A stretch of DNA of 64,000 bases from an uncultured SAR86 cluster bacterium (lineage in GTDB: Bacteria; Pseudomonadota; Gammaproteobacteria; Magnimaribacterales; Magnimaribacteraceae), in assembly GCA_902606175.1 (NCBI GenBank), contig CACLEZ010000002.1:62001-126000 (forward strand), written 5' to 3'. Within the stretch, counting starts at the first letter, position 1, and each line of letters starts with the position of its first letter. Of the stretch, positions 1 to 64,000 are shown piece by piece. The notes beneath the pieces are model-generated. The model searched no databases, was not told where the DNA came from, and was given only the letters and a program-made list of their open reading frames with translations. The position numbers and the translations under genes were made by a program.

Positions 1-121
1 GGAGGTCGCACTTCAACCGCATGATGTTGTTGTACAAAGAGGGACAAATCACGCTTGGGTAAATAATGGTACTGAACCAGCATTACTAATCGCTGTTCTT
101 ATTGATAGCAACCTTGTTTAG
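1..121 (+). CDS. Cupin-domain protein, C-terminal end only
   Basis: An open frame enters from the left edge (codons begin at base 2) and stops at 121. The visible 39 residues, with PHDVVVQRGTNHAWVN followed by a hydrophobic strand, match the last strands of a small cupin barrel. In such proteins the His of the GTNHAW stretch commonly sits in or near the metal/substrate pocket. The function cannot be narrowed because the N-terminal half lies outside the window. The family assignment rests on this short motif only. Confidence 0.6.
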   Translation, partial: EVALQPHDVVVQRGTNHAWVNNGTEPALLIAVLIDSNLV

Positions 122-183
122 TAAACAAATTAAATTTGTATTATCAGAGCCAATAATCTAAAGTGCATTGCCTCTAATTTAGA

Positions 184-582
184 ATGAAAGTAATGCAAGA
201 ATTTTCGGACAAAACTGCAATCAGTTTATCAATGATATGTTTGATACATTGTCTAGTGTTTCCTTCATTTTTAGTTATCCTTTCAGGATATTTCACACTT
301 TCTTATGAAAACGAACTCGTTCATTATTTGCTGTTACTAATCGCGATACCTGTAAGTACTTATGCCCTAATTACTGGGGCCAAGAATCATTCAAATTTCA
401 CTTACTTAGTCATGGGTCTAGTTGGGATCATTAGTTTAATCTTTGCGGTTACTATGGGAGTCGAGCTTTGGGATGAGAGTGGAGAAATAGTTTTTACTAC
501 TATTGGCGCGTCGCTTGTTGCTTTTTCGCATTATAAAAACTACAAACTTTGCCGAGAAGTAGATTGTGATTCATGTCATTAA
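184..582 (+). CDS. MerC-domain inner-membrane protein
   Basis: A 132-residue protein with about four membrane segments. The first helix carries a Cys-x-x-His-Cys arrangement (C19, H22, C23, followed by a Pro), as in MerC-family proteins, where paired cysteines bind Hg(II) or another soft metal at the membrane. The C-terminus is Cys-rich (C123, C128, C131) with a final His, suggesting a second metal-binding tail. No merR, merA, merT or merP lies nearby, so a mercury-resistance operon is not supported. Marine MerC-like proteins often stand alone. ATG 184 is used; an in-frame ATG lies three codons downstream. Confidence 0.7.
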   Translation: MKVMQEFSDKTAISLSMICLIHCLVFPSFLVILSGYFTLSYENELVHYLLLLIAIPVSTYALITGAKNHSNFTYLVMGLVGIISLIFAVTMGVELWDESGEIVFTTIGASLVAFSHYKNYKLCREVDCDSCH

Positions 583-655
583 ACTTCCTCAAATAATTAT
601 CTTTATATTTGTTTCAGGGCTTAGGAGACTGGCCCATAATTAGGAGATAGATACT

Positions 656-1021
656 ATGGAATTTTTGTACTTAATGGTTGCCGCATTTATATCTTTAGCA
701 GGAATGCTATTTCACGGAATTGTCGGACAAAAAATATATATGGGTAACATATATAAAAGTGAACTTGAGGCATTAACACAGTCTCTCAGCTTAGTGAGTT
801 GGCATATTTTTACGATATTTCTTTTGGTAAGTTTTGCTACCTGCATTCTAGTCGCATTTAACTCAAGCCTGTCCTTAATGCTATATCCAGTAATAGGTAC
901 AAATTTGCTAGGCTCTATTATGTTTTTAGTACTTGGTATTTCCGGTCATCGCGCATTATTGAAGCTTCCGGGGGCTTATCTAATGGGCTTTACAGCTTTC
1001 TTTGCCTACCTATCAGTCTGA
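656..1021 (+). CDS. Small four-helix membrane protein, unknown
   Basis: A 121-residue, strongly hydrophobic protein with about four predicted membrane helices (roughly residues 4-24, 46-68, 74-93 and 98-119). Short polar loops include a Lys/Tyr-rich stretch after helix 1. The start is well supported by AGGAGAT seven bases upstream of the ATG. I do not recognise a named family. It lies between a MerC-like gene and a NIPSNAP-like gene on the same strand, with gaps of about 40-70 bases, so it may be co-transcribed, but nothing in the sequence shows a shared function. Confidence 0.6.
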   Translation: MEFLYLMVAAFISLAGMLFHGIVGQKIYMGNIYKSELEALTQSLSLVSWHIFTIFLLVSFATCILVAFNSSLSLMLYPVIGTNLLGSIMFLVLGISGHRALLKLPGAYLMGFTAFFAYLSV

Positions 1022-1063
1022 ATAATAGATATTATTACCTCTTTAAATTTAAGGAGAAAAGAC

Positions 1064-1459
1064 TTGAAAAAACTACTTATTATTTGTTTTTTAATTTCGT
1101 TTGGTCTGAAGGCAGAAATTTACGAAATCAGGGATTACACCATAGAACCAGAATGGTTTGATGAATATGTTTATTGGGCTGAAAATCATTTCATGCCCTA
1201 TGGAAATGACAGAATAGAAATTATTGATTTTTGGGTAAGCACAGGACAAGAAGCAATAGTAGAAGGAACTAATCCTATTGTTTCTCCAAATGGACAGCCA
1301 AATATCACTTGGGTCGCAAAATATAAAAACAGAGAAGAAAGAGACTCCTTTTTCGCTAATTTAGATGTAGATCCGGAATGGGAAAAAGTTTGGGCAAAAC
1401 ACCCCAATCCCGATGCCTACATTCATTCTAATGCTAGATTTTTTGGTTCAGTCAAATAA
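1064..1459 (+). CDS. Secreted NIPSNAP-like protein
   Basis: 131 residues starting at TTG 1064, supported by AAGGAGAAAA just upstream. Residues 1-17 form a signal peptide ending in a Lys-Ala cleavage region. The mature protein opens with EIYEIRDYTIEP and has the FMPYG, WVAKYKNREERD and FFGSVK features of the NIPSNAP / dimeric alpha-beta barrel fold. The family's biochemical role in bacteria is poorly defined. The last 15 codons recur, diverged, at 2521-2569, the remnant of a second copy. The esterase gene follows after 14 bases. Confidence 0.65.
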   Translation: MKKLLIICFLISFGLKAEIYEIRDYTIEPEWFDEYVYWAENHFMPYGNDRIEIIDFWVSTGQEAIVEGTNPIVSPNGQPNITWVAKYKNREERDSFFANLDVDPEWEKVWAKHPNPDAYIHSNARFFGSVK

Positions 1460-1473
1460 TAAGAGATACGGAA

Positions 1474-2511
1474 ATGCTTTACGTATATTTAATAACTCTA
1501 TTTTTGAAGCTTCCTAGTAAGATTCTAATCTGGCTGTCTGGTAAAGAGCAGATTATCACCAAAGGAGACAGGAAACTTGATCCAGGTTTTCAATTTCTAT
1601 TAAATCGTTTGGGAGGTATTTTTTCTGAAAAAGTTGATTTTTCATCATCAGCCTCAGAAATTAGAAGAAAGCTTGCAGAAGCCCAGGAGCCCGCAAAGGC
1701 CTTAAATCCGTCTCTTCCAAAGGGAGTGAGTTATGTAGATCATGAAGTGGCTAGTGGAGACGATTTTATTAGAGTTAGAGAATATTCAACAAATGAGATT
1801 AATAAAAATGCCCCTGCATTGATTTATCTCCATGGAGGAGGATGGGTTTTATTTAGTATTGAGGATCATCATATATTCACAGGATTTTTATCAAAGACAT
1901 TAGAGGCAAAAGTTTTCTCTGTTGACTATAGGCTGGCACCAGAAAATCCTTACCCTGCTGCACTTAATGACTACGATTCTGTTTTCGAGTGGATAGAGCA
2001 AAATTATGAGATGCTGGGAATAGACCCAAAAAGAATTTCTGTTGGCGGAGATAGTGCGGGGGGCAATTTGTCAGCAGCTATTTCAATAAGAAGGCAATCT
2101 GAAAATAAAAGCCCCCCTAAAGCTCAACTATTAATATATCCAGTTACGGATTTAACATTTTCCTCTGATTCTATAGAAGAGCTAGCTGATGGATTTTTCT
2201 TAACCAAAGAATCAATGTATTGGTTTAGAGATCAATATCTTGAGGATCATGACTTAGTAAAAGATCCACTGGTTTCTCCCTTATTTTCTAAAGATTTATC
2301 TGGCCAGCCTCCTGCTGTAGTTATTACTGCCGGTTTTGATGTGCTGAGAGACGAAGGTGATGCTTATGCTGACTTACTGAAAAGTTTTGATGTAGAAACC
2401 TACCATCACACATTTGATGGTTATATTCATGGATTTGTAAATATGGACATGGTGAGCGGTGTAAATCAATCAATTATGAAGTTTTGCAAGGATTTTAAGA
2501 AAATCTATTAG
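1474..2511 (+). CDS. Alpha/beta hydrolase, hormone-sensitive-lipase type
   Basis: A 345-residue esterase/lipase of the HSL (hydrolase-3) family. The oxyanion-hole motif HGGGW is at 120-124. The nucleophile elbow GDSAGG places the catalytic Ser at 194, and GFDVLRDEG gives Asp289 and YIHGF gives His319, so the triad is complete. Such enzymes hydrolyse short or medium acyl esters. An N-terminal hydrophobic segment (residues 1-20) could anchor it to the membrane. It lies 14 bases after the NIPSNAP gene, and a remnant of a second NIPSNAP copy begins about 10 bases after its stop, so this gene sits between the two copies. Confidence 0.85.
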   Translation: MLYVYLITLFLKLPSKILIWLSGKEQIITKGDRKLDPGFQFLLNRLGGIFSEKVDFSSSASEIRRKLAEAQEPAKALNPSLPKGVSYVDHEVASGDDFIRVREYSTNEINKNAPALIYLHGGGWVLFSIEDHHIFTGFLSKTLEAKVFSVDYRLAPENPYPAALNDYDSVFEWIEQNYEMLGIDPKRISVGGDSAGGNLSAAISIRRQSENKSPPKAQLLIYPVTDLTFSSDSIEELADGFFLTKESMYWFRDQYLEDHDLVKDPLVSPLFSKDLSGQPPAVVITAGFDVLRDEGDAYADLLKSFDVETYHHTFDGYIHGFVNMDMVSGVNQSIMKFCKDFKKIY

Positions 2512-2520
2512 CCTATCATG

Positions 2521-2569
2521 CGAAGCCTATATTCATTCTAATGCAAGATTTTTTGGTTCTGTTAAGTAG
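2521..2569 (+). pseudogene. Remnant of a second NIPSNAP gene (3' end)
   Basis: These 49 bases align without gaps to 1411-1459, the end of the intact NIPSNAP gene, with seven differences. Six are synonymous and one is Asp to Glu, and the remnant also ends in a stop codon in the same frame (EAYIHSNARFFGSVK). No upstream coding match exists, so only the tail survives. The pattern of silent differences shows that the copy evolved as a functional gene before it was lost. Confidence 0.75.
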
Positions 2570-2631
2570 AAAGTAGCCGAGAATCAATAGATAATTTTTA
2601 GTACTATTAATTTCAGTGATGCCTAAAAAGT

Positions 2632-2660
2632 TTGTACATTGATTCAATCTATACTATAAT
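2632..2660 (+). promoter_or_regulatory. Sigma-70 promoter of the DUF4278 gene
   Basis: TTGTAC (2632-2637), a 17-base spacer and a perfect TATAAT (2655-2660) predict a transcription start near 2667. This leaves a leader of about 185 bases before the ATG at 2853, very long for this compact genome. The -35 element is only a partial match. Confidence 0.6.
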
Positions 2661-2666
2661 GCAGTC

Positions 2667-2852
2667 ACGTTCATCTTAATCTGCAGGTTAAGACGGAAGT
2701 AGGAAGATAGGAAAACCTCTTTCTTTGATCAAAGAAAGGCAAGCAAGTACCGAAAGGGAACGAGACCGAATATCTACCGAAGGAACGCGTTGAGAAGGGT
2801 GTATGTCGAAAGATATATGTACGAAATCGATACGAAAACTGGAGGGCACGAT
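2667..2852 (+). ncRNA. Long structured 5' leader of the DUF4278 gene
   Basis: The stretch 2570-2852 has no convincing gene. The transcribed part looks like structured RNA. AGGTT (2685-2689) can pair with AACCT (2714-2718), closing a loop with three GGA motifs at 2695, 2702 and 2710. A perfect 20-base palindrome follows at 2719-2738. Further GGA motifs lie at 2757, 2782 and in the Shine-Dalgarno sequence at 2841, and the CGAA tetramer recurs at least six times between 2751 and 2835. Repeated exposed GGA is how CsrA/RsmA-binding RNAs look, but this is inference. I could not match it to a named RNA family. Confidence 0.5.
2719..2738. repeat. Perfect 20-base palindrome in the leader
   Basis: CTTTCTTTGATCAAAGAAAG reads the same on both strands. 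As RNA it forms an 8-bp hairpin with a GATC loop, and a flanking U-G pair could extend it. It could equally be a dimeric-protein binding site, but its place inside the presumed transcript favours an RNA hairpin. Confidence 0.7.
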
Positions 2853-3017
2853 ATGACTACTAAATACAGAGGTGTTGAAGTTGCTCCTTTAAACAATGCC
2901 GCAGGAAGCGAAATACCTGCTGACACTGTTTATAGAGGCGTTCAGCAAAAAATCGTAGAAAGTAAGTCAACTCAGCCAGGTAAAGGAATTTACCGCGGCG
3001 TCGAAAGAGTTGCTTAA
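2853..3017 (+). CDS. DUF4278 (YRG-motif) small protein
   Basis: A 54-residue soluble protein containing the motif YRGV three times (near residues 5, 28 and 48), separated by polar, low-complexity linkers. YRG is the hallmark of DUF4278, a family of small bacterial proteins of unknown function. The start at ATG 2853 is chosen because GGAGGG sits eight bases upstream. An in-frame TTG at 2790 would add 21 residues that read like leader RNA rather than protein. The gene is monocistronic, with its own promoter, a long leader and a strong terminator, which suggests high and regulated expression. Confidence 0.75.
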   Translation: MTTKYRGVEVAPLNNAAGSEIPADTVYRGVQQKIVESKSTQPGKGIYRGVERVA

Positions 3018-3031
3018 TTTTTATTAAGAAG

Positions 3032-3061
3032 AAAAGGGAGGCAATAGCCTCCCTTTTTTTT
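3032..3061 (+). terminator. Rho-independent terminator after DUF4278 gene
   Basis: GGGAGGC-AATA-GCCTCCC, extended by A-U pairs, is followed by eight T's (3054-3061). It lies 14 bases after the stop codon. Confidence 0.92.
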
Positions 3062-3109
3062 AGTATGATTAGTTTAAATGCAATCATATTCAACAAAGAT
3101 AATTAGCTG

Positions 3110-3739
3110 ATGAAATGCATACTCTGCAATCATCCTGATACTCAAATATTTTATAAAGAGGATAAAAAAAAATATTATAAGTGTCCTAAATGCTCCCTTA
3201 TTTTCCTGGATAACAAAAATTACCTATCAAGCAAGGATGAGCGAATTAGATATGAGCAACATCAAAACTTCGTTGATGATGAGAAATATATACAATTCCT
3301 TTCAAAGCTCTTCATTCCACTGAAAGAAAAATTATCAAATCATAAAGAGGGGTTAGATTTTGGATGTGGACCCGGGCCAGCACTGGCAAAAATGTTTAAT
3401 GATGCGGGTTATATTATGGATATATATGATCCTTATTTTTTCCCCAATGAAACTATTTTTTCAAAACCCTATGACTTTATATCTTGCACAGAAGTCTTAG
3501 AGCATGTCTTTAACCCGGAAAAAGTAATCTTTGATTTAAATAAAATACTAAAAAAAGATGGATGGTTAGGAATCATGACTAATTTTTATGATGAAAATAT
3601 AGATTTTGCCTCTTGGTATTATCGCAAAGACCCAACTCATGTAGCCTTTTATTCTAAAGAAACACTCATGAATATTGCATCTAACATGTCTTGGACTTTA
3701 GAATTTCCAGATAAGAATATTGTTTTGTTTAAAAAATAA
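3110..3739 (+). CDS. Class I SAM-dependent methyltransferase with Zn ribbon
   Basis: 209 residues. An N-terminal four-cysteine ribbon (C3, C6, C25, C28) precedes a Rossmann methyltransferase domain. SAM-binding motif I is LDFGCGPG at about residue 83, and the motif CTEVLEHVF follows at about residue 126, as in Methyltransf_23-type enzymes. The ribbon-plus-MTase layout is seen in sugar and small-molecule C/O-methyltransferases, but the substrate cannot be told here. There is no Shine-Dalgarno before ATG 3110. It stands alone between the DUF4278 terminator and the ABM gene. Confidence 0.75.
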   Translation: MKCILCNHPDTQIFYKEDKKKYYKCPKCSLIFLDNKNYLSSKDERIRYEQHQNFVDDEKYIQFLSKLFIPLKEKLSNHKEGLDFGCGPGPALAKMFNDAGYIMDIYDPYFFPNETIFSKPYDFISCTEVLEHVFNPEKVIFDLNKILKKDGWLGIMTNFYDENIDFASWYYRKDPTHVAFYSKETLMNIASNMSWTLEFPDKNIVLFKK

Positions 3740-3779
3740 TTATGTTTGAATTCATCATCCGTTTATATAGGAGACATAA

Positions 3780-4655
3780 ATGAAAAAGTTTTTATTGGTA
3801 ATAAGTATGATTGCCCCATTGACAATCATTTACCCAATGCATCATGAAGGGGCAAAAGGAGATAATCCTTTTCTTCTTATTGCAAGAATTCAGGTTAAAC
3901 CTGGAAAGGTAAATGAATATTTAGAGATAGCAGATACCGTAGATAATGCGGTACAGGCAGCTGAACCTGGTATGTTGTTTCATAACTTTGATTCCGACCC
4001 TTTGAATCCATTGAAATTTACCTGGAGTGAAGTTTATGAAGATAGTGAAGCTTTATTATTTCACCTTAATGCTCCTTATATTCCAGAATATGTAGGTGCG
4101 CATGACAGATTGGCAGATAGTTTTGAAATAGAAATCTACGGTAATATTTCTAAAGAGGCCTTTGAAGCCGTAACAGCTCTCGGGTTTCCATTTAAACACT
4201 TTAAAACCACTAGAGTTGGGTATACCAGAGATAATATTCTTACCAATAAGAGAAAAGATAATATTGCCAAAGCTCAAAAATTTTTAGATACGGCTTTTAC
4301 CGATCCAGATGAAGCAAGATCGCTTCTCCATGAGAATTTCTCTTTCGAGTTTATGGGAATATGCACCTTATGCACAAAAGCAGATACTGACAGTTTTTTT
4401 AACGAGTTTCTTCCTGAAGTAGGTCGTCTAATACCAGAAGGAATAGCTCTTGAGGTAATTGATACTATAGGAGATAGTGATAGTGTCGTTTTAAGGGTGT
4501 CTGGAAAAGCGCAAGGAATTAACGGAACTTATAATAATAATTATGCTATGGTTTACACGTTTACTGATGGAAAAATTATTAGTTTAAATGAGTACCACAG
4601 TGATTTACTGGCAGAAACCAGGCTTTATAAAAAACAAGTTATACCAACTAATTAG
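3780..4655 (+). CDS. Secreted ABM-SnoaL two-domain protein
   Basis: 291 residues with an N-terminal signal peptide (about 1-20). Residues about 30-130 form an antibiotic-biosynthesis-monooxygenase (ABM) type dimeric alpha-beta barrel (FLLIARIQVKPGK, then PLKFTWSEVYED). Residues about 165-285 form a SnoaL / NTF2-like cone with the ending GKIISLNEYHSD. Both folds bind small hydrophobic or aromatic molecules, but neither shows a catalytic residue set that fixes a reaction. AGGAGA lies upstream of ATG 3780. The VOC gene starts eight bases after the stop, so the two are probably one operon. Confidence 0.65.
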   Translation: MKKFLLVISMIAPLTIIYPMHHEGAKGDNPFLLIARIQVKPGKVNEYLEIADTVDNAVQAAEPGMLFHNFDSDPLNPLKFTWSEVYEDSEALLFHLNAPYIPEYVGAHDRLADSFEIEIYGNISKEAFEAVTALGFPFKHFKTTRVGYTRDNILTNKRKDNIAKAQKFLDTAFTDPDEARSLLHENFSFEFMGICTLCTKADTDSFFNEFLPEVGRLIPEGIALEVIDTIGDSDSVVLRVSGKAQGINGTYNNNYAMVYTFTDGKIISLNEYHSDLLAETRLYKKQVIPTN

Positions 4656-4663
4656 GGGGAAAA

Positions 4664-5056
4664 ATGTACAGTCACATAATGGTAGGAGCGAATGATATTG
4701 AAGAGTCTAAAAAATTCTATGACAGCACTTTCGCTGTCTTAGGGGGAGAGCCAGGCGTTCTTTCCGTAAACCCAACTGGTCATAAAAGATATATGTATTT
4801 TTTGGATGGAAATGTCTTCCTCATTTCTGAACCAATTGATGATCAGGTTGCAACCCATGGTAATGGAAGCACCATAGGTTTCTCTGTAAAGAGTGCAGAG
4901 CAGGGAGATGAATGGCATGAAGTGGGAATTAATAACGGAGGTACTACATGCGAGGACCCTCCGGGCATACGTGAGGGTATGGGGATGAAAATGTATCTTG
5001 CATATTTAAGAGATCCGTCTGGAAATAAACTTTGCGGAATTCTTAATATGACATAG
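4664..5056 (+). CDS. VOC-family (glyoxalase-like) protein
   Basis: 130 residues with the paired beta-alpha-beta-beta-beta modules of the vicinal-oxygen-chelate fold. It opens with YSHIMVGANDIEESKKFY and ends with LRDPSGNKLCGI. The end matches the common small VOC subfamily that has Cys where glyoxalase I has its last Glu ligand, so glyoxalase I activity itself is unlikely. GGGGG lies five bases before ATG 4664. It is coupled to the ABM-SnoaL gene upstream and closed by a bidirectional terminator. Confidence 0.8.
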   Translation: MYSHIMVGANDIEESKKFYDSTFAVLGGEPGVLSVNPTGHKRYMYFLDGNVFLISEPIDDQVATHGNGSTIGFSVKSAEQGDEWHEVGINNGGTTCEDPPGIREGMGMKMYLAYLRDPSGNKLCGILNMT

Positions 5057-5073
5057 TTCTTCCAGATAAGAGT

Positions 5074-5107
5074 TAAAAAAAATAGGCCATTAGGCCTATT
5101 TTTTTAT
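5074..5107. terminator. Bidirectional intrinsic terminator
   Basis: AATAGGCC-ATTA-GGCCTATT (5081-5100) is flanked by A's on the left and T's on the right. It serves both the rightward VOC gene and the leftward secreted-protein gene. It is the only clear terminator between convergent genes in this window. Confidence 0.9.
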
Positions 5108-5119
5108 CTGATTGAAGTA

Positions 5120-5563
5120 TCAAAATTCAAATGCCTTAAATTTTAAGGTTCCTTCAACAAGATCTACTTTTCCTTCAGCATAGATCATTCCTCCGTCAGA
5201 AAAGGTATCTAGTGTATACATATTCACAATTTTACCTTCTCTTTTCCATATTCCTTGCAGTGTAGCGGTGACCATGACTCCATCATTATTAATGGATCTC
5301 ACTTGCCCATCAAAGTCTCCCTGAGTATTATCACCAGATCTTGATCTAAAGTTATGGGTAAGGTACACCTTACCAAAACCTTCTCCGACTATTCCTTCAG
5401 ATGTAATTGTGCTATCCGTATTTGTTGCACTCCATGAAGTTATTTTAAATTCAGCATCGAACGAATCTCCTTGGACATCCAAGGCAAATAAAGTACTTAC
5501 ATTTGTAAGTAAAAATGTCATGAGGGCCAGAAGGCCAATTCTTTTCATTAATTTAATTTTCAT
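5120..5563 (-). CDS. Secreted protein, paralogue of the gene at 6260
   Basis: 147 residues with a signal peptide ending near Ala28 (FALD). The mature part is a probable all-beta domain: a GDSFDAEFKITSW opening, GFGKVYLTHNF in the middle, then WKREGKIVNMYTLDTFSDG. The same order of motifs occurs in the product of 6260-6682 (FALD, G-SF, GKITS, GKVFLTYN, FRREG, LD--TDG), so the two are paralogues. I do not recognise the family. It probably shares a transcript with the lipoprotein gene, which lies nine bases upstream. Confidence 0.7.
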   Translation of the reverse strand: MKIKLMKRIGLLALMTFLLTNVSTLFALDVQGDSFDAEFKITSWSATNTDSTITSEGIVGEGFGKVYLTHNFRSRSGDNTQGDFDGQVRSINNDGVMVTATLQGIWKREGKIVNMYTLDTFSDGGMIYAEGKVDLVEGTLKFKAFEF

Positions 5564-5572
5564 ATTTTTTAA

Positions 5573-6196
5573 TTATTTTGGTGATGATTCAGGTTGGTAA
5601 GAGTAATAGTCAACCAATGGAATCATTAGGTGTGCATAAGGCGAGCCTTCAAACATCACATAGGGCGCACCAGTCGTATAGTCTGTAGATTGACCTTGTA
5701 AAGATGCAGGATCTTTAGGCATCAACATCATATGTGGACCTGATTCTATAAAGTGCATATGACCAGCATCCTTTTGGCCATCAGTACCAACTGTAAAATT
5801 ATCAACTCCTAAATCACCATGAATCATCCACATCCACCCATCGCCTTCCATTTCTGGAATGGTTCCTGCTTTATAGGCATTTGCCCACGCAACAGCGTTT
5901 GCATCTGAGCAAGCTGGAGCAGCGGAATGAGCATTTTCAAATCCTCCTTCAGGCATAGGCATAAAGGCTTCACACCTCCAACCATTAGAACCCTCTTTTA
6001 GAACTGTTCCATCAGCTCCTATTACTGTCGCAAGATCACCAATGTAATCTGGGGCTGCAGATGTGTAAGCCCAAATTTGCCATTCGGGTGAAGCATGAGA
6101 GACTTGGGGCTCGCCATTATCTTCAGTAATACTCATATCAGACCCACAAGATATGAGACTAAAAAGGGCAGTTATTAAACTGATTTTTTTTATCAT
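5573..6196 (-). CDS. Predicted lipoprotein, unknown function
   Basis: I place the start at the ATG ending at 6196. It has GGAGG five bases upstream and opens a proper lipoprotein signal (MIKKISLITALFSLISCGS, lipobox L-I-S-C). A longer frame to 6241 would bury the signal. The mature 190 residues are rich in Trp, Met, Gly and Asp, with WMWMIHGDLG and a His-Met run (GHMHFIESGPHMML) that suggests a metal or haem site, though this is unproven. The clustered Met/His and the secreted paralogues on both sides suggest an envelope function. The family is not recognised. Confidence 0.65.
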   Translation of the reverse strand: MIKKISLITALFSLISCGSDMSITEDNGEPQVSHASPEWQIWAYTSAAPDYIGDLATVIGADGTVLKEGSNGWRCEAFMPMPEGGFENAHSAAPACSDANAVAWANAYKAGTIPEMEGDGWMWMIHGDLGVDNFTVGTDGQKDAGHMHFIESGPHMMLMPKDPASLQGQSTDYTTGAPYVMFEGSPYAHLMIPLVDYYSYQPESSPK

Positions 6197-6259
6197 TTTT
6201 CCTCCAATGATTATTTTGTTATTGTCAGTATATCTTTTCATATATAAAAGGAGAACATT

Positions 6260-6682
6260 ATGAAATTTTTAAAAATTGGTTTAGCTACGATCCTTTCCGT
6301 AACCTTTTCTTTATCAGTATTCGCACTAGATTTGGATGGCGAATCTTTCAATTTATCTGGAAAAATTACTTCCGTAGAGATAAAAGATGGAGGGGGTGTT
6401 ATACATGTTTCCTCTGAGGCGGGCAGATATGGCAAGGTCTTTTTGACCTATAACGTGACAGTCAATCCAGCTCTTCCGAATCAAGGTTACTTTTCTGGGA
6501 AGGGAGTTGGATTTAATGACGGACAAAGACAAGCAGGAAATAGACAGGGAGTTTTTAGAAGAGAAGGGGCAATCATGAAATTTTGGTCCTTAGATGAAGT
6601 TACTGACGGAAATATGAATTATTGTGAGACAGTAATGAACCTAGAGACTGAAACAGTTGAGATGACTTTTTATCCCTTTTAG
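6260..6682 (+). CDS. Secreted protein, paralogue of the gene at 5120
   Basis: 140 residues with a signal peptide cut near FALD (residue 22) and a mature beta-rich domain. It shares the spaced motifs GESF, GKITS, YGKVFLTYN, GVFRREG and SLDEVTDG with the leftward gene at 5120. It is transcribed away from the lipoprotein gene across a 63-base divergent spacer. AAGGAGAA lies seven bases before the ATG. It ends in its own terminator. The function is unknown. Confidence 0.7.
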   Translation: MKFLKIGLATILSVTFSLSVFALDLDGESFNLSGKITSVEIKDGGGVIHVSSEAGRYGKVFLTYNVTVNPALPNQGYFSGKGVGFNDGQRQAGNRQGVFRREGAIMKFWSLDEVTDGNMNYCETVMNLETETVEMTFYPF

Positions 6683-6698
6683 TAAGCATTTCTATTTT

Positions 6699-6727
6699 AA
6701 AAACCCGCTTCATGGCGGGTTTTTTTT
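6699..6727 (+). terminator. Intrinsic terminator after the secreted-protein gene
   Basis: ACCCGC-TTCATG-GCGGGT followed by T8, 20 bases after the stop codon at 6682. Confidence 0.9.
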
Positions 6728-6773
6728 ATGATCAGTCTAAAATTGTTTAAACTTATAATTTTGGGAGAAATTA

Positions 6774-7550
6774 TTGGTGAAACAGCAGGACTTATTAAGC
6801 AAGTCATATGTGAAGAAATTAGAAAGTGTTCAAAAACTAATCTCTTTATCCTTCATTCTTATTTTAATATCTTGTGGCGAAACTATTCAGCCAACATTAG
6901 ATACTTTTAAAGTAGAAAACGATGTATTTGAGTCTGGTAAATCTTTAATTTCCTTACCATTCGACCTTCATGACTTAGAAGAAGTTACTTTAGATCAAAA
7001 TACTCTATTGATAGGTGTGCATGGAAGTAATAGTCGAGGTTATGAATGGATTTATCCTCTTCAAAGATTAAATAATGAAGGAAATATGGTTTCTTTTTTT
7101 CGTTGGGATGACAATGCATGCCCAAATCCATCCATGAACTCTTTGCTTGCTTTAATAAAACAAAAATTCTATGACAACCCAAATTTAAATAAAGTCATAT
7201 TGCTTGGCCATAGCTACGGCGGCCTTCTCGCAGTAGCATTTGCTGAAGCTTGGGACATGAATGTGCCTTTACAAATCCACTCTATTGCTGCGCCACTTAA
7301 AGGAATGAACATCATAAATTCAATATGCGATTATGAACTCCCCGATACTTTAAAACATAATATTGAACTCCATCAATGGAGAACTATTAAAGAGTTAGAT
7401 GGCGCCTTTAGCGATTTAGATTATGACCCTCAAGTTATGAAAATTCTCAAAAGTAAGGTCACAAGACTTCCAGAGACATACAAAGGAAATAAATTAGGAC
7501 ATAATTGGTCCATCAGCTGGGTAGCTGATGAAATAAGTAAGGAAGAATAA
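6774..7550 (+). CDS. Alpha/beta hydrolase, putative lipoprotein
   Basis: Up to 258 residues. GHSYGGLLA is a clear serine-hydrolase elbow; GVHGSNSRGYEW is the likely oxyanion region and GHNWS near the end supplies a candidate His. A hydrophobic segment ending L-I-S-C looks like a lipobox. The start is uncertain. TTG 6774 or the next GTG has GGGAG upstream but gives a long 34-residue pre-Cys region, whereas GTG 6810 gives an ideal 22-residue lipoprotein signal but a weak ribosome site. The substrate is unknown. It is probably the first gene of the following run. Confidence 0.65.
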   Translation: MVKQQDLLSKSYVKKLESVQKLISLSFILILISCGETIQPTLDTFKVENDVFESGKSLISLPFDLHDLEEVTLDQNTLLIGVHGSNSRGYEWIYPLQRLNNEGNMVSFFRWDDNACPNPSMNSLLALIKQKFYDNPNLNKVILLGHSYGGLLAVAFAEAWDMNVPLQIHSIAAPLKGMNIINSICDYELPDTLKHNIELHQWRTIKELDGAFSDLDYDPQVMKILKSKVTRLPETYKGNKLGHNWSISWVADEISKEE

Positions 7551-7574
7551 AGCAAACATAACTTTATAAATGTC

Positions 7575-8798
7575 ATGCGCAACATAGAAAATTTATTTCA
7601 AGACCGAGGTATCAACTATGGATGGGTTATGGTTCTGGTAGTCTTTGTTTTGAGCGGACTAGCTTTTGGATCAATGGCATCTATCTCTGTATTTTTAAAA
7701 CCAGTCTCTTTGGAATTTGGATGGACTAGAGGCCAGACTTCTTTTGCATATACAGTTGCTTCGTTTTCGTCTGCTGCATTCGGAGTAATGTGGGGTCAAG
7801 TCGCAGATAAGTTTGGGACACGCTGGTTTGGTTTTGTAGGTGCGATCTGTATGAGTTTAACTCTTTTTCTTCTATCTTATATGGATTCTGTATTTCAGTT
7901 TTATCTCCTATATTTTTTATTTGGAGCTATGGGTAGTGCTCTTTTGTTTTCACCTTTATATGCTAACGTAGGGTTTTGGTTTAAAGAAAATCCTGGACTG
8001 GCACTTGGTTTGGCCGCATCTGGAGGAGCTATTGGTCAGGCATTTATTCCTCACATTAGTGGTATATTGATTGAAGCTTCAGGCTGGAAGTCTGCTTACA
8101 TGAATTTGGCTTTTATCTATATAGCAACTGCTTTGCCTATTTCTTTACTTATTAAGGAGTCGCCCTGGAGAATAAGCGCAAGATCGGATGACAATCAAGA
8201 TGATAGATATTTTGCACTTTCTGAAAAAGAGGTAGTTTCATGGATCAGTCTTGCCGTTATTTTCTGTTGTATTTGTATGGCAATTCCAATCATGCACTTG
8301 GTTCCATTGTTGACCGATCAAGGATTCTCTCTTGAGTTTGCCACATCCGTTTTGATGGTTTTAATGGTGTTCGGTGCATTTGGTAGAATATTTGGAGGGA
8401 TTTTGGCCGACCGTATTGGCGCATTACCAGGATATATCTTAATGTCCCTAGGCCAAACGATTTTTGTCATATGGTTTCCTGACCTTATATCCCCAACGAC
8501 AATTTATGTAATGGCTGCGTTATTTGGTTTCACCTATTCAGGAGTTATGTCGAGTATTTTGGTTTGTACCAGGATGATGGTTCCTGCAAACTATGGAGCA
8601 AGAGCCATGAGTCTAACTTCTTTTTTTGGCTGGATTGGTATGGGGCTAGGAGGATTTTTGGGAGGTTATTTCTTTGATATTTATGGAAATTATAATTGGG
8701 CGTTTACATTTGCCGGCCTGTCAGGCGTTATAAATCTAATTATCCTTTCATTCTTTTTTCTTTATATCAGAAGAGCAGAAAGGTTAGTTTTAAATTAA
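7575..8798 (+). CDS. MFS transporter, monocarboxylate/oxalate-type
   Basis: 407 residues with twelve predicted helices. The first helix contains YGWVMVLVVFVL and the helix 2-3 loop has DKFGTRW, the MFS loop motif. The second half repeats the pattern with GGILADRIGAL. An N-terminal Tyr-Gly-Trp segment followed by a GWTRGQTSFA stretch is typical of the oxalate/formate antiporter and monocarboxylate porter branch of the MFS. The substrate is therefore probably a carboxylate, but this is inference. rlmN starts seven bases after the stop. Confidence 0.8.
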   Translation: MRNIENLFQDRGINYGWVMVLVVFVLSGLAFGSMASISVFLKPVSLEFGWTRGQTSFAYTVASFSSAAFGVMWGQVADKFGTRWFGFVGAICMSLTLFLLSYMDSVFQFYLLYFLFGAMGSALLFSPLYANVGFWFKENPGLALGLAASGGAIGQAFIPHISGILIEASGWKSAYMNLAFIYIATALPISLLIKESPWRISARSDDNQDDRYFALSEKEVVSWISLAVIFCCICMAIPIMHLVPLLTDQGFSLEFATSVLMVLMVFGAFGRIFGGILADRIGALPGYILMSLGQTIFVIWFPDLISPTTIYVMAALFGFTYSGVMSSILVCTRMMVPANYGARAMSLTSFFGWIGMGLGGFLGGYFFDIYGNYNWAFTFAGLSGVINLIILSFFFLYIRRAERLVLN

Positions 8799-8805
8799 AA
8801 GAGAC

Positions 8806-9927
8806 GTGAAACAAAATCATTCTAAGAAAATTAACCTTATGGGTTTAAGTAGAAAAGAGTTAGAGGATTTTTTTATTTCCATTGAGGAAAAACCATTTAG
8901 GGCAACCCAAATAATCAAATGGATACATCAAAGAGGAGTTTCAGATGTGTCTCAGATGACTGACCTGTCCAAAGTATTGCGTCAAAGGCTAGAAGAAATT
9001 TGTGAGATAAAGGTTCCTGAAGTTTTATATGAAAAATCATCAAAAGATGGAACCAAAAAATGGGTAATTAAAGTTGGAGAAAAAGATTTAATTGAAATGG
9101 TTCTCATCCCTGAGAAGAACAGAGCCACTTTATGCGTTTCATCACAAGTAGGGTGTGCGGTAGATTGCAGCTTTTGTGCTACTGGAAAGCAGGGCTTTTC
9201 AAGAAATTTGGACTTAGATGAAATAATAGGACAAGTTTGGGTTGCAGCTAATTCCTTTGGCTTACCTAGAGAGCCTAACTCAAGACATATTACAAATGTA
9301 GTTATGATGGGTATGGGGGAGCCATTGCTAAACTTTGAACCTGTTGTAAATGCTATGGATTTGATGACAGATGATAATGCTTATGGTCTATCCAAAAGAA
9401 AAGTTACTTTAAGCACCTCAGGTATAGTTCCTAAAATTGATGACTTAAGTAAGGTTAGCGATGTTGCTCTTACAATATCCTTACATGCTCCTAATGATGA
9501 ACTTAGAAATGAGCTAGTTCCCATTAATAAAAAATATCCTATACAAGAGCTGCTGGATTCAGTGAAGCGTTATGTTGATTCATGCGACGATAAGAGAATA
9601 ACAACAATCGAGTATATTCTTATTGATGGTATAAATGATGAACTGGCCCATGCAGAAGAATTGGCAGAGTTATTGAGACAATTACCCAGTAAAATAAATC
9701 TAATTCCCTTTAATGCTTTTGAAGGATCAAATTACCTTAAACCTTCTGGAAACAGAGTGAAGAGGTTTCAAAAATATCTCCAAGGTGAGGGTTATGTTAC
9801 GACCATTAGATCAACAAGAGGTGATGACATCATGGCCGCTTGCGGACAACTAGTCGGAAAAGTTAATGATAAGACGCGCAGAAAAGAGCGAGCGCAAAAA
9901 AATCTAATTAAGACTAGGGTAATCTAG
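8806..9927 (+). CDS. rlmN: 23S rRNA/tRNA adenine-C2 methyltransferase RlmN
   Basis: A 373-residue radical-SAM enzyme that methylates C2 of A2503 in 23S rRNA and A37 in some tRNAs. The cluster motif is CAVDCSFC. SAM-binding GEPLLN follows in MGMGEPLLNFEP, and the resolving Cys of the ping-pong mechanism is in MAACGQL near the C-terminus. Translation starts at GTG 8806, with AAGAGA just upstream. The final G of its TAG stop is the first base of the next gene's GTG, so translation is coupled. A housekeeping gene lying between a carrier and an oxygenase is an unusual setting. Confidence 0.95.
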   Translation: MKQNHSKKINLMGLSRKELEDFFISIEEKPFRATQIIKWIHQRGVSDVSQMTDLSKVLRQRLEEICEIKVPEVLYEKSSKDGTKKWVIKVGEKDLIEMVLIPEKNRATLCVSSQVGCAVDCSFCATGKQGFSRNLDLDEIIGQVWVAANSFGLPREPNSRHITNVVMMGMGEPLLNFEPVVNAMDLMTDDNAYGLSKRKVTLSTSGIVPKIDDLSKVSDVALTISLHAPNDELRNELVPINKKYPIQELLDSVKRYVDSCDDKRITTIEYILIDGINDELAHAEELAELLRQLPSKINLIPFNAFEGSNYLKPSGNRVKRFQKYLQGEGYVTTIRSTRGDDIMAACGQLVGKVNDKTRRKERAQKNLIKTRVI

Positions 9928-11084
9928 TGTTAAGAAATATTGCAGTGATAGGGGCAGGAGTGTCCGGTTTAACTGTTGGATATGCACTAAAAAAAATTGG
10001 CTTAGAAGTTGAAATTTTTGAAAGATCACAGTCTATAGAAGAATTTGGAGCTGGTATCACGCTTTCCAAGAATGCTACTCTGCTGTTGCAAGACCTGGAA
10101 CTAATGGAAGTTTTGTCTTCTAAGGGTTATTGTCCTATGGACTCCTTCATCAGAGATTACAGGAAAGCTAAGGTCATAAAGTCCAAAAAACTTGATAAAA
10201 ATTTCATCACTCTAGACAGAAGGGATCTTGTATCAACACTCTCGCATAGATTTGAAGAGCTTGGTGGAAGTATTATTCTCGATAGTGAGATTGAAGCAGT
10301 TGATCCTATTTCAGGTGAAATCTCAATTTCTACTCATAAAAGAAAGACATATGATCTGATACTAATTTGCGATGGTATTAAGTCTTCTCTAAGAGAGCTA
10401 TATTTTGATGACCAGAAACCTCAATTTACAGAATATGTGGCATGGAGGGGCATGACCTCGTTGGAGGATCTTCCTAAATTTGAAGGTAATGACAAGGTCA
10501 ATGTTTACTACGGCCCTGGAGGTCATTGTGTGCATTACCCAACTGGCAGAGGAGATCTTGTTAATTTTATTGCAATTGAACATAACGTAATTTGGTCTGA
10601 AGAGTCTTGGAAAATAAAGGGTAGTAAGGCTGAATTGCTAGAATCCTTTAAGGGATGGAATGAAGATTTACTTTCCATGTTTGATTCATCTCAAGAAATC
10701 TATAAGTGGGGTATTTTTGAAAGGCCTCTCCCAGACAAACTATATCGAGATAAGTGTATTCTTCTGGGAGATGCTGCTCACCCTATGGTTCCCTTTTTAG
10801 GACAGGGGGGGTGTCTTGCGATTGAAGATGCTTACTGTCTAATGTCTCTTATAAAGGACAAACAAGATCTGAATAGCATAGTTCAAGAATATGATAGGTT
10901 ACGAAATAGCAGAAGTAGATGGATACAAAAGAGATCAAAACTTCAGGGAATATTCAATCACGTGTCCAACCCCATAATTGCAAAGATAAGAAACTTTGTT
11001 ACGAAAATAATTATGAATAATAGTGTGAATAAACTGCATTCATATAATCTTATAAAAGAACTTTCTGAAATAAAGAAGATTTAA
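9927..11084 (+). CDS. FAD-dependent aromatic monooxygenase-like protein
   Basis: 385 residues of the PHBH/UbiH flavin-hydroxylase fold. It has the Rossmann motif GAGVSGLT at about 9-16, the DG motif in LILICDGIKSS and the GD motif in LLGDAAHPMVPFLGQGG. The closest general types are salicylate-hydroxylase-like or UbiH-like enzymes, which use NAD(P)H and O2 to hydroxylate aromatic or quinone rings. No partner thioredoxin-like domain is present. The start GTG shares a base with the rlmN stop. The adjoining carriers suggest catabolism of an imported ring compound, but that is conjecture. Confidence 0.8.
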   Translation: MLRNIAVIGAGVSGLTVGYALKKIGLEVEIFERSQSIEEFGAGITLSKNATLLLQDLELMEVLSSKGYCPMDSFIRDYRKAKVIKSKKLDKNFITLDRRDLVSTLSHRFEELGGSIILDSEIEAVDPISGEISISTHKRKTYDLILICDGIKSSLRELYFDDQKPQFTEYVAWRGMTSLEDLPKFEGNDKVNVYYGPGGHCVHYPTGRGDLVNFIAIEHNVIWSEESWKIKGSKAELLESFKGWNEDLLSMFDSSQEIYKWGIFERPLPDKLYRDKCILLGDAAHPMVPFLGQGGCLAIEDAYCLMSLIKDKQDLNSIVQEYDRLRNSRSRWIQKRSKLQGIFNHVSNPIIAKIRNFVTKIIMNNSVNKLHSYNLIKELSEIKKI

Positions 11085-12443
11085 ATGAGAAAAGTACCAT
11101 TAGGAACAACTATTGCTTACGGCATGCCGGGATTAGGTGCAGGCTATATGTATCTTTTGATGAGTCTATACGTCATGAAATTTTCCACCGATGTACTACT
11201 TATCGCTCCAGCAGTAATGGGAGTCATTTTTAGTATATCTAGGATATGGGATGCCGTATCAGACCCCATAGCAGGATATTTAAGTGATAGGACCACATTT
11301 AAATTTGGCAGAAGAAGGACCTGGATGCTAATAAGTTTTATCCCCATTTCGTTTGGATTTTTAGCAGTCTTTTCGCCACCAGAATCTATGCAAGGCCAGT
11401 CTCTTGATTTGTGGATGATGATAGCAATACTCAGTTTCTATTCCGCAATAACTCTACTTAACGTACCCCATATGGCTCTAGGGGCTGAACTATCAGAAGA
11501 TTATCATGAAAGGACTAGGCTGTTTGGAGTAAGACACATAGGCTTTACCCTGGGTTCAATTCTTGCATTAGTTTCTATGAGTTTGTTGATTAGTGAAGAA
11601 AATAATCCTGATGGAGATGTTAGACAGTTGGCTAGTAGCCTCGCTTTTTACGCCATTGGCGCAATGTCATTAATGATATTTTTTTCAGTCTCAAAACTTA
11701 AAGAAAATCCCGAATTTCAAAACCGAGTAAATAAAAATCCATTTAAGGCATTCAGAGATGTGTGGATAAACCCACATGCAAAAATATTAATAATAGTTCT
11801 ATTTATTGAAAATTTAGGCGGGGCAGTTATAGGAGTGCTCACCCTTTATGTGACTCAATATATAGTTGAAGCTCCTGCTTGGGCACCTTTAATTATATTT
11901 GCTTATATGCTTCCGTCAGCTTTATCTGTCCCTCTTTGGATACCATTATCAAGAAGATTTGGAAAAATAAGATTATGGGTTTTTAGTCTTGCCTTTACAG
12001 GCATTTCATTCGGCGGAATTTTTATTATTCCTTTTTTGGACTCTGTAACTGATCGATTGATTGTTATGTTTATTGGAGCAGCATTAGGTGGCATGGCCGC
12101 AGGCTGTGGAGGAGCAATTGGGCCTTCTGTGAAAGGTGATGTAATAGATTATGACGAGTACCTAACAGGAGAGAGGAAAGAAGGTTCATATTTTGCAGCA
12201 CTTAATTTTGTATTTAAAAGCGCAACAGGGATTATGCTTTTGGTAACTGGCTTTGTTCTGCAGTTTTCTGGTTTTATCCCTAATCAACCTCAGACGATGG
12301 AAGTAAAAATTGCACTGATTAGTCTCTATGGCCTTGTACCTTTAGTTTTTTATAGTTTAGGAGCTTATCTTTTATATAAAAAATTTAAGTTTGGTGAAAA
12401 AGAACACGCAGCAATAAAGCAGCAGATTCAAGAAAGAGCTTAA
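11085..12443 (+). CDS. GPH-family (MelB-like) cation symporter
   Basis: 452 residues with about twelve membrane segments. The first loop has SRIWDAVSDPIAGYLSDRT, the diagnostic glycoside-pentoside-hexuronide symporter stretch whose Asp residues bind Na+ or H+. The motif KFGRRRTW follows, and the central loop carries NPF. In marine bacteria these carriers take up sugars, sugar acids or other small organics. ATG 11085 directly follows the previous stop, and the 3' end overlaps the next gene by one base, so the four genes from rlmN to the VTT gene appear translationally coupled. Confidence 0.82.
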   Translation: MRKVPLGTTIAYGMPGLGAGYMYLLMSLYVMKFSTDVLLIAPAVMGVIFSISRIWDAVSDPIAGYLSDRTTFKFGRRRTWMLISFIPISFGFLAVFSPPESMQGQSLDLWMMIAILSFYSAITLLNVPHMALGAELSEDYHERTRLFGVRHIGFTLGSILALVSMSLLISEENNPDGDVRQLASSLAFYAIGAMSLMIFFSVSKLKENPEFQNRVNKNPFKAFRDVWINPHAKILIIVLFIENLGGAVIGVLTLYVTQYIVEAPAWAPLIIFAYMLPSALSVPLWIPLSRRFGKIRLWVFSLAFTGISFGGIFIIPFLDSVTDRLIVMFIGAALGGMAAGCGGAIGPSVKGDVIDYDEYLTGERKEGSYFAALNFVFKSATGIMLLVTGFVLQFSGFIPNQPQTMEVKIALISLYGLVPLVFYSLGAYLLYKKFKFGEKEHAAIKQQIQERA

Positions 12444-13075
12444 TGACCAGATTATTTAAATGGCTTACATTTATTTTAGTTTTTTTTACGACCATTATTA
12501 TTCCAGCAATCTTTTTGGAAACACCATTTTCTAGATATGGAGAAATAGCACTTGCTTGGGCAGATGAGAATACTGTTTATACTTCGATTGTAGTAATGAT
12601 TGCTCTAGCTGCGGATGTATTTCTCCCTGTTCCAAATGGATTAACAAATACTTTAGCAGGAGCTAGTTTGGGATGGGCACTTGCTTCTGTTGTTGTATGG
12701 ATAGGTCTAAATTTAGGAGCAGTATTCGGCTACCTAGTAGGTAGATTTGCAGCAAGACCATTAGCTCAAAAGATAGTTGGTATCGATGATTTAAAAAAAG
12801 CTGAAAAGTCAGCTAGAGATATCGATGTTATGGGCTTAATTCTTGCTAGACCTGTTCCCGCATTTGCTGAACTTAGTACCCTTGCAGCCGGAATAACTAA
12901 TATGCCCTTTATGAAATTTGTCTATGTAATGATTTTATCCAATATAGGTGTAGCTATAGTATTTTCTGGACTAGGAGCTGCAGCACTATCAAGCGGTTCA
13001 TCAACTTTAGCTTTTTTTGGAGCGGCTTTGTTACCTGCTTTACTCTATTTTTTATATAGGAAATTAAGCAACTAG
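12443..13075 (+). CDS. VTT/DedA-like (TVP38/TMEM64) membrane protein
   Basis: 210 residues with five or six membrane segments. The SNARE-associated/VTT domain spans about residues 55-180, with GASLGWALASVVVWIGLNLG, then FAARPLAQKIVG and ILARPVPAFAELSTLAAGIT, which carries the conserved re-entrant-helix Arg-Pro. Members act in membrane homeostasis as phospholipid or ion handlers; the exact substrate is unknown. TAATG overlaps the previous gene. It meets the leftward PhyH gene tail to tail one base away, with no terminator. Confidence 0.75.
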   Translation: MTRLFKWLTFILVFFTTIIIPAIFLETPFSRYGEIALAWADENTVYTSIVVMIALAADVFLPVPNGLTNTLAGASLGWALASVVVWIGLNLGAVFGYLVGRFAARPLAQKIVGIDDLKKAEKSARDIDVMGLILARPVPAFAELSTLAAGITNMPFMKFVYVMILSNIGVAIVFSGLGAAALSSGSSTLAFFGAALLPALLYFLYRKLSN

Positions 13076-13076
13076 A

Positions 13077-13958
13077 TCAAGGCTTAAGTATCCCTATGGA
13101 CTCCTTTTTGGGATCAAATTCTGCAGGTGAAACACTAGATCCGTCATGCCCGCCAAGAGTCCCAAAAGAACTGAAACCTAATATGTGTTTTTGCTTTTCG
13201 GTTATTTTTCCTAGTACTTCATCTCGGATACTATATTGATGATTTTCTTGAGGTTTCACCCAGGGCTGTAAAAAAGCTGTAGAGATATTGCTTCTCATAG
13301 ATCCTGATCTATTTAAACCATTGCCATGCCAAAGCCTTCCTTCCCAAACTATTGCTGTCCCTCTTGGTGCAGTCAAAGAATTAGCCATTTTTTGAATTTC
13401 TTCACCATTTGCAGTGCGATAATCTATGAGCGGCCATTTATGTGATCCAGGTATTAGCCTAGTACCACCATTTTCAGGTGAGTTATCTGAGATCAAGTAC
13501 ATTACATTCGCCATGAAAGGAAAGTCCATAGGATGAGGCACCAAAGGCCATTGATCTTGGTGAAGGGCCATTTTCTCATTACCACTTCCATTCATATGCG
13601 CTCCCATTGAACAGAGACAAACTTTTTCTCCGATTAGATGCTGAATAAGAGGTAGTATTTTTGGATGATCGATTAGTTTCAAAAAACAATCACCTTTATT
13701 AATTAGATTCCAGACTAATCTACTTACTTTTTCCTCTTCAGATGACTCTAAGCCTAACCCTTCATCGCCTCTGACTTTCGACCCTACCTTATATTTTTCT
13801 TCACCTAAGAACTGTTCGTTAAGTCTTTGGTCCATCTCATCAATTTCATCACTACTTAATACATTAGCAATCAAAGCCATACCATATTTATCTAAATGAT
13901 TTTTAGCTTCTTCTATATCTTCAGTTAAGGGCGGATACTCTAGAGTTTCAAGGTTCAT
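13077..13958 (-). CDS. Phytanoyl-CoA dioxygenase (PhyH) family, copy 2
   Basis: A 293-residue Fe(II)/2-oxoglutarate oxygenase. The metal triad is visible as His133 and Asp135 in ALHQDQW and His211 in WHGNG, with Arg222 as the likely 2-oxoglutarate anchor. The first 25 residues resemble those of the adjacent upstream gene (LEYPPL...EEAK...LDKYG), so the two are tandem paralogues. The stop-start overlap with that gene is four bases. Marine PhyH enzymes hydroxylate diverse lipids and small molecules; the substrate is unknown. Confidence 0.85.
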   Translation of the reverse strand: MNLETLEYPPLTEDIEEAKNHLDKYGMALIANVLSSDEIDEMDQRLNEQFLGEEKYKVGSKVRGDEGLGLESSEEEKVSRLVWNLINKGDCFLKLIDHPKILPLIQHLIGEKVCLCSMGAHMNGSGNEKMALHQDQWPLVPHPMDFPFMANVMYLISDNSPENGGTRLIPGSHKWPLIDYRTANGEEIQKMANSLTAPRGTAIVWEGRLWHGNGLNRSGSMRSNISTAFLQPWVKPQENHQYSIRDEVLGKITEKQKHILGFSSFGTLGGHDGSSVSPAEFDPKKESIGILKP

Positions 13959-14947
13959 TGCTTAGTTGGTTTTAGTTCTTTTATTCTTTTAGGTTCAATA
14001 TCTATGAGATAGTCCATAGAGCTTTCTATTCGTCCATATGCATTCCAGACTTTAAATCCTAGTCTAGACTTTAGTTTTTCTGAACAAGAATCCCAAAGGT
14101 CTCTATCAAGTCCAAGTGTTTGGTTTTCTTGTTGTCTAAATTGCGGTGAGCAGAAAGTTGTAAGCACGCCCAATCTATCTGTATTACCAGTATTAGCTCC
14201 AGTTCCATGCCAAAGCCTTCCATCAAAAACCATTAAAGAGCCTGCCTTTGCCTCAGGTTGATTTATGGGATACATACTTTGGTCCTCTTGATTTGGATGG
14301 GCCCCAGTAAGATGAGATCCAGCAACTACCTCAGTAGCCCCATTCGTTGGAGAAAAATCTGATAGCATCCACATGCAATTAGCTACAACTGGTGGCGATA
14401 TGCCAAGAGACACGTCAGGCTCAACAAAATTTACATCAGCCTTTCTTGTTATTTCTGAGGGTCTTATATAACTTTCTCCAGCTTTTACAGGTTGAGGCAT
14501 CCACCATTGGTCTGTATGCAAACCCATTCTTACGCCACCGGGTTTAGCAATATTTGCTGAGTGTGTAGATAAAATAAAATCATTACCTAAAATATGACCA
14601 ACTAGTTCATCTACTAAAGTGTGAGTAACCATTTCTCTAAAACATTCACCTTTATTAGCTAACATCCAGAGCCTCTGATTAACTCCTCCATTCTGAGTGC
14701 TAAAAGAGTCTTTATCTACTTTGCCGTCTTTAAATTTAACCTCTTGACCAGCGCCTCCGTCTCTAAAAGACAAACCAAGTTCTTCTTCTGCTTCGGCTTG
14801 CTCAAGAAGTCTTTGCTTAGATATTTCTATTTCGTCATCACTAAGCACTTCGGGAATTAAGCAATATCCAAATTTATCTAAGTCCGCCTTAGCTTGAGAT
14901 ATATCTTTTGTATGGCTTGGGCCGTATTCTAGAATCATACGATTCAA
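13955..14947 (-). CDS. Phytanoyl-CoA dioxygenase (PhyH) family, copy 1
   Basis: 330 residues. His144 and Asp146 in GLHTDQWW and His247 in RLWHGTG form the Fe(II) site, with Arg258 following. Compared with its neighbour it has an insertion of about 30 residues between the two halves of the metal site. The frame opens with TTG at 14947; ATG 14938 is three codons in, and neither has a good ribosome site. Alignment with the paralogue (both start Met-Asn) slightly favours the TTG. It is transcribed leftward from the spacer shared with the carotenoid oxygenase gene. Confidence 0.85.
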   Translation of the reverse strand: MNRMILEYGPSHTKDISQAKADLDKFGYCLIPEVLSDDEIEISKQRLLEQAEAEEELGLSFRDGGAGQEVKFKDGKVDKDSFSTQNGGVNQRLWMLANKGECFREMVTHTLVDELVGHILGNDFILSTHSANIAKPGGVRMGLHTDQWWMPQPVKAGESYIRPSEITRKADVNFVEPDVSLGISPPVVANCMWMLSDFSPTNGATEVVAGSHLTGAHPNQEDQSMYPINQPEAKAGSLMVFDGRLWHGTGANTGNTDRLGVLTTFCSPQFRQQENQTLGLDRDLWDSCSEKLKSRLGFKVWNAYGRIESSMDYLIDIEPKRIKELKPTKQ

Positions 14948-15000
14948 ATATTATCATGAAAAATGAGTAAATTACTTTTTAGTATAAGTTAGATCTAGAC

Positions 15001-15011
15001 TCAAACTTTGA
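15001..15011. promoter_or_regulatory. Short palindrome between divergent oxygenase genes
   Basis: TCAAA-C-TTTGA lies in the 128-base spacer between the PhyH and carotenoid oxygenase genes. A TATAAT at 15038-15043 lies downstream towards the carotenoid oxygenase gene, with no good -35. It is a candidate shared operator, but palindromes of this size arise by chance in AT-rich DNA. Confidence 0.3.
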
Positions 15012-15075
15012 ACCAATGGGACCTTACTTTAATAGGTTATAATGACATTTTTAAACCAAAAACTGCGCAATCTAT

Positions 15076-16356
15076 ATGAACGAGTATCTTCTGGGAAACT
15101 ACGCTCCTGTTACCAAAGAAATTAATGAAACAGACTTGAAGGTGACTGGAAATATACCTAAAGACCTTTCTGGACTTCTCCTAAGGAATGGTCCAAATCC
15201 AATGTCTGCTTTGAATGAAGAAACACATCATTGGTTTATAGGGCAGGGAATGCTTCACGGAATTAGATTAGATTCCGGTAATGCACTTTGGTATAAAAAT
15301 AAATCTGTCGATGGCAATGATTCAATTGCCAATACCAGCGTAATTTCTCATGCTGGGAAAATTTATGCCATCGTTGAAGCTGGAGGTTATCCGGTAGAAA
15401 TAGATCAAGAATTAAATTCATTGAACACAAAACCATTCTATGGAGACGAAAATAAAGGTTTTACTGCGCACCCAAAACTGGATCCAAATACAGGTGAGCT
15501 CCATGCAATGTGTTATGACTACGCCAATAAGTTTGAAACTATTGATTATGTCGTAATTGATAAAAATGGATCTCATAAAAAGACGCAAACCATTCCTTTT
15601 GAAACAAGATCAATGCTTCACGAATGTGCAATTACAGAAAACTATGTATTGGTATTAGATCTATCCGTTACTTTCAGCCTAGAAAGGCTTGGTGGAGGTT
15701 ATTTCCCTTTTGCATGGGATGACAATCATCAATCTAGGATAGGTCTACTTGATAGGAATGATGAGTCACAAGATGTTCGGTGGTTTGAGATAGATAGGAC
15801 ATATTTTTTTCATACCTTTAATGCTTATGAAGATAAGAATGGAGATGTTGTCGTCTCTGCAACCGCATATGACAGATTATTTGATAAAGATAGGAATGGT
15901 CCATTTACAGAATCCTCCCCACATTTAACAAGATGGATCCTTGACCTCAAGTCGGGGAGTGCTAAATCCGAACAACTTGATGATAGGTCTATAGAATTTC
16001 CAAGAATTCATCCGGATCTTGTGAGCAAATCAAACCAATTTGGTTATGCCCTTGCATCTTCAAATTCTAAAAAACCAGATTTTAAAGAAATCGTTAAGTA
16101 CGATTTTGTGAATGACTCCTCTGAAGTATACGAGTATGGCTCTGGAAATTTTGGGGCAGAACCTGTTTTTGTTCCTTCCGAGGGAGGAAATGATGAGGAT
16201 GAGGGTTACCTTTTATCACTTGTCTATGACCAAGATACAGATAAAAGTGATCTTATCATTTTAAACGCACAAGAGTTAAGTTCTGGGCCTTTAGCTAAAA
16301 TCCATTTACCTCAGAGAGTCCCTTTTGGATTCCATGGGGACTGGATAAATATTTAA
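15076..16356 (+). CDS. Carotenoid cleavage oxygenase (RPE65 family)
   Basis: A 426-residue seven-bladed propeller enzyme with all four iron-binding histidines in place: His132 (TAHPKLD), His182 (LHECAIT), His246 (FFHTFNA) and His420 (FGFHGDW). The opening, PKDLSGLLLRNGPNP, is the family signature. Members split a double bond of carotenoids, apocarotenoids or stilbene-like lignin fragments with O2. Retinal formation for a rhodopsin is possible but cannot be separated from lignostilbene-type activity by sequence reading. There is no Shine-Dalgarno before ATG 15076. The membrane protein gene follows 21 bases later. Confidence 0.9.
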   Translation: MNEYLLGNYAPVTKEINETDLKVTGNIPKDLSGLLLRNGPNPMSALNEETHHWFIGQGMLHGIRLDSGNALWYKNKSVDGNDSIANTSVISHAGKIYAIVEAGGYPVEIDQELNSLNTKPFYGDENKGFTAHPKLDPNTGELHAMCYDYANKFETIDYVVIDKNGSHKKTQTIPFETRSMLHECAITENYVLVLDLSVTFSLERLGGGYFPFAWDDNHQSRIGLLDRNDESQDVRWFEIDRTYFFHTFNAYEDKNGDVVVSATAYDRLFDKDRNGPFTESSPHLTRWILDLKSGSAKSEQLDDRSIEFPRIHPDLVSKSNQFGYALASSNSKKPDFKEIVKYDFVNDSSEVYEYGSGNFGAEPVFVPSEGGNDEDEGYLLSLVYDQDTDKSDLIILNAQELSSGPLAKIHLPQRVPFGFHGDWINI

Positions 16357-16377
16357 AAAATAAAAAGGGGAATAAGA

Positions 16378-16863
16378 ATGCCTGAGATGACATTATTGGG
16401 GTGGTTTCATACTATCTTGGGAGTATTAGCCGTTCTAAGTGGGTTTTATACTTTATATAGATATCGAGTTATTTCATTCGAAGAAAGCTCAGGAAAAGTA
16501 TATATTTTAGTGACTTTGCTAGTGGCGGGATCGGCCCTGGGTATTTATAACCAAGGCGGTTTTGGAGTAGCACATATTTTAGCGGTTCTCACACTAATTG
16601 CTCTTGCTGGTGGATACATTATGGAGCGCTATAAGTGGTTTGGATCTTTCTCAAAGTATTTTCAAGCATTGGGCTATACCTCCACATTGCTTTTTCACAT
16701 GATTCCTGCAATTACAGATTTTCTCAGAAGACTGCCTGTAGGTGATACTTTCATAGACTCGTTTGAGGATCCTTTGTTGCTGAACTTCCATCTGGCTTTC
16801 CTCATTGTTTATGTAGTTGGTATTATTGCTCAAATGATTTGGTTAAAGAGACAGGGTGCTTAA
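16378..16863 (+). CDS. Four-helix membrane protein, DUF2306-like
   Basis: 161 residues with about four or five helices (9-24, 40-58, 63-80, 96-112, 133-155). GWFHTILGVLAVLSG with its His in helix 1, and further His residues in helices 3, 4 and 5 (GVAHIL, LLFHMI, NFHLAF), suggest haem or metal ligation across the membrane, as in cytochrome-b561-like or DUF2306 proteins. This is inference. AGGGGAATAAG precedes the ATG. It sits between the carotenoid oxygenase and a dehydrogenase on the same strand. Confidence 0.55.
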   Translation: MPEMTLLGWFHTILGVLAVLSGFYTLYRYRVISFEESSGKVYILVTLLVAGSALGIYNQGGFGVAHILAVLTLIALAGGYIMERYKWFGSFSKYFQALGYTSTLLFHMIPAITDFLRRLPVGDTFIDSFEDPLLLNFHLAFLIVYVVGIIAQMIWLKRQGA

Positions 16864-16895
16864 AAAATTTTTAAAGTTTAAGGGAGAGAATATTT

Positions 16896-17909
16896 ATGGA
16901 AACAGTTTTAGTTACAGGTGGTACAGGTTTTATTGGACTTCATTGTCTTCAACAATTGCTTGATAAAGGATACAAAGTTAGGACCACTATAAGATCAGAG
17001 TCTAGGAAACAAGAAGTGATGGAAGCCATGAAAAAGCATTCTTCTAATTGTGAAAACTTAGAATTCTTTATTGCAGATTTATTGAGTGATGATGGGTGGA
17101 AAGAAGCTGTTGAGGGATCAAAATACGTCTTACATGTCGCCTCTCCATTTTTTCTAGGCGAACCAGAAAATGAAGATGTATTCATAAAACCTGCTGTTGA
17201 AGGTACTCTCAGAGTCTTAAAAGCATGTGCAGATGCTGATGTTAAAAAAGTTGTATTAACTTCATCTTTCGCTGCTGTGGGGTATGGGCATTCTAGAGAG
17301 AAGGAAATTTATAGTGAAGGAGATTGGTCTAGCACAGATGGCGAGATTTCATCTTATGCAAAAAGCAAAACTCTTGCCGAGAAGGCAGCATGGGAATTTG
17401 TTGAGAATTTGGAAGAATCTAAGAAATTTGATCTCACTGTTATTAATCCGGTTGCCGTTACTGGGCCAATGCTTACTAATGATATTGGTAGTTCAAATGA
17501 TTTTCTACTTAAACTTATCTCAGGATCTATGCCCGCGTGCCCCAAGATACATATGGGCTATATAGACGTAAGAGATGTCGCTAAGGCGCATATTTTCTCA
17601 ATGACAGAAGAGAAGACCAATGGAGAACGAATTATAGTAAGTGAAAATGAAATGTTTTTCGCTGAGGTAGGTAAAACTTTAAATGAAGCTGGATTCAAAA
17701 AGTCGCCTACCAAAGAAATGCCTAATTTTCTTGTCAAAATAATGTCCTTATTTGTTGGTGAGTTAAAAGGCCTATTGTCTGCTTTAGATAGAAAAGGTGA
17801 TATAGATAAAACAAAGGCCAAAAGTTTTTTTAACTGGGATTACATTTCAACAGAGCAATCAGTAACAGAAACAGCCCAACAATTACAAGAAATGGGATTA
17901 ACGAAATAG
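16896..17909 (+). CDS. NAD(P)-dependent SDR, dihydroflavonol-reductase-like
   Basis: A 337-residue extended short-chain dehydrogenase. TGGTGFIG at 7-14 is the dinucleotide motif, Arg30/Arg33 after strand 2 suggest NADPH preference, and the catalytic pair is Tyr154/Lys158 (SSYAKSK) with the upstream Ser in LTSSFAAVG. It resembles dihydroflavonol-4-reductase / cinnamoyl-CoA reductase proteins that reduce ketones or aldehydes. GGGAGAG lies ten bases before the ATG. The aldo/keto reductase gene starts two bases after its stop, implying a coupled pair of carbonyl reductases. Confidence 0.85.
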   Translation: METVLVTGGTGFIGLHCLQQLLDKGYKVRTTIRSESRKQEVMEAMKKHSSNCENLEFFIADLLSDDGWKEAVEGSKYVLHVASPFFLGEPENEDVFIKPAVEGTLRVLKACADADVKKVVLTSSFAAVGYGHSREKEIYSEGDWSSTDGEISSYAKSKTLAEKAAWEFVENLEESKKFDLTVINPVAVTGPMLTNDIGSSNDFLLKLISGSMPACPKIHMGYIDVRDVAKAHIFSMTEEKTNGERIIVSENEMFFAEVGKTLNEAGFKKSPTKEMPNFLVKIMSLFVGELKGLLSALDRKGDIDKTKAKSFFNWDYISTEQSVTETAQQLQEMGLTK

Positions 17910-17911
17910 TA

Positions 17912-18895
17912 ATGCAACAAAGACAATTTAAACCTTTTGAATCTGTAAGCGCTCTGACTTTGGGCGGCGGGGGACTGGGTCAAGTTTGGGGAGAGACTAC
18001 AAGAGAAGAGGCAGTTGCAACCGTGAATCTTGCTATAGAAAAAGGCATAACTCACCTCGACGTTGCGCCAATGTACGGAAAGGGAGAGGCCGAGAGAGTT
18101 GTTGGTGAAGTTTTTAAAGGGAAAGATTTAGGTGATGTAAAAATTACTACAAAATGCAGATTAGGAACGTTACCAGATGAAGAAGTGTATGAGCGCTTAA
18201 TTTCTTCTCTTAACAAAAGCCTTGATAATCTCAATATGAATAGAGTTGATCTTTTTTTGCTGCATTCACAGTTAAGGCAAGATGATTTTCAGCTTTATAC
18301 ACTCAATGAGCACAGAGAGACGAACACAACATCACTTTCTTGTTATTACAACGCAGTTATACCAGCCTTTGAAAGATTAAAAGAAGAAGGCAAGATTGGT
18401 AGCTGGGGTATAGGTGGTTTAGGCCAAACTCAAGCAATTCTCGAGGCTTTAAACCACGAAATTCAACCTGAAGCTATTCAGTGTGTTGTTAATCCTTTAA
18501 ATTCAGCCGGTGCTATAGGATATGTTGATCAAAATTTTGATCCTCAAAAAATCCTTACAGAAAGTCAAAAAGTTGGAGTACCAATACTTGGAATTAGAGC
18601 AGTTCAAGCTGGAGCATTAACTTTAGAAATGGATAGAGAGCCGCACCCATCGGGTTTTGATGTAAAAGATTTCGAAGATTATGATAAAGCCGAACCTTTT
18701 AGAAAGTTAGCCTCCGAATGGAAAATGAATCCATCAATTCTTGCGCACAGATATGCCCTGAGCGTAGAAAAGGTTTCTTCAGTAATTTTAGGGGTCAAAA
18801 ATAGAGATGAACTTTTAGAATGTTTAGATGCTGAATCAACGGGACCAATCACTCAGGACCAAATTATTGAAATAGATAAAGTTCTATCTAAATAG
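17912..18895 (+). CDS. Aldo/keto reductase
   Basis: A 327-residue TIM-barrel oxidoreductase. HLDVAPMYGKGEAERVVGE contains the catalytic Asp and Tyr of the family, and TTKCRLG supplies the Lys. DLFLLHSQL gives the His region, and the C-terminal SSVILGVKNRDEL is the NADPH-binding segment. The sequence is closest in style to the AKR11/12-like or pyridoxal-type reductases. The substrate is presumably an aldehyde or ketone, perhaps one made by the oxygenases upstream, but only co-location supports that. Confidence 0.85.
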   Translation: MQQRQFKPFESVSALTLGGGGLGQVWGETTREEAVATVNLAIEKGITHLDVAPMYGKGEAERVVGEVFKGKDLGDVKITTKCRLGTLPDEEVYERLISSLNKSLDNLNMNRVDLFLLHSQLRQDDFQLYTLNEHRETNTTSLSCYYNAVIPAFERLKEEGKIGSWGIGGLGQTQAILEALNHEIQPEAIQCVVNPLNSAGAIGYVDQNFDPQKILTESQKVGVPILGIRAVQAGALTLEMDREPHPSGFDVKDFEDYDKAEPFRKLASEWKMNPSILAHRYALSVEKVSSVILGVKNRDELLECLDAESTGPITQDQIIEIDKVLSK

Positions 18896-18905
18896 AATAA
18901 ACTAA

Positions 18906-19877
18906 ATGAAAAGATTTATTCTTCCATTGTTGTTATTCTCAAGTTTAATAATGCCAAATGAGAGATTTAAAAATACTGACGAGGATGCCGCAGGAAAGTC
19001 TTTTAGAGAATTTTTAAAATGGTCTTTCACAAATAAAAAACCTGAACTTGTAGCGATTGATTCCTCTGATGAGTGGAAAGAGCTTACTCCCACCTCAACC
19101 GATTATCTCGTTTGGATTGGGCATGCAACCTATCTTATTAATAAAGACGGGTTAACTATTCTTACCGATCCTGTTTTCTCAAAAAGAGCTTCCCCCGTCA
19201 GATTTGCAGGACCCAAAAGGCTAATACCTCCCGCAATTCCTATAGATCAGTTGCCTAATATAGATGTTATTACAGTTAGCCATAATCACTATGATCATTT
19301 GGACTTACGAAGTCTTAAGAAGATCTATAAAGCAAATCCTAACGCAATATTCTTGGTTCCCAAGGGAGACAAAAAGAGGCTAGAAAGAAGAGGTATAGAG
19401 AATGTTAAGGAGTTTCTTTGGTGGGAAGACATTGAAATTAAGGGATCAAAATTTACTTTTACTCCGGTTCAACATTGGTCGGCAAGAGGTATTGCTGATA
19501 GAAATAAAAGTCTATGGGGTGGCTGGTTTATGAACCTTAGATCAGAGATTATTTACCACGCAGGAGATACAGGGTATTCCGGTGATTTTATTGAAACAAA
19601 AAAACGACTGGGCTCTCCTTCTCTTAGCTTGATTCCCGTAGGAGCTTATGCACCCAGATGGTTCATGAAAACAAATCATGTAAATCCACCTGAAGCAATT
19701 CAAGTGGCTATCGATCTTGAATCTGAAAGAAACTTTGGAATGCATTGGGGCACTTTTCAGTTAACAGATGAAGAGATTATGGAACCGCCAGAGCTTTTAA
19801 ATCAAGCTCTTGAAGAGCGAGGCTTATCTAAAGATTTCTTTAAAGTCTTAAAACCTGGACAGGTTGAGGGCTTTTAA
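18906..19877 (+). CDS. MBL-fold hydrolase, NAPE-PLD/UlaG-like, exported
   Basis: A 323-residue metallo-beta-lactamase-fold protein with an N-terminal signal or anchor (residues 1-17). The metal motif is SHNHYDHLD (His126, His128, Asp130, His131), with YHAGDTGYSGDF and MHWGTFQL supplying further ligands. WIGHATYLI and PVFSKRASPVRFAGPKR are typical of the NAPE-phospholipase-D-like branch, which acts on lipids or phosphodiesters. It ends the rightward run and overlaps hemJ by four bases tail to tail. Confidence 0.85.
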   Translation: MKRFILPLLLFSSLIMPNERFKNTDEDAAGKSFREFLKWSFTNKKPELVAIDSSDEWKELTPTSTDYLVWIGHATYLINKDGLTILTDPVFSKRASPVRFAGPKRLIPPAIPIDQLPNIDVITVSHNHYDHLDLRSLKKIYKANPNAIFLVPKGDKKRLERRGIENVKEFLWWEDIEIKGSKFTFTPVQHWSARGIADRNKSLWGGWFMNLRSEIIYHAGDTGYSGDFIETKKRLGSPSLSLIPVGAYAPRWFMKTNHVNPPEAIQVAIDLESERNFGMHWGTFQLTDEEIMEPPELLNQALEERGLSKDFFKVLKPGQVEGF

Positions 19878-20299
19878 AATCTTGGTTGAAAGACAACTAA
19901 TATAACTATTACCAGTAAAAGTATCGTCGGTATTTCATTTATGACTCTAAAAAAATTTTCTGATTTTGTGTTGGAATCGGCCTCAAAACTTATTCTGAGA
20001 AAATTCAGATAAAAGTGAAAAAGAGTCATACCCATGACAAGAAACATTTTTAAAATTAGCCATATTTCTAAACCTTTGTAAGCTAAAAGAACTAGGCCCG
20101 AGATCCAAACAAAAATAAGAGATGGGTTGGCTATTATCTTTAGTAGCTTTGACTCCATCACTTTAAAGGTCTCAGAAGCGTCTGAGCCTATTTCCTTGGT
20201 GGAGTGATATACAAATAGTCTTGGAAGGTAGAAGAGGGCTGCCATCCAGGTAATTACAGAGATTATATGAATGGTTTTAAAAATTAAGTATGTATTCAT
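19874..20299 (-). CDS. hemJ: Protoporphyrinogen IX oxidase HemJ
   Basis: 141 residues with four predicted membrane helices. The conserved His of FKTIHIISVITWMAALFYLP and the Lys of WLILKMFLV are the two residues known to be essential in HemJ. The enzyme oxidises protoporphyrinogen IX to protoporphyrin IX at the inner membrane. Its start directly abuts the hemF stop, and it is the last gene of the haem run hemC-hemB-hemE-hemF-hemJ, supplying the step after HemF. Confidence 0.9.
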   Translation of the reverse strand: MNTYLIFKTIHIISVITWMAALFYLPRLFVYHSTKEIGSDASETFKVMESKLLKIIANPSLIFVWISGLVLLAYKGLEIWLILKMFLVMGMTLFHFYLNFLRISFEADSNTKSENFFRVINEIPTILLLVIVILVVFQPRF

Positions 20300-21112
20300 C
20301 TAATCCCACTTAGCAGTAGGCGGCATAGACATCAATATAGCGTCCGAATTGCCCCCAGTTTTTATGCCAAATGCAGTTCCTCTATCCCAAAGTAAATTAA
20401 ATTCAACATAACGACCTCTTTTGATAAGTTGTTGCTCTTTTTCCTGTTCTGTCCATTCCTCATCCTTAAGATTTCTGATAATTGTTGTAATCGCTTTTAA
20501 GGTGGATAAACCTACTTCTTTTATAAAGCTAAAATCTTTATTCCAATCATCTGTTTTTAAGTGATCTATAAATATTCCACCTTCGCCTCTAGCTTCTGAC
20601 CTGTGCGGAAGATAGAAATATTCATCACAAGCCTTTTTATATCTCTCGTAATAATCTGGATCAGCCGAATCACAAGCCTCCTTCATGCATTTGTGAAAGA
20701 ACTTAATTTCATCATCTTTTTTTATTGTTGGGGTTAAATCCCCACCACCACCAAACCAGGAATCTCCAGTAACGATATACCTAGTATTAAAGTGAAAAGC
20801 AGGTACTTTGGGTGATTGCATGTGTGCCACAAGACTGATGCCACTTGCCCAGTAGTTAGGAGCTTCATCTGTGCCCTTAACTTCAGATTTAAAATCATTA
20901 TCAAATTTTCCGGATACCGTAGATATATTTACACCAACCTTTTCAAAGACTTCACCTTTCATGAGGCTCATCTCTCCGCCTCCTTCAAATTTATGATCCC
21001 AGTTCTTTCTTTCAAAACTCCCGCCATCTATATCGACAAATTCTTCGCAGAACATATCTCTTAGTTCTCTGAACCAAGAAGAAGTTAGGGATTTTTTTTC
21101 CTCAATATCCAT
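20300..21112 (-). CDS. hemF: Oxygen-dependent coproporphyrinogen III oxidase HemF
   Basis: 270 residues, slightly shorter than the E. coli enzyme. Diagnostic stretches are FHFNTRYIV, WFGGGGDLTP, RGEGGIFIDH and the end region GRYVEFNLLWDRGTAFGI. It decarboxylates two propionates of coproporphyrinogen III using O2. Only the aerobic form is present in this window; no hemN is seen. It lies three bases downstream of hemE and abuts hemJ, so it is clearly within the operon. Confidence 0.96.
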   Translation of the reverse strand: MDIEEKKSLTSSWFRELRDMFCEEFVDIDGGSFERKNWDHKFEGGGEMSLMKGEVFEKVGVNISTVSGKFDNDFKSEVKGTDEAPNYWASGISLVAHMQSPKVPAFHFNTRYIVTGDSWFGGGGDLTPTIKKDDEIKFFHKCMKEACDSADPDYYERYKKACDEYFYLPHRSEARGEGGIFIDHLKTDDWNKDFSFIKEVGLSTLKAITTIIRNLKDEEWTEQEKEQQLIKRGRYVEFNLLWDRGTAFGIKTGGNSDAILMSMPPTAKWD

Positions 21113-21115
21113 AAA

Positions 21116-22135
21116 TTAAAATGATGCTCTTATTCTTTTTACAAACTCTTTGACGTTTTCCTGAGGCGTTGTTTTCAGAACTCCATGGCCTAGCCCACAA
21201 ACCCAGCCAGATCTATCTTCTGGAGATAGCACTGACATTTGTTCTATGAAAGTATCTAATTTGGGTAAGAATTCTTCATGGGGGAGAGTCAAGAAATGCT
21301 CACTAAAATTACCCTGCACAAACCCATCTGTAGTTTTTTTAAAGTACTCCCTAAGGTCAATATTAGAGTCTAGGCCTATTCCTGCTAAATTAATCTCAGG
21401 GTTATTTTGCTTCGCAATAATGGCCTCATAGTTAATACCATCCTTGGCGTAATAGCCTACTTTATTTGGAAATTCCTTAGCCAGTGCATTAAAGGTTTTA
21501 TCGAGATAGATATTTAAATCTTCTTCAGCCAGCAGATGTGCGTTAGAGTCAAAGATCATTACCACCTCAGCTCCCGCATTTAATTGTAATTCCACATTCT
21601 CTTTTAGTAGTGGAAGAATCACGTTATCTAGAAGGCCTATTTGGAAATTACTAAAATTTAATTCCCTAGAATCTTTACTAATGTTGCATGCATATGCAAT
21701 TAAGGTCCAAGGTCCACCGACAAAACCTATTAATGACTTATCACTGGGCAGTCTTTCAATGGTTCTTTCAATGGCTTCTCCCTGAAACTCCATAAAGTTG
21801 ATAGGGTTTTGATTTACAAGAAGGCTCTCGGCGTTATCTTCGTCCAGATGGAGCCCAAATTGAGGTCCTGGGTTATAAGATAGGTCCATACCAAGTGCTT
21901 CAAGAGGAAACAATATATCGCTAAACAGAATCGCTACGTCAAAATCAAATTCGTTAATAGGACCCATTGCTGTTTCGGCAGCTAGTCTGGGTTTTTTGCA
22001 AAGCTCTTCAAAAGTATGATCTTTCTTTAAGCTTTGATAATGATCATGATATCGACCAGCTTGTCTCATGAGCCATATAGGCGGGCAGGCCTGTGGCCTT
22101 CTTGTTATGGCATTTATGAATTTTTTATTAGGCAA
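21116..22135 (-). CDS. hemE: Uroporphyrinogen decarboxylase HemE
   Basis: 339 residues. The N-terminal signature PPIWLMRQAGRYHDHY contains the substrate-binding Arg residues, and the catalytic Asp lies in AILFSDILFP. GFVGGPWTLIAY and WVCGLGHGVLKTTP near the end are also typical. It removes four acetate carboxyls from uroporphyrinogen III. The start overlaps the hemB stop by eight bases. Confidence 0.97.
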   Translation of the reverse strand: MPNKKFINAITRRPQACPPIWLMRQAGRYHDHYQSLKKDHTFEELCKKPRLAAETAMGPINEFDFDVAILFSDILFPLEALGMDLSYNPGPQFGLHLDEDNAESLLVNQNPINFMEFQGEAIERTIERLPSDKSLIGFVGGPWTLIAYACNISKDSRELNFSNFQIGLLDNVILPLLKENVELQLNAGAEVVMIFDSNAHLLAEEDLNIYLDKTFNALAKEFPNKVGYYAKDGINYEAIIAKQNNPEINLAGIGLDSNIDLREYFKKTTDGFVQGNFSEHFLTLPHEEFLPKLDTFIEQMSVLSPEDRSGWVCGLGHGVLKTTPQENVKEFVKRIRASF

Positions 22136-23135
22136 GGTTTTGCTGGTTTAACTTTATTGCTATTTCATTAGCAGCATAGGTGAGAACACAATCTGCTCCA
22201 GCCCTTTTAAAGCTTAATAAGGATTCCTCTAGGACTTCATCTGCCAACCAATCATTCTCTATTGCTGCTTTCAGCATGGCATATTCACCACTTACCTGAT
22301 AAGCAAAAGTAGGTACTTTAAAAGTATCTTTAACTGCTTTAATAACGTCTAGGTAAGGCATCCCAGGCTTGACCATAACTATATCGGCACCTTCCTCAAT
22401 ATCCATTTTGACCTCATGCAATGCTTCTTCAATGTTTGCAACAGACATTTGGTAAGTATCCTTACTTCCAGCACCTAGGTTTGTAGAAGATCCTACAGCA
22501 TCTCTAAAAGGACCATAAAATTTTGAACTATATTTTGCAGCATAAGAAAGGATAATTGTATTAGCAAAGTCATTAGATTCTAATGAATCTCTAATACCCG
22601 CTATCCTACCATCCATCATATCTGAAGGAGCAACCATGTCCGCTCCAGCTTTGGCGAGAGTCAGGGCTTGTTCAATCAGAAGAGAAAGACTTTTATCATT
22701 TTCTACATATCCATTTTCATCTAATACTCCATCATGACCATGTGAAGTATAGGGATCTAAAGCTACATCTGCGATCACCGCCAATTCTGAATTTTTCTTT
22801 ATTTGCTTTATGGCAGTACAAACTAAGTTGTCTTCATTTAAGGATTCACTTCCTTGGTCATCTTTTTTTTCAGGGTTTATAACTGGAAATATGGCAACAG
22901 CTTTTATTTTATTATTTTGGATTTTTTCTATTTCTTTATCTAAAGCATTTAGCCCATACCTATTTATCCCTGGCAACGAATCAATGCTTTCAATTCCATC
23001 TAAATCTTCTTTTACAAAGATAGGTTGTATTAAGTCATTTACTGACAAACTGTTTTCTGCAACTAAACTTCTTATAGACGAAGTAAATCTTGCTCGTCTT
23101 AATCTTGATTGGGGAAATTTTCGTGATACGTTCAT
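22128..23135 (-). CDS. hemB: Porphobilinogen synthase HemB
   Basis: A 335-residue 5-aminolevulinate dehydratase. The two Schiff-base lysines are in AKYSSKFYGPFRDA and MVKPGMPYLD. The metal region reads ADVALDPYTSHGHDG with Asp instead of the Cys ligands of zinc enzymes, so this is the magnesium-type HemB. The gene lies 49 bases after hemC, overlaps hemE, and has a possible promoter of its own. Confidence 0.96.
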   Translation of the reverse strand: MNVSRKFPQSRLRRARFTSSIRSLVAENSLSVNDLIQPIFVKEDLDGIESIDSLPGINRYGLNALDKEIEKIQNNKIKAVAIFPVINPEKKDDQGSESLNEDNLVCTAIKQIKKNSELAVIADVALDPYTSHGHDGVLDENGYVENDKSLSLLIEQALTLAKAGADMVAPSDMMDGRIAGIRDSLESNDFANTIILSYAAKYSSKFYGPFRDAVGSSTNLGAGSKDTYQMSVANIEEALHEVKMDIEEGADIVMVKPGMPYLDVIKAVKDTFKVPTFAYQVSGEYAMLKAAIENDWLADEVLEESLLSFKRAGADCVLTYAANEIAIKLNQQNLA

Positions 23136-23158
23136 ACTAATTGAAAAATGAGCGTTTC

Positions 23159-23164
23159 ATTATA
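23159..23164 (-). promoter_or_regulatory. Possible hemB -10 element
   Basis: A perfect TATAAT on the minus strand in the hemC-hemB gap, 24 bases before the hemB ATG. No good -35 is present at 16-18 bases, so it is a weak call. Confidence 0.3.
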
Positions 23165-23184
23165 CCTTAGGCAAAAGAGGTATT

Positions 23185-24681
23185 TTATTTTATCTTGCTT
23201 CTTATGGCTTCATTCCAGCTATCAAAATCTAAAAACGCAGAAACGTTTGGTACTATTTTTTTTATCAGCTCAAAAGTCTTTCCAAGTCCACAAGCGTGAT
23301 TTCGCTCTTTAAGTTCAGGATATTTTTTTATGGCTAACTCAAATGAGCTTGCACTCATCCAATAGAAGTAATCACATTCTAAAAGTCTTTCAGAAACATC
23401 GAGAGGATTTAATTCGTATGTAGATAAAACCGATTTTGCCTCATTTAAATTATCTTTATGGGATACTTTTAACCAACTTACCTCTTTAAATATACTTTCC
23501 TCTGGAGAGTTATTTTCGCCAAGACTATCTGAAGTTCCGTTAACCCAATACCCTTTTTGGGCTAAAGATTTCCAGGTATCAATGCCGCTAGTCCAGATGA
23601 TATTAGAATCATCTATCAATTTAGTATTTTCTATAGCATTTGATCTGCTGACGTAAACCCCCTGATTCTTAACTTTTTTCAAAACTTCAATAGAATCAAG
23701 AATTGGTTTTCTTTCGAAAAACCTTTGCTCATCTCTATTTTTGGGGAAATAATTTTTATGATTTAAAGAATCAAAATAATTTTCTACATTATTACTAAGT
23801 GATCTTTCCGATAGATCTAACCCTGCTTCAGTCTCACCTCTTATTGTGATTAGCCTACCTGCTTCTAAGATTTCATGACTAACACCTATTTTTTGATGAC
23901 ATCCGCCGCCATATGATTTCAATATGGTTCTTTCGATTTCAACCGAATCAAAAACTTCTTGATTGGAAATAGTAGAAACAATTCCTTTAACTGCTTCATC
24001 ATCCTGACGGGCTTCGATTGCGAGAGCGCCCTGAGCAGCTGCACAAGGATTTTGAGATAAAGGAAGTACCATCCATTTTAGATTTTTCTGGATATCAAGA
24101 AGAGATTTTTTATCTTTCTCAAATTCACCACTTTTGTCTTGCATGAATCTATCAATGGCTGCTTTAGCTACAACCAAACCATCATCATCTCCTTCAATCA
24201 ACTTTGTTAGTCTGGTATGAATATTCCCCCTGACATCTTTAAACTTTATATTTGACTTAAACGGTAGTGCTGATGGCAAGAAGGTGGACAGATTCTTTTC
24301 TCTCCTTGGCGAAGAGCTCAGGATAGTGAGATCATTTTTACCGATGCTATCTATCTTTAAAAAGAGCATATCTCTCATATCTGCTCTTTCAAGCGTACCA
24401 ATTATCTCTGTGCCTTCTTCTAGATCTACTGGCAAATCTTTCCATGAATGCACAGCAATATCTGCAACTCTGTTGATAAGATCGTTCCTTATGTCGTTTG
24501 TAAACACTCCAATATCAGGCATCTTATTCAAGGGAGTAGTTAAATCTTCATCACCAAGAGTATTTTTATACAGATGTGATATCTCAATATCGGGGAAAGA
24601 TTTTGATATTCTTTGAGCTACAAGCAACGCTTGAATCCTTGCTAGAGGACTTTTCCTAGATGCTATTTTTAAGGCTTTCAA
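23185..24681 (-). CDS. hemC: Hydroxymethylbilane synthase with HemD-like C-terminal domain
   Basis: 498 residues against about 310 for ordinary HemC. Residues 1-300 are porphobilinogen deaminase: IASRKSPLAR, the variant HSWKDLP at 78-84, and the dipyrromethane cofactor Cys261 in YGGGCHQKIG. Residues about 325-498 form a second domain with VYVSRSNA, WTSGIDTW and WMSASSFELAI, then CGLGKTFEL, which resembles a shortened uroporphyrinogen-III synthase. A fused HemC-HemD would close the linear tetrapyrrole directly. Translation appears to start at TTG 24681, as judged from the conserved N-terminus, with no Shine-Dalgarno. A Fur-box-like site lies ten bases upstream. Confidence 0.9.
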   Translation of the reverse strand: MKALKIASRKSPLARIQALLVAQRISKSFPDIEISHLYKNTLGDEDLTTPLNKMPDIGVFTNDIRNDLINRVADIAVHSWKDLPVDLEEGTEIIGTLERADMRDMLFLKIDSIGKNDLTILSSSPRREKNLSTFLPSALPFKSNIKFKDVRGNIHTRLTKLIEGDDDGLVVAKAAIDRFMQDKSGEFEKDKKSLLDIQKNLKWMVLPLSQNPCAAAQGALAIEARQDDEAVKGIVSTISNQEVFDSVEIERTILKSYGGGCHQKIGVSHEILEAGRLITIRGETEAGLDLSERSLSNNVENYFDSLNHKNYFPKNRDEQRFFERKPILDSIEVLKKVKNQGVYVSRSNAIENTKLIDDSNIIWTSGIDTWKSLAQKGYWVNGTSDSLGENNSPEESIFKEVSWLKVSHKDNLNEAKSVLSTYELNPLDVSERLLECDYFYWMSASSFELAIKKYPELKERNHACGLGKTFELIKKIVPNVSAFLDFDSWNEAIRSKIK

Positions 24682-24691
24682 AATAGGTTTA

Positions 24692-24710
24692 AATGAGAAT
24701 TATTCTTAAT
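24692..24710. promoter_or_regulatory. Fur-box-like palindrome between hemC and hemA
   Basis: AATGAGAATTATTCTTAAT matches the classical 19-bp Fur operator pattern AATGAGAATNATTCTCATT at 17 positions, counting N as matched. Its 7-1-7 core has half-sites TGAGAAT and ATTCTTA. It lies in the 108-base divergent spacer, ten bases from the hemC start and about 80 from the hemA start, placed to repress hemC and perhaps both genes in iron excess or haem need. No other comparable site was noticed in the other spacers. Confidence 0.6.
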
Positions 24711-24789
24711 TACTTTCGCGCAAAAGATTTCAATTACAATGCAATCCGCGTCAACCATAATTATATTAACTTTTCTTAGTAATTAATTC

Positions 24790-26040
24790 ATGAACTACAA
24801 AAAATTCTTTTCAGACGAACTCATATCATTAAAATCTCAAGGCCTCTATAGAAAGTTTAGAGCTATAAATAGAAATAAATCTAGCTTTCCTAAGGCTACC
24901 GAGAGATTCGAAGGACAAGAAAGAGAAGTTGAAGTTTGGTGCAGCAATGACTATCTGAACCTCAGCCAGCACCCAGAGGTTACCAAAACATCCGTGGAAG
25001 TCATAAACGAGCTTGGTACAGGATCTGGCGGAACAAGAAATATATCTGGTACTTCGACCTATCACGTTGATCTTGAAAATTTATTGGCAGACCTGCACAA
25101 GAAAGAATCAGCATTACTTTTTCCTTCAGCATATACCGCAAATCAGTCAACTTTATGGACGCTCTGCAAAAACCTTGAAGGGGTAGAAGTATTTTCTGAT
25201 GAGCTTAACCACGCCTCACTAATACAAGGCATAAAGAATGCGAATGTTGAATGTCATGTCTTTAGGCACAACGATACTGAACATTTGGAAGAACTTTTAA
25301 AGACAGCTAATGCAAATACGCCAAAAATAATTGTTTTTGAATCTTTATATTCTATGGAAGGTCTCCGTTCTCCTCTTCAAAAGATTATTGAACTTGCCAA
25401 GAAGTATGATGCACTAACTTACCTAGATGAGGTCCACTCAGTCGGACTTTATGGACCTGAAGGTAGAGGTATTACTGCTGAGAAGGGGCTCGAAGAAGAT
25501 ATAGACATTATCAACGGCACTTTGTCTAAATCATTTGGTCAAATGGGTGGTTATGTCGCAGCTAATTCTGACATTATTGACTATATTAGAAGCTTTGCTC
25601 CTGGATTTATTTTTACTTCTTCTATGAATCCTTCGATAGCTGCCGCTTCAATAACTAGTATAAAAATTGCAATGGAATCTGAACATCTTAGGGACAATAT
25701 TAGACTTAATTCAGACCGAATAAGATTGGGCTTGAGAGATCTTGAAATTCCTTTTCTTGAAAATGATAGTCACATTATCCCAATACATTTATATGATCCT
25801 AGATTATGTAAAGGTGCGGCTAATCTTTTAATTGAAAAACATGGAATATACATTCAACCTGTTTTCCATCCTACTGTTCCAAAAGGTGATGAAAGGTTCA
25901 GAGTCACTATCACGCCTCGACATGAAGCTAGTGATATAGATCATTTTTTGAATGCTTTAGATGATGTATGGAAATCTATGGATTTAAAAAGGGCAGAGCC
26001 TACAGAAGCAGAAAAAACAGCAGTTTCAAGAATCTACTAG
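24790..26040 (+). CDS. hemA: 5-aminolevulinate synthase (C4/Shemin type)
   Basis: A 416-residue PLP-dependent alpha-oxoamine synthase that condenses glycine and succinyl-CoA. The N-terminal [10 protein letters not shown] and [13 protein letters not shown] are ALAS-like. [13 protein letters not shown] separates ALAS from BioF, KBL and SPT relatives. The catalytic Lys247 is in [12 protein letters not shown], and [12 protein letters not shown] carries the PLP Asp. Most gammaproteobacteria instead make ALA from glutamyl-tRNA. It is divergent from hemC across the Fur-like site and stands alone, meeting the MazG-like gene tail to tail. Confidence 0.93.
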
Positions 26041-26454
26041 TTATAGATCTCCCTTCGCTCTTACTTCACTCTGGTCTACGGTGAACTGTTCACCATATCG
26101 AGCTTCAAGTTTCTTTTGATTTTCTGAAATCACTTCGACTGGATCAAGCTCTAAAGCCATACAAGCTGTAACCCAATACCACATCACATCTCCTAATTCT
26201 CTTTTCATATGAAAGATATTGTCTTGATCGGCTGGCTTACCTTGCAGAATCATTTTTTTGACTATTTCTACAAATTCTCCTGTCTCACTTCCCAGACCAA
26301 GAGCAGCAGTAAGCAAACGAGGGGTGTCGATAGGCGAATTATCCTGAATATTATCTAAAGACTTTTTTAAGTCTTCTATTTTTAAGCTCGGATCACTGGT
26401 TACTTTTGTTACAAAATCACAATAAGTTTCAAAGAATTTTTCTGTATTTTCCAT
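26041..26454 (-). CDS. MazG-like nucleotide pyrophosphohydrolase
   Basis: A 137-residue all-alpha NTP pyrophosphohydrolase. The metal motif is present as ETGEFVEIVKK followed by KRELGDVMWYW, the EXXE...EXXD pattern that holds Mg2+. It is a single MazG-type domain rather than the two-domain E. coli MazG. Such proteins hydrolyse dNTPs or modified nucleotides for pool cleaning; the substrate here is unknown. It lies immediately next to the end of hemA on the opposite strand, with no terminator between them. Confidence 0.8.
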   Translation of the reverse strand: MENTEKFFETYCDFVTKVTSDPSLKIEDLKKSLDNIQDNSPIDTPRLLTAALGLGSETGEFVEIVKKMILQGKPADQDNIFHMKRELGDVMWYWVTACMALELDPVEVISENQKKLEARYGEQFTVDQSEVRAKGDL

Positions 26455-26573
26455 AGCTTAATGATACCTAAAGAATATGATATTAATAGGTGCTTTAAAA
26501 AAATTAAATGGACCAATTTTTTTCTAATTTTCACAGAATAACTCAAGATTGAAAAACGATTCTTAGTTAGAAT

Positions 26574-28745
26574 ATGCAGGTGGATGTATCAGAAATCTTC
26601 GAAAGTTTAAATGAACCCCAAAGGAATGCAGTAACCTCTGAATCTAAAAATTTACTTGTTCTTGCAGGCGCAGGCTCAGGAAAAACAAGAGTTATTGCTC
26701 ATCGAGTAGCGTGGCTTATTAAAGCTGAAAATATAAATCCTCATTCAATCTTAACTGTTACTTTTACCAATAAAGCTTCTAGAGAGATGCGTGGAAGAAT
26801 TGAAGACATTGTCCAAGAAGAGATGGGAAATTTTTGGTGTGGAACTTTTCATGGAATCTCTCATCGATTATTAAGGACTCATTGGGAGGAAGCTGGTCTC
26901 AGAAAGGAATTTGCAATTCTGGACTCAGAGGATCAATACAGGGTAATTAAGAGAGTAGTTAAGTCAATGGGATTAGATGATACCAAGTGGCCTCCTCGGC
27001 AGATTCAATGGTTTATAAATAAGCAAAAAGATGAATGCAGAAGATCAAAAGATGTAGAAGTGGCAGATGACTATTTCGCCGAAAAGATGGCCGAAGTATA
27101 TAAGGTTTATGAAGAGCTATGTGAGAGAGAAAGTTTAGTAGATTTTGGAGAATTGCTGCTTAGGGTTTATATATTACTCAAAAGCAATGAAGAGGTCTTG
27201 AAGCACTATCAAAGAAGGTTTAGCCACATATTAGTAGATGAATTTCAAGATACTAATGAAGTCCAATATCAGTTTTTGAGACTTCTAGCTGATGGCGGCG
27301 CATGCTTTATGTCTGTAGGAGATGATGACCAATCAATTTATGGATGGAGAGGTGCAAAAAGTGAAAACATAAATAGATTTACAACTGATTACAAAAATAC
27401 TGAAATAATCAGACTAGAGCAAAACTATAGGTCAACCTCAGTTATTTTGAATGCTGCAAATGCAGTCATTAAAAATAATCAAGGAAGAATGGGAAAGGAA
27501 CTTTGGACTGATCAGAAAGAAGGTGAGCCAATTTCTATATATTCAGCTTACAACGAAGATGATGAAGCTAGGTATGTTGTCGGCAGCATACAGAATTGGG
27601 TAAACCAAGGAAGAAGTCTTGATGAAGTTGCGATTCTTTACAGATCCAATGCACAATCCAGAGTACTTGAAGAGGCAATTTTAAGAGAATCCTTACCATA
27701 CAAGATTTATGGCGGTTTGAGATTTTATGAAAGAGCAGAAATCAAGAATGCTATGAGTTACTTAAGACTCTTATACGGTAGAGAAGATGATGCAGCATTT
27801 GAAAGGGTTATCAATATTCCACCAAGGGGCATAGGTGCTAAGACCATAGATATAGTTAGAGCTAAAGCCGCCGAGAAAAATATGTCTCTATGGAAAGCTT
27901 GTGAAGAACTAATAGACATCGAGGGCTTAACAGCTAGAGCAGCTCAATCTATTCAAGGGTTTATGTCTAGTTTCAATACTCTTGAGTCAGATACGAGAGA
28001 TTTACAACTCAGAGATATAGTTGATATGGCCATTGAAAGAAGTGGGCTTATCGAATATCACAAGAAAGAAGCTGGTGAAAAAGGTAGGACGAGAGTTGAA
28101 AACTTATCGGAGTTAGTAGGTGCTGCCAGAGATTTTGAACCTGATTCTTTTGATGAACTAGAAGAGAGTGCCTTAAAGATGTTCATAGATCACGCTGCCC
28201 TAGATGCTGGAGAGACTCAAGCTTCAGAGCACGAGTCTGCAATACAACTTATGACACTACATTCTGCCAAAGGGCTAGAATTTCCTCTGGTTTTCATAAC
28301 CGGATTTGAAGAAGGGCTCTTTCCACATAAATTATCTATAGAAGACCCAAATCAGTTACAGGAAGAGAGGAGGCTCTGCTATGTAGGCATGACTAGGTCT
28401 ATGGAAAAATTATTTGTGACTCATGCAGAAATGAGAAATTTATACGGCTCTGAAAATTTTAATCCTGCTTCAAGGTTTTTAAGAGAGATACCTGATGAGC
28501 TAACCGTAGAGGTTCGCACAGGCGGTAATGTTTCTAGAACATCAAAAACTGGTTCAACCAGAATATCTGGTGAGGTTCCGGATACAAACTTTAAATTAGG
28601 ACAAAGGGTCCTGCATGAAGCTTTCGGAGAAGGAGTGATTCTGAATTACGAAGGTGAAGGGGCTAATGCGAGAGTAGAGGTTAATTTTGATACAAGCAAA
28701 ACTAAATGGCTCATGGTTGCTTACGCTAAACTGCAAAATATATAA
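26574..28745 (+). CDS. uvrD: UvrD/Rep-family superfamily 1 DNA helicase
   Basis: A 723-residue 3'-to-5' DNA helicase. Walker A is GAGSGKT near residue 32, the Q/Ia region gives TFTNKASREMRGR, the DExx motif is ILVDEFQDTNE, and motif III is GDDDQSIYGWRGA. Motif V/VI includes TLHSAKGLEFP and EERRLCYVGMTR. The C-terminal GQRVLHEAFGEGVIL to YAKLQNI is the small SH3-like tail of UvrD/PcrA proteins. It acts in nucleotide-excision and mismatch repair and in dislodging proteins from DNA. A TRAP binding-protein gene follows 15 bases later on the same strand. Confidence 0.93.
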   Translation: MQVDVSEIFESLNEPQRNAVTSESKNLLVLAGAGSGKTRVIAHRVAWLIKAENINPHSILTVTFTNKASREMRGRIEDIVQEEMGNFWCGTFHGISHRLLRTHWEEAGLRKEFAILDSEDQYRVIKRVVKSMGLDDTKWPPRQIQWFINKQKDECRRSKDVEVADDYFAEKMAEVYKVYEELCERESLVDFGELLLRVYILLKSNEEVLKHYQRRFSHILVDEFQDTNEVQYQFLRLLADGGACFMSVGDDDQSIYGWRGAKSENINRFTTDYKNTEIIRLEQNYRSTSVILNAANAVIKNNQGRMGKELWTDQKEGEPISIYSAYNEDDEARYVVGSIQNWVNQGRSLDEVAILYRSNAQSRVLEEAILRESLPYKIYGGLRFYERAEIKNAMSYLRLLYGREDDAAFERVINIPPRGIGAKTIDIVRAKAAEKNMSLWKACEELIDIEGLTARAAQSIQGFMSSFNTLESDTRDLQLRDIVDMAIERSGLIEYHKKEAGEKGRTRVENLSELVGAARDFEPDSFDELEESALKMFIDHAALDAGETQASEHESAIQLMTLHSAKGLEFPLVFITGFEEGLFPHKLSIEDPNQLQEERRLCYVGMTRSMEKLFVTHAEMRNLYGSENFNPASRFLREIPDELTVEVRTGGNVSRTSKTGSTRISGEVPDTNFKLGQRVLHEAFGEGVILNYEGEGANARVEVNFDTSKTKWLMVAYAKLQNI

Positions 28746-28760
28746 AATAAGGCACTTAAT

Positions 28761-29858
28761 ATGAAAAGATTATTAGCTATAGGGACTTTCTTTGTTCTGG
28801 TTTCTTGTTCGAACACAGAAGAATCCATTGTGGAAGATCAAGGATGTTTTTCAAATGGAACAAAGAATTATAAATGGACTATGGTAACTACTTGGCCTAA
28901 AAATTTTCCTGGACTAGGCATGGGACCAGAAAATTTTTCTAAATATGTAAATGAAATGACTTGCGGAAGGATGCAAATAAAAGTTTACGGAGCCGGAGAA
29001 TTCGTCCCTGCTTTAGGTGTCTTTGATGCAGTTTCACAAGGAAATGTTCAACTTGGCCATGGAGCATCTTATTATTGGACTGGAAAAGTAAAATCTTCGC
29101 AATTTTTTACCGCAATTCCCTTCGGACTTACTGCACAAGAAATGAATGGCTGGCTTCATTATGGAGGAGGTATGGAACTCTGGGAAGAAGCTTATGAACC
29201 TTTCAATTTAATCCCATTGGCAGGAGGCAATTCTGGAGTACAGATGGCCGGATGGTTTAAAAAAGAAATTAACACTTTAAGCGATCTTAAAGGTCTTAAG
29301 ATGAGGATACCTGGCCTAGCTGGTGAAGTATTTACCAGGGCAGGTGCCGAAACCGTAACTTTACCGGGAAATGAAATTTTTCTTTCTTTGCAACAAGGCG
29401 TAGTTGATGCTGCCGAGTGGGTTGGACCTTATAATGATTTGACTTTCGGTTTCCATCAAGTAGCTGACTACTACTATTATCCTGGATGGCATGAACCAGG
29501 TTCAACTTTAGAAATTATAATTAATAAAGAAGCCTATGAAGGATTGCCAGATGATTTAAAGGCCATAATTAAATATGCCGCTAAGTCAGCTAATCAAGAA
29601 ATGCTCGATGAATATACTGCAAGAAATAATAAAGCTCTCACAGAACTTGTTGAGAAGCATGATGTTGATCTTAGGAAGTTACCAGATAGCGTCCTTATAG
29701 AATTGAAAAAAATAACTGATGAAGTCATGGAAGATTTTATTGAAGATGATCCAATGGCACAGAAGGTTTATAAGTCTTATACAGAATTTAAAGACCAAGT
29801 AATCAACTATCATAGGATTTCTGAAAAGGCATACATAGATACGAGAGAATTGGATTGA
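28761..29858 (+). CDS. dctP: TRAP transporter substrate-binding protein (DctP), lipoprotein
   Basis: A 365-residue solute receptor of a tripartite ATP-independent transporter. The N-terminus is a lipoprotein signal with lipobox L-V-S-C (Cys16, then Ser), whereas most Gram-negative TRAP receptors are free in the periplasm. The mature part has TTWPKNFPG, the conserved LKGLKMRIPG with its carboxylate-binding Arg, and GVVDAAEWVGP. It resembles the TakP branch that binds 2-oxo acids. Its membrane subunits are encoded about 1.6 kb downstream on the other strand. It overlaps lipB by four bases. Confidence 0.85.
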   Translation: MKRLLAIGTFFVLVSCSNTEESIVEDQGCFSNGTKNYKWTMVTTWPKNFPGLGMGPENFSKYVNEMTCGRMQIKVYGAGEFVPALGVFDAVSQGNVQLGHGASYYWTGKVKSSQFFTAIPFGLTAQEMNGWLHYGGGMELWEEAYEPFNLIPLAGGNSGVQMAGWFKKEINTLSDLKGLKMRIPGLAGEVFTRAGAETVTLPGNEIFLSLQQGVVDAAEWVGPYNDLTFGFHQVADYYYYPGWHEPGSTLEIIINKEAYEGLPDDLKAIIKYAAKSANQEMLDEYTARNNKALTELVEKHDVDLRKLPDSVLIELKKITDEVMEDFIEDDPMAQKVYKSYTEFKDQVINYHRISEKAYIDTRELD

Positions 29859-30469
29859 AGAATTTAGAAGTCAAATACATAGGACTGGAAAAGTATCAAG
29901 ATACTTGGAAGCGAATGCAGGATGCAATAAATTTAAAGTCAGGAAATGAACCAGATGAGTTGTGGTTTGTAGAGCATTATCCTGTTTATACTCTCGGGCA
30001 TGCTGCTGAAGAGAGAAATATTATTCAAAATAATAATATTCCCGTAATAAGAACAGATAGAGGTGGCCAGGTAACTTATCATGGTCCAGGACAGTTGATG
30101 ATCTACTTCCTCTTAAATTTAAGGAGGCTGGGCTGGGGTCCAAAAAAATTAATTTGTGAGCTTGAAGGTGTAATGATTGATCTCTTAAGTAAATATGGAA
30201 TAGATGCAAAAAGAAAAATTGGTGCTCCTGGTATATATGTTCAAGAAAAAAAAATCGCTTCAATAGGCCTCAAGATAAAAAAAGGTCATTGCTATCATGG
30301 TATAAGTTTAAATGTTGATATGGACCTAAAACCTTTTAAAGGAATAGTTACCTGTGGAATTGACTCTCTAGAGGTTGTGCAACTTAAAGATCTAGCAGAT
30401 GTCTCAATGAAGAGAATTAAACAAGATTTGGTGAACATACTAAGAGAGCATGATTCTAAGGCTGCATAA
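29855..30469 (+). CDS. lipB: Octanoyltransferase LipB
   Basis: A 204-residue lipoate-protein ligase-like transferase that moves octanoate from acyl carrier protein to lipoyl domains. The signature is DRGGQVTYHGPGQL. The conserved Lys is in GLKIKKG, preceded by GAPGIYV, and the catalytic Cys is in IVTCGID. It starts at TTG 29855 inside the dctP stop (TTGA). Its targets here would include GcvH, encoded at 63.4 kb. It overlaps lipA by one base. Confidence 0.95.
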   Translation: MKNLEVKYIGLEKYQDTWKRMQDAINLKSGNEPDELWFVEHYPVYTLGHAAEERNIIQNNNIPVIRTDRGGQVTYHGPGQLMIYFLLNLRRLGWGPKKLICELEGVMIDLLSKYGIDAKRKIGAPGIYVQEKKIASIGLKIKKGHCYHGISLNVDMDLKPFKGIVTCGIDSLEVVQLKDLADVSMKRIKQDLVNILREHDSKAA

Positions 30470-31419
30470 TGGAAAACTTAATACCTACTAAAACTATTAA
30501 AGAAAATGGTGTGGTTGCTGTAAAGAATGGCATAAAACCAAATTCAAATAAGCTGATTCCGATCGAAAGAAAGCCTACATGGCTGAGAGTAAAATCACAA
30601 AACTCAAGGAAGTATAGAGAGCTAAAGAGTATTGTCTCCGAAAAGAAGCTCCATACTGTATGTGAAGAGGCAATGTGCCCAAACATCCAGGAATGTTGGA
30701 GCCATGGCACAGCAACTTTTATGCTGCTTGGTTCTGTTTGCACCCGTGCTTGCAAATTTTGTGCTGTTGACACTGGAAACCCCAAAGGGCAATTAGATAA
30801 AGATGAGCCTATAAAAGTAGCTAATTCAATTGCTTATATGGATTTAAAATACGCAGTTTTAACTTCTGTTAACAGAGACGACTTAAGTGACGGAGGTGCT
30901 GGACATTTTTCCGATACCATTCGAGCCATTAAAGAAAAGGCTCCAGAGGTAATCATTGAAGCATTAGTTCCAGATTTTTTAGGAAATACGAAATCCATTG
31001 AAATACTTTTAGACTCCAATCTAGAAGTATTTGCTCAAAATCTAGAAACGGTAAGTAGATTGACTAAACGTGTACGTGATCCTAGGGCTGGATATGATCA
31101 AACCTTAGAAGTCTTATCTTTTACAAAGCTGCACTCTCCAGAAATTATTACAAAAACAAGTTTAATGTTTGGACTTGGTGAGACTGAAGAAGAGATCTTG
31201 ATAGCTTTTGAAGATATAAAAAGAGCAGGAGTAGACGTACTCACACTTGGTCAATATATGCGACCTACTATAAATCACTTACCAGTTGAAAAGTGGTATA
31301 CGCCTGATGAATTCGATTATTTCAAAAAGATTGCGATTGAAATTGGTTTTCTGGAAGTTGCTTCTGGACCAATGGTACGTTCATCCTATAGAGCCGATAG
31401 AATAGCTCATCTTGTATAG
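30469..31419 (+). CDS. lipA: Lipoyl synthase LipA
   Basis: A 316-residue radical-SAM enzyme that inserts two sulfurs into octanoyl groups. The auxiliary cluster cysteines are in CEEAMCPNIQEC and the radical-SAM cysteines in CTRACKFC. Downstream motifs TSVNRDDLSDGGAGHF and GLGETEEEI are typical. The C-terminal SSYRAD supplies the Ser ligand of the auxiliary cluster. It is coupled to lipB by TAATG. The 3' end meets dctM from the other strand with a three-base gap. Confidence 0.97.
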   Translation: MENLIPTKTIKENGVVAVKNGIKPNSNKLIPIERKPTWLRVKSQNSRKYRELKSIVSEKKLHTVCEEAMCPNIQECWSHGTATFMLLGSVCTRACKFCAVDTGNPKGQLDKDEPIKVANSIAYMDLKYAVLTSVNRDDLSDGGAGHFSDTIRAIKEKAPEVIIEALVPDFLGNTKSIEILLDSNLEVFAQNLETVSRLTKRVRDPRAGYDQTLEVLSFTKLHSPEIITKTSLMFGLGETEEEILIAFEDIKRAGVDVLTLGQYMRPTINHLPVEKWYTPDEFDYFKKIAIEIGFLEVASGPMVRSSYRADRIAHLV

Positions 31420-31422
31420 AGA

Positions 31423-32796
31423 CTAATTTCCGTAAACTGCCTGTGGAAGAGCGGTTACCAAGTCCGGAAAAATAGCTAGAGCTATTAAAACTCCAAGCTG
31501 AATCAGAATAAAAGGGATAACTCCCCTATATATATCCTTTGTTGCAAGAGTATCTGGTGCTACACCTCTTAAATAAAATAAAGCAAAACCGAATGGCGGG
31601 GTCAAAAAGGATGTTTGAAGATTTATGGCGATCATTATTCCTAGCCAAATGGGGTCAACTCCTAGCATTAATAATGCTGGTCCAACAATAGGAACTACAA
31701 CTAGTGTAATTTGAATAAAATCTAATATAAAACCTAGTAGAAAAATAATCACCATAACGACCAATACAGCACCAAGTGCTCCTCCCGGTAATTCTGTAAA
31801 GATACCGGTTATAAGATCATCTCCTCCAAACCCTCTAAATACTAATGAGAAAATTGAAGACCCTAAAAGTATCATAAAGACCATCGCAGTTATTTCGGTA
31901 GTAGTCTCAACAGCTTCCGTAAGGTTTGTCCTGGTTAAACTGCTTTTACTGACAGCAAGTAAAATAGCTCCGAGAGCTCCAACACCAGCTGCTTCCGTTG
32001 GAGTAGCAATGCCTAAAAGAATAGATCCCAATACAGAAGTTATTAAGATAAATGGAGGTAGTAAAGATGTCAGTAATATTTTCCACCTTCCAGAGACTAT
32101 CGTTACTTCTTGTGATGGAGCCATCTTAGGTGAAAGATAAGCTCTGATGATTACATAAATTGCGTAACAAAATACCAGAATAAAGCCGGGAATGATTGCT
32201 CCCATAAACAGATCACCTACTGAAACAGTTCTTGCAGAGAAATTACCAATACTCAGCTGAGATTGTTGATAAGCAGCCGAAAGAACATCTCCCAATATTA
32301 CTAATGCTATTGAAGGCGGAATGATTTGGCCCAGAGTTCCTGTAGCGCAGATAGTTCCCGCTGAGAGACTAGGATCATAGTTTCTAGACAACATAATAGG
32401 CAAAGAAATCAGTCCCATCGCTATAACTGTGGCACCAACTATTCCTGTGCTTGCTGCTATTAAGGCTCCAACGAATATGACCGAGATAGCTAGACTACCT
32501 CTAAACCCACCAATAACCTCTGCCATATTACTAAGTAAGTCTTGAGCTAGATTTGATTTTTCTAGCAGAACACCCATGAAAACAAATAAAGGAACAGCCA
32601 CAAGAGTCATATTTGTCATATCTCCATAAAGCCTATTTGGAATTGCCCCTAAGAAAGCACTTTCAAAGGTTCCTGTTAATACTCCTAGTCCAGCAAAAAT
32701 AAGTGCAGTTCCTGCTAATGAAAAAGCCACAGGAAATCCTGCTAGTAAAACTAAGCAAATAACACCAAACATCAGCAATGGTATGAATTCAACCAT
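31423..32796 (-). CDS. dctM: TRAP transporter large permease subunit DctM
   Basis: 457 residues with about twelve or thirteen helices. PVAFSLAGTALIFAGLGVL at the start, the GATVIAMGLISLPIML stretch, and GTLGQIIPPSIALVILGD carry the conserved ion-binding region, with a matching second half (FILDFIQITLVVVPIVGP). It forms the Na+-driven carrier with DctQ and a periplasmic receptor. The natural receptor is probably the DctP encoded at 28.8 kb, although lipB-lipA lie between them and the strands oppose. It overlaps dctQ by eight bases. Confidence 0.92.
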   Translation of the reverse strand: MVEFIPLLMFGVICLVLLAGFPVAFSLAGTALIFAGLGVLTGTFESAFLGAIPNRLYGDMTNMTLVAVPLFVFMGVLLEKSNLAQDLLSNMAEVIGGFRGSLAISVIFVGALIAASTGIVGATVIAMGLISLPIMLSRNYDPSLSAGTICATGTLGQIIPPSIALVILGDVLSAAYQQSQLSIGNFSARTVSVGDLFMGAIIPGFILVFCYAIYVIIRAYLSPKMAPSQEVTIVSGRWKILLTSLLPPFILITSVLGSILLGIATPTEAAGVGALGAILLAVSKSSLTRTNLTEAVETTTEITAMVFMILLGSSIFSLVFRGFGGDDLITGIFTELPGGALGAVLVVMVIIFLLGFILDFIQITLVVVPIVGPALLMLGVDPIWLGIMIAINLQTSFLTPPFGFALFYLRGVAPDTLATKDIYRGVIPFILIQLGVLIALAIFPDLVTALPQAVYGN

Positions 32797-33289
32797 GGTG
32801 CTTAATAACTAGATATGATTTTAGGATTTCAGAAAGACTTTGAAGAGAGAGCAAGGCTGCAACTGCGATGAGCAAAGATTTTTGTATGTAAACAAAGGGA
32901 AGACCATCTGGTTCAGGTGAAACTTCCATAATTCTCCATGAAAATTCTACGTAACCCCATGAATACAAAAGTATTGTCCAACAAACAGGTTGCAGGAAAA
33001 TGATATTACCGAGTAAATCTACAAGAGCTTTTTTGGACTCACTAAAATTTCTGTAGAAGATGTCTACTCTTACATGAGCTCCTCTTTTTAAGGCAAATGC
33101 AGCTCCAAGAAGGAATAGACTGCCATGAAGATACAGAACTACATCTTGCAAGAAAACAGAACCCATATCCAGGCCATATCTCATTACAACGACTAGACAA
33201 GTTATAAGAACCATTATTGCAACGAACCACGAACAAATCTTTCCAGTCAATTCTGAAAATCTATCTAAATATCCACTAACGTTTTCCAA
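32789..33289 (-). CDS. dctQ: TRAP transporter small permease subunit DctQ
   Basis: 166 residues with four helices. The conserved stretch VVMRYGLDMGSVFLQDVVLY and the loop FALKRGAHVRVDIFY are the standard DctQ signature. It packs against DctM in the inner membrane. It is the first gene of the leftward dctQ-dctM pair and is divergent from the acyl-CoA dehydrogenase gene across 54 bases. Confidence 0.92.
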   Translation of the reverse strand: MENVSGYLDRFSELTGKICSWFVAIMVLITCLVVVMRYGLDMGSVFLQDVVLYLHGSLFLLGAAFALKRGAHVRVDIFYRNFSESKKALVDLLGNIIFLQPVCWTILLYSWGYVEFSWRIMEVSPEPDGLPFVYIQKSLLIAVAALLSLQSLSEILKSYLVIKHHG

Positions 33290-33343
33290 GGTAAATCTAT
33301 TTTTGTTAACGAGAAATTCAATTATAATTGAGGGGAGGTATTT

Positions 33344-34558
33344 ATGAACTTACAATTTACAAAAGAAGAATTAGATTTTCAAAAGGAAGTAAGAGACTGG
33401 ATTAAGGATAATTATCCTGAAGACATGAAAGACAGACTCATGAACTCTCCCAATGGCCATGTTACTAAAGAGGAGCATGTTCAATGGCAACAAGCACTTT
33501 TTTCAAAAGGGTGGGCTGGTGTAAATTGGCCTAAAGAATATGGAGGTGCTTCTTTTTCAGCCTCACAAAAATATTTGTTCAGTAAAGAAATGGCAGCTGC
33601 AAGAGCCCCCGGCTTTACTGCCTTTGGTATTTCAATGGTTGCCCCTGTTATCATGGCTTTTGGATCTGACGAACAAAAAGCTAAATACCTTCCTGATATT
33701 CTTTCTTCAAAAGTATGGTGGTGTCAGGGTTATTCTGAACCTGGATCTGGTTCGGATCTTGCTTCACTAAAAACTAAAGCTGAAGATAAAGGCGATCACT
33801 ACCTTGTTAATGGAGCCAAAACTTGGACAACAATGGCGCAACATGCTGATATGATTTTTTGTCTCGTTAGAACAAGTCAGGAAGATATCAGACAGAAAGG
33901 AATCTCTTTTTTGCTCATTGATATGCATTCTGAAGGAATCGAAGTCCAACCAATTAATACTTTAGATAATACTCCTATAGGACATCATGAAGTGAATACT
34001 GTATTTTTTGAGGATGTCAAAGTGCCCAAGGAAAACTTAATTGGTGAAGAGGGCAAGGGCTGGACTTATGCAAAATATTTATTGGAGTTTGAGAGAGGTA
34101 ACGGCTATTCCTCAGAGCTTTACCAACAGCTTCAACAGCTAAGAGCAAAAGCGGAGCTAGAAGATGTAGGTGGTAATAAGTTATCAGATGACCAAAGTTT
34201 TATGGAAGAAATTGCAAAATTAGAAGTTCAAATTAACGCAATGGAAGCAACTGAGCTAAGGATATTAGGAAGCCTATCAGCCGGTCAGAATGTCGGTCCT
34301 GAGTCATCTCTTTTAAAAACTAGAGGGACTGAAATAGGCCAAGCTATAACTGAACTAGCAGTTGAACTGGTGGGTTATTATGGAGTGCCATTTCACAATC
34401 CTGGTCCTGAAATCGGAAATAATGAACCTGCTATAGGTAGTAGATTTGCGAATACTGCTGCACCTAGATATTTTAATTATAGAAAGGCTAGTATTTATGC
34501 TGGTTCTAATGAAATACAAAGAAACATAATGGCAAAATTAGTTTTAGGTTTGAGTTAA
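33344..34558 (+). CDS. Acyl-CoA dehydrogenase
   Basis: A 404-residue flavoprotein. WWCQGYSEPGSGSDLASLKT binds FAD and substrate, and GAKTWTT follows. The C-terminal IYAGSNEIQRNIMAK lacks the usual Glu in the I-Y-E-G-T position, as in bacterial relatives that use a differently placed base and often act on branched or ring-containing (steroid-side-chain-like) acyl-CoAs. A strong ribosome site (GGGGAGG) lies six bases before the ATG. It overlaps yaaA by one base. Confidence 0.88.
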   Translation: MNLQFTKEELDFQKEVRDWIKDNYPEDMKDRLMNSPNGHVTKEEHVQWQQALFSKGWAGVNWPKEYGGASFSASQKYLFSKEMAAARAPGFTAFGISMVAPVIMAFGSDEQKAKYLPDILSSKVWWCQGYSEPGSGSDLASLKTKAEDKGDHYLVNGAKTWTTMAQHADMIFCLVRTSQEDIRQKGISFLLIDMHSEGIEVQPINTLDNTPIGHHEVNTVFFEDVKVPKENLIGEEGKGWTYAKYLLEFERGNGYSSELYQQLQQLRAKAELEDVGGNKLSDDQSFMEEIAKLEVQINAMEATELRILGSLSAGQNVGPESSLLKTRGTEIGQAITELAVELVGYYGVPFHNPGPEIGNNEPAIGSRFANTAAPRYFNYRKASIYAGSNEIQRNIMAKLVLGLS

Positions 34559-35331
34559 TGCTGATATTAGTATCTCCTGCTAAGACTCTAGATTACGAAT
34601 CAGACTTAAATATTGATGATTTCTCTGTTGCTTCACATCTTTCTGATAGTGAGATTCTCATAAAAGAATTACAGAAAAAGAGCCCAGATGACCTTTCTTC
34701 CTTAATGGGCTTAAGCGAAAAATTATCCGTTCTAAACTTTGAAAGAAATATGAATTGGACTAAGCCTATCAAACCAAACGGTACTTCTAGGCAATCCATC
34801 TTCGCTTTCAAAGGAGATGTTTATCAGGGTTTAGATGCACCTTCTCTTTCCAAGTCAGAAATTAACTATGCTCAAAAAAATCTGTGTATATTATCGGGGC
34901 TTTATGGATTACTAAAACCATTGGATCTTATGTATCCCTACAGATTGGAAATGGGGACTAAATTTAAAACTGAACGCGGTAATAATCTATATGAATTTTG
35001 GGGATCGAAGATAAATACCTCAATAAATCAAATTTCTAAAGAAAATAAATCAAAAGCAATTGTAAATTTAGCATCTGTAGAATATTTTTCAGTTCTCAAA
35101 AATAAAGAAATAAATTTACCAGTGATTAATCCTGTTTTTAAAGATTTTAAAAATGGCGAATACAAAATCATAAGTTTCTTTGCCAAGAAGGCTAGAGGAA
35201 CAATGGCTAGATTTATTATTCAAAACAAGATTAAGAAAGCTGATGAGCTTCAAAACTTCAATCTTGATGGTTATCGCTTTAGTAAGAAGGAATCTAAAGA
35301 AAACTCTCCTGTCTTTCTGAGAAAAGTCTAA
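34558..35331 (+). CDS. yaaA: Peroxide stress protein YaaA (DUF328)
   Basis: 257 residues matching the YaaA family throughout. It starts MLILVSPAKTLDYES and continues with FKGDVYQGLDA and LSGLYGLLKPLDLMYPYRLEMG. The end has FFAKKARGTMARFI and LDGYRF. YaaA limits free iron and so protects DNA during H2O2 stress. It is coupled to the acyl-CoA dehydrogenase, itself a possible H2O2 source; that link is inference. It overlaps the crotonase gene by four bases tail to tail. Confidence 0.95.
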   Translation: MLILVSPAKTLDYESDLNIDDFSVASHLSDSEILIKELQKKSPDDLSSLMGLSEKLSVLNFERNMNWTKPIKPNGTSRQSIFAFKGDVYQGLDAPSLSKSEINYAQKNLCILSGLYGLLKPLDLMYPYRLEMGTKFKTERGNNLYEFWGSKINTSINQISKENKSKAIVNLASVEYFSVLKNKEINLPVINPVFKDFKNGEYKIISFFAKKARGTMARFIIQNKIKKADELQNFNLDGYRFSKKESKENSPVFLRKV

Positions 35332-36179
35332 ACGCCTACTTCTCCGTCTAAGTATTTTCTTCTTGGAAGCATATCTTCGAATTCCGGTTCTGTATTTTCT
35401 GCCTTGGCTTTAAATGCTACGGACATTTCATCGCTAATTCCAACTGCAGTATTCCACAATGCAATATGATTCAATGACTCTTCCACAGTATGATCTCTTC
35501 CATAATTAAGTGATTCTTTTGTTCCCGCAATAGCTAGAGGTCCTTTTGAGGCAATATCAGCAGCCACTTCCATAACTCTTTCCATCATTTCTTCTTTGGT
35601 TTCAAATACTTCATTTACAAGACCATGTTTCATTGCTTCTTCCGGAAGGAATCTTCTGCCTGTGTAGGCCAATTCTCTTACTACACCTTCAGGTATTAGT
35701 CTGGGAATTCTTTGTAAGGTACCTACATCCGCAGCCATACCAATATTAATTTCTTGAATACAGAAGAAAGCATCCGATGTGCAGTATCTCATATCTGTAG
35801 CTGTAGCGAGGTCTACACCACCACCTACACAAGCGCCTTGTACAGCCGCAATCACAGGTATTCTGGCTTTCTCCAAGCAAGTAATTGTATGTTGTAGATC
35901 TAGTGTCACCCGATATCCAGATTCTTTTCTCATACCCATATGAGCATTAGGTTGTTTATCTGAAGGAGAGAAATTAGCTAAATCCATTCCTGCACAAAAG
36001 TGTTTACCTTCTCCTGACAATACTATGACCCTCGCAGATGCGTCATCTGAGATACTTTCAACCAAGTGAGGAAGCTCGGACCAAAAAGCTTTATTCATGG
36101 TATTGAATTCATCTGGTCTAGACATTTTGATGTGAGCTATTTTGTTTGTAATTTCTAAATCAAAGCAAGTGTATTCCAT
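35328..36179 (-). CDS. Enoyl-CoA hydratase/isomerase (crotonase) family
   Basis: 283 residues. The oxyanion-hole stretch is GKHFCAGMDLANF and the second is GACVGGGVDLATATDMRYC, with EINIGMAADVGTLQRIP following. The Asp of AADVGTL in that position, where hydratases have Glu, is a feature of dienoyl-CoA isomerase-like members (ECH1 type). A delta3,5-delta2,4-dienoyl-CoA isomerase role is therefore plausible for unsaturated fatty acids. CGGAGAT precedes the ATG, and a 55-residue reading frame ends 16 bases upstream, probably on the same transcript. Confidence 0.85.
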   Translation of the reverse strand: MEYTCFDLEITNKIAHIKMSRPDEFNTMNKAFWSELPHLVESISDDASARVIVLSGEGKHFCAGMDLANFSPSDKQPNAHMGMRKESGYRVTLDLQHTITCLEKARIPVIAAVQGACVGGGVDLATATDMRYCTSDAFFCIQEINIGMAADVGTLQRIPRLIPEGVVRELAYTGRRFLPEEAMKHGLVNEVFETKEEMMERVMEVAADIASKGPLAIAGTKESLNYGRDHTVEESLNHIALWNTAVGISDEMSVAFKAKAENTEPEFEDMLPRRKYLDGEVGV

Positions 36180-36195
36180 TTTTATCTCCGTATTT

Positions 36196-36363
36196 CTAGA
36201 CAGTTTCAGCTAAATTAATGATTTCATCAACTTTTACTTTTAGTTGATCGACATGATCAAACGCTTTGTTATGAGGCATCACAACTTTTCTTTCCCTGCT
36301 GAGCAGGTCTAGACCTTTTTTTAGCACTTGAGCACTCTCTATCAACTTAGTTTTGTTTTCCAT
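36196..36363 (-). CDS. Small 55-residue protein, unknown
   Basis: An ATG-initiated frame of 55 codons just upstream of the crotonase gene on the same strand. Its product is charged and probably helical, with KTKLIESAQVLKKGLDLLSR near the start and VDQLKVKVDEIINLAETV at the end, showing heptad-like hydrophobic spacing. It fills an otherwise unusually large 243-base gap in a genome with almost no spacers, which supports it as real. The ribosome site is weak. I do not recognise the family. Confidence 0.5.
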   Translation of the reverse strand: MENKTKLIESAQVLKKGLDLLSRERKVVMPHNKAFDHVDQLKVKVDEIINLAETV

Positions 36364-36422
36364 ATTAATTTTTTAAATGTCCTTCGGATGATATATTGTA
36401 GAAGAAAAGAGAGATTCAAGAA

Positions 36423-37232
36423 ATGGAAGTTTCAAAATTAACAGAAATATCAAATTTAGTTCTTGAGGCTGTAGAACAGGCTTCTGATATTGTTATGGAA
36501 ATATATAATTCTGATGATCTTAAAGTAGAGGATAAACATGACGGATCTCCTGTAACGATAGCTGATAAGAAATGTCACGAAATTCTCTTCAATTCCCTTA
36601 AATCTATTGATGCCAATATCCCCATATTGTCTGAAGAGGGCGACACTGAAGAAAATAAGGAAGATTTGTTTTGGTTAATTGATCCCTTAGACGGGACGAA
36701 AGAATTCATTAATAAGAATGGAGAATTTACAGTAAATGTTGCACTTATTGAAGACGGTACGCCAATTCTCGGTGTAGTATCTGCACCAGCAGTTCAAGAA
36801 ACTTTTATAGGTTTCGCGGGAAGAGCTTTCAAGATACAAGGCAAAGAAAACATTGAAATAACTTCTCAAAAACAGAGTGAAGAATTCTGTCTTGTGACGG
36901 TGAGCAAAAGTCATAAGAGTGAAAAAGATCAGGCATTTATTAATCTCTGTGAAAAGAAATTTACTGAGGTTGAAGAACTACCAACTGGAAGTTCTTTAAA
37001 GTTGTGTCGTGTTGCAGAAGGCAAGGCAAATATTTACAGCAGGTTAGGTCCAACCTATCAATGGGATATCGCTGCCGGACAGGCAGTAGTAGAAGCATCC
37101 GGTGGCCTTATATCCAGTTTGAATGGTCAAGCTTTGACTTATGATTTTATTTCAGAGAAAAAAAATCCTTTATTTTATTGCTCAGGTGATCCGTCATATC
37201 CGTGGCAAGATATTTTCGCAAAGTTAATCTAA
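36423..37232 (+). CDS. cysQ: 3'(2'),5'-bisphosphate nucleotidase CysQ
   Basis: A 269-residue enzyme of the inositol-monophosphatase fold that removes phosphate from PAP/PAPS in sulfur assimilation. The metal motif WLIDPLDGTKEFINKNGEFT and the second site YQWDIAAGQAVVEASGG are diagnostic. ILSEEGD supplies the remaining Glu/Asp ligands. It is divergent from the small ORF/crotonase pair and overlaps the quinone reductase gene by nine bases tail to tail. Confidence 0.93.
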   Translation: MEVSKLTEISNLVLEAVEQASDIVMEIYNSDDLKVEDKHDGSPVTIADKKCHEILFNSLKSIDANIPILSEEGDTEENKEDLFWLIDPLDGTKEFINKNGEFTVNVALIEDGTPILGVVSAPAVQETFIGFAGRAFKIQGKENIEITSQKQSEEFCLVTVSKSHKSEKDQAFINLCEKKFTEVEELPTGSSLKLCRVAEGKANIYSRLGPTYQWDIAAGQAVVEASGGLISSLNGQALTYDFISEKKNPLFYCSGDPSYPWQDIFAKLI

Positions 37233-38186
37233 ATCAAGAATAATCTTTCCAATATTCTCATCTGATTCCATTATTGAATGAGCTTTTTCGCAATCTTCCA
37301 AGGACAGAACCTGATAGATAATAGGTTTAATAGTGCCTGAATCAAATAGTGGCATTACTTTGCTAGAGAGATCATCCATAACTCTAGACTTTGTCTGCAA
37401 GTTTCTAGCCCTAATGGTTGATCCTATTACCTTATGCCTTTTTATCATTAAATGCCCAAGATTTATATTTGCTTTGGCACCGCCCATTAAACCAATAATA
37501 ATTAACTTGCCTTCTAATCCAAGGACACTTAAATTTTTCTCAAAATACTCTGCACCTACAGGATCTAAGATGATATCTACTCCATTTGGAGACCATTCTT
37601 TAATCTTTGAAAATATATCTTTTGATCTAATTTCTCCTGCTGAAGCCCCTATGTTTAGACAGAAATCAATCTTTTCTTGGGTTCCTGCACTTACAAAACT
37701 ATCACAACCAAAAGCCTGGGCTAACTGTATCCCGGCTGTTCCAATACCACTTGCTCCTGCGTGAAAGACAATTTTATCTCCTTCTTTCATATGGCCCTCT
37801 ATGAAGAGATTCAGCCAACATGTGGCATATACTTCTGGAATTGAAGCACCTTCAGCCCAGCTTAGTTTCTGTGGCTTTAAAATTGCTTGGTGTTCAGGGC
37901 AAGTTACATATTCTGCATATCCCCCACCTGCCAAAAGTGCGATTACTTCATCCCCAGGCTTCTTAGAGCTTACATTTTTGCCAATACTCTCAATTATTCC
38001 GCTACATTCCAGTCCTAAAATTTCACTTTCACCAGCAGGAGGAGGGTATAAGCCGTTCTTTTGTGCAATATCAGCACGGTTCAGACCAGCTGCTTTGACC
38101 TTGATCAGTACTTCATTATCTTTTATTACTGGTAATTCAATGTCTTTAATTTCTAGTTTCTTCTCTATAATTTCTATAGCTTTCAT
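37224..38186 (-). CDS. NADPH:quinone reductase, PIG3-like MDR
   Basis: A 320-residue zinc-free medium-chain dehydrogenase/reductase. AGLNRADIAQKNGLYPPPAG is the signature of the PIG3 (TP53I3-like) quinone oxidoreductase branch, and HAGASGIGTAGIQLAQAFG binds the cofactor. It lacks zinc-binding cysteines. It probably reduces quinones or enones with NADPH. It is divergent from rpoH with a 94-base spacer. Confidence 0.9.
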   Translation of the reverse strand: MKAIEIIEKKLEIKDIELPVIKDNEVLIKVKAAGLNRADIAQKNGLYPPPAGESEILGLECSGIIESIGKNVSSKKPGDEVIALLAGGGYAEYVTCPEHQAILKPQKLSWAEGASIPEVYATCWLNLFIEGHMKEGDKIVFHAGASGIGTAGIQLAQAFGCDSFVSAGTQEKIDFCLNIGASAGEIRSKDIFSKIKEWSPNGVDIILDPVGAEYFEKNLSVLGLEGKLIIIGLMGGAKANINLGHLMIKRHKVIGSTIRARNLQTKSRVMDDLSSKVMPLFDSGTIKPIIYQVLSLEDCEKAHSIMESDENIGKIILDLD

Positions 38187-38239
38187 AATTTTATAAATAT
38201 CATCCTCTGGTCATCTCAATTTAGTTTAAAAATCAAAAT

Positions 38240-38269
38240 TTGCACCTTTATTCACTTAAATTGTAAAAT
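38240..38269 (+). promoter_or_regulatory. Candidate rpoH promoter
   Basis: TTGCAC (38240-38245), an 18-base spacer and TAAAAT (38264-38269). A start near 38276 would leave only about five leader bases before the rpoH ATG and no Shine-Dalgarno, implying a nearly leaderless mRNA. Confidence 0.4.
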
Positions 38270-38280
38270 TCTCTTAGATT

Positions 38281-39174
38281 ATGCCTAAAAAAGAGCTTAA
38301 GAGTGAAAATTCTGCAGGTACAGCTCTTCAGGAAATGGAGGCTCTAGCACCTGGTGGTGACCTTCAAGCTTATATAAATTCAGTGCATAGCATTGGTGTT
38401 TTAACCTCTGAAGAAGAAAAAAAACTTGCAGAAGATTTATATTATAGAAATGACCTTGATGCTGCTAGAAAGCTAGTTTTAGCACACTTAAGGTTTGTAA
38501 TATACGTTGCAAAGACATATTCAGGATATGGCCTACCTGAAGCAGACCTTATTCAAGAAGGGAATGTAGGTCTCATGAAGGCAATAAGAAAATTTAATCC
38601 TGAAATGGGGGTCAGGTTGGTATCTTTCGCGGTGCATTGGGTTAAAGCTGAAATCCATGAATATGTTCTGAAGAATTGGAAAATAGTCAAAATAGCCACT
38701 ACTAAACCACAGAGAAAGTTATTCTTTAATTTGAGAAGTAAAAAGAAGGGCCTTGGATGGTTAACAGAAGAAGAAGTAGAGTCCATGGCTAAAGATTTAG
38801 GGGTAAAACCTTCAGAAGTAAGAGAGATGGAAAAAAGATTAAGTGGTACTGATATGCCTTTTGATCCTCTTGCAGATTCAGATGATGATGAAGCTTCTTA
38901 TTCCCCATCTCAATATTTGGAAGATGAAGATGCCAACCCTGCAGACATATTTGCAAAAGATAGCTTGGATGAAACGAATACTAGTCAATTATACGAAGCA
39001 ATAAATCAGCTTGATGATAGAAGCAGAGATATACTTCAAGATCGATGGTTAGCAGATGAAAAACTTACGCTTCACGAGTTGGCTGAAAAATATGATATTT
39101 CTGCTGAGCGTGTTCGCCAAATAGAAAAAAACGCAATGAAAAAAGTGAAGCAGTCTTTCTCTGCAGGAGAATAA
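38281..39174 (+). CDS. rpoH: Heat-shock sigma factor RpoH (sigma-32)
   Basis: A 297-residue group-3 sigma factor. Region 2 reads [19 protein letters not shown] and [19 protein letters not shown]. The RpoH box, which separates it from RpoD and RpoS, is [12 protein letters not shown]. Region 4 ends [20 protein letters not shown]. It directs transcription of chaperones and proteases. No obvious thermosensor leader fits upstream, unlike E. coli. trmB begins one base after the stop, a less common partner. Confidence 0.95.
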
Positions 39175-39175
39175 C

Positions 39176-39841
39176 TTGCCTTTACAAGATAGACTCAAGA
39201 GCTTTGTCTTGAGGAGAGGGAGATTAACCTCTAATCAGTCAAGGGCGCTCTCGGAGCATTGGGACAAGTACATTCTAGATAATGAAGAAAAACTTAGTAA
39301 TATCTGGAACCAAGACCCTTCAATTTTAGATATAGGTTTTGGGTCAGGAGAGACTACTGCATATTTAGCTAAGACAAACCCCGAAATGTTAATTTTAGGA
39401 GCTGAGGTTTATCTGTCTGGAATAGGATCTCTTTTAAGTAAGGCAAATGAAGAGTCATTAAATAATCTTAAAATATTAAACTCAGATATTGTTCCTTTTT
39501 TGGAAGATAAAGTATCAGACAACTGCTTTGATCTAATCTTAATGTTTTATCCTGATCCGTGGCCAAAGAGAAAGCATCATAAAAGAAGATTATTGCAAAA
39601 AGACTTTATTGACTTATTAAATAAAAAACTAAAACAAAACGGTATCTTCTACTTCAAAACAGACTGGGTTCATTACTTCGATGAAACAAAGAAGCTGGTT
39701 AATAATGATATAAATTGGAGAGTTTTGCATAAAGAGAATCTTAAGGAATATTTAGTAAATTTACCTAAGACATCCTTTGAGATGAAGGCCTTACAAGCAA
39801 AAAGAAAATTAAATGAGCTTATTCTTCAAAAGACTTGTTAA
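39176..39841 (+). CDS. trmB: tRNA (guanine-N7)-methyltransferase TrmB
   Basis: A 221-residue SAM-dependent enzyme modifying G46 in the tRNA variable loop. The motifs are LDIGFGSGETTAYLA and FYPDPWPKRKHHKRRL, the latter nearly invariant in TrmB. It starts at TTG 39176 with CAGGAGA directly upstream, inside the end of rpoH. Its last 23 bases overlap rdgB on the other strand. Confidence 0.95.
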   Translation: MPLQDRLKSFVLRRGRLTSNQSRALSEHWDKYILDNEEKLSNIWNQDPSILDIGFGSGETTAYLAKTNPEMLILGAEVYLSGIGSLLSKANEESLNNLKILNSDIVPFLEDKVSDNCFDLILMFYPDPWPKRKHHKRRLLQKDFIDLLNKKLKQNGIFYFKTDWVHYFDETKKLVNNDINWRVLHKENLKEYLVNLPKTSFEMKALQAKRKLNELILQKTC

Positions 39842-40415
39842 TTAATTCAGAGACTTTGCTTAGTAGTTTTTTAAAAGCTTCAGATCTATGAGATATTATA
39901 TTTTTTTCATCTTTCTCAAGTTCTGCGAGATGCTTCCCGTTCTCTGTAATAAATATTGGATCATATCCAAAGCCATTCGTTCCTTTGAATTCTCTGGCAA
40001 TAGAGCCTTCAAGGGTTCCATAGCTTTGAATTATCTTTCCTTCAAAATATCCAACCAGACAACATCTAAATCTTGCACCTCTTTTGTCATCCTCAAGCCC
40101 ATCTAAATTTTCAATTAATTTTAAGCAATTATCATTATCTAAGCCCGTTTTAGAATATCTCGCAGAGAATATTCCAGGGCTGCCATCTAATGCATCAACT
40201 TCTAGTCCAGAATCATCACCTATAGCAGGTATGCCTAATTGTTTTGAAATGTACTCAGCTTTTATTAGAGCATTTTCATAGAAGGTACTTCCTGTTTCCG
40301 GTGGTAGATCTTTTATGTTTTCAGGGATTTTAATGAAGTCATGTGATGTGCCCCTTGCCAATTCCTCGAACTCTTTAAGTTTGCCATTATTTTTCGTAGC
40401 AATAGCTATTTTCAT
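39819..40415 (-). CDS. rdgB: dITP/XTP pyrophosphatase RdgB
   Basis: A 198-residue Ham1-family nucleotide cleaner. It opens IAIATKNNGKLKEFEEL and has GSTFYENALIKAEY, IGDDSGLEVDALDGSPGIFS and the C-terminal TNGFGYDPIF and SHRSEAFKKL motifs. It hydrolyses non-canonical purine triphosphates. It overlaps metW by four bases, the usual gammaproteobacterial order metX-metW-rdgB. Confidence 0.96.
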   Translation of the reverse strand: MKIAIATKNNGKLKEFEELARGTSHDFIKIPENIKDLPPETGSTFYENALIKAEYISKQLGIPAIGDDSGLEVDALDGSPGIFSARYSKTGLDNDNCLKLIENLDGLEDDKRGARFRCCLVGYFEGKIIQSYGTLEGSIAREFKGTNGFGYDPIFITENGKHLAELEKDEKNIISHRSEAFKKLLSKVSELINKSFEE

Positions 40416-40999
40416 TTAGAGATCTTATAAATGGCAGTGGTCGCAAATAAATTTGGTGCCACTTTAGCCAAGATACTTTCTTTCCCAAATTTATTAAAGA
40501 AGCATTTTTCTATTACATCGATTTCGCATTCACTACAAAGATTCTCAAAATCCTTAATGGTACATAAATGAATATTATCGGTATCATGCCAGGCACTTGG
40601 CAATGTTCCTGTCACAGGCATTTTTCCTGATAGTAAGAGATTAATTCTTGTGGTCCAATAACCAAAATTAGGAATTGTAACAATGCTCTCATTTCCAATT
40701 CTTGTTACTTCTTGAAGAGCTTTCTTGGGTTCCTTTAATACTTGAATAGTTTGGCTCATAATCACTATATCAAAACTACTGTCACTAAAATTCTCTAAAC
40801 CTTCATCAATATTTTGATGAATAACATTTAGACCAGACTGGATGCATTTATTAATATCATCTTGATTTATTTCTACTCCTAGTACCGTAGACCCCCACTC
40901 TTTGGATAAAATATTCAATATTTCACCATCTCCACAACCTAGATCAAGAACTTGAGACTCTTTATCTATCCAATTTTTTATAACTTCAATTGTATTCAT
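40412..40999 (-). CDS. metW: Methionine biosynthesis protein MetW
   Basis: 195 residues of a SAM-dependent methyltransferase fold. VLDLGCGDGEILNIL is motif I, FDIVIMSQTIQVLKEPKKAL follows, and FGYWTTRINLLLSGKMPVTG is specific to MetW. MetW is encoded with MetX and supports homoserine acylation. Its ATG abuts the metX stop, so it is presumably under the same SAM-sensing leader. Confidence 0.93.
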   Translation of the reverse strand: MNTIEVIKNWIDKESQVLDLGCGDGEILNILSKEWGSTVLGVEINQDDINKCIQSGLNVIHQNIDEGLENFSDSSFDIVIMSQTIQVLKEPKKALQEVTRIGNESIVTIPNFGYWTTRINLLLSGKMPVTGTLPSAWHDTDNIHLCTIKDFENLCSECEIDVIEKCFFNKFGKESILAKVAPNLFATTAIYKISK

Positions 41000-42109
41000 T
41001 TAATTTTCAAGAAAAGCCGATAAACCCTTTACATAATTTTCATTTGCAAACAAAAACGAGTCGTGTCCATGAGGACTATCAATTTCTAAGTAACTCACAT
41101 TTTTTTTGGCTTCGATAAGAGCATTTACAATTTCCTTTGATCTTTCAGGAGCAAACCTCCAATCAGTTGAAAAAGATACTACTAATAACTGTGCTTCAAT
41201 GGACTCAAAGGCATTTACCAATTTGCCTTCAAAATTACTTGCTGGATCGAAGTAGTCTAGAATCTTTGTCATGAGAAGATAAGTATTTGCATCAAAACTT
41301 TCTGAAAAAACATCACCTTGATACCTCAAATAACTTTCTATTTCGAACTCCGCATCATAACCAAAATTCAATTTTTCCTTTTTCAGTTCTCTTCCAAATT
41401 TGCTCCTCATTGCTTCTTCAGAGAGATACGTAATGTGCCCTACCATTCTTGCTAATTTGAGGCCTTGTTTTGGGTACTTACTTTTATCTAGATATCTACC
41501 TCCTTCAAAATCTGGATCATTTAATATGGCTTGTCTTGCAACTTCATTGAAAGCTATATTTTGTGCACTTAACTTTGGTGCTGCAGCAATAATTCCTGCT
41601 TTTTTTATTCTTTTCGGGAAAAGATAGGACCATTCTAGAGCTTGCATTCCACCTAGACTTCCTCCCATGACAGCATGCCATTTTTCAATGCCCAATGCAT
41701 CAGAAAGTTTGGCCTGTGAATTTACCCAATCCCTTACTGTAATAATTGGAAAGTCAGGTCCATAATAATCTCCAGTATCATGGTTAATTGAACTTGGTCC
41801 TAGCGAACCGTGACAACCACCTATATTATTCGGGCAAACTACAAAAAATTTGTTTGTATCAACCGCTTTACCTGGGCCAATAAGCGAATCCCACCAGCCT
41901 GGTTTATCTTCGTTTTCATATTTTCCAGCAGCATGATGATTACCACTCAACGCATGACAGATAAGTATTGCATTCGTCGCATCTGCATTAAGAGCACCAT
42001 AAGTTTCATAGACCAGTTCTATATCATTGAAACTTTGGCCGCACTCAAGCTCAAATTCACCCTCTAGAGTAACTTTTTGTGCCTTTACTGTTCCTATCGA
42101 ATCACTCAT
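41000..42109 (-). CDS. metX: Homoserine O-acyltransferase MetX
   Basis: 369 residues from ATG 42109. It is an alpha/beta-hydrolase-fold acyltransferase, with the nucleophile elbow in [12 protein letters not shown], the opening [29 protein letters not shown] and the final [11 protein letters not shown] with the catalytic His. It activates homoserine (acetyl or succinyl) for methionine synthesis. A GTG at 42133 in the same frame lies inside the terminator hairpin, so I reject it. Only AGG in the 3' terminator arm, seven bases upstream, can serve as Shine-Dalgarno. metW and rdgB follow. Confidence 0.95.
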
Positions 42110-42142
42110 AAAAAAACCTGTTTGCCTCGGCACAACAGGTTT
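42110..42142 (-). terminator. Intrinsic terminator in the metX leader
   Basis: On the minus strand AAACCTGTT pairs with AACAGGTTT, and an inner TGCC/GGCA extends the stem. Seven U's follow directly and the metX ATG begins at the next base. The stem also contains the only possible metX ribosome site, so folding should stop both transcription and translation. Confidence 0.88.
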
Positions 42143-42148
42143 AATTTA

Positions 42149-42201
42149 ATGCATTAGCTGTATTTCAATTAAACGCCCGCAAGCTGTGTCAAATCGGCGA
42201 A
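42149..42201 (-). ncRNA. SAM-II-type riboswitch aptamer upstream of metX
   Basis: Read on the minus strand, a short P1 stem (CGCC with GGCG) encloses GATTTGACACAGCTTGC and is followed by an A/U-rich linker and CAGCTAA. This order (P1, GAUUU..., UUGC, P1', UUUAA-rich linker, GCUAA) is the conserved layout of SAM-II, known from metA/metX leaders of alphaproteobacteria and marine metagenomes. AGCU in the loop can pair with AGCU downstream to form the pseudoknot. The size (about 51 bases) fits. The related SAM-V class has the same core and cannot be excluded. Confidence 0.8.
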
Positions 42202-42207
42202 AAAACT

Positions 42208-42236
42208 ATTATATTGAATCTATCTCTAGAAACCAA
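42208..42236 (-). promoter_or_regulatory. metX promoter inside the end of yggT
   Basis: On the minus strand TTGGTT (42236-42231), a 17-base spacer and a perfect TATAAT (42213-42208). The predicted start near 42201 is the first base of the riboswitch. The -35 overlaps the last codons of yggT. Confidence 0.65.
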
Positions 42237-42801
42237 CTGATAGCCAAACTGGCAATCCAGATTCAATAGCAAACTGTACAAATATTGATTGCAAGAAGTT
42301 TAATAAGATGAATGCGAATATAGGTGAAAAGTCTAGCCCTCCCATAGGGGGTAAGAATATTCTAAATGGACTGAAAAACTTATCCGACATTTGTCTAATT
42401 AAAACTATGGCTGGATGAAAATTATTCCCAGCCACAAAACTTAAAATTATTCCTCCCAATAAAATCCACCAAACCATTTTAAGCATTAATAAAATAACTG
42501 AGTAAGTAGACCACATTAAAATCTTTACAGGATCATAATCAACTGATCCTGCCATGACAGCTAAATAAAAGGCTCCTGCCTGAATAAAAACAGCTACTAG
42601 GAATGAGGCTAAGTCTATGTTCCTGAAGGGCTTAATAGCTGATCTAAGAAATTGACTTGGCAAGTCTACTGCCCTAATTATTCCTTGGACTAAAGGATTA
42701 TAATAATCAACTTTAAGAAGACGAAACATAAAGTTGAAAACTACACCAAGTGTAAAAACATCCATTAAAGCTTTGAAAAGGAAGAAGGTTGCTTCTGACA
42801 T
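42226..42801 (-). CDS. yggT: YggT-family membrane protein
   Basis: 191 residues carrying two YggT repeats, each a pair of helices: FNFMFRLLKVDYYNPLVQGI in the first and VLIRQMSDKFFSPFRIFLPP in the second. Members are linked to cell-envelope or osmotic homeostasis and usually follow proC. The role is not established. The start overlaps the proC stop by one base (TAATG). The metX promoter begins within its 3' end. Confidence 0.9.
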   Translation of the reverse strand: MSEATFFLFKALMDVFTLGVVFNFMFRLLKVDYYNPLVQGIIRAVDLPSQFLRSAIKPFRNIDLASFLVAVFIQAGAFYLAVMAGSVDYDPVKILMWSTYSVILLMLKMVWWILLGGIILSFVAGNNFHPAIVLIRQMSDKFFSPFRIFLPPMGGLDFSPIFAFILLNFLQSIFVQFAIESGLPVWLSVGF

Positions 42802-43619
42802 TAATCTTCTCCTAATTCGATTGATTTCTTTTCAGCAGCCATCATAGATTTGCTTATTATTTCCTTTAACCCCTTTTTCTCAAACTCCTCTATTGCTGTC
42901 TGGGTTACTCCTCCTGGCGACGTAACTTTCTTTCTTAATAGACTAGGGGGATCTTTTGATTTAAGGACTAGATTTGCAGCACCTGAAATCATCGATGCCA
43001 GTAAATTTTTCTTTTCTTGTTCCGATAAATGCAAATTTTTTGAAGAGTCCAGCAAAGACTCAATTAAGTAAAAAACATATGCTGGACCTGATCCAATTAG
43101 AGCTGTAAAGATATCTATATCTTTTTCATTAATCAGGGCAATTTTTCCCACACATTCAAATAAAATCTTAGCATTTTCTATATCCTTTGATTGCGCGTTA
43201 CTGTTAGGACAGATTGCAGTCACACCTTTCATAATACTTGCAGGGGTATTCGGCATAGCCCTTATGACTCTAATGGAGGGTCCTAATTGAGATTCTATCT
43301 TTTCAATCTTTACTCCAGCTGCTATAGAGATTATCAGAATATCTTTATCTATAGCTATATCCTTTATTTCATCGATTACAGCTTGGACGATATTTGGTTT
43401 TACTGCGAGAATGAGGATATCGGCAATATCTATAACATCGAGATTATTATTTGTAGTTTTTATCCCGAAGTCCTTAGAAAGTTTTTCTATATGTTCTCGT
43501 TCTGGTGAAGAGGCAATGATCTTAGAGGCATTATGATCACTATTGATTAAGCCAGATATAAGTGCACTTGCCATATTACCAGCACCTACAAATCCTATAG
43601 TTTCATTAAGATTTTTCAT
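42801..43619 (-). CDS. proC: Pyrroline-5-carboxylate reductase ProC
   Basis: 272 residues. The N-terminal GFVGAGNMASALISGL binds NAD(P)H, VIRAMPNTPASIMKG is central, and the family signature LRKKVTSPGGVTQTAIEEFE lies near the end. It catalyses the last step of proline synthesis. The start overlaps yggS by four bases in the classic yggS-proC-yggT order. Confidence 0.96.
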   Translation of the reverse strand: MKNLNETIGFVGAGNMASALISGLINSDHNASKIIASSPEREHIEKLSKDFGIKTTNNNLDVIDIADILILAVKPNIVQAVIDEIKDIAIDKDILIISIAAGVKIEKIESQLGPSIRVIRAMPNTPASIMKGVTAICPNSNAQSKDIENAKILFECVGKIALINEKDIDIFTALIGSGPAYVFYLIESLLDSSKNLHLSEQEKKNLLASMISGAANLVLKSKDPPSLLRKKVTSPGGVTQTAIEEFEKKGLKEIISKSMMAAEKKSIELGED

Positions 43620-44290
43620 TTTCTTGGACCAAATATACCTGTACCTACTCTTACCATTGTAGCTCCTTCCTGAATAGCTGCAGCATAATCTGATGACATT
43701 CCCATTGATAGGGTATCAAAGCTATTTCCTTTTTCATTTAATGCTAAAAATATATTCTTCACCATTCCAAAAACCTCTTTCTGCTCTCCTAGATTTTCCC
43801 TTGGTTTAGGTATTACCATCAATCCTCTTACTTTTAGATTTTCTAAAGTTTTAGTTTGGTCGATAAAACTATCAATCTCTTTTAAATCTAAACCAGACTT
43901 ACTTTCCTCATTATCTATATTTATTTGGAGGCACACATTTAGAAAACCTCTTGATTTAGGTCGAGCATTATTAAGTTTCATAGCCACTTTTACACTGTCT
44001 ACAGTATGTACCCAGTCAAAAATTTCAGCTATTCTTTTTGCTTTTCTTGACTGAATAGATCCTATGTAATGCCAGACTAAATCTTTTGATAAATTTTCAA
44101 TTTTCTCTTCAGCCTCTTGAAGATAATTTTCACCAAAATGTGTTAAACCACTTTCATAAGCCTCTTTTATACTTTCGATCGTCTGTGCTTTACTTGCACC
44201 TATCAAGATTACTTCATCGGTCTTTCTGCCAGAAAGCTTACAATTTTCTTCAATATCTTGGTTAATCTTGTGTAAGTTGCTGGAGATCAC
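43616..44290 (-). CDS. yggS: PLP homeostasis protein YggS
   Basis: A 224-residue single-domain TIM barrel that binds pyridoxal phosphate. The PLP Lys is in VILIGASKAQ (where most have VAVSK). HFGENYLQEAEEK, WHYIGSIQSRKAK and LSMGMSSDYAAAIQEGATMVRVGTGIFG (split here for reading) are all family features. It buffers PLP rather than catalysing a reaction. argS ends three bases upstream. Confidence 0.93.
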   Translation of the reverse strand: MISSNLHKINQDIEENCKLSGRKTDEVILIGASKAQTIESIKEAYESGLTHFGENYLQEAEEKIENLSKDLVWHYIGSIQSRKAKRIAEIFDWVHTVDSVKVAMKLNNARPKSRGFLNVCLQINIDNEESKSGLDLKEIDSFIDQTKTLENLKVRGLMVIPKPRENLGEQKEVFGMVKNIFLALNEKGNSFDTLSMGMSSDYAAAIQEGATMVRVGTGIFGPRK

Positions 44291-44293
44291 TTT

Positions 44294-46039
44294 CTACATT
44301 TCATGAGGAGCGTTTATTCCCAGAACAGTTAGTCCATTATAAATAACTTGCTTTACTCCACTCAGCAAGAACAATCTAGAGTTCATAAGCTTCTGGTCTT
44401 CAACTATAAATTTTTCGGTATTGTAGTAACTATGAAAAATACTAGCCAAGTCTTTTAAGTAATAGCAAATTAAATGAGGCTCACTTGCTAGAGCTGCTCT
44501 TTCAATTAGAGGGGGGTACTGTTTAAGAATTTTCTGTATTTCTATCTCTTTGTTGGAATCTAATAATCCAAGTTCTGATGTGTTCAATTCTTCTTCTCTA
44601 GCATTGGACTTACGTAAAACACTACATATGCGAGCATGTGCGTATTGGATATAGTACAGAGGATTATCTTTAGACTGCTCTTTCGCGAGGTCTAAATCAA
44701 AGTCTAAATGTTGATCAGCTTTTCTATTAATATAAAAAAATCTTGCTGCTTCTGATGTAACCTCTTCTATGAGTTCTTTAAGTGTAATAAATTCCCCACT
44801 TCTAGTAGACATGGTCACTTTTTTTCCTGCCCTAATTAAATTAGCAAATTGAATAAAGACTACTTCAAGCTTTTCTACATTCTTTTTACTTGCTTCCATC
44901 GCAGCCTTTACTCTTGGAAGGTAGCCGTGATGATCTGAACCCCAAATATTGATTATCCTATCGTATCCGCGATCATATTTATCTAAGTGATAGGCAACAT
45001 CAGAGGCAAAATAAGTAAATTCACCATTGCCTCTTTTTAAAACTCTGTCTTTATCATCTCCAAGTTCTGAAGATTTAAACCAAATAGCACCTTCTTTTTC
45101 GTATACAAAACCTTTAGATGAAAGTTTTTCAATAGATTGATCAACTTTGCTTAGTTCATGCGGTTCACTTTTATAAAGTGCAGATTCTGAAAACCAGTGA
45201 TTATGATCGACGCCGAATTCTAATAGATCTTCTTTTATTAACTCTAATATTTCTCTGAGAGCAAAATCTCTCACATAAGAGAATTCATCACTTAGCTTAG
45301 ATTTGATGCTGTCGATGACCTCGTCAGTATGTTTTTCAGCTTCTTCGTTCTCATTTTCTAGGAGACTTTTGATCTCCTCATCATTTTCATACAGCTCATC
45401 AGACCTGAATTTCTTTAAATTTTGTGCAATGGCAATAAGATAATCGCCTTGATAACCGTTATTTAACATTTTTATGTTCTTATCAAATATCTGTGCATAT
45501 CTAATCCATAAGCTCACGGAAAGAATATTCATTTGTCTCCCAAAGTCATTTACATAATATTCTTCATCTACTTCAAATCCTGCTTCTTTCAGAAGCCTCG
45601 ATAATACAGATCCAAAAACTGCACCTCTTCCATGTCCTACATGTAAAGGACCTGTTGGATTGCTTGAGACATATTCAATGAGAACTTTTTGATTATTCGA
45701 TTCAAACTTTCCAAAATTATTTTTTTGAATAGAGATATCTTTTAAAATTGCACCATGCGACTCTTTAGATAAGAAAAAGTTAATAAAACCAGGGCCTGCA
45801 ACATCAACTTTTACTATTTCCTTATCAGTTATAAATTTGCCTTTAATTTCTTCTGCAATCTGTTGAGGATTTCTTTTTAGGGGCTTGGCTAGGACTAAAG
45901 CTATGTTACTGGCGAGATCACCATATTCCTTTTCTTTATTATCTTGGATGCTTATTTCAAATTCATTGTGAATAGATTCTGAACTGCCATACAAATCTAC
46001 AATAATGTTGTGCAAGCTTTCCTTAATTTTTTCTTTCAT
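44294..46039 (-). CDS. argS: Arginyl-tRNA synthetase ArgS
   Basis: A 581-residue class I synthetase. The HIGH-type motif is in NPTGPLHVGHGRG, and the KMSKS equivalent is degenerate (GKKVTMSTRSGE), normal for ArgRS. The N-terminal Add1 domain spans about residues 1-110 and the anticodon-binding DALR domain the last 120, with YYNTEKFIV. It lies eight bases from efp, between it and yggS. Confidence 0.97.
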   Translation of the reverse strand: MKEKIKESLHNIIVDLYGSSESIHNEFEISIQDNKEKEYGDLASNIALVLAKPLKRNPQQIAEEIKGKFITDKEIVKVDVAGPGFINFFLSKESHGAILKDISIQKNNFGKFESNNQKVLIEYVSSNPTGPLHVGHGRGAVFGSVLSRLLKEAGFEVDEEYYVNDFGRQMNILSVSLWIRYAQIFDKNIKMLNNGYQGDYLIAIAQNLKKFRSDELYENDEEIKSLLENENEEAEKHTDEVIDSIKSKLSDEFSYVRDFALREILELIKEDLLEFGVDHNHWFSESALYKSEPHELSKVDQSIEKLSSKGFVYEKEGAIWFKSSELGDDKDRVLKRGNGEFTYFASDVAYHLDKYDRGYDRIINIWGSDHHGYLPRVKAAMEASKKNVEKLEVVFIQFANLIRAGKKVTMSTRSGEFITLKELIEEVTSEAARFFYINRKADQHLDFDLDLAKEQSKDNPLYYIQYAHARICSVLRKSNAREEELNTSELGLLDSNKEIEIQKILKQYPPLIERAALASEPHLICYYLKDLASIFHSYYNTEKFIVEDQKLMNSRLFLLSGVKQVIYNGLTVLGINAPHEM

Positions 46040-46047
46040 GGGACAGT

Positions 46048-46611
46048 TTATTTTCGACCTTGATACTCTCCATTTCTCGTATCAATTGTGACGAGTTCAC
46101 CCTCTGATACAAATAAAGGTACTTTTATTATTGCTCCAGTTGAAAGAGTTGCTGGTTTTGAGCCTCCTGTCGCAGTATCCCCTTTTACACCAGGATCAGT
46201 TTGTATAATCTCAAGATCTACGAAAGTAGGTGCAACTACAGATATTGGTTTTTCATTCCAGAGAAGTATTTTACAAATATCCTCTTCGGTAACCCATTTC
46301 TCGAGTTCAGAAACTATATTTAGAGCTACTGGAATTTGTTCATAAGTGTCGGGATGCATAAAAAACCACGCACTTCCATCGCTGTATAGGAATTGCATGT
46401 CTAATTCTTCAATATCTGCTGCTTCTAGAGATTCCCCAACTTTACACGTTTTTTCTCCGACCCTTCCTGTAAGGTAGTTTCTAAACTTAATCTTACTGAA
46501 AGCTTGCCCCTTACCAGGCTTATTAAATTCTTCTTCAATAATCACGCAAGGGTCGTTATCAATTATTATTTTTAAACCAACTTTGAAGTCACTAGTAGAA
46601 TACGATACCAA
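46048..46611 (-). CDS. efp: Translation elongation factor P
   Basis: 187 residues in three beta-barrel domains. The loop tip is KPGKGQAF with Lys34, which indicates modification of the beta-lysylation type (EpmA/EpmB) rather than the Arg-rhamnose type. The C-terminal signature region is TDPGVKGDTATGGSKPATL, then TGAIIKVPLFV. It relieves ribosome stalling at polyproline; the TonB encoded at 51.6 kb contains such runs. No epmA or epmB is in the window. Confidence 0.97.
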   Translation of the reverse strand: MVSYSTSDFKVGLKIIIDNDPCVIIEEEFNKPGKGQAFSKIKFRNYLTGRVGEKTCKVGESLEAADIEELDMQFLYSDGSAWFFMHPDTYEQIPVALNIVSELEKWVTEEDICKILLWNEKPISVVAPTFVDLEIIQTDPGVKGDTATGGSKPATLSTGAIIKVPLFVSEGELVTIDTRNGEYQGRK

Positions 46612-46620
46612 GATTTCTTC

Positions 46621-47454
46621 CTATATATTTTTTAAAGAGACTAATTTATTTCCGAATTTTACAAGCTTATTTTCTTTCAAGGAATCTAAATCTATCTTAT
46701 ATGAGTCCTTAAAAATTAGTATTACTGTTGATCCCATTCGGAAATAAGCTAATTCATCTCCTTTTTTAACTTTAGTATCTTCGGGCGGACCTATTTTCCA
46801 CTCTTCCACTAATTCTTTTCTTGAACAATCTTTGTTATCAATCCAAAAGGGCACAATACTCCCTACAACAGAGGCACCCACTGATACCAGAGCGTATTCA
46901 AGGCTGTTTGAGACGATGTGCATCACGGATCTCTCATTTTTTATATAAAGACGTGGAATGGATTCTTGGGCTTTCTTATTGACACTATATAGTGAAGATC
47001 CAAAATGATTAGAATGAATTATCTCCCCATCCCACGGACAATGTATTCTGTGGTAGTCGGTTGGAGCTAGATAAATAGTTATGAAATAGCCCTCTTTATA
47101 TTTATTTTGATAATCTATTCCTACAAGTTCATCTAGTTCATAGTCATGTTTCTTTGCCTGCAAAAGTTTCCCGTCTTCAATAAAGCCATGACTTACAATT
47201 TCACCATCTACAGGAGAGATGAAACTGTTTTCTGATAATTCAATTATCCTCGACTCATTTGCTAATTTCCTAGTAAAAAAATCATTATAAGAACTGTAAC
47301 TATTTATATCTTTAAACATTACTTCTTCAAGGTTTGGTTTATATAGGGCTATAAAAGTTCTTATTAAAAAGTTCTTGATGATTTTTATTTTGCAGTCAGC
47401 CAATGCTCCAGCTATGAGTGTTAGAAAAATATGAGGGATCATCTTTTGCATCAT
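46621..47454 (-). CDS. psd: Phosphatidylserine decarboxylase
   Basis: A 277-residue pyruvoyl enzyme that makes phosphatidylethanolamine. The autoproteolytic site is the GST of FRMGSTVILIF, where Ser becomes the pyruvoyl group. SPVDGEI and YLAPTDYHRIHCPWDGEI carry the catalytic Asp/His elements. It associates with the inner membrane. It overlaps the DUF1295 gene by four bases and lies nine bases before efp. Confidence 0.95.
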   Translation of the reverse strand: MMQKMIPHIFLTLIAGALADCKIKIIKNFLIRTFIALYKPNLEEVMFKDINSYSSYNDFFTRKLANESRIIELSENSFISPVDGEIVSHGFIEDGKLLQAKKHDYELDELVGIDYQNKYKEGYFITIYLAPTDYHRIHCPWDGEIIHSNHFGSSLYSVNKKAQESIPRLYIKNERSVMHIVSNSLEYALVSVGASVVGSIVPFWIDNKDCSRKELVEEWKIGPPEDTKVKKGDELAYFRMGSTVILIFKDSYKIDLDSLKENKLVKFGNKLVSLKNI

Positions 47455-48224
47455 ATAATTTTTTTGAAAGAAAATATTTTAGGCATCTTATTTAGATAAG
47501 AAGAATAATTAGGATATTTCTTTAATAAATTGCTTTCGATCTTAGGCATTAAAATCTTATAAATGATAAAGGTTGCAATTAATAGACCTATAAATGACCA
47601 TTCTGAACCAACACCTCCAAAAGCAAGAACTTGAAGTCCTGTAAGGAAGAAAATAATACCAGTAATATTTGGATGTAGGACATAGGACCTTAGCCCTTTT
47701 GTGAGGTACTTATCTTTTTCCATAGTTTTTATCTCCTTATCAGCAATCAATTCAATAAATAAACCAATTAAACACAAAATTATCCCAATAATGTCTGAGA
47801 AACTAAATTGAGAATACCCTGATAAGTAATTTAAAGAAAAAACAGAGCTGAAGCATATAATTTGAATTGAGGAAACCTTGACGACTTTGGTTAGTAGGGC
47901 TAGATACTTCTTATCAGAAATTTGGCGCCTTATAAATGCAAGAAAGTCTTCCAACAATAGAGATTTTATAGATTTATATGAATAGAAAGATTTCAAGCAC
48001 CATATAACAAGTAAAAAATTAGCCATAAGTTGTCTATTTGAAATTTCTGAAACTTGAAATACTTCTTGAATAAAAAGACCAAATAGACAACTTACGATAA
48101 CAGGTAAGAAAAAGAACTTAAGAATAATTCTAGGACTTTTCTTCTTAATGCTTCTTAAAACTAATCCAATTAATATGATTGAATTGCAAAATAATAAAAT
48201 TATTAAAAATTCAAAATTTGACAT
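47451..48224 (-). CDS. DUF1295 / steroid-5-alpha-reductase-like membrane protein
   Basis: 257 residues with about seven helices. The C-terminal half has IGLFIELIADKEIKTMEKD, then GLRSYVLHPNITG and a final KKYPNYSSYLNKMP. This is the DUF1295 / isoprenylcysteine methyltransferase-like arrangement that binds a nucleotide cofactor at the membrane. Its lipid or isoprenoid substrate is unknown. Coupling to psd hints at membrane-lipid metabolism. It is divergent from the TonB2 operon. Confidence 0.75.
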   Translation of the reverse strand: MSNFEFLIILLFCNSIILIGLVLRSIKKKSPRIILKFFFLPVIVSCLFGLFIQEVFQVSEISNRQLMANFLLVIWCLKSFYSYKSIKSLLLEDFLAFIRRQISDKKYLALLTKVVKVSSIQIICFSSVFSLNYLSGYSQFSFSDIIGIILCLIGLFIELIADKEIKTMEKDKYLTKGLRSYVLHPNITGIIFFLTGLQVLAFGGVGSEWSFIGLLIATFIIYKILMPKIESNLLKKYPNYSSYLNKMPKIFSFKKII

Positions 48225-48259
48225 CTTTTAAATTTTCACAAAGTAACATTTATTTGTCG

Positions 48260-48288
48260 TTGCATTGAATCTTATTTCTCTCTATAGT
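48260..48288 (+). promoter_or_regulatory. Candidate TonB2-operon promoter
   Basis: TTGCAT (48260-48265), a 17-base spacer and TATAGT (48283-48288). The predicted start near 48295 coincides with the first leader hairpin. The -35 match is partial. Confidence 0.45.
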
Positions 48289-48291
48289 TTA

Positions 48292-48438
48292 ACCGTTCGC
48301 TGTGGGGAACGGTGAAGTAATGTGGGGTAAATCCACATATTATGTGGTTTTGTACCAAATATGTACTTGCAAATCTCATTATATTCATCTACTTTGCGAA
48401 TAGATAAGAAATAGGAATTTAGATATTAGGAGATAGCT
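48292..48438 (+). ncRNA. Structured leader of the TonB2 operon
   Basis: The 214-base gap before DUF3450 holds no gene. ACCGTTC (48292-48298) pairs with GAACGGT (48307-48313). Then ATGTGG (48320-48325), CCACAT (48333-48338) and ATGTGG (48342-48347) occur in order. The middle segment can pair with either flank, and the second option is followed by TTTT. Such mutually exclusive hairpins are typical of attenuators. TGTGGGG also repeats 20 bases apart (48301, 48321). I could not match it to a known riboswitch. Confidence 0.45.
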
Positions 48439-49203
48439 ATGTCGCGTCTTTGTAAAATTGTCTTTATGCTGGCTGGAATATCAGTTACCAGTCTAGGATT
48501 TAGTGATCAAATACAACCTCTATTAGATGTAGGGGCTGCCAGACAAGTTGCAGAAAAAACATCTCAATCAAAAATTGATGAAATGGATGAACAAACTTCA
48601 GTGATCGTTAGTGAGTTCAAAACTGTTAGCAAACAAATTGAAGGTTTAAGAGTTTATAACGCTCAAATGAGACAGCAAATCCAACGTCAAGAAGAGCGTT
48701 TAAAAGAGATTGATAGAACTTTAAAAGAAGCACAGGTAATGCAAAGACAAATACCTCCTTTCACTCGCAGGATGTTGGCTGGTGTGGAAACATCTATTGA
48801 GTTAGACCTTCCTTTTCATCTAGCAGAAAGGAAAGAGAGAATAGCCTTTGCTAAAGCCGCCTTAGATAATCCAACTGTTTCTCCTGCTGAAGGATTGAGA
48901 CAAGTTCTAGAGGCATTTAATGTTGAAGCAGAATACGGCAGAAAAATAGACGCATATAAAGACAGCATTGTTATAGATGGAGAATTAATAGAAGGTAATG
49001 TATTAAGAGTCGGAAGACTCGCTATGGTCTTTCAAACCGCTGACGAAACTCAAACTCATGCATGGAATAACTCTTCAAGGGCGTGGGAAGAACTTGATAA
49101 CAGTTATAGGAATCCAACAAGACGAGGTCTAAGGATTGCAAACAAATTAGCAACGGTTGATTTAATGGAACTACCTTTGCCATCAGCAACGGAGGCTAAC
49201 TAA
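48439..49203 (+). CDS. DUF3450 periplasmic coiled-coil protein
   Basis: 254 residues with a signal peptide (about 1-22, ending GFSDQ). Residues about 30-105 form a long coiled coil rich in Gln, Glu and Arg. The C-terminal domain contains VLRVGRLAMVFQTADETQTH. DUF3450 genes stand at the head of TonB2-type operons in Vibrio and related bacteria. TAGGAGA lies seven bases before the ATG. It probably works with the large ExbB-like protein encoded one base downstream, whose periplasmic part looks similar. Confidence 0.88.
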   Translation: MSRLCKIVFMLAGISVTSLGFSDQIQPLLDVGAARQVAEKTSQSKIDEMDEQTSVIVSEFKTVSKQIEGLRVYNAQMRQQIQRQEERLKEIDRTLKEAQVMQRQIPPFTRRMLAGVETSIELDLPFHLAERKERIAFAKAALDNPTVSPAEGLRQVLEAFNVEAEYGRKIDAYKDSIVIDGELIEGNVLRVGRLAMVFQTADETQTHAWNNSSRAWEELDNSYRNPTRRGLRIANKLATVDLMELPLPSATEAN

Positions 49204-49204
49204 A

Positions 49205-50596
49205 ATGAAGAAGATTAAACTTTTTATATTCCTTATAAGCTTCGGGCTATTATCCTCTGTTACTTTTTCTGAAGAAGGTGAAGAAGAGGCTGCTCAGCCG
49301 TCAAATCCCCAAGAATTACTAGAAATAGTAAAACAAGGTCAGTTTGCTGATACTCAAGAACAAAGGGACAGAGAGACAGAGTTTAGAAATGAAAAAAATA
49401 AACAAGCTAAACTACTTTCAGATGCCAAAGATGAGAGAGCAAGATTAGAGAGAGAGGCTGCAAGACTAGAACAACAATTTGAAGCCAATGAGGCTTTATT
49501 AGTTGTGGCAGAAGAGCAATTAAGAGAAAGACTCGGTTCATTAAACGAGATATTTGGTCACTTGGCAGGTAACACTACTGAAGCTAGAAATATCATGGAA
49601 CAGTCAATAACGGCTGCTCAATTTGGTAAAGAAAGAGAAGAATTCATGACTGCTCTAGGATCTAAAATGAATGAGGGCATTAAATTAGCTTCAATTCAAG
49701 AGCTTGAAACGTTGTGGTATGAACTTCAACGAGAAATTAATGCATCTGGTGAGGTTGTCAAATTCAATACCGAAGTTATTACTACCGATGGTAATGTTGA
49801 GAATAGAGATGTAGTAAGAGTTGGTAACTTTAATGTAGTTTCCGATGGTCAGTATCTTACTTACTCTCCTTCAAGAGGTGCTTACTCAGAACTTCCGTCA
49901 CAACCTGCTGGAAGATATACGTCTCAAACCTCAGATATTCTGGATGGGGATTCATTTCCTGTTCAGTTCGCTGTTGATCCTACAGGGCCTCAAGGAGGTT
50001 CCTTACTTGCAAGCTTGATATCCATGCCAAGCACTTGGGGCAAGATGCAAGAAGGTGGTCCAGTGGGCTACATGTTGATGGTAATAGGTCTGCTTGCGAC
50101 ACTACTATTCATATGGAGATTCTATGAATTATGGAACATCAGAGGTGGTGTGATAGCTCAGTCTGGAAATACAATGCTTAGCAATGACAATGCTTTGGGA
50201 AGGATCCTAAAGATTGCCGAAGACGATAAAGAGGCTGATACTGAAACGTTAGAACTAAAGATGGCCGAGCAAATACTTAAAGAACGGCCTACAGTTGAAG
50301 GCTTAAATTGGGTACTGAAGATTGTCTCAGTTGTAGCTCCTTTAATGGGTCTGTTTGGAACAATTATAGGTATGATTGAAACCTTTACGATGATCACATT
50401 ATTTGGTACTGGAGATCCAAAAACAATGGCAAGCGGTATATCTACAGCTCTTGTTACTACTTGGCTTGGTTTGATGGTCGCTATTCCGACTACCTTTATG
50501 TACGCAACAGTAAATAATATTTCTAGAGGAATTTTAGGCACTATTGAAGAGTCAAGTACTGGAATGGCCGCCAAACGTTCAGAGGGGACTAGTTAA
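49205..50596 (+). CDS. Large MotA/TolQ/ExbB protein (TtpC-like)
   Basis: 463 residues with a signal peptide (1-22), a periplasmic coiled coil (about 25-105) and a small domain with DVVRVGNFNVVSDGQYLTY resembling DUF3450. The C-terminal half is a MotA/TolQ/ExbB proton-channel module with three helices, including LKIVSVVAPLMGLFGTIIGM and ISTALVTTWLGLMVAIPTTF. This matches TtpC of the TonB2 system, which is needed besides ExbB2 for energy transfer. The short ExbB follows 19 bases later. Confidence 0.88.
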   Translation: MKKIKLFIFLISFGLLSSVTFSEEGEEEAAQPSNPQELLEIVKQGQFADTQEQRDRETEFRNEKNKQAKLLSDAKDERARLEREAARLEQQFEANEALLVVAEEQLRERLGSLNEIFGHLAGNTTEARNIMEQSITAAQFGKEREEFMTALGSKMNEGIKLASIQELETLWYELQREINASGEVVKFNTEVITTDGNVENRDVVRVGNFNVVSDGQYLTYSPSRGAYSELPSQPAGRYTSQTSDILDGDSFPVQFAVDPTGPQGGSLLASLISMPSTWGKMQEGGPVGYMLMVIGLLATLLFIWRFYELWNIRGGVIAQSGNTMLSNDNALGRILKIAEDDKEADTETLELKMAEQILKERPTVEGLNWVLKIVSVVAPLMGLFGTIIGMIETFTMITLFGTGDPKTMASGISTALVTTWLGLMVAIPTTFMYATVNNISRGILGTIEESSTGMAAKRSEGTS

Positions 50597-50615
50597 AATA
50601 TAAAGAAAGCTAAGG

Positions 50616-51140
50616 ATGCAATTTTTTTATAACTTTTCAGATGCTCTTTTTGCCTTTATGCAAAGAGGTGGAGATGTCCTCTATCTCATAGGACTATTGG
50701 CTTTTGTCATGTGGTTTCTTATTTTTGAAAGAATGTGGTTTTATTTTTATACCCATAAGAACTATGTTGGAGTTTCAATGACAGAATGGGATTCACGACA
50801 AGATAAAAGCTCTTGGAATTCTAAAGCCATAAGAGATATGCTAATTTCAGAGAATGAAATAAGAATTGATAAGAACCTAGGCCTTATCAAGATGTGTGTT
50901 GGAATAGCTCCTTTATTTGGTTTATTCGGAACTATCACCGGAATGATTGAAGTTTTCCACTTACTTGCGGTAACTGGAGGTGGTGATGCTAAGGCTATGG
51001 CCGGAGGAGTATCAAGATCTACAATACCTGCCATGGCAGGTCTAGCAGTTGCTTTAACCGGAACGTTGGCAAATCAATTTCTAGTTAATAGGGCCCAAAA
51101 AGAAAAAGATCTACTGGTTGATCAGTTGGTCGCAGAATAG
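50616..51140 (+). CDS. exbB: ExbB2 proton-channel subunit
   Basis: 174 residues with three membrane helices. The conserved MotA/TolQ/ExbB core is MCVGIAPLFGLFGTITGMIE, followed by GVSRSTIPAMAGLAVALTGT. With ExbD it forms the inner-membrane channel that uses the proton gradient to energise TonB. It is short, as ExbB2 proteins are. exbD starts ten bases after its stop. Confidence 0.92.
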   Translation: MQFFYNFSDALFAFMQRGGDVLYLIGLLAFVMWFLIFERMWFYFYTHKNYVGVSMTEWDSRQDKSSWNSKAIRDMLISENEIRIDKNLGLIKMCVGIAPLFGLFGTITGMIEVFHLLAVTGGGDAKAMAGGVSRSTIPAMAGLAVALTGTLANQFLVNRAQKEKDLLVDQLVAE

Positions 51141-51150
51141 GAATTTAATT

Positions 51151-51561
51151 ATGAGAAGATCACCAATTAGTAGTGCTGTAGCTGAAGAAGAAGATATAAA
51201 TTTAACACCAATGTTGGACGTGGTTTTCATTCTTCTGATTTTCTTTATCGTAACAGCTAATTTTATCAAAGAACCTGGTTTAGAAGTTAACAGGCCAGAT
51301 GCTGAAACTTCCAATATTCAAGAGAACGCAGCCATTCTGATAGCTATAGGCGCTACAAATGATATTTGGATAGATGGTAGAAGGGTAGATGTAAGACAAG
51401 TTAAGGCAAATATTACTAAGCTGTTGGCTGATAACCCTCAAGGCTCAGTTGTTATTCAGGCTGATGAAAAGGCTCAGGCTGATGCAATCATACAAGTTAT
51501 GGATCAGTCTAGAGAAGCTGGAGTGTATGCAATTTCATTAGCATCTGAACCGAAATTTTAA
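51151..51561 (+). CDS. exbD: ExbD2 proton-channel subunit
   Basis: 136 residues from ATG 51151, which is preceded by AGGAA and begins MRRSPISSAVAEEEDINLTP. A longer frame from 51118 would overlap exbB and is not needed. One helix follows (MLDVVFILLIFFIVTANF) with the essential Asp, then a periplasmic ExbD/TolR domain ending ISLASEPKF. It partners ExbB2 and TonB2. Confidence 0.93.
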   Translation: MRRSPISSAVAEEEDINLTPMLDVVFILLIFFIVTANFIKEPGLEVNRPDAETSNIQENAAILIAIGATNDIWIDGRRVDVRQVKANITKLLADNPQGSVVIQADEKAQADAIIQVMDQSREAGVYAISLASEPKF

Positions 51562-51566
51562 ATTCT

Positions 51567-52208
51567 ATGGGATTTTTTGCGGAACAAAATCTTAAAATGC
51601 TTGGGGCCACTTTAAGTGGATCTTTGTTTCTTACAGTTGCCATTTTTTATGCCATGCAATGGTTAATAGATGTTGGTGATGTCGAGCTAAATGATAAGTC
51701 AATAAAAATAGCTGATGTAATGATGCCCGAAAGAGAGCTTGAGCTTATGATGGATATGGAGCGCCCTCAAGAAGAGGAGCCCCCGCCTGAAACAATGCCG
51801 CCTGAATTCGATATGACCCCTCCAGCTGATTTAGACACTTCTGCAGCCAGACCAAACTTAGGTTTCAAAGGAAAGAAGGCAGGGGTATTTGCTGACGGTT
51901 CGTATGTACCAATTTTCCAAGTTCCTCCTGTATATCCTAGAAGAGCCTTGGAGAGAGGTATTGAAGGTTGTGTGATGCTTAAATTTACTGTTACAAAAGT
52001 TGGTTCTACAAAAGAACCTGAAGTTGAATGGTCTGTGCCTCCAGGAATTTTTGATAGAGCTGCAATGAGATCTGCATTAAAGTATAAATATAAACCTCAA
52101 ATAAGAGATGGTGAGGCCATTGAAGTACCAAATGTTAGAACAATTATAGTATTTAAAATTGAAGACCCCAGTAAACCGGCGGATTATGTTCCAGAAGGTT
52201 GTGCATAG
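51567..52208 (+). CDS. tonB: TonB2-type energy transducer
   Basis: 213 residues. A single N-terminal helix (about residues 12-32) is followed by an acidic, Pro-rich spacer with EEEPPPETMPPEFDMTPP, shorter than in classical TonB. The C-terminal domain is PPVYPRRALERGIEGCVMLK to NVRTIIVFKIED. It spans the periplasm to open outer-membrane receptors. It lies five bases after exbD. No TonB-dependent receptor is encoded in this window, so its substrates are unknown. Confidence 0.92.
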   Translation: MGFFAEQNLKMLGATLSGSLFLTVAIFYAMQWLIDVGDVELNDKSIKIADVMMPERELELMMDMERPQEEEPPPETMPPEFDMTPPADLDTSAARPNLGFKGKKAGVFADGSYVPIFQVPPVYPRRALERGIEGCVMLKFTVTKVGSTKEPEVEWSVPPGIFDRAAMRSALKYKYKPQIRDGEAIEVPNVRTIIVFKIEDPSKPADYVPEGCA

Positions 52209-52214
52209 ATTGTT

Positions 52215-53684
52215 ATGAAAAAATTAAAATTAAGCTATCCTTTAAAGTTATTTCTACTAGCAACTGTAATAAGTTTGTTACCAGTTACTTTAGGAGTATC
52301 ACCCCTAGATTACAAAGGCGCCTCTCTGGAAGCAGCTGAAGATGATCAAAAGAAGAAAAAGAAAAGAAGACGTACCAAATTGCCTAGTAAGAAAATGCAA
52401 AGAATCTTACAAGGTCTTGTTCCTTTTATTGAAAATGAACAATGGGAAGAAGCTCTTCTAACACTTGAGCCTGTAGCTGTAGTAGATTCAAAATTTACCA
52501 GTACAGATAGGGCCAAGATGTTTTATTACAGAGGATATATCTATTTTTCACAAGAAAAATATGGTCTTGCCGAAAGAGCCTATAAAAATTTGATTGCTGA
52601 AGAAGACTCTAGTGATCAAGAAAGACAGGGAGCAATATATTCTTTATCCCAACTCCGATATATTGCAGAAGATTACAAAGGATCAATAAGTTATCTATTA
52701 GAGTGGCTTGATAATGAAGAAGAGCCAAGTTCTGATGGATATGGACTTCTTGCACAAGCGTACTATCAAATTGAAAACTTTCAAAAATCTGTTGAAGCTA
52801 TAGATATTGCAATAGAAATTCAAGAGTCTAGAGATATACCCATTAAAGTTGCAGTTCTTGATGCTGAAGGCAATGAAACAGGTGAGATGATTGAGACAGG
52901 TGAAACAAGAAAAGGAGTAGCTAAAGAAAATCATTATTTACTAAAAATGGCTCTTTACTCAGAATTAAAGAAAGATCTCGAAGTCTTACCAATTTATGAG
53001 ATTCTTGTTCAATACTATCCGAAAAAGAGATACTGGACTAACTTGTCAGGCCTTTATGGACAAAGAGATAGACAAATGGATCAAATGGGTGCCCTTGAAG
53101 CTGCCTATGATGATAATCTTTTAGATAAACAACGAGAGTTCACCGCATTATCGCAACTTCTATTTATGTTTGAGAATCCGCGTAAAGCTGCCAAAGTCAT
53201 AGAAGAAGGCTTAAATCGAGGAATAGTTAAAAAAGAAGAGAAGACATTAAAAGCTGCTGCTCAATATTGGCATGCAGCCAAGGAGCTTGAAAGAGCAAAA
53301 CCTTATTACCTGCAAGCAGCAACAAAATCTAAGGAAGGTGAGCTATTTATATTTTTAGGACAAGTTCATTTTAGTTTAGATGAATTTGATAAAGCTGAAG
53401 AAGCTATTTCGGATGGTATAAACAAAGGTAAGCTAAAAGATGAAGCTGCTGCTTATATGCTCTTGGGGCAGATAAATTTTGAAAACCAAAAATGGGAATC
53501 TGCCATTGAATCCTTCAGAAAATGCATAGATGTAGCTGAAAGACAATTTGATGATAAAAAAGAAAAGCAAAAAGAGAAAAAGAAAAGAGTACAAGACCAG
53601 GCTAGGAAGTGGGTGACATATACTGAAGGTGAAGAAGAAAGGGTCGAAGCTCTTAAGTTGAAAAGAAAAGCTTTAGGCGTCTAA
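52215..53684 (+). CDS. TPR-repeat periplasmic protein of the TonB2 operon
   Basis: 489 residues with a long signal/anchor (about 10-28), then a lysine/arginine run (DDQKKKKKRRRTK) and at least five tetratricopeptide-like repeats, such as RAKMFYYRGYIYFSQEKYGL near residue 98. The last gene of TonB2-type operons often encodes a TPR protein, which in Vibrio aids some TonB2-dependent uptake. It overlaps folA by four bases tail to tail. Confidence 0.85.
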   Translation: MKKLKLSYPLKLFLLATVISLLPVTLGVSPLDYKGASLEAAEDDQKKKKKRRRTKLPSKKMQRILQGLVPFIENEQWEEALLTLEPVAVVDSKFTSTDRAKMFYYRGYIYFSQEKYGLAERAYKNLIAEEDSSDQERQGAIYSLSQLRYIAEDYKGSISYLLEWLDNEEEPSSDGYGLLAQAYYQIENFQKSVEAIDIAIEIQESRDIPIKVAVLDAEGNETGEMIETGETRKGVAKENHYLLKMALYSELKKDLEVLPIYEILVQYYPKKRYWTNLSGLYGQRDRQMDQMGALEAAYDDNLLDKQREFTALSQLLFMFENPRKAAKVIEEGLNRGIVKKEEKTLKAAAQYWHAAKELERAKPYYLQAATKSKEGELFIFLGQVHFSLDEFDKAEEAISDGINKGKLKDEAAAYMLLGQINFENQKWESAIESFRKCIDVAERQFDDKKEKQKEKKKRVQDQARKWVTYTEGEEERVEALKLKRKALGV

Positions 53685-54163
53685 TACTTCTGGTATTCAA
53701 CAAAACTAAAATCAAGTCCATTTTCAGAGCTTTGCTTTCTAGAAATTTCTTTCCATTGATTTGTATCCCACTCAGGGAAAAATGCATCTGGTGAAATCAC
53801 TTCAATATCTATTTCCGTTATCAGAAGCTTAGATGCTAAGGGTAGGAATTCTTTATAGATATATTCTCCGCCAATGATATTAATCTTTTCAGAATAACTT
53901 TTTGCATGCTTTAGAGCATCCTTACTTGAGTTTACTTCAATTATCCCCTCTCTCTCCTTAAATGTTCTAGTCATTACGATATTCTTTCTTTTGGGCAAGG
54001 GTCGGCCTATTGAATCGTAAGTTGCACGACCCATTATGATGGCGGTATTTTCCGTATTTTCTCTAAAGAACTTTAGATCTTCTTTTATTTCCCAAGGGAT
54101 TTTTCCATCTTTGCCTATTGCAAGATTTTTATCAACAGCTGCAATCAGTACGATTTCCATCAA
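53681..54163 (-). CDS. folA: Dihydrofolate reductase FolA
   Basis: 160 residues. [17 protein letters not shown] is the N-terminal signature, with the catalytic acid in [19 protein letters not shown] and [10 protein letters not shown] bind NADPH. It regenerates tetrahydrofolate after ThyA. The start overlaps the thyA stop by four bases in the gammaproteobacterial lgt-thyA-folA order. Confidence 0.96.
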
Positions 54164-55062
54164 ACTGCAATGGGAGCACTAATAAAAGGGTGAGAGTTGT
54201 AATCTATAAGTTTGAAATCTTCAAAATTATAATCAAATAGATCATCTTTTTTATTTATCTCGATTTTAGGCAGCTGATGCGGCTCTCTAGAAAGTTGCTC
54301 TTCAACCTGATCAAAATGATTCAGATAAATATGTGTATCACCTAGAGAGTGAACAAATTCTCCAACCTCTAGATTTGTGACCGAAGCTATCATGCAAGTA
54401 AGAAGGGCATAAGACGCAATATTATACGGAACACCTAGGAATACATCGGCACTTCTTTGATATAACTGACAAGAGAGCTTTCCATCAGCAACATAAAACT
54501 GGAAGAGTGTATGACAAGGTGGTAAGCCTGACTTAATCATGGTTGGAATCTCCTTTGGATTCCAAGCCGAGACAATATGACGTCTAGAATTCGGGTTATT
54601 CTTTAAATCCTCTATTACCTGAGCTAGTTGATCTACTCCTTCAAAATCTCTCCACTGCTTACCGTATACTGGTCCAAGATCTCCATACTCTTTTGCAAAG
54701 GAATTGTCTTTTTTTACTAGATCAATAAATTCTTGTAATTTATCCTTCCACTCCTTTGAATGCATGGTTAACCCTTCATTTTGATTTGTTCTCTCCAACC
54801 AACTTTGAAATGGCCATTCATTCCATATGTTTACATTATTTTTTACTAAATATTCAATATTTGTCTCGCCTTTTATAAACCATAAAAGTTCATGCAAGAT
54901 GGCATTGAAATTTACTTTTTTGGTGGTTACTAACGGAAACCCATCATTCAAATCAAATCTCATTTGATGTCCGAATATGCTGATTGTTCCTGTTCCAGTT
55001 CTATCCTCTTTTTTAGTTCCTTTAGATTTTATTTCTGTAAGTAGATTTAAATATTGTTCCAT
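54160..55062 (-). CDS. thyA: Thymidylate synthase ThyA
   Basis: 300 residues, longer than the 264 of E. coli because of an insertion around residues 90-125 seen in many ThyA proteins. The active Cys is in [12 protein letters not shown], and the substrate-binding stretch is [39 protein letters not shown] is conserved near the N-terminus. It methylates dUMP using methylene-THF. It lies four bases after lgt. Confidence 0.97.
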
Positions 55063-55066
55063 TAAT

Positions 55067-55834
55067 TCATGTATTTTTTCTGTATGAATAATAAATTAGA
55101 AGGACACCAATTACTATCATTGGCAGGCAAAGAAGTTGCCCTCTTGTAAGAATTTCAAAAATAAATCCTATATGTTGATCCGGTGTTCTAAAGAATTCAG
55201 AGACGAATCTAATGACTCCATATCCTAAAAGGAAGTGTCCAGAAATATTCATTTTAGGTTTCGAATTCCTTGAGATAAGAAGCATATAAATAAAAAGTAC
55301 TATACCTTCTCCAAAAGCTTGGTATAACTGAGATGGATGTCTTGTTACTCCTAAAGGATCTGAAGGAAATATAACTCCCCAACTTATATCAGTTGGCCTG
55401 CCTAGAAGTTCTGAATTCATAAAGTTTCCCAATCTTACAAACCCTAGTCCTGGGGGCACAAATGGAGCCACTCTATCCATCAACCAAAAGAATTGAACAC
55501 CCCAACTTTTTGATAGCCAGAAGCAAGCAATCAAAACTCCCAGAAGACCTCCATGAAATGACAATCCACCTTGCCAAATAAAGAAAATAGATAAAGGGTT
55601 AGATATAAATTGTTCTATCGAGTAGAAGAAAATATAGCCTGCTCTTCCACCTAATATCGCACCTAAAAAACTATAAAACATTAGATCACTGACTTGATCT
55701 ACATTTAAGTCCTTTTGGCATCTCTTGATTAAGAAGTAGATAGTTGAAAAGGCAGCGAGCCATGTCAGGCCATACCATCTAATTGCTAAAGGCCCTAATT
55801 GTATTGCTACAGGATCTAATTCAGGAATTAACAT
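55067..55834 (-). CDS. lgt: Prolipoprotein diacylglyceryl transferase Lgt
   Basis: A 255-residue, seven-helix inner-membrane enzyme. The conserved elements are [21 protein letters not shown] with the essential His, and [20 protein letters not shown], the Lgt signature. It adds the diacylglyceryl group to lipobox cysteines, including the lipoproteins predicted in this window. Its start overlaps the symporter stop by one base. Confidence 0.97.
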
Positions 55835-57582
55835 TATGGCTGCCTTATTTCATCTACCATATTAAAAACATCTTTTGGCGGAGGTTTAGTAAAAATTGAA
55901 ATACTTAATGCGAGGGCAAAGTTCAAGATCATTCCTATACAGCCAATTCCCTCAGGCGAGATACCTAAGAACCAATAGTCTGAATTATTGATGTCTGGAT
56001 TAATGAATTTAAAATAAATAATATAAGAAGCAGTAAATAATAGACCTCCAAGCATGCCGGTAATTGCACCTTCTTTATTAAGTCTTTTGTAAAAAATACC
56101 CAGAAACAGTGCCGGAAAGAATGTTGCTGCAGCGAGTCCGAAGGCAAATGCCACAACCTGTGCTACAAATGCAGGAGGATAGATACCAAAAATGCCTGCG
56201 ATGGCTATGGCGACAGCAGCGGCAATTCTTGCATATTTGAGTTCCTGTTTTTCAGTAATTTGAGGCATATAGGTTTTCTTTAAAAGATCATGCGAAACTG
56301 ATGAAGATATAACTAGTAGGAGCCCTGCTGCGGTTGAAAGAGCCGCTGCGAGACCTCCAGCAGCCACTAGGGCTATGACCCAGCCTGGCAGTTGAGCTAT
56401 TTCAGGATTTGCTAAAACGATTATATCTCTGTCTATATAAATCTCATTTTCATTAGATAAATTGGGTTCATTTTCGAGGAGTCTCTGTCCTTTAGGTCCT
56501 CTAAGTTCTTGATATATAGGTTTTACATTCTCCAAAGCATTCCCAGATGAATATTGAATTTTTCCGTCTGCATTTTTATCCATCCATGCAATTAGACCTA
56601 TTTCTTCCCAGTTCTTAAACCAAGACGGTGAAGAGCTATAAGGTTGATCTTGAATCGAATCGATTAAATTCATTCTTGCAAAAGCAGAAACAGCAGGAGC
56701 TGTTGTGTATAACAATGCTATAAAAATTAATGCGTAACCAGCTGATTGTCTTGCTGCACCGACACTAGGAACCGTAAAGAACCTCACTATGACATGCGGC
56801 AATCCCGCAGTACCAAACATTAGAGCTGCTGTTATGCAAAAAATATCAATATTACTTTTAGCATTTTCAGTGTAAGCGATGAAACCTAGATCATTTGTAA
56901 CCTGATCTAGTTTATCGAGTAGGTAAACTTGACTGTCAACTAGAGTACTTCCAAAGCCAATTTGTGGAATAACTTCGCCGGTCATTAATATTGAAATAAA
57001 TATAGCCGGCACTAAGTAGGCAAAAATTAGTACACAGTATTGAGCTACTTGAGTATATGTAATGCCTTTCATGCCTCCTAAAACCGCATAAAAGAAAACT
57101 ATGGCCATTCCTACTATGACGCCTGTATTAATATCGACCTCTAAAAATCTAGAGAAAACTATTCCTACTCCTCTCATCTGCCCGGCTATATAGGTAAAAG
57201 AGATGAATATTAAACAAACAACAGCTAATTTTCTGGCTGTCTTGGAATAATAACGTTCACCTATAAAATCGGGGACAGTAAATTTTCCAAACTTTCTTAA
57301 GTACGGCGCAAGAAGAAGTGCCAATAATACATAACCTCCAGTCCAGCCCATTAGATATACGGAGCCATCTTTGCCCAGGAATGCAATCAAACCCGCCATA
57401 GAAAGAAACGAAGCCGCAGACATCCAATCTGCTGCAGTGGCCATTCCATTTGCAACTGGATGGACATCTTTACCAGCTACATAAAAATCATTTGTCGATC
57501 TTGCTCTCGACCATAAAGCAATTCCTATATAAAGGGCAAAGGTAGCACCTACAAAAATATATGTAAGAAGTTGGGTAGTCAT
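55834..57582 (-). CDS. Sodium:solute symporter, large subunit (ActP-like)
   Basis: 582 residues with about thirteen helices. It opens VGATFALYIGIALWSRARST, then ASFLSMAGLIAFLG, and has GTAGLPHVIVRFFTVPS and GGLAAALSTAAGLLLVISS, the SSS-family core. A hydrophilic insertion of about 80 residues lies near residues 315-395. It belongs to the acetate/short-acid symporters that pair with a DUF4212 small subunit, encoded just upstream with a four-base overlap. The substrate is probably a short carboxylate. Confidence 0.88.
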   Translation of the reverse strand: MTTQLLTYIFVGATFALYIGIALWSRARSTNDFYVAGKDVHPVANGMATAADWMSAASFLSMAGLIAFLGKDGSVYLMGWTGGYVLLALLLAPYLRKFGKFTVPDFIGERYYSKTARKLAVVCLIFISFTYIAGQMRGVGIVFSRFLEVDINTGVIVGMAIVFFYAVLGGMKGITYTQVAQYCVLIFAYLVPAIFISILMTGEVIPQIGFGSTLVDSQVYLLDKLDQVTNDLGFIAYTENAKSNIDIFCITAALMFGTAGLPHVIVRFFTVPSVGAARQSAGYALIFIALLYTTAPAVSAFARMNLIDSIQDQPYSSSPSWFKNWEEIGLIAWMDKNADGKIQYSSGNALENVKPIYQELRGPKGQRLLENEPNLSNENEIYIDRDIIVLANPEIAQLPGWVIALVAAGGLAAALSTAAGLLLVISSSVSHDLLKKTYMPQITEKQELKYARIAAAVAIAIAGIFGIYPPAFVAQVVAFAFGLAAATFFPALFLGIFYKRLNKEGAITGMLGGLLFTASYIIYFKFINPDINNSDYWFLGISPEGIGCIGMILNFALALSISIFTKPPPKDVFNMVDEIRQP

Positions 57583-57836
57583 ATCTCTTCTTCTTCAGAA
57601 AGTTTCTTATCAAGCCTCTTCATCAACCACACATAAAGAAATATGATTATTACAAATATATAAATGCTACCTTGTTGAGCAAACCAAAACCCTAGTTTAA
57701 ATCCGCCTAATCTTATTTGATCCAGAGTATCGGAGAAAATGATTCCAAATCCAAAGGAAGCAATAAACCAGATTACTAGAAGTGAAAAAACAATTTTTAA
57801 ATTTGCCTTCCAGTACTTCTGAGTTTTATCTTTCAT
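57579..57836 (-). CDS. DUF4212 symporter small subunit
   Basis: 85 residues with two helices (about 14-33 and 52-72). The N-terminal YWKANLKIVFSLLVIWFIAS and the middle FKLGFWFAQQGSIYIFVI match DUF4212, the small partner found next to ActP-like sodium symporters. It overlaps the large subunit by four bases and abuts the TauE gene. Confidence 0.88.
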   Translation of the reverse strand: MKDKTQKYWKANLKIVFSLLVIWFIASFGFGIIFSDTLDQIRLGGFKLGFWFAQQGSIYIFVIIIFLYVWLMKRLDKKLSEEEEI

Positions 57837-58622
57837 TTAACGCATTAAGAGGTTCAATGCCATTAGCATAACTAAAAAGGCAAATCCTATCCTAAGTTTT
57901 TTTTGTTTCATTCTATGGGCTATTTTTACACCATATTTTGCGGTGAGTGAGCTCACTAATCCAACGATTATAGTGGCAGGTAAATAGACGTAACCAATGC
58001 TATTTTCAGGGAGATTTACATTTTCATACCCTATGATCATATAAGATAGGGATCCAGCTAAAGCAATAGGTATGCCGCAAGCTGCTGAGGTGCCTATGGC
58101 CTTCATCATCAGCAAACCTCTATGATAGAAATACGGCACTGAAAATATGCCACCTCCGATTCCAAATACTCCCGATAGCCATCCTATTCCTCCTCCTGCT
58201 AATACTGGGCCAATTAAGTTAGTTCTGGGATTCTGAGGTGGGGGAGGGAACTCAAAGATTAGTTGAATGGATGCAACCACAAGAAATAAGGCAACCAATC
58301 CCTGAAGCGTATCGCTATCTAAGGCACCAGCTGTGATTCCACCAATCGCTGATCCAACCACTATACTTGGCGCTACTAATTTTATGAGACCCCAATCTAC
58401 AGCCCCTCTAAAGTTGTGAGAGAAAGTAGAAGACAGGGAGCTAAAGACTATTACTCCAAGCGAACTGCCAAGAACCATATGTGATAGAATTTGGTCAGGA
58501 AATTGCAGATAAGAGAATATATAGAAGAAAGTTGGAATTATAATTATCCCTCCACCAATACCGAATAAACCAGCCAAGATGCCAGAGAATGTTCCAAGTA
58601 AAAAGTATAATAGAATTTCCAA
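57837..58622 (-). CDS. TauE/SafE-family membrane exporter
   Basis: 261 residues with eight helices in two repeats. Each repeat carries the GIGGGIIIIP or FGIGGGIFSVP motif typical of TauE/SafE/YfcA proteins. Members export sulfite, sulfoacetate or other organosulfur anions; the substrate here is unknown. It is the first gene of the leftward run TauE-DUF4212-symporter-lgt-thyA-folA, with one-base spacing, so these are probably co-transcribed. Confidence 0.88.
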   Translation of the reverse strand: MEILLYFLLGTFSGILAGLFGIGGGIIIIPTFFYIFSYLQFPDQILSHMVLGSSLGVIVFSSLSSTFSHNFRGAVDWGLIKLVAPSIVVGSAIGGITAGALDSDTLQGLVALFLVVASIQLIFEFPPPPQNPRTNLIGPVLAGGGIGWLSGVFGIGGGIFSVPYFYHRGLLMMKAIGTSAACGIPIALAGSLSYMIIGYENVNLPENSIGYVYLPATIIVGLVSSLTAKYGVKIAHRMKQKKLRIGFAFLVMLMALNLLMR

Positions 58623-58663
58623 AAACCTATTTTAACATCAAGTGTAATTACACTCTCTAATTT

Positions 58664-59437
58664 ATGTGCTTAATCGCCTTATCTGTTGAAAAAAATAAAG
58701 ACTGGAGTGGTAAAGATTCCTATTTTTACAAGATAATTGCAAATCGCGATGAATATCATGAAAGACCAACTAGCGGAATGAAATGGTGGTCAAATAATAT
58801 TGTGCTTGCAGGAAGAGATGAAGAGGCTGGAGGAACATGGCTTGGTGTCAGTAAAGAAGGCAAGTTTGGTGCAATTACAAACCTAAAAGAGGAAACTGAT
58901 ATTAAGTACTCAAATTCACGAGGATCACTTGTAACGGAATTTCTAGAGTCTCAACTATCCGCAAAGTCTTACCTTGAAGCACTAGAACCTAACAAAGAGA
59001 ATTACGCTGGATTTAATCTAATTATTGGAGATAAGAGTGGATTATTTTATTTGTGCAATCGATTAGAAGGTATATTTTTTATTTCTGAAGGAATCCATGC
59101 ACTAGGAAATCTAACTTTAAATTCCTCAACAAAAAAAATTGAGTCAATTAAGAATGATTTTAATCAAATTCTTCATGAGGGTTTTGCAATAGATAAAGGT
59201 CTTCATATCATGAGAAAAGAGTATGGAAATCTTCATGAAAAAACTAAAAAAGAACTTCAAGTTAGGGACGGAGAGGAAATTCCTTTTAGATTCATAAGAT
59301 CACCTATATATGGAACTCGATGCACTACAGTATTTATGTCTGAACCGTCTGGTTTGATCAATATTTCAGAACTCACTTATCAGAAAGAGGGTATAGAAGG
59401 GACTCGTGTCGATTTCTCATTTAGTGTAAAAGACTAA
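58664..59437 (+). CDS. TANGO2/NRDE-family protein
   Basis: 257 residues with an N-terminal MCLIAL and the defining IIANRDEYHERPT stretch (NRDE) of the TANGO2 family. GGTWLGVSKEGKFGAITNLK follows, and GTRCTTVFM lies near the end. Cys2 could act as an N-terminal nucleophile, as the fold resembles Ntn hydrolases. Family members have been linked to haem trafficking, and a haem locus exists in this window; any connection is inference. Confidence 0.88.
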   Translation: MCLIALSVEKNKDWSGKDSYFYKIIANRDEYHERPTSGMKWWSNNIVLAGRDEEAGGTWLGVSKEGKFGAITNLKEETDIKYSNSRGSLVTEFLESQLSAKSYLEALEPNKENYAGFNLIIGDKSGLFYLCNRLEGIFFISEGIHALGNLTLNSSTKKIESIKNDFNQILHEGFAIDKGLHIMRKEYGNLHEKTKKELQVRDGEEIPFRFIRSPIYGTRCTTVFMSEPSGLINISELTYQKEGIEGTRVDFSFSVKD

Positions 59438-59928
59438 TAAGCTTTCATGTGATCTTTATAGAAGGGAAGAAAATCTGTGAGCACCTGTCTATAAGCATTT
59501 TTCTTAAATTCCACACCCGCCGCTACGGGATGCCAGTAACTAGCCCATGTCCACTCTGTAAATTCAATCTGATTATGGACAGTTAGGTCAATATCTTTAT
59601 CTTGCCCAAGAAATTGAGCTAGAAACCATTTTTGAGACTGACCTTTAAATTTTCTGTTTTTAAAAGAAAAATATCGAGGTATTTTATCTTTAGGGACGTC
59701 ATACTTTATCCACTTTTCATTTTCTTTGATTATTTTGATCTTATCTTCTCCAAGTCCTACTTCCTCATAAGCTTCTCTGTAGATAGCATTTTCTGGAGTC
59801 TCTCCTTCATCTATTCCTCCTTGAGGAAATTGCCATCCATCTCCAGTTTTTCTTTTGCACCATAGTAGCTGACCTTCTTTATTAAAAATAATAATGCCAG
59901 CATTAGGTCTGTATAATGTCGCTTCCAT
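59434..59928 (-). CDS. rppH: RNA pyrophosphohydrolase RppH
   Basis: A 164-residue Nudix hydrolase. The Nudix box is GGIDEGETPENAIYREAYEE followed by VGL. PNAGIIIFNKEGQLLWCKR and WQFPQGG are typical of RppH rather than other Nudix enzymes. It removes pyrophosphate from 5'-triphosphate mRNA to trigger decay. In many gammaproteobacteria ptsP separates it from lgt; here a symporter, TauE and TANGO2 genes lie between. Confidence 0.95.
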   Translation of the reverse strand: MEATLYRPNAGIIIFNKEGQLLWCKRKTGDGWQFPQGGIDEGETPENAIYREAYEEVGLGEDKIKIIKENEKWIKYDVPKDKIPRYFSFKNRKFKGQSQKWFLAQFLGQDKDIDLTVHNQIEFTEWTWASYWHPVAAGVEFKKNAYRQVLTDFLPFYKDHMKAY

Positions 59929-59954
59929 ACTTCAGTCTTGTTCTGCATATAATA

Positions 59955-60626
59955 ATGAAAAAAAAGAATTTAGCCTTATTTGATTTAGATGACACTCTTT
60001 TTGATGGAGACACTGAAGGTGAGTGGGTGAAATATATGGATCAGGCTGGACTCATTCAAGATCCTGAATTTTTCAATGAAATGGAGAGTTTTGGAAAAAG
60101 TTACAGGCAGGGTGACTTAAATGTGGACGAGTATTCAGAATTCTTACTCAGCCCTTTAGTAGGAAAAAATCTCAAAGAATTAGAGGATAAAATCGATATA
60201 TTTACCTCCGATGTTATTGAAAGGCTTACTGATGAGTTGACTGAAGAATTATTATTAAAACATCGGGACGATATAAAAATCCTTACATCTGGCTCTTTAA
60301 CTTTTCTTGTGAAAGTTATCGGACAAAAAATGGGTATTGAAACTTGTTTTGGTACTGATCCTGAGTACCAAGATAATGTTTTTACGGGCAAGGTTGAAGG
60401 AAGACCTAACTTTTCTGAGGAGAAAGTTAGAAGAATCAATATTTGGATGCAATCTAATCATTTTGAGAAGATATTTGCTTATTCTGACTCTATTCATGAT
60501 TTACCATTACTTGAATTTTCAGACATACCATCGGCTATAAGCCCTGATAAGAAATTACTTAAAGTTGCCGAAGAAAGAAAGTGGATAGTTGAAGGCAGAA
60601 GAAATACTACTCGTAGTCTTCCATAG
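59955..60626 (+). CDS. HAD-IB family hydrolase (SerB-like)
   Basis: 223 residues from ATG 59955. The frame extends back to ATG 59916 inside rppH, but those 13 residues are unlike the family. The motif FDLDDTLFDGDTEGEW gives the nucleophile and acid Asp, ILTSGSLTFLV supplies the motif-II Ser, and YSDSIHDLPLLEF the last acidic pair. It fits HAD-IB phosphatases acting on small phosphates. It resembles phosphoserine phosphatase, but that substrate is not assured. It overlaps gcvP by 20 bases tail to tail. Confidence 0.85.
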   Translation: MKKKNLALFDLDDTLFDGDTEGEWVKYMDQAGLIQDPEFFNEMESFGKSYRQGDLNVDEYSEFLLSPLVGKNLKELEDKIDIFTSDVIERLTDELTEELLLKHRDDIKILTSGSLTFLVKVIGQKMGIETCFGTDPEYQDNVFTGKVEGRPNFSEEKVRRINIWMQSNHFEKIFAYSDSIHDLPLLEFSDIPSAISPDKKLLKVAEERKWIVEGRRNTTRSLP

Positions 60627-63456
60627 AAGGGCAACTACATATCAAATTTCTATCTCCATAAACATTATCAACCCTTCCTATAGGTGGCCAGTATTTATTT
60701 TCATGTAAACCCTTTACAGGTAATGCAGCTTCAGCTCTTGTATAGGGATGATTCCATTCTTGTTGTATAAGAGTTTTTGCACAGTGAGGAGAATTCTTTA
60801 AAAGATTGTCTTGTTTAGAAACCTTTCCATCTTCTATATCTTTTATCTCATCTCTAATTGAAATCATTGCATCACAGAACCTATCTATTTCACTAAGAGA
60901 TTCACTCTCTGTTGGCTCAATCATTAAAGTGCCTGCTACAGGCCAGGACATTGTTGGTGCATGGAATCCATAATCAATTAATCTTTTAGCAATATCTTCT
61001 ACTTCAACTTCTGCTGTTTCCTTTAATGGACGCACATCAATAATACATTCATGAGCTACTAAATCATTAGAACCTTTATATAAGATTTCATAATGATCTT
61101 TGAGCCTATTAGCTATGTAATTTGTATTTAAAATGGCCAGTTGAGTTGCTTGAGTCAATCCTTCAGAACCCATCATCTTCATATACATCCAACTTATTGG
61201 AAGTATACTTGCGCTTCCCCAATCAGTGCCAGAGACAGGACCTACAGCTGGATTACTTTTATCATGATGTGAAGGGACAAAATCACTTAGTTTTTCGACG
61301 ACACCAATTGGTCCAATACCTGGGCCTCCGCCCCCGTGTGGAATACAAAAGGTTTTATGTAAGTTTAGATGAGAAACATCTCCACCAAAGGATCCCGGAT
61401 AGCAAATTCCAACCATTGCATTAAAGTTTGCTCCATCAATGTAGACAAAGGCACCTTTTGAATGAATGACATCACAAACCTCACTAACATTTGTTTCAAA
61501 AACACCATGCGTTGAGGGATAAGTTATCATGAGAGAAGAAAGATTTTCCTCATGAATCTCTGCTTTTTGTTTTAAATCATCAATGTCGATATTTCCTTCT
61601 TCATCGCACTCAACCGGTATGACTTCAAGGCCTACCATTTGAGCCGATGCAGGATTAGTGCCATGAGCAGATTTTGGTATTAAGCAAATATTTCTATGAG
61701 ATTCATTATTTTTTTTATGAAATGCATCTATCGCTAAAAGGCCAGCATATTCTCCTTGTGATCCCGCATTAGGTTGCAAAGAAATTTTAGAATATCCAGT
61801 AAGGTCAACAAGCATCTTTTCCATATCCTCTATTAACTCTGCATATCCTTGGAGTTGATCTTTAGGGGCGAAAGGATGGATTTTTGAAAACTCTGGCCAA
61901 CTTACTGGAATCATTTCAGAAGTAGCATTTAGTTTCATTGTGCAAGATCCAAGAGGAATCATAGCTCGATCGAGTGCTATATCTTTGTCACTTAGTTTTC
62001 TAATGTATCTTACAAGCTCTGTTTCTGTCCTATATCTTTTAAATACCTCATGATCTAAGAAGGAAGAAGTTCTTTTTAGATTCACTGGAATTGATGATTT
62101 AAAATTTAAATCTAAATCTGTTTTTTGATTTGTGAATATTTCTATGACATTTTCTATATCTTTCATAGAGGCGGTTTCGTCTAATGAGATACCTATATGT
62201 TCTTCATCTATTTTTCTAAGATTGATATTCATGCTCAAGGAGCGTTCATGTATCTCTTTTGTTTGTTGGCCAGTTCTAATTATTAAGGTATCGAAGAAGT
62301 TATCTTCAAGACAATCTACACCATTCACTTCGAGATTCTTTTTTAACAAAGAAGTAAGATAATTAACTTTATTTGCTATCTCAATTAATCCCTCTTTGCC
62401 ATGATAGATCGAATAAAAACTTGCCATAATGGCTAATAATGCCTGAGCAGTACAGATGTTACTCGTAGCCTTTTCTCTTCTTATATGTTGTTCTCTTGTT
62501 TGGAGCGCTAATCTATAGGCAACATCTCCATTGGAATCTACTGATGCTCCAACTATTCTGCCTGGCATTGATCTTTTCAATTTGTCGCTAACTGCCATAA
62601 AAGCTGCATGCGGTCCTCCACATCCCAACGGAACACCAAATCTCTGAGAAGAACCAATGACAATATCTGCACCCATTTCACCTGGGGGTTTAAGAATTGT
62701 TAATGCTAAAAGATCAGAACCTATAACGGCTAAAGCAGATTGGTCATGGCATGATTTAATATGCTGACTCATATCAGTAATTTTTCCGTCTGAACCTGGA
62801 TATTGAAGGAATGCACCAAAGACTTCATGCTTTGAAAGATCAATAGGGTTCCCAAATATAAGCTTTATCCCCAAAGGCTCAGCTCGAGTTTTAAGAACAT
62901 TTATTGTATTTTGAAAACTATTCTCATCTACGAAAAAAGAATCAGATTTTGATTTAGATGAGCGTTTAGCTAATGTCATCGCTTCTGCGGCTGCAGTTGC
63001 TTCATCAAGTAAAGAAGCATTGGACAATTCCATGGCAGTAAGATCACTAACCATTGTTTGAAAGTTAATTAAAGCTTCTAATCTTCCTTGAGATATCTCT
63101 GGCTGATAGGGTGTATAAGAGGTGTACCACCCAGGATTTTCAAAAACATTTCTAAGAATTACAGATGGTGTGAAATTATTATAGTGACCCTGACCAATAA
63201 AACTTTTGAATACCTTATTTTTAGAAGCAATCGCTTTCAATTCTTCCAAGACTTCTTCTTCAGTCTTTTCTTCGCCTATTTGAACCGCATTTCTTTTGAG
63301 GATTGATCCAGGAACAACTGAGTCAATAAAAGCGCTCATGGAGTTGTATCCAACCTCCTGAAGCATATGGTTAATATCAGTCTCACCTGAACCCAGGTGG
63401 CGTTTTGAAAAGAGATTTATTTTATCTAAGTTTTCCAATAATTTTAGTCTTCGCAA
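60607..63456 (-). CDS. gcvP: Glycine dehydrogenase (decarboxylating) GcvP
   Basis: The roughly 949-residue P protein of the glycine cleavage system, in the single-chain form with both halves fused. RHLGSGETDINHML opens the protein. The PLP Lys is in LNLHKTFCIPHGGGGPGIGP near residue 700, and WPEFSKIHPFAPKDQ lies in the middle. It decarboxylates glycine onto GcvH. The frame opens with TTG 63456 inside gcvH; a TTG at 63438 is an equally plausible start. It is the last gene of gcvT-gcvH-gcvP. Confidence 0.97.
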   Translation of the reverse strand: MRRLKLLENLDKINLFSKRHLGSGETDINHMLQEVGYNSMSAFIDSVVPGSILKRNAVQIGEEKTEEEVLEELKAIASKNKVFKSFIGQGHYNNFTPSVILRNVFENPGWYTSYTPYQPEISQGRLEALINFQTMVSDLTAMELSNASLLDEATAAAEAMTLAKRSSKSKSDSFFVDENSFQNTINVLKTRAEPLGIKLIFGNPIDLSKHEVFGAFLQYPGSDGKITDMSQHIKSCHDQSALAVIGSDLLALTILKPPGEMGADIVIGSSQRFGVPLGCGGPHAAFMAVSDKLKRSMPGRIVGASVDSNGDVAYRLALQTREQHIRREKATSNICTAQALLAIMASFYSIYHGKEGLIEIANKVNYLTSLLKKNLEVNGVDCLEDNFFDTLIIRTGQQTKEIHERSLSMNINLRKIDEEHIGISLDETASMKDIENVIEIFTNQKTDLDLNFKSSIPVNLKRTSSFLDHEVFKRYRTETELVRYIRKLSDKDIALDRAMIPLGSCTMKLNATSEMIPVSWPEFSKIHPFAPKDQLQGYAELIEDMEKMLVDLTGYSKISLQPNAGSQGEYAGLLAIDAFHKKNNESHRNICLIPKSAHGTNPASAQMVGLEVIPVECDEEGNIDIDDLKQKAEIHEENLSSLMITYPSTHGVFETNVSEVCDVIHSKGAFVYIDGANFNAMVGICYPGSFGGDVSHLNLHKTFCIPHGGGGPGIGPIGVVEKLSDFVPSHHDKSNPAVGPVSGTDWGSASILPISWMYMKMMGSEGLTQATQLAILNTNYIANRLKDHYEILYKGSNDLVAHECIIDVRPLKETAEVEVEDIAKRLIDYGFHAPTMSWPVAGTLMIEPTESESLSEIDRFCDAMISIRDEIKDIEDGKVSKQDNLLKNSPHCAKTLIQQEWNHPYTRAEAALPVKGLHENKYWPPIGRVDNVYGDRNLICSCPSMEDYE

Positions 63457-63827
63457 GTATCATTATATTCTTCTTCTGTTAGTAAGCCTTTAAATTGATG
63501 ATCATCGTCAATTTTAATTTTGAAAAACCAACCATCTTCTAATGGAGAATTATTGATTATTTCCGGTTCATCAATGAGCTTTTCATTGATTTCAATAACT
63601 TCACCAGTAAGAGGTGAGTAGACATCAGAGGCTGCTTTGACAGATTCCACTATTGCGGACTCTCCCTCAGCTTCTAACATATCACCAATATCTGGCAGCT
63701 CAACAAATACTATATCTCCAAGAAGATCTTGTGCGTGTTCACTGATACCTACTGTAAGAATCCCATCTTCATCAATTCTGCCCCATTCATGGCTGGATAA
63801 ATATCTTACTTCGTTATCTGAACTCAT
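63444..63827 (-). CDS. gcvH: Glycine cleavage H protein
   Basis: A 127-residue lipoyl carrier. The lipoylated Lys is in VESVKAASDVYSP, and LSSHEWGRIDEDGILTVGI and LLGDIVFVELPDIG are conserved. It carries the aminomethyl group between GcvP, GcvT and Lpd. It needs the LipB/LipA pathway encoded at 30 kb. The start overlaps the gcvT stop by four bases (ATGA). Confidence 0.97.
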   Translation of the reverse strand: MSSDNEVRYLSSHEWGRIDEDGILTVGISEHAQDLLGDIVFVELPDIGDMLEAEGESAIVESVKAASDVYSPLTGEVIEINEKLIDEPEIINNSPLEDGWFFKIKIDDDHQFKGLLTEEEYNDTCED

Positions 63828-64000
63828 ACTTTTTCCTTGAAAATCAGCTTTCCTTCTTTAATAAATTTTGGCGTACCTATTATAGCTTTTACCCTTTTAC
63901 CTCTAATATCTGCAAAACATGAAGTACTTTCACATTTTGGTAATCTAGCTAATGCTATAGGCTTCTTTAGGCTTGGTGAGTAAGTTCCACTGGTGACAAC
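63824..64000 (-). CDS. gcvT: Aminomethyltransferase GcvT, C-terminal end only
   Basis: The last 58 codons of a gene that runs off the right edge. TSGTYSPSLKKPIALARLP is the C-terminal barrel signature of GcvT, followed by ADIRGKRVKAIIGTPKFIK. It would transfer the one-carbon unit to tetrahydrofolate. It overlaps gcvH by four bases, so the cluster is gcvT-gcvH-gcvP. Confidence 0.9.
   Translation of the reverse strand, partial: VVTSGTYSPSLKKPIALARLPKCESTSCFADIRGKRVKAIIGTPKFIKEGKLIFKEKV

Follow-up and report, generated by a model that had tools for sequence, protein, structure and literature searches.

A putative divergent SAM-II riboswitch with a replaced base 47 upstream of metX in SAR86 bacteria

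The question raised by this locus is what kind of RNA element stands ahead of the methionine genes metX-metW in a SAR86 genome, and what that element might sense. The window (the whole 64,000-nucleotide stretch that was analysed) carries on its minus strand the gene order metX-metW-rdgB directly downstream of an aptamer-like leader, and profile searches confirmed all three genes. The metX gene (41000..42109) encodes a homoserine O-acyltransferase of the MetX family, which scored above the cut-offs of NCBIfam models NF047916 (612.5 bits) and NF001209 (544.1 bits); the top model, with a cut-off of 560, is that of a succinyltransferase-type MetX. The metW gene (40412..40999; TIGR02081 and PF07021) abuts metX, and a gene for an rdgB/HAM1-type NTP pyrophosphatase (39819..40415; TIGR00042 and PF01725) overlaps metW by 4 nucleotides. 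The upstream neighbour, on the same strand, is yggT-like (42226..42801; PF02325), and the leader occupies the gap between the end of yggT at 42226 and the metX ATG at 42109-42107. From this placement directly upstream of metX-metW the leader would be expected to regulate them. A first-pass annotation, made from the letters of the DNA, had placed the stretch in a gammaproteobacterial-type genome, which the nearest named records, SAR86, bear out. No similar DNA was found in phage records.

The aptamer core can be read directly on the minus strand as CGCC-GAUUUGACACAGC-UUGC-G-GGCG, followed by an A/U-rich stretch and then GCUAA. This is the SAM-II order that the first-pass annotation had given (P1, GAUUU, UUGC, P1', A/U linker, GCUAA). 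The P1 hairpin pairs CGCC (42199-42196) with GGCG (42177-42174) and encloses GAUUU (42191..42195), which by homology to SAM-II would be the third strand of the SAM-binding triplex, and UUGC (42179..42182), the 5' strand of pseudoknot helix P2. The A/U-rich loop L3 covers 42159..42173, and GCUAA, the 3' strand of P2, lies at 42154..42158. P1, GAUUU, UUGC and GCUAA are invariant in alignment A1, whose 24 rows comprise 21 leaders of genera g1 (the genus of the window) and g4 and 3 of genus g5; other genera are referred to as g2, g3 and g7, and the window's family as f1. GAUUU, UUGC and GCUAA are invariant also in alignment A2, which consists of 31 SAM-II RNAs of the SAR86 order. A GC/GC pairing, P2a, is possible after P2 and is invariant in A1, hence without covariation, and alignment to R1, the covariance model built from A2, puts a 3-base deletion after GCUAA instead. 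The minimum fold energy was unusual neither for the whole leader (z -0.87) nor for the aptamer alone (z +1.22), both folded without pseudoknots. Because the method omits pseudoknots, plain folding is uninformative for this aptamer.

The class of the leader was examined first with Rfam and then with R1. At gathering thresholds, cmscan of the window returned nothing at the metX leader; the sole match was a glutamine riboswitch elsewhere (RF01739, 43.3 bits, 2666-2791 on the plus strand), ahead of a 54-aa open reading frame from 2853 that contains three YRGV repeats. When all Rfam families were run at E<=10 over 551 bases around the leader, neither SAM-II (RF00521/RF01726) nor SAM-V (RF01826) matched, and a snoRNA match of 14.1 bits was taken as chance. 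The Infernal check that the first-pass annotation had named, with the Rfam models of SAM-II and SAM-V, therefore came out without a match in either class at E<=10. With no model match at that threshold and a terminator present, a SAM-V reading of the leader was rejected. Over the whole own genome at E<=10, RF00521 did not match the metX leader; it matched the metY leader with 34.4 bits and ten further places with at most 16.6 bits. Among 151 genomes of the order, 14 had RF00521 matches above the cut-off of 36 bits. Matches at E<=10 occurred in 143 of the 151, a count that is meaningless by itself because 13 of 14 control genomes matched too. A search of the phylum at E<=0.001 found RF00521 in 58 of 299 genomes, including 8 more from the same class, and in 0 of 14 controls. 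When 15 metX loci were scanned with Rfam at E<=1, leaders of g2 (two) and g3 (one) matched RF00521 directly upstream of metX with 32.4-35.6 bits, and those of g1, g4 and g5 gave no match. Since the g5 leaders keep the base A47 discussed below and are nonetheless missed, the miss stems from the whole divergent architecture and not from A47 alone.

The R1 model was trained without the metX leaders of g1, g4 and g5; its training set includes the metX leaders of g2, g3 and g7 and the g1 metY leaders. R1 matched the window leader with 41.2 bits (E 5.6e-8 in 64 kb, R1 E-values being rough), and the next match in the window had 13.8 bits. All 42 supplied loci were recovered at 34.1 bits or more, although for 9 of these the leader was already represented by another record, and 6 were g2, g3 or g7 leaders in or close to the training set. 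In the whole own genome the metY leader ranked first (78 bits) and the metX leader second. The third match (C11, 25.5 bits, E 0.0074) lies within a 129-aa open frame and was taken as chance. In the 31-RNA alignment, four of the six P1 pairs and both P2a pairs had changed on both sides. Paired cells amounted to 96.0% in that alignment as against 87.1% in shuffles, a share that none of 500 shuffles attained; the count of pairs altered on both sides was less striking, being matched by 60 of 500 shuffles, and both tests are inflated by kinship among the sequences. By sequence homology, then, the metX leader is best described as a divergent SAM-II homolog. For the earlier proposal of a SAM-II-type riboswitch plus terminator on metX, the homology is upheld by the R1 match and by the leaders of sister genera, which share place, gene and core with it and have the RF00521 scores given above; a match to the Rfam model itself is what it lacks. 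Rfam thus passes over SAM-II leaders that look functional in the marine lineage SAR86.

The base that directly follows GCUAA in the window (42153, minus strand) is the equivalent of base 47 of SAM-II, which we take to be in contact with SAM. Among 24 metX leaders, 19 from g1 and 5 from g4, this base is always a pyrimidine, U in 23 and C in 1. The numbering follows from the structure, in which A45 and A46 of SAM-II pair with U21 and U20 (PDB 2QWY numbering; PMC3764141), so that the next base is number 47. In SAM-V, A50 is described as hydrogen-bonding the amino-acid end of SAM, and inosine at that position severely reduced binding (PMC6061858). A49 is given among the SAM-II ligand-binding sites in PMC11508383, in a numbering that we read as shifted by two. 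By analogy with SAM-V, A47 of SAM-II presumably contacts the amino-acid end of SAM, and a pyrimidine in its place should weaken the binding of SAM by the metX aptamer.

The replacement is confined to a narrow set of leaders. A47 is present in 9 of 9 metX leaders of g2, g3, g5 and g7, and the metY leader has A47 in 11 of 11 g1 or g4 genomes where it was read. Outside the g1/g4 metX set, A47 is present in 121 of 122 pattern cores, which derive from 132 loci (18 without a core) gathered mostly via RF00521, a model that itself favours A47, and which include some duplicates and perhaps a few chance cores. The distinct cores with A47 over all collected loci number 103. The lone T47 core (L058, minus strand, 3698) is not the RF00521 match of its locus and has a loose 5-bp P1, and is likely due to chance. 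In a MetX tree of 30 rows, which omits g7 and two g2 rows, a single branch with support 96/91 separates the U/C47 leaders from the A47 leaders. The pattern GCTAAYG matched in 27 of 203 genomes of the order; 24 of these matches are metX leaders (19 of 19 g1 genomes and 5 of 6 g4 genomes), and the other 3 have P1 runs of 0-1 bp and were rejected. Across 299 genomes of the phylum the shorter pattern GCTAAY matched in 50, and the reversed control pattern likewise found matches in various genomes. Flanks were read for 31 of the phylum matches; the P1 run is 0-3 bp in 30 of them and 4 bp in one (L306), and none was convincing. No report of a SAM-II lineage without A47 was found in those parts of the open-licence literature that the search covered.

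Loss of a contact base could mean that the aptamer has decayed, and the conservation of the core bears on this. None of the 24 metX leaders from g1 and g4 lacks the element. In g1 (19 leaders) mean pairwise identity over the 42 columns of the core is 0.970, with 37 columns invariant, and the 78 fourfold sites of metX in g1 have a mean identity of 0.415 with none invariant. With 97% identity in the core against 41% at fourfold sites, the variant core is evidently maintained. That the aptamer senses nothing, the leader being a constitutive attenuator or a small terminated RNA, would agree with the lost contact base and with a terminator far more stable than the candidate antiterminator (below). 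The excess of invariant columns over silent sites argues against it, and exact retention of GAUUU, UUGC, GCUAA and P1 is not what one expects of a dead aptamer, so we consider this explanation very improbable.

A second explanation keeps the fold and changes the ligand, the loss of A47 having retuned the pocket to another adenosyl sulfonium or related compound without the usual amino-acid contact, or to an intermediate of the methionine pathway. The SAM-V equivalent of A47 reads the amino-acid end of SAM, U or C stands there in 24 of 24 leaders whose aptamer is otherwise nearly frozen, and there are precedents for riboswitch variants in which contact bases differ and the ligand is new, for example from SAM-I to spermidine (PMC10853860). 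On the other hand, the regulated gene is still metX, one of the usual targets of SAM-II; GAUUU, the bases of the U:A.U triples and the U that follows GC are all kept; and a single contact base may merely shift affinity. A changed ligand is for these reasons quite unlikely in our judgement. The reading that we prefer, and regard as probable, is that the metX leader is a divergent SAM-II riboswitch acting as a transcription-terminating OFF switch for metX-metW-rdgB. By analogy SAM would be its ligand, and its affinity would be lowered or altered, given that A47 is lost and that a 2-bp G-C P2a possibly stands in for it. A broader idea is speculative and leans towards the unlikely: a SAR86 lineage of SAM-II that swapped base 47 may have come to sense another adenosyl compound, or may sense SAM in a pocket rearranged so that a rigid GC/GC P2a takes the place of the A47 contact. 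If this were true, a variant metX copy and a canonical metY copy would draw two thresholds or two signals from one fold. The natural loss of A47 beside an intact metY paralog in the same genomes provides a ready test of whether the base serves affinity, specificity or folding.

Candidate expression signals flank the aptamer. The TATAAT box proposed earlier as a minus-strand promoter is present at 42213-42208 and recurs in every one of the 24 g1 and g4 metX leaders. A weak -35 element, TTGGTT, lies at 42236-42231 with a spacer of 17 nucleotides, and the position of TATAAT predicts a transcription start at about 42201. The terminator hairpin with its U tract spans 42110..42142, with arms AAACCUGUU (42142-42134) and AACAGGUUU (42122-42114) and a U7 tract at 42116-42110 whose last base adjoins the metX ATG, as the first-pass annotation had it. 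The predicted fold has -13.3 kcal/mol, a value that 0 of 200 shuffles reached, and the hairpin shows the stable stem followed by a U tract that characterizes intrinsic terminators. A simple consensus scan for promoters and terminators, which demanded at least 4 of 6 matches in the first hexamer and an unbroken stem with a loop of 3-8, listed neither the TATAAT promoter nor the terminator on the minus strand. The likely ribosome-binding site, AGG at 42119-42117, lies inside the 3' arm of the terminator, 7 nucleotides before the ATG. It had been described as the only AGG, which is wrong, as the hairpin loop also contains GAGG at 42128-42125.

This overlap of hairpin and ribosome-binding site invites the explanation that control is mainly translational, the hairpin hiding the AGG and termination being secondary or absent. 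Besides the position of the AGG, a single lineage (L034, L035, L036) speaks for it, in which the U tract has become UUUAAUU and the hairpin is retained, with one G-C to U-A compensatory pair. Against it, U7 is intact in the other 21 of 24 metX leaders of g1 and g4; the three exceptions form a single lineage, whose hairpin has one broken pair and folds less stably, at -7.9 to -8.0 kcal/mol. We regard mainly translational control as unlikely for the leader as a whole. The retention of the hairpin despite the decayed U tract suggests that the hairpin also matters for translation, and in L034-L036 a shift towards translational control. It likewise favours a dual role, and it is plausible that a single hairpin blocks both transcription and translation, as had been suggested at the outset.

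A candidate antiterminator pairing was identified. The segment GUUUAAUU in P1'/L3 (42174-42167) can form an 8-bp Watson-Crick run with AAUUAAAC (42139..42146), which overlaps the foot of the terminator. The run was tested after it had been noticed, and was equalled in 69 of 20,000 mononucleotide shuffles. All 8 pairs are formed in 21 of 21 g1 and g4 rows of A1, three of them via G-U. However, no pair had changed in a compensatory way on both sides, and the pairing did no better than in shuffled columns. It is also weak, at -4.3 kcal/mol, or -5.1 when one base is added, compared with -13.3 for the terminator, and it was not the predicted fold in L037 or in the three g5 leaders. The existence of the antiterminator is thus a possibility towards which we lean slightly negatively. 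In the proposed mechanism, abundant SAM would close the H-type pseudoknot (P1 together with UUGC:GC(U)AA, GAUUU being the third strand), which would take up L3 and the GCUAA strand and let the terminator hairpin form. Transcription would then stop just before the metX ATG, and in any read-through transcript the same hairpin would cover the ribosome-binding AGG. At low SAM, GUUUAAUU would pair with AAUUAAAC, which would confine GCUAA to a hairpin loop and occupy the terminator's foot.

The distribution of the leader across SAR86 follows family lines. A metX match was found in 129 of 151 genomes of the order, and upstream DNA was read for 110 of these loci: 33 of 34 in f1, where the 34th is a fragment without the start of the gene, and 77 of the 92 that belong to the sister families f2 and f3, with 3 loci in f4 excluded. 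Core and hairpin are present in 33 of the 33 f1 leaders read, and the core is absent from all 77 upstream regions read in f2 and f3. In 75 of those 77 loci (L073-L149) metX starts between -4 and +8 nucleotides from the stop of the upstream frame; of the remaining two, one has a gap of 45 nucleotides and one was not callable. Thus, the riboswitch sits in a gene pair that is uninterrupted elsewhere, and it was probably inserted between yggT and metX in an ancestor of f1, or lost elsewhere. The earlier reading of this leader stands in calling it SAM-II-type; it had missed both the replacement of the presumed contact base A47 and the confinement to one family among those read.

Several further leaders were observed in the course of these searches. 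The copy at metY, encoding O-acetylhomoserine sulfhydrylase (identified by TIGR01326 in the own genome and by its start sequence elsewhere), is more widespread across the order. In named genomes the leader pattern was found in 23 stretches, 16 of the SAR86 cluster, 6 of Gammaproteobacteria and 1 of a Puniceicoccaceae MAG. The last (L282, the 5.7-kb contig CAJWMY010000053.1) carries a SAR86-type U47 metX leader and a MetX start, and is probably misbinned. A tandem of a SAM-II core followed by SAM-I/IV (51.6-69.2 bits) occurs in L052 (2735-2924) and also in L053, L054 and L060; the L052-type tandem precedes a 217-aa protein that by eye resembles an exported beta-barrel. Seven examples of SAM-II ahead of SAM-I/IV are given in PMC9481103. 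SAM-II/SAM-V-like leaders with the core GATTTGATC(C)TATTGC...GCTAAAACGG were seen in L209, L221, L228, L234 and L069; their scores of 26.3-34 bits reach the cut-off of neither SAM-II family, and they may be a SAR86 subtype.

Compared with known systems, the window leader resembles SAM-II (RF00521, SAM_alpha; RF01726, long loop) in its H-type pseudoknot core of the same order, in its position ahead of a gene of metX/metY type, and in the terminator that often accompanies SAM-II. It differs from SAM-II in several respects. First, A47 is replaced by U, or by C in one relative. Secondly, P1 has just 4 bp and P2a is probably reduced to GC/GC, and L3 is three bases longer than that of g2. Third, there is no Rfam match. 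The SAM-V class (RF01826) has a binding core nearly equal to that of SAM-II (PMC6061858), but SAM-V is described as translational and its model does not match the window leader. The first-pass annotation, which gave SAM-II at metA/metX as occurring mainly in alphaproteobacteria and marine metagenomes, had missed earlier reports from gammaproteobacteria: PMC2704228 describes SAM-II as commonest in Alpha-, Beta- and Gammaproteobacteria. SAM_alpha is treated for two alphaproteobacterial lineages in a regulon survey that covered about 200 genomes of proteobacteria (PMC4239095). Candidatus Pelagibacter ubique, a marine oligotroph, likewise has SAM-II before metX (PMC2704228, PMC5069961) but is an alphaproteobacterium. 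A further parallel is the metZ leader of Sinorhizobium meliloti, also alphaproteobacterial and described as a predicted terminator-type SAM-II (PMC9373788), in which a SAM-II aptamer is followed by an intrinsic terminator before a methionine gene. In contrast to that leader, the U tract in the window abuts the start codon, and the arm of the hairpin carries the ribosome-binding site.
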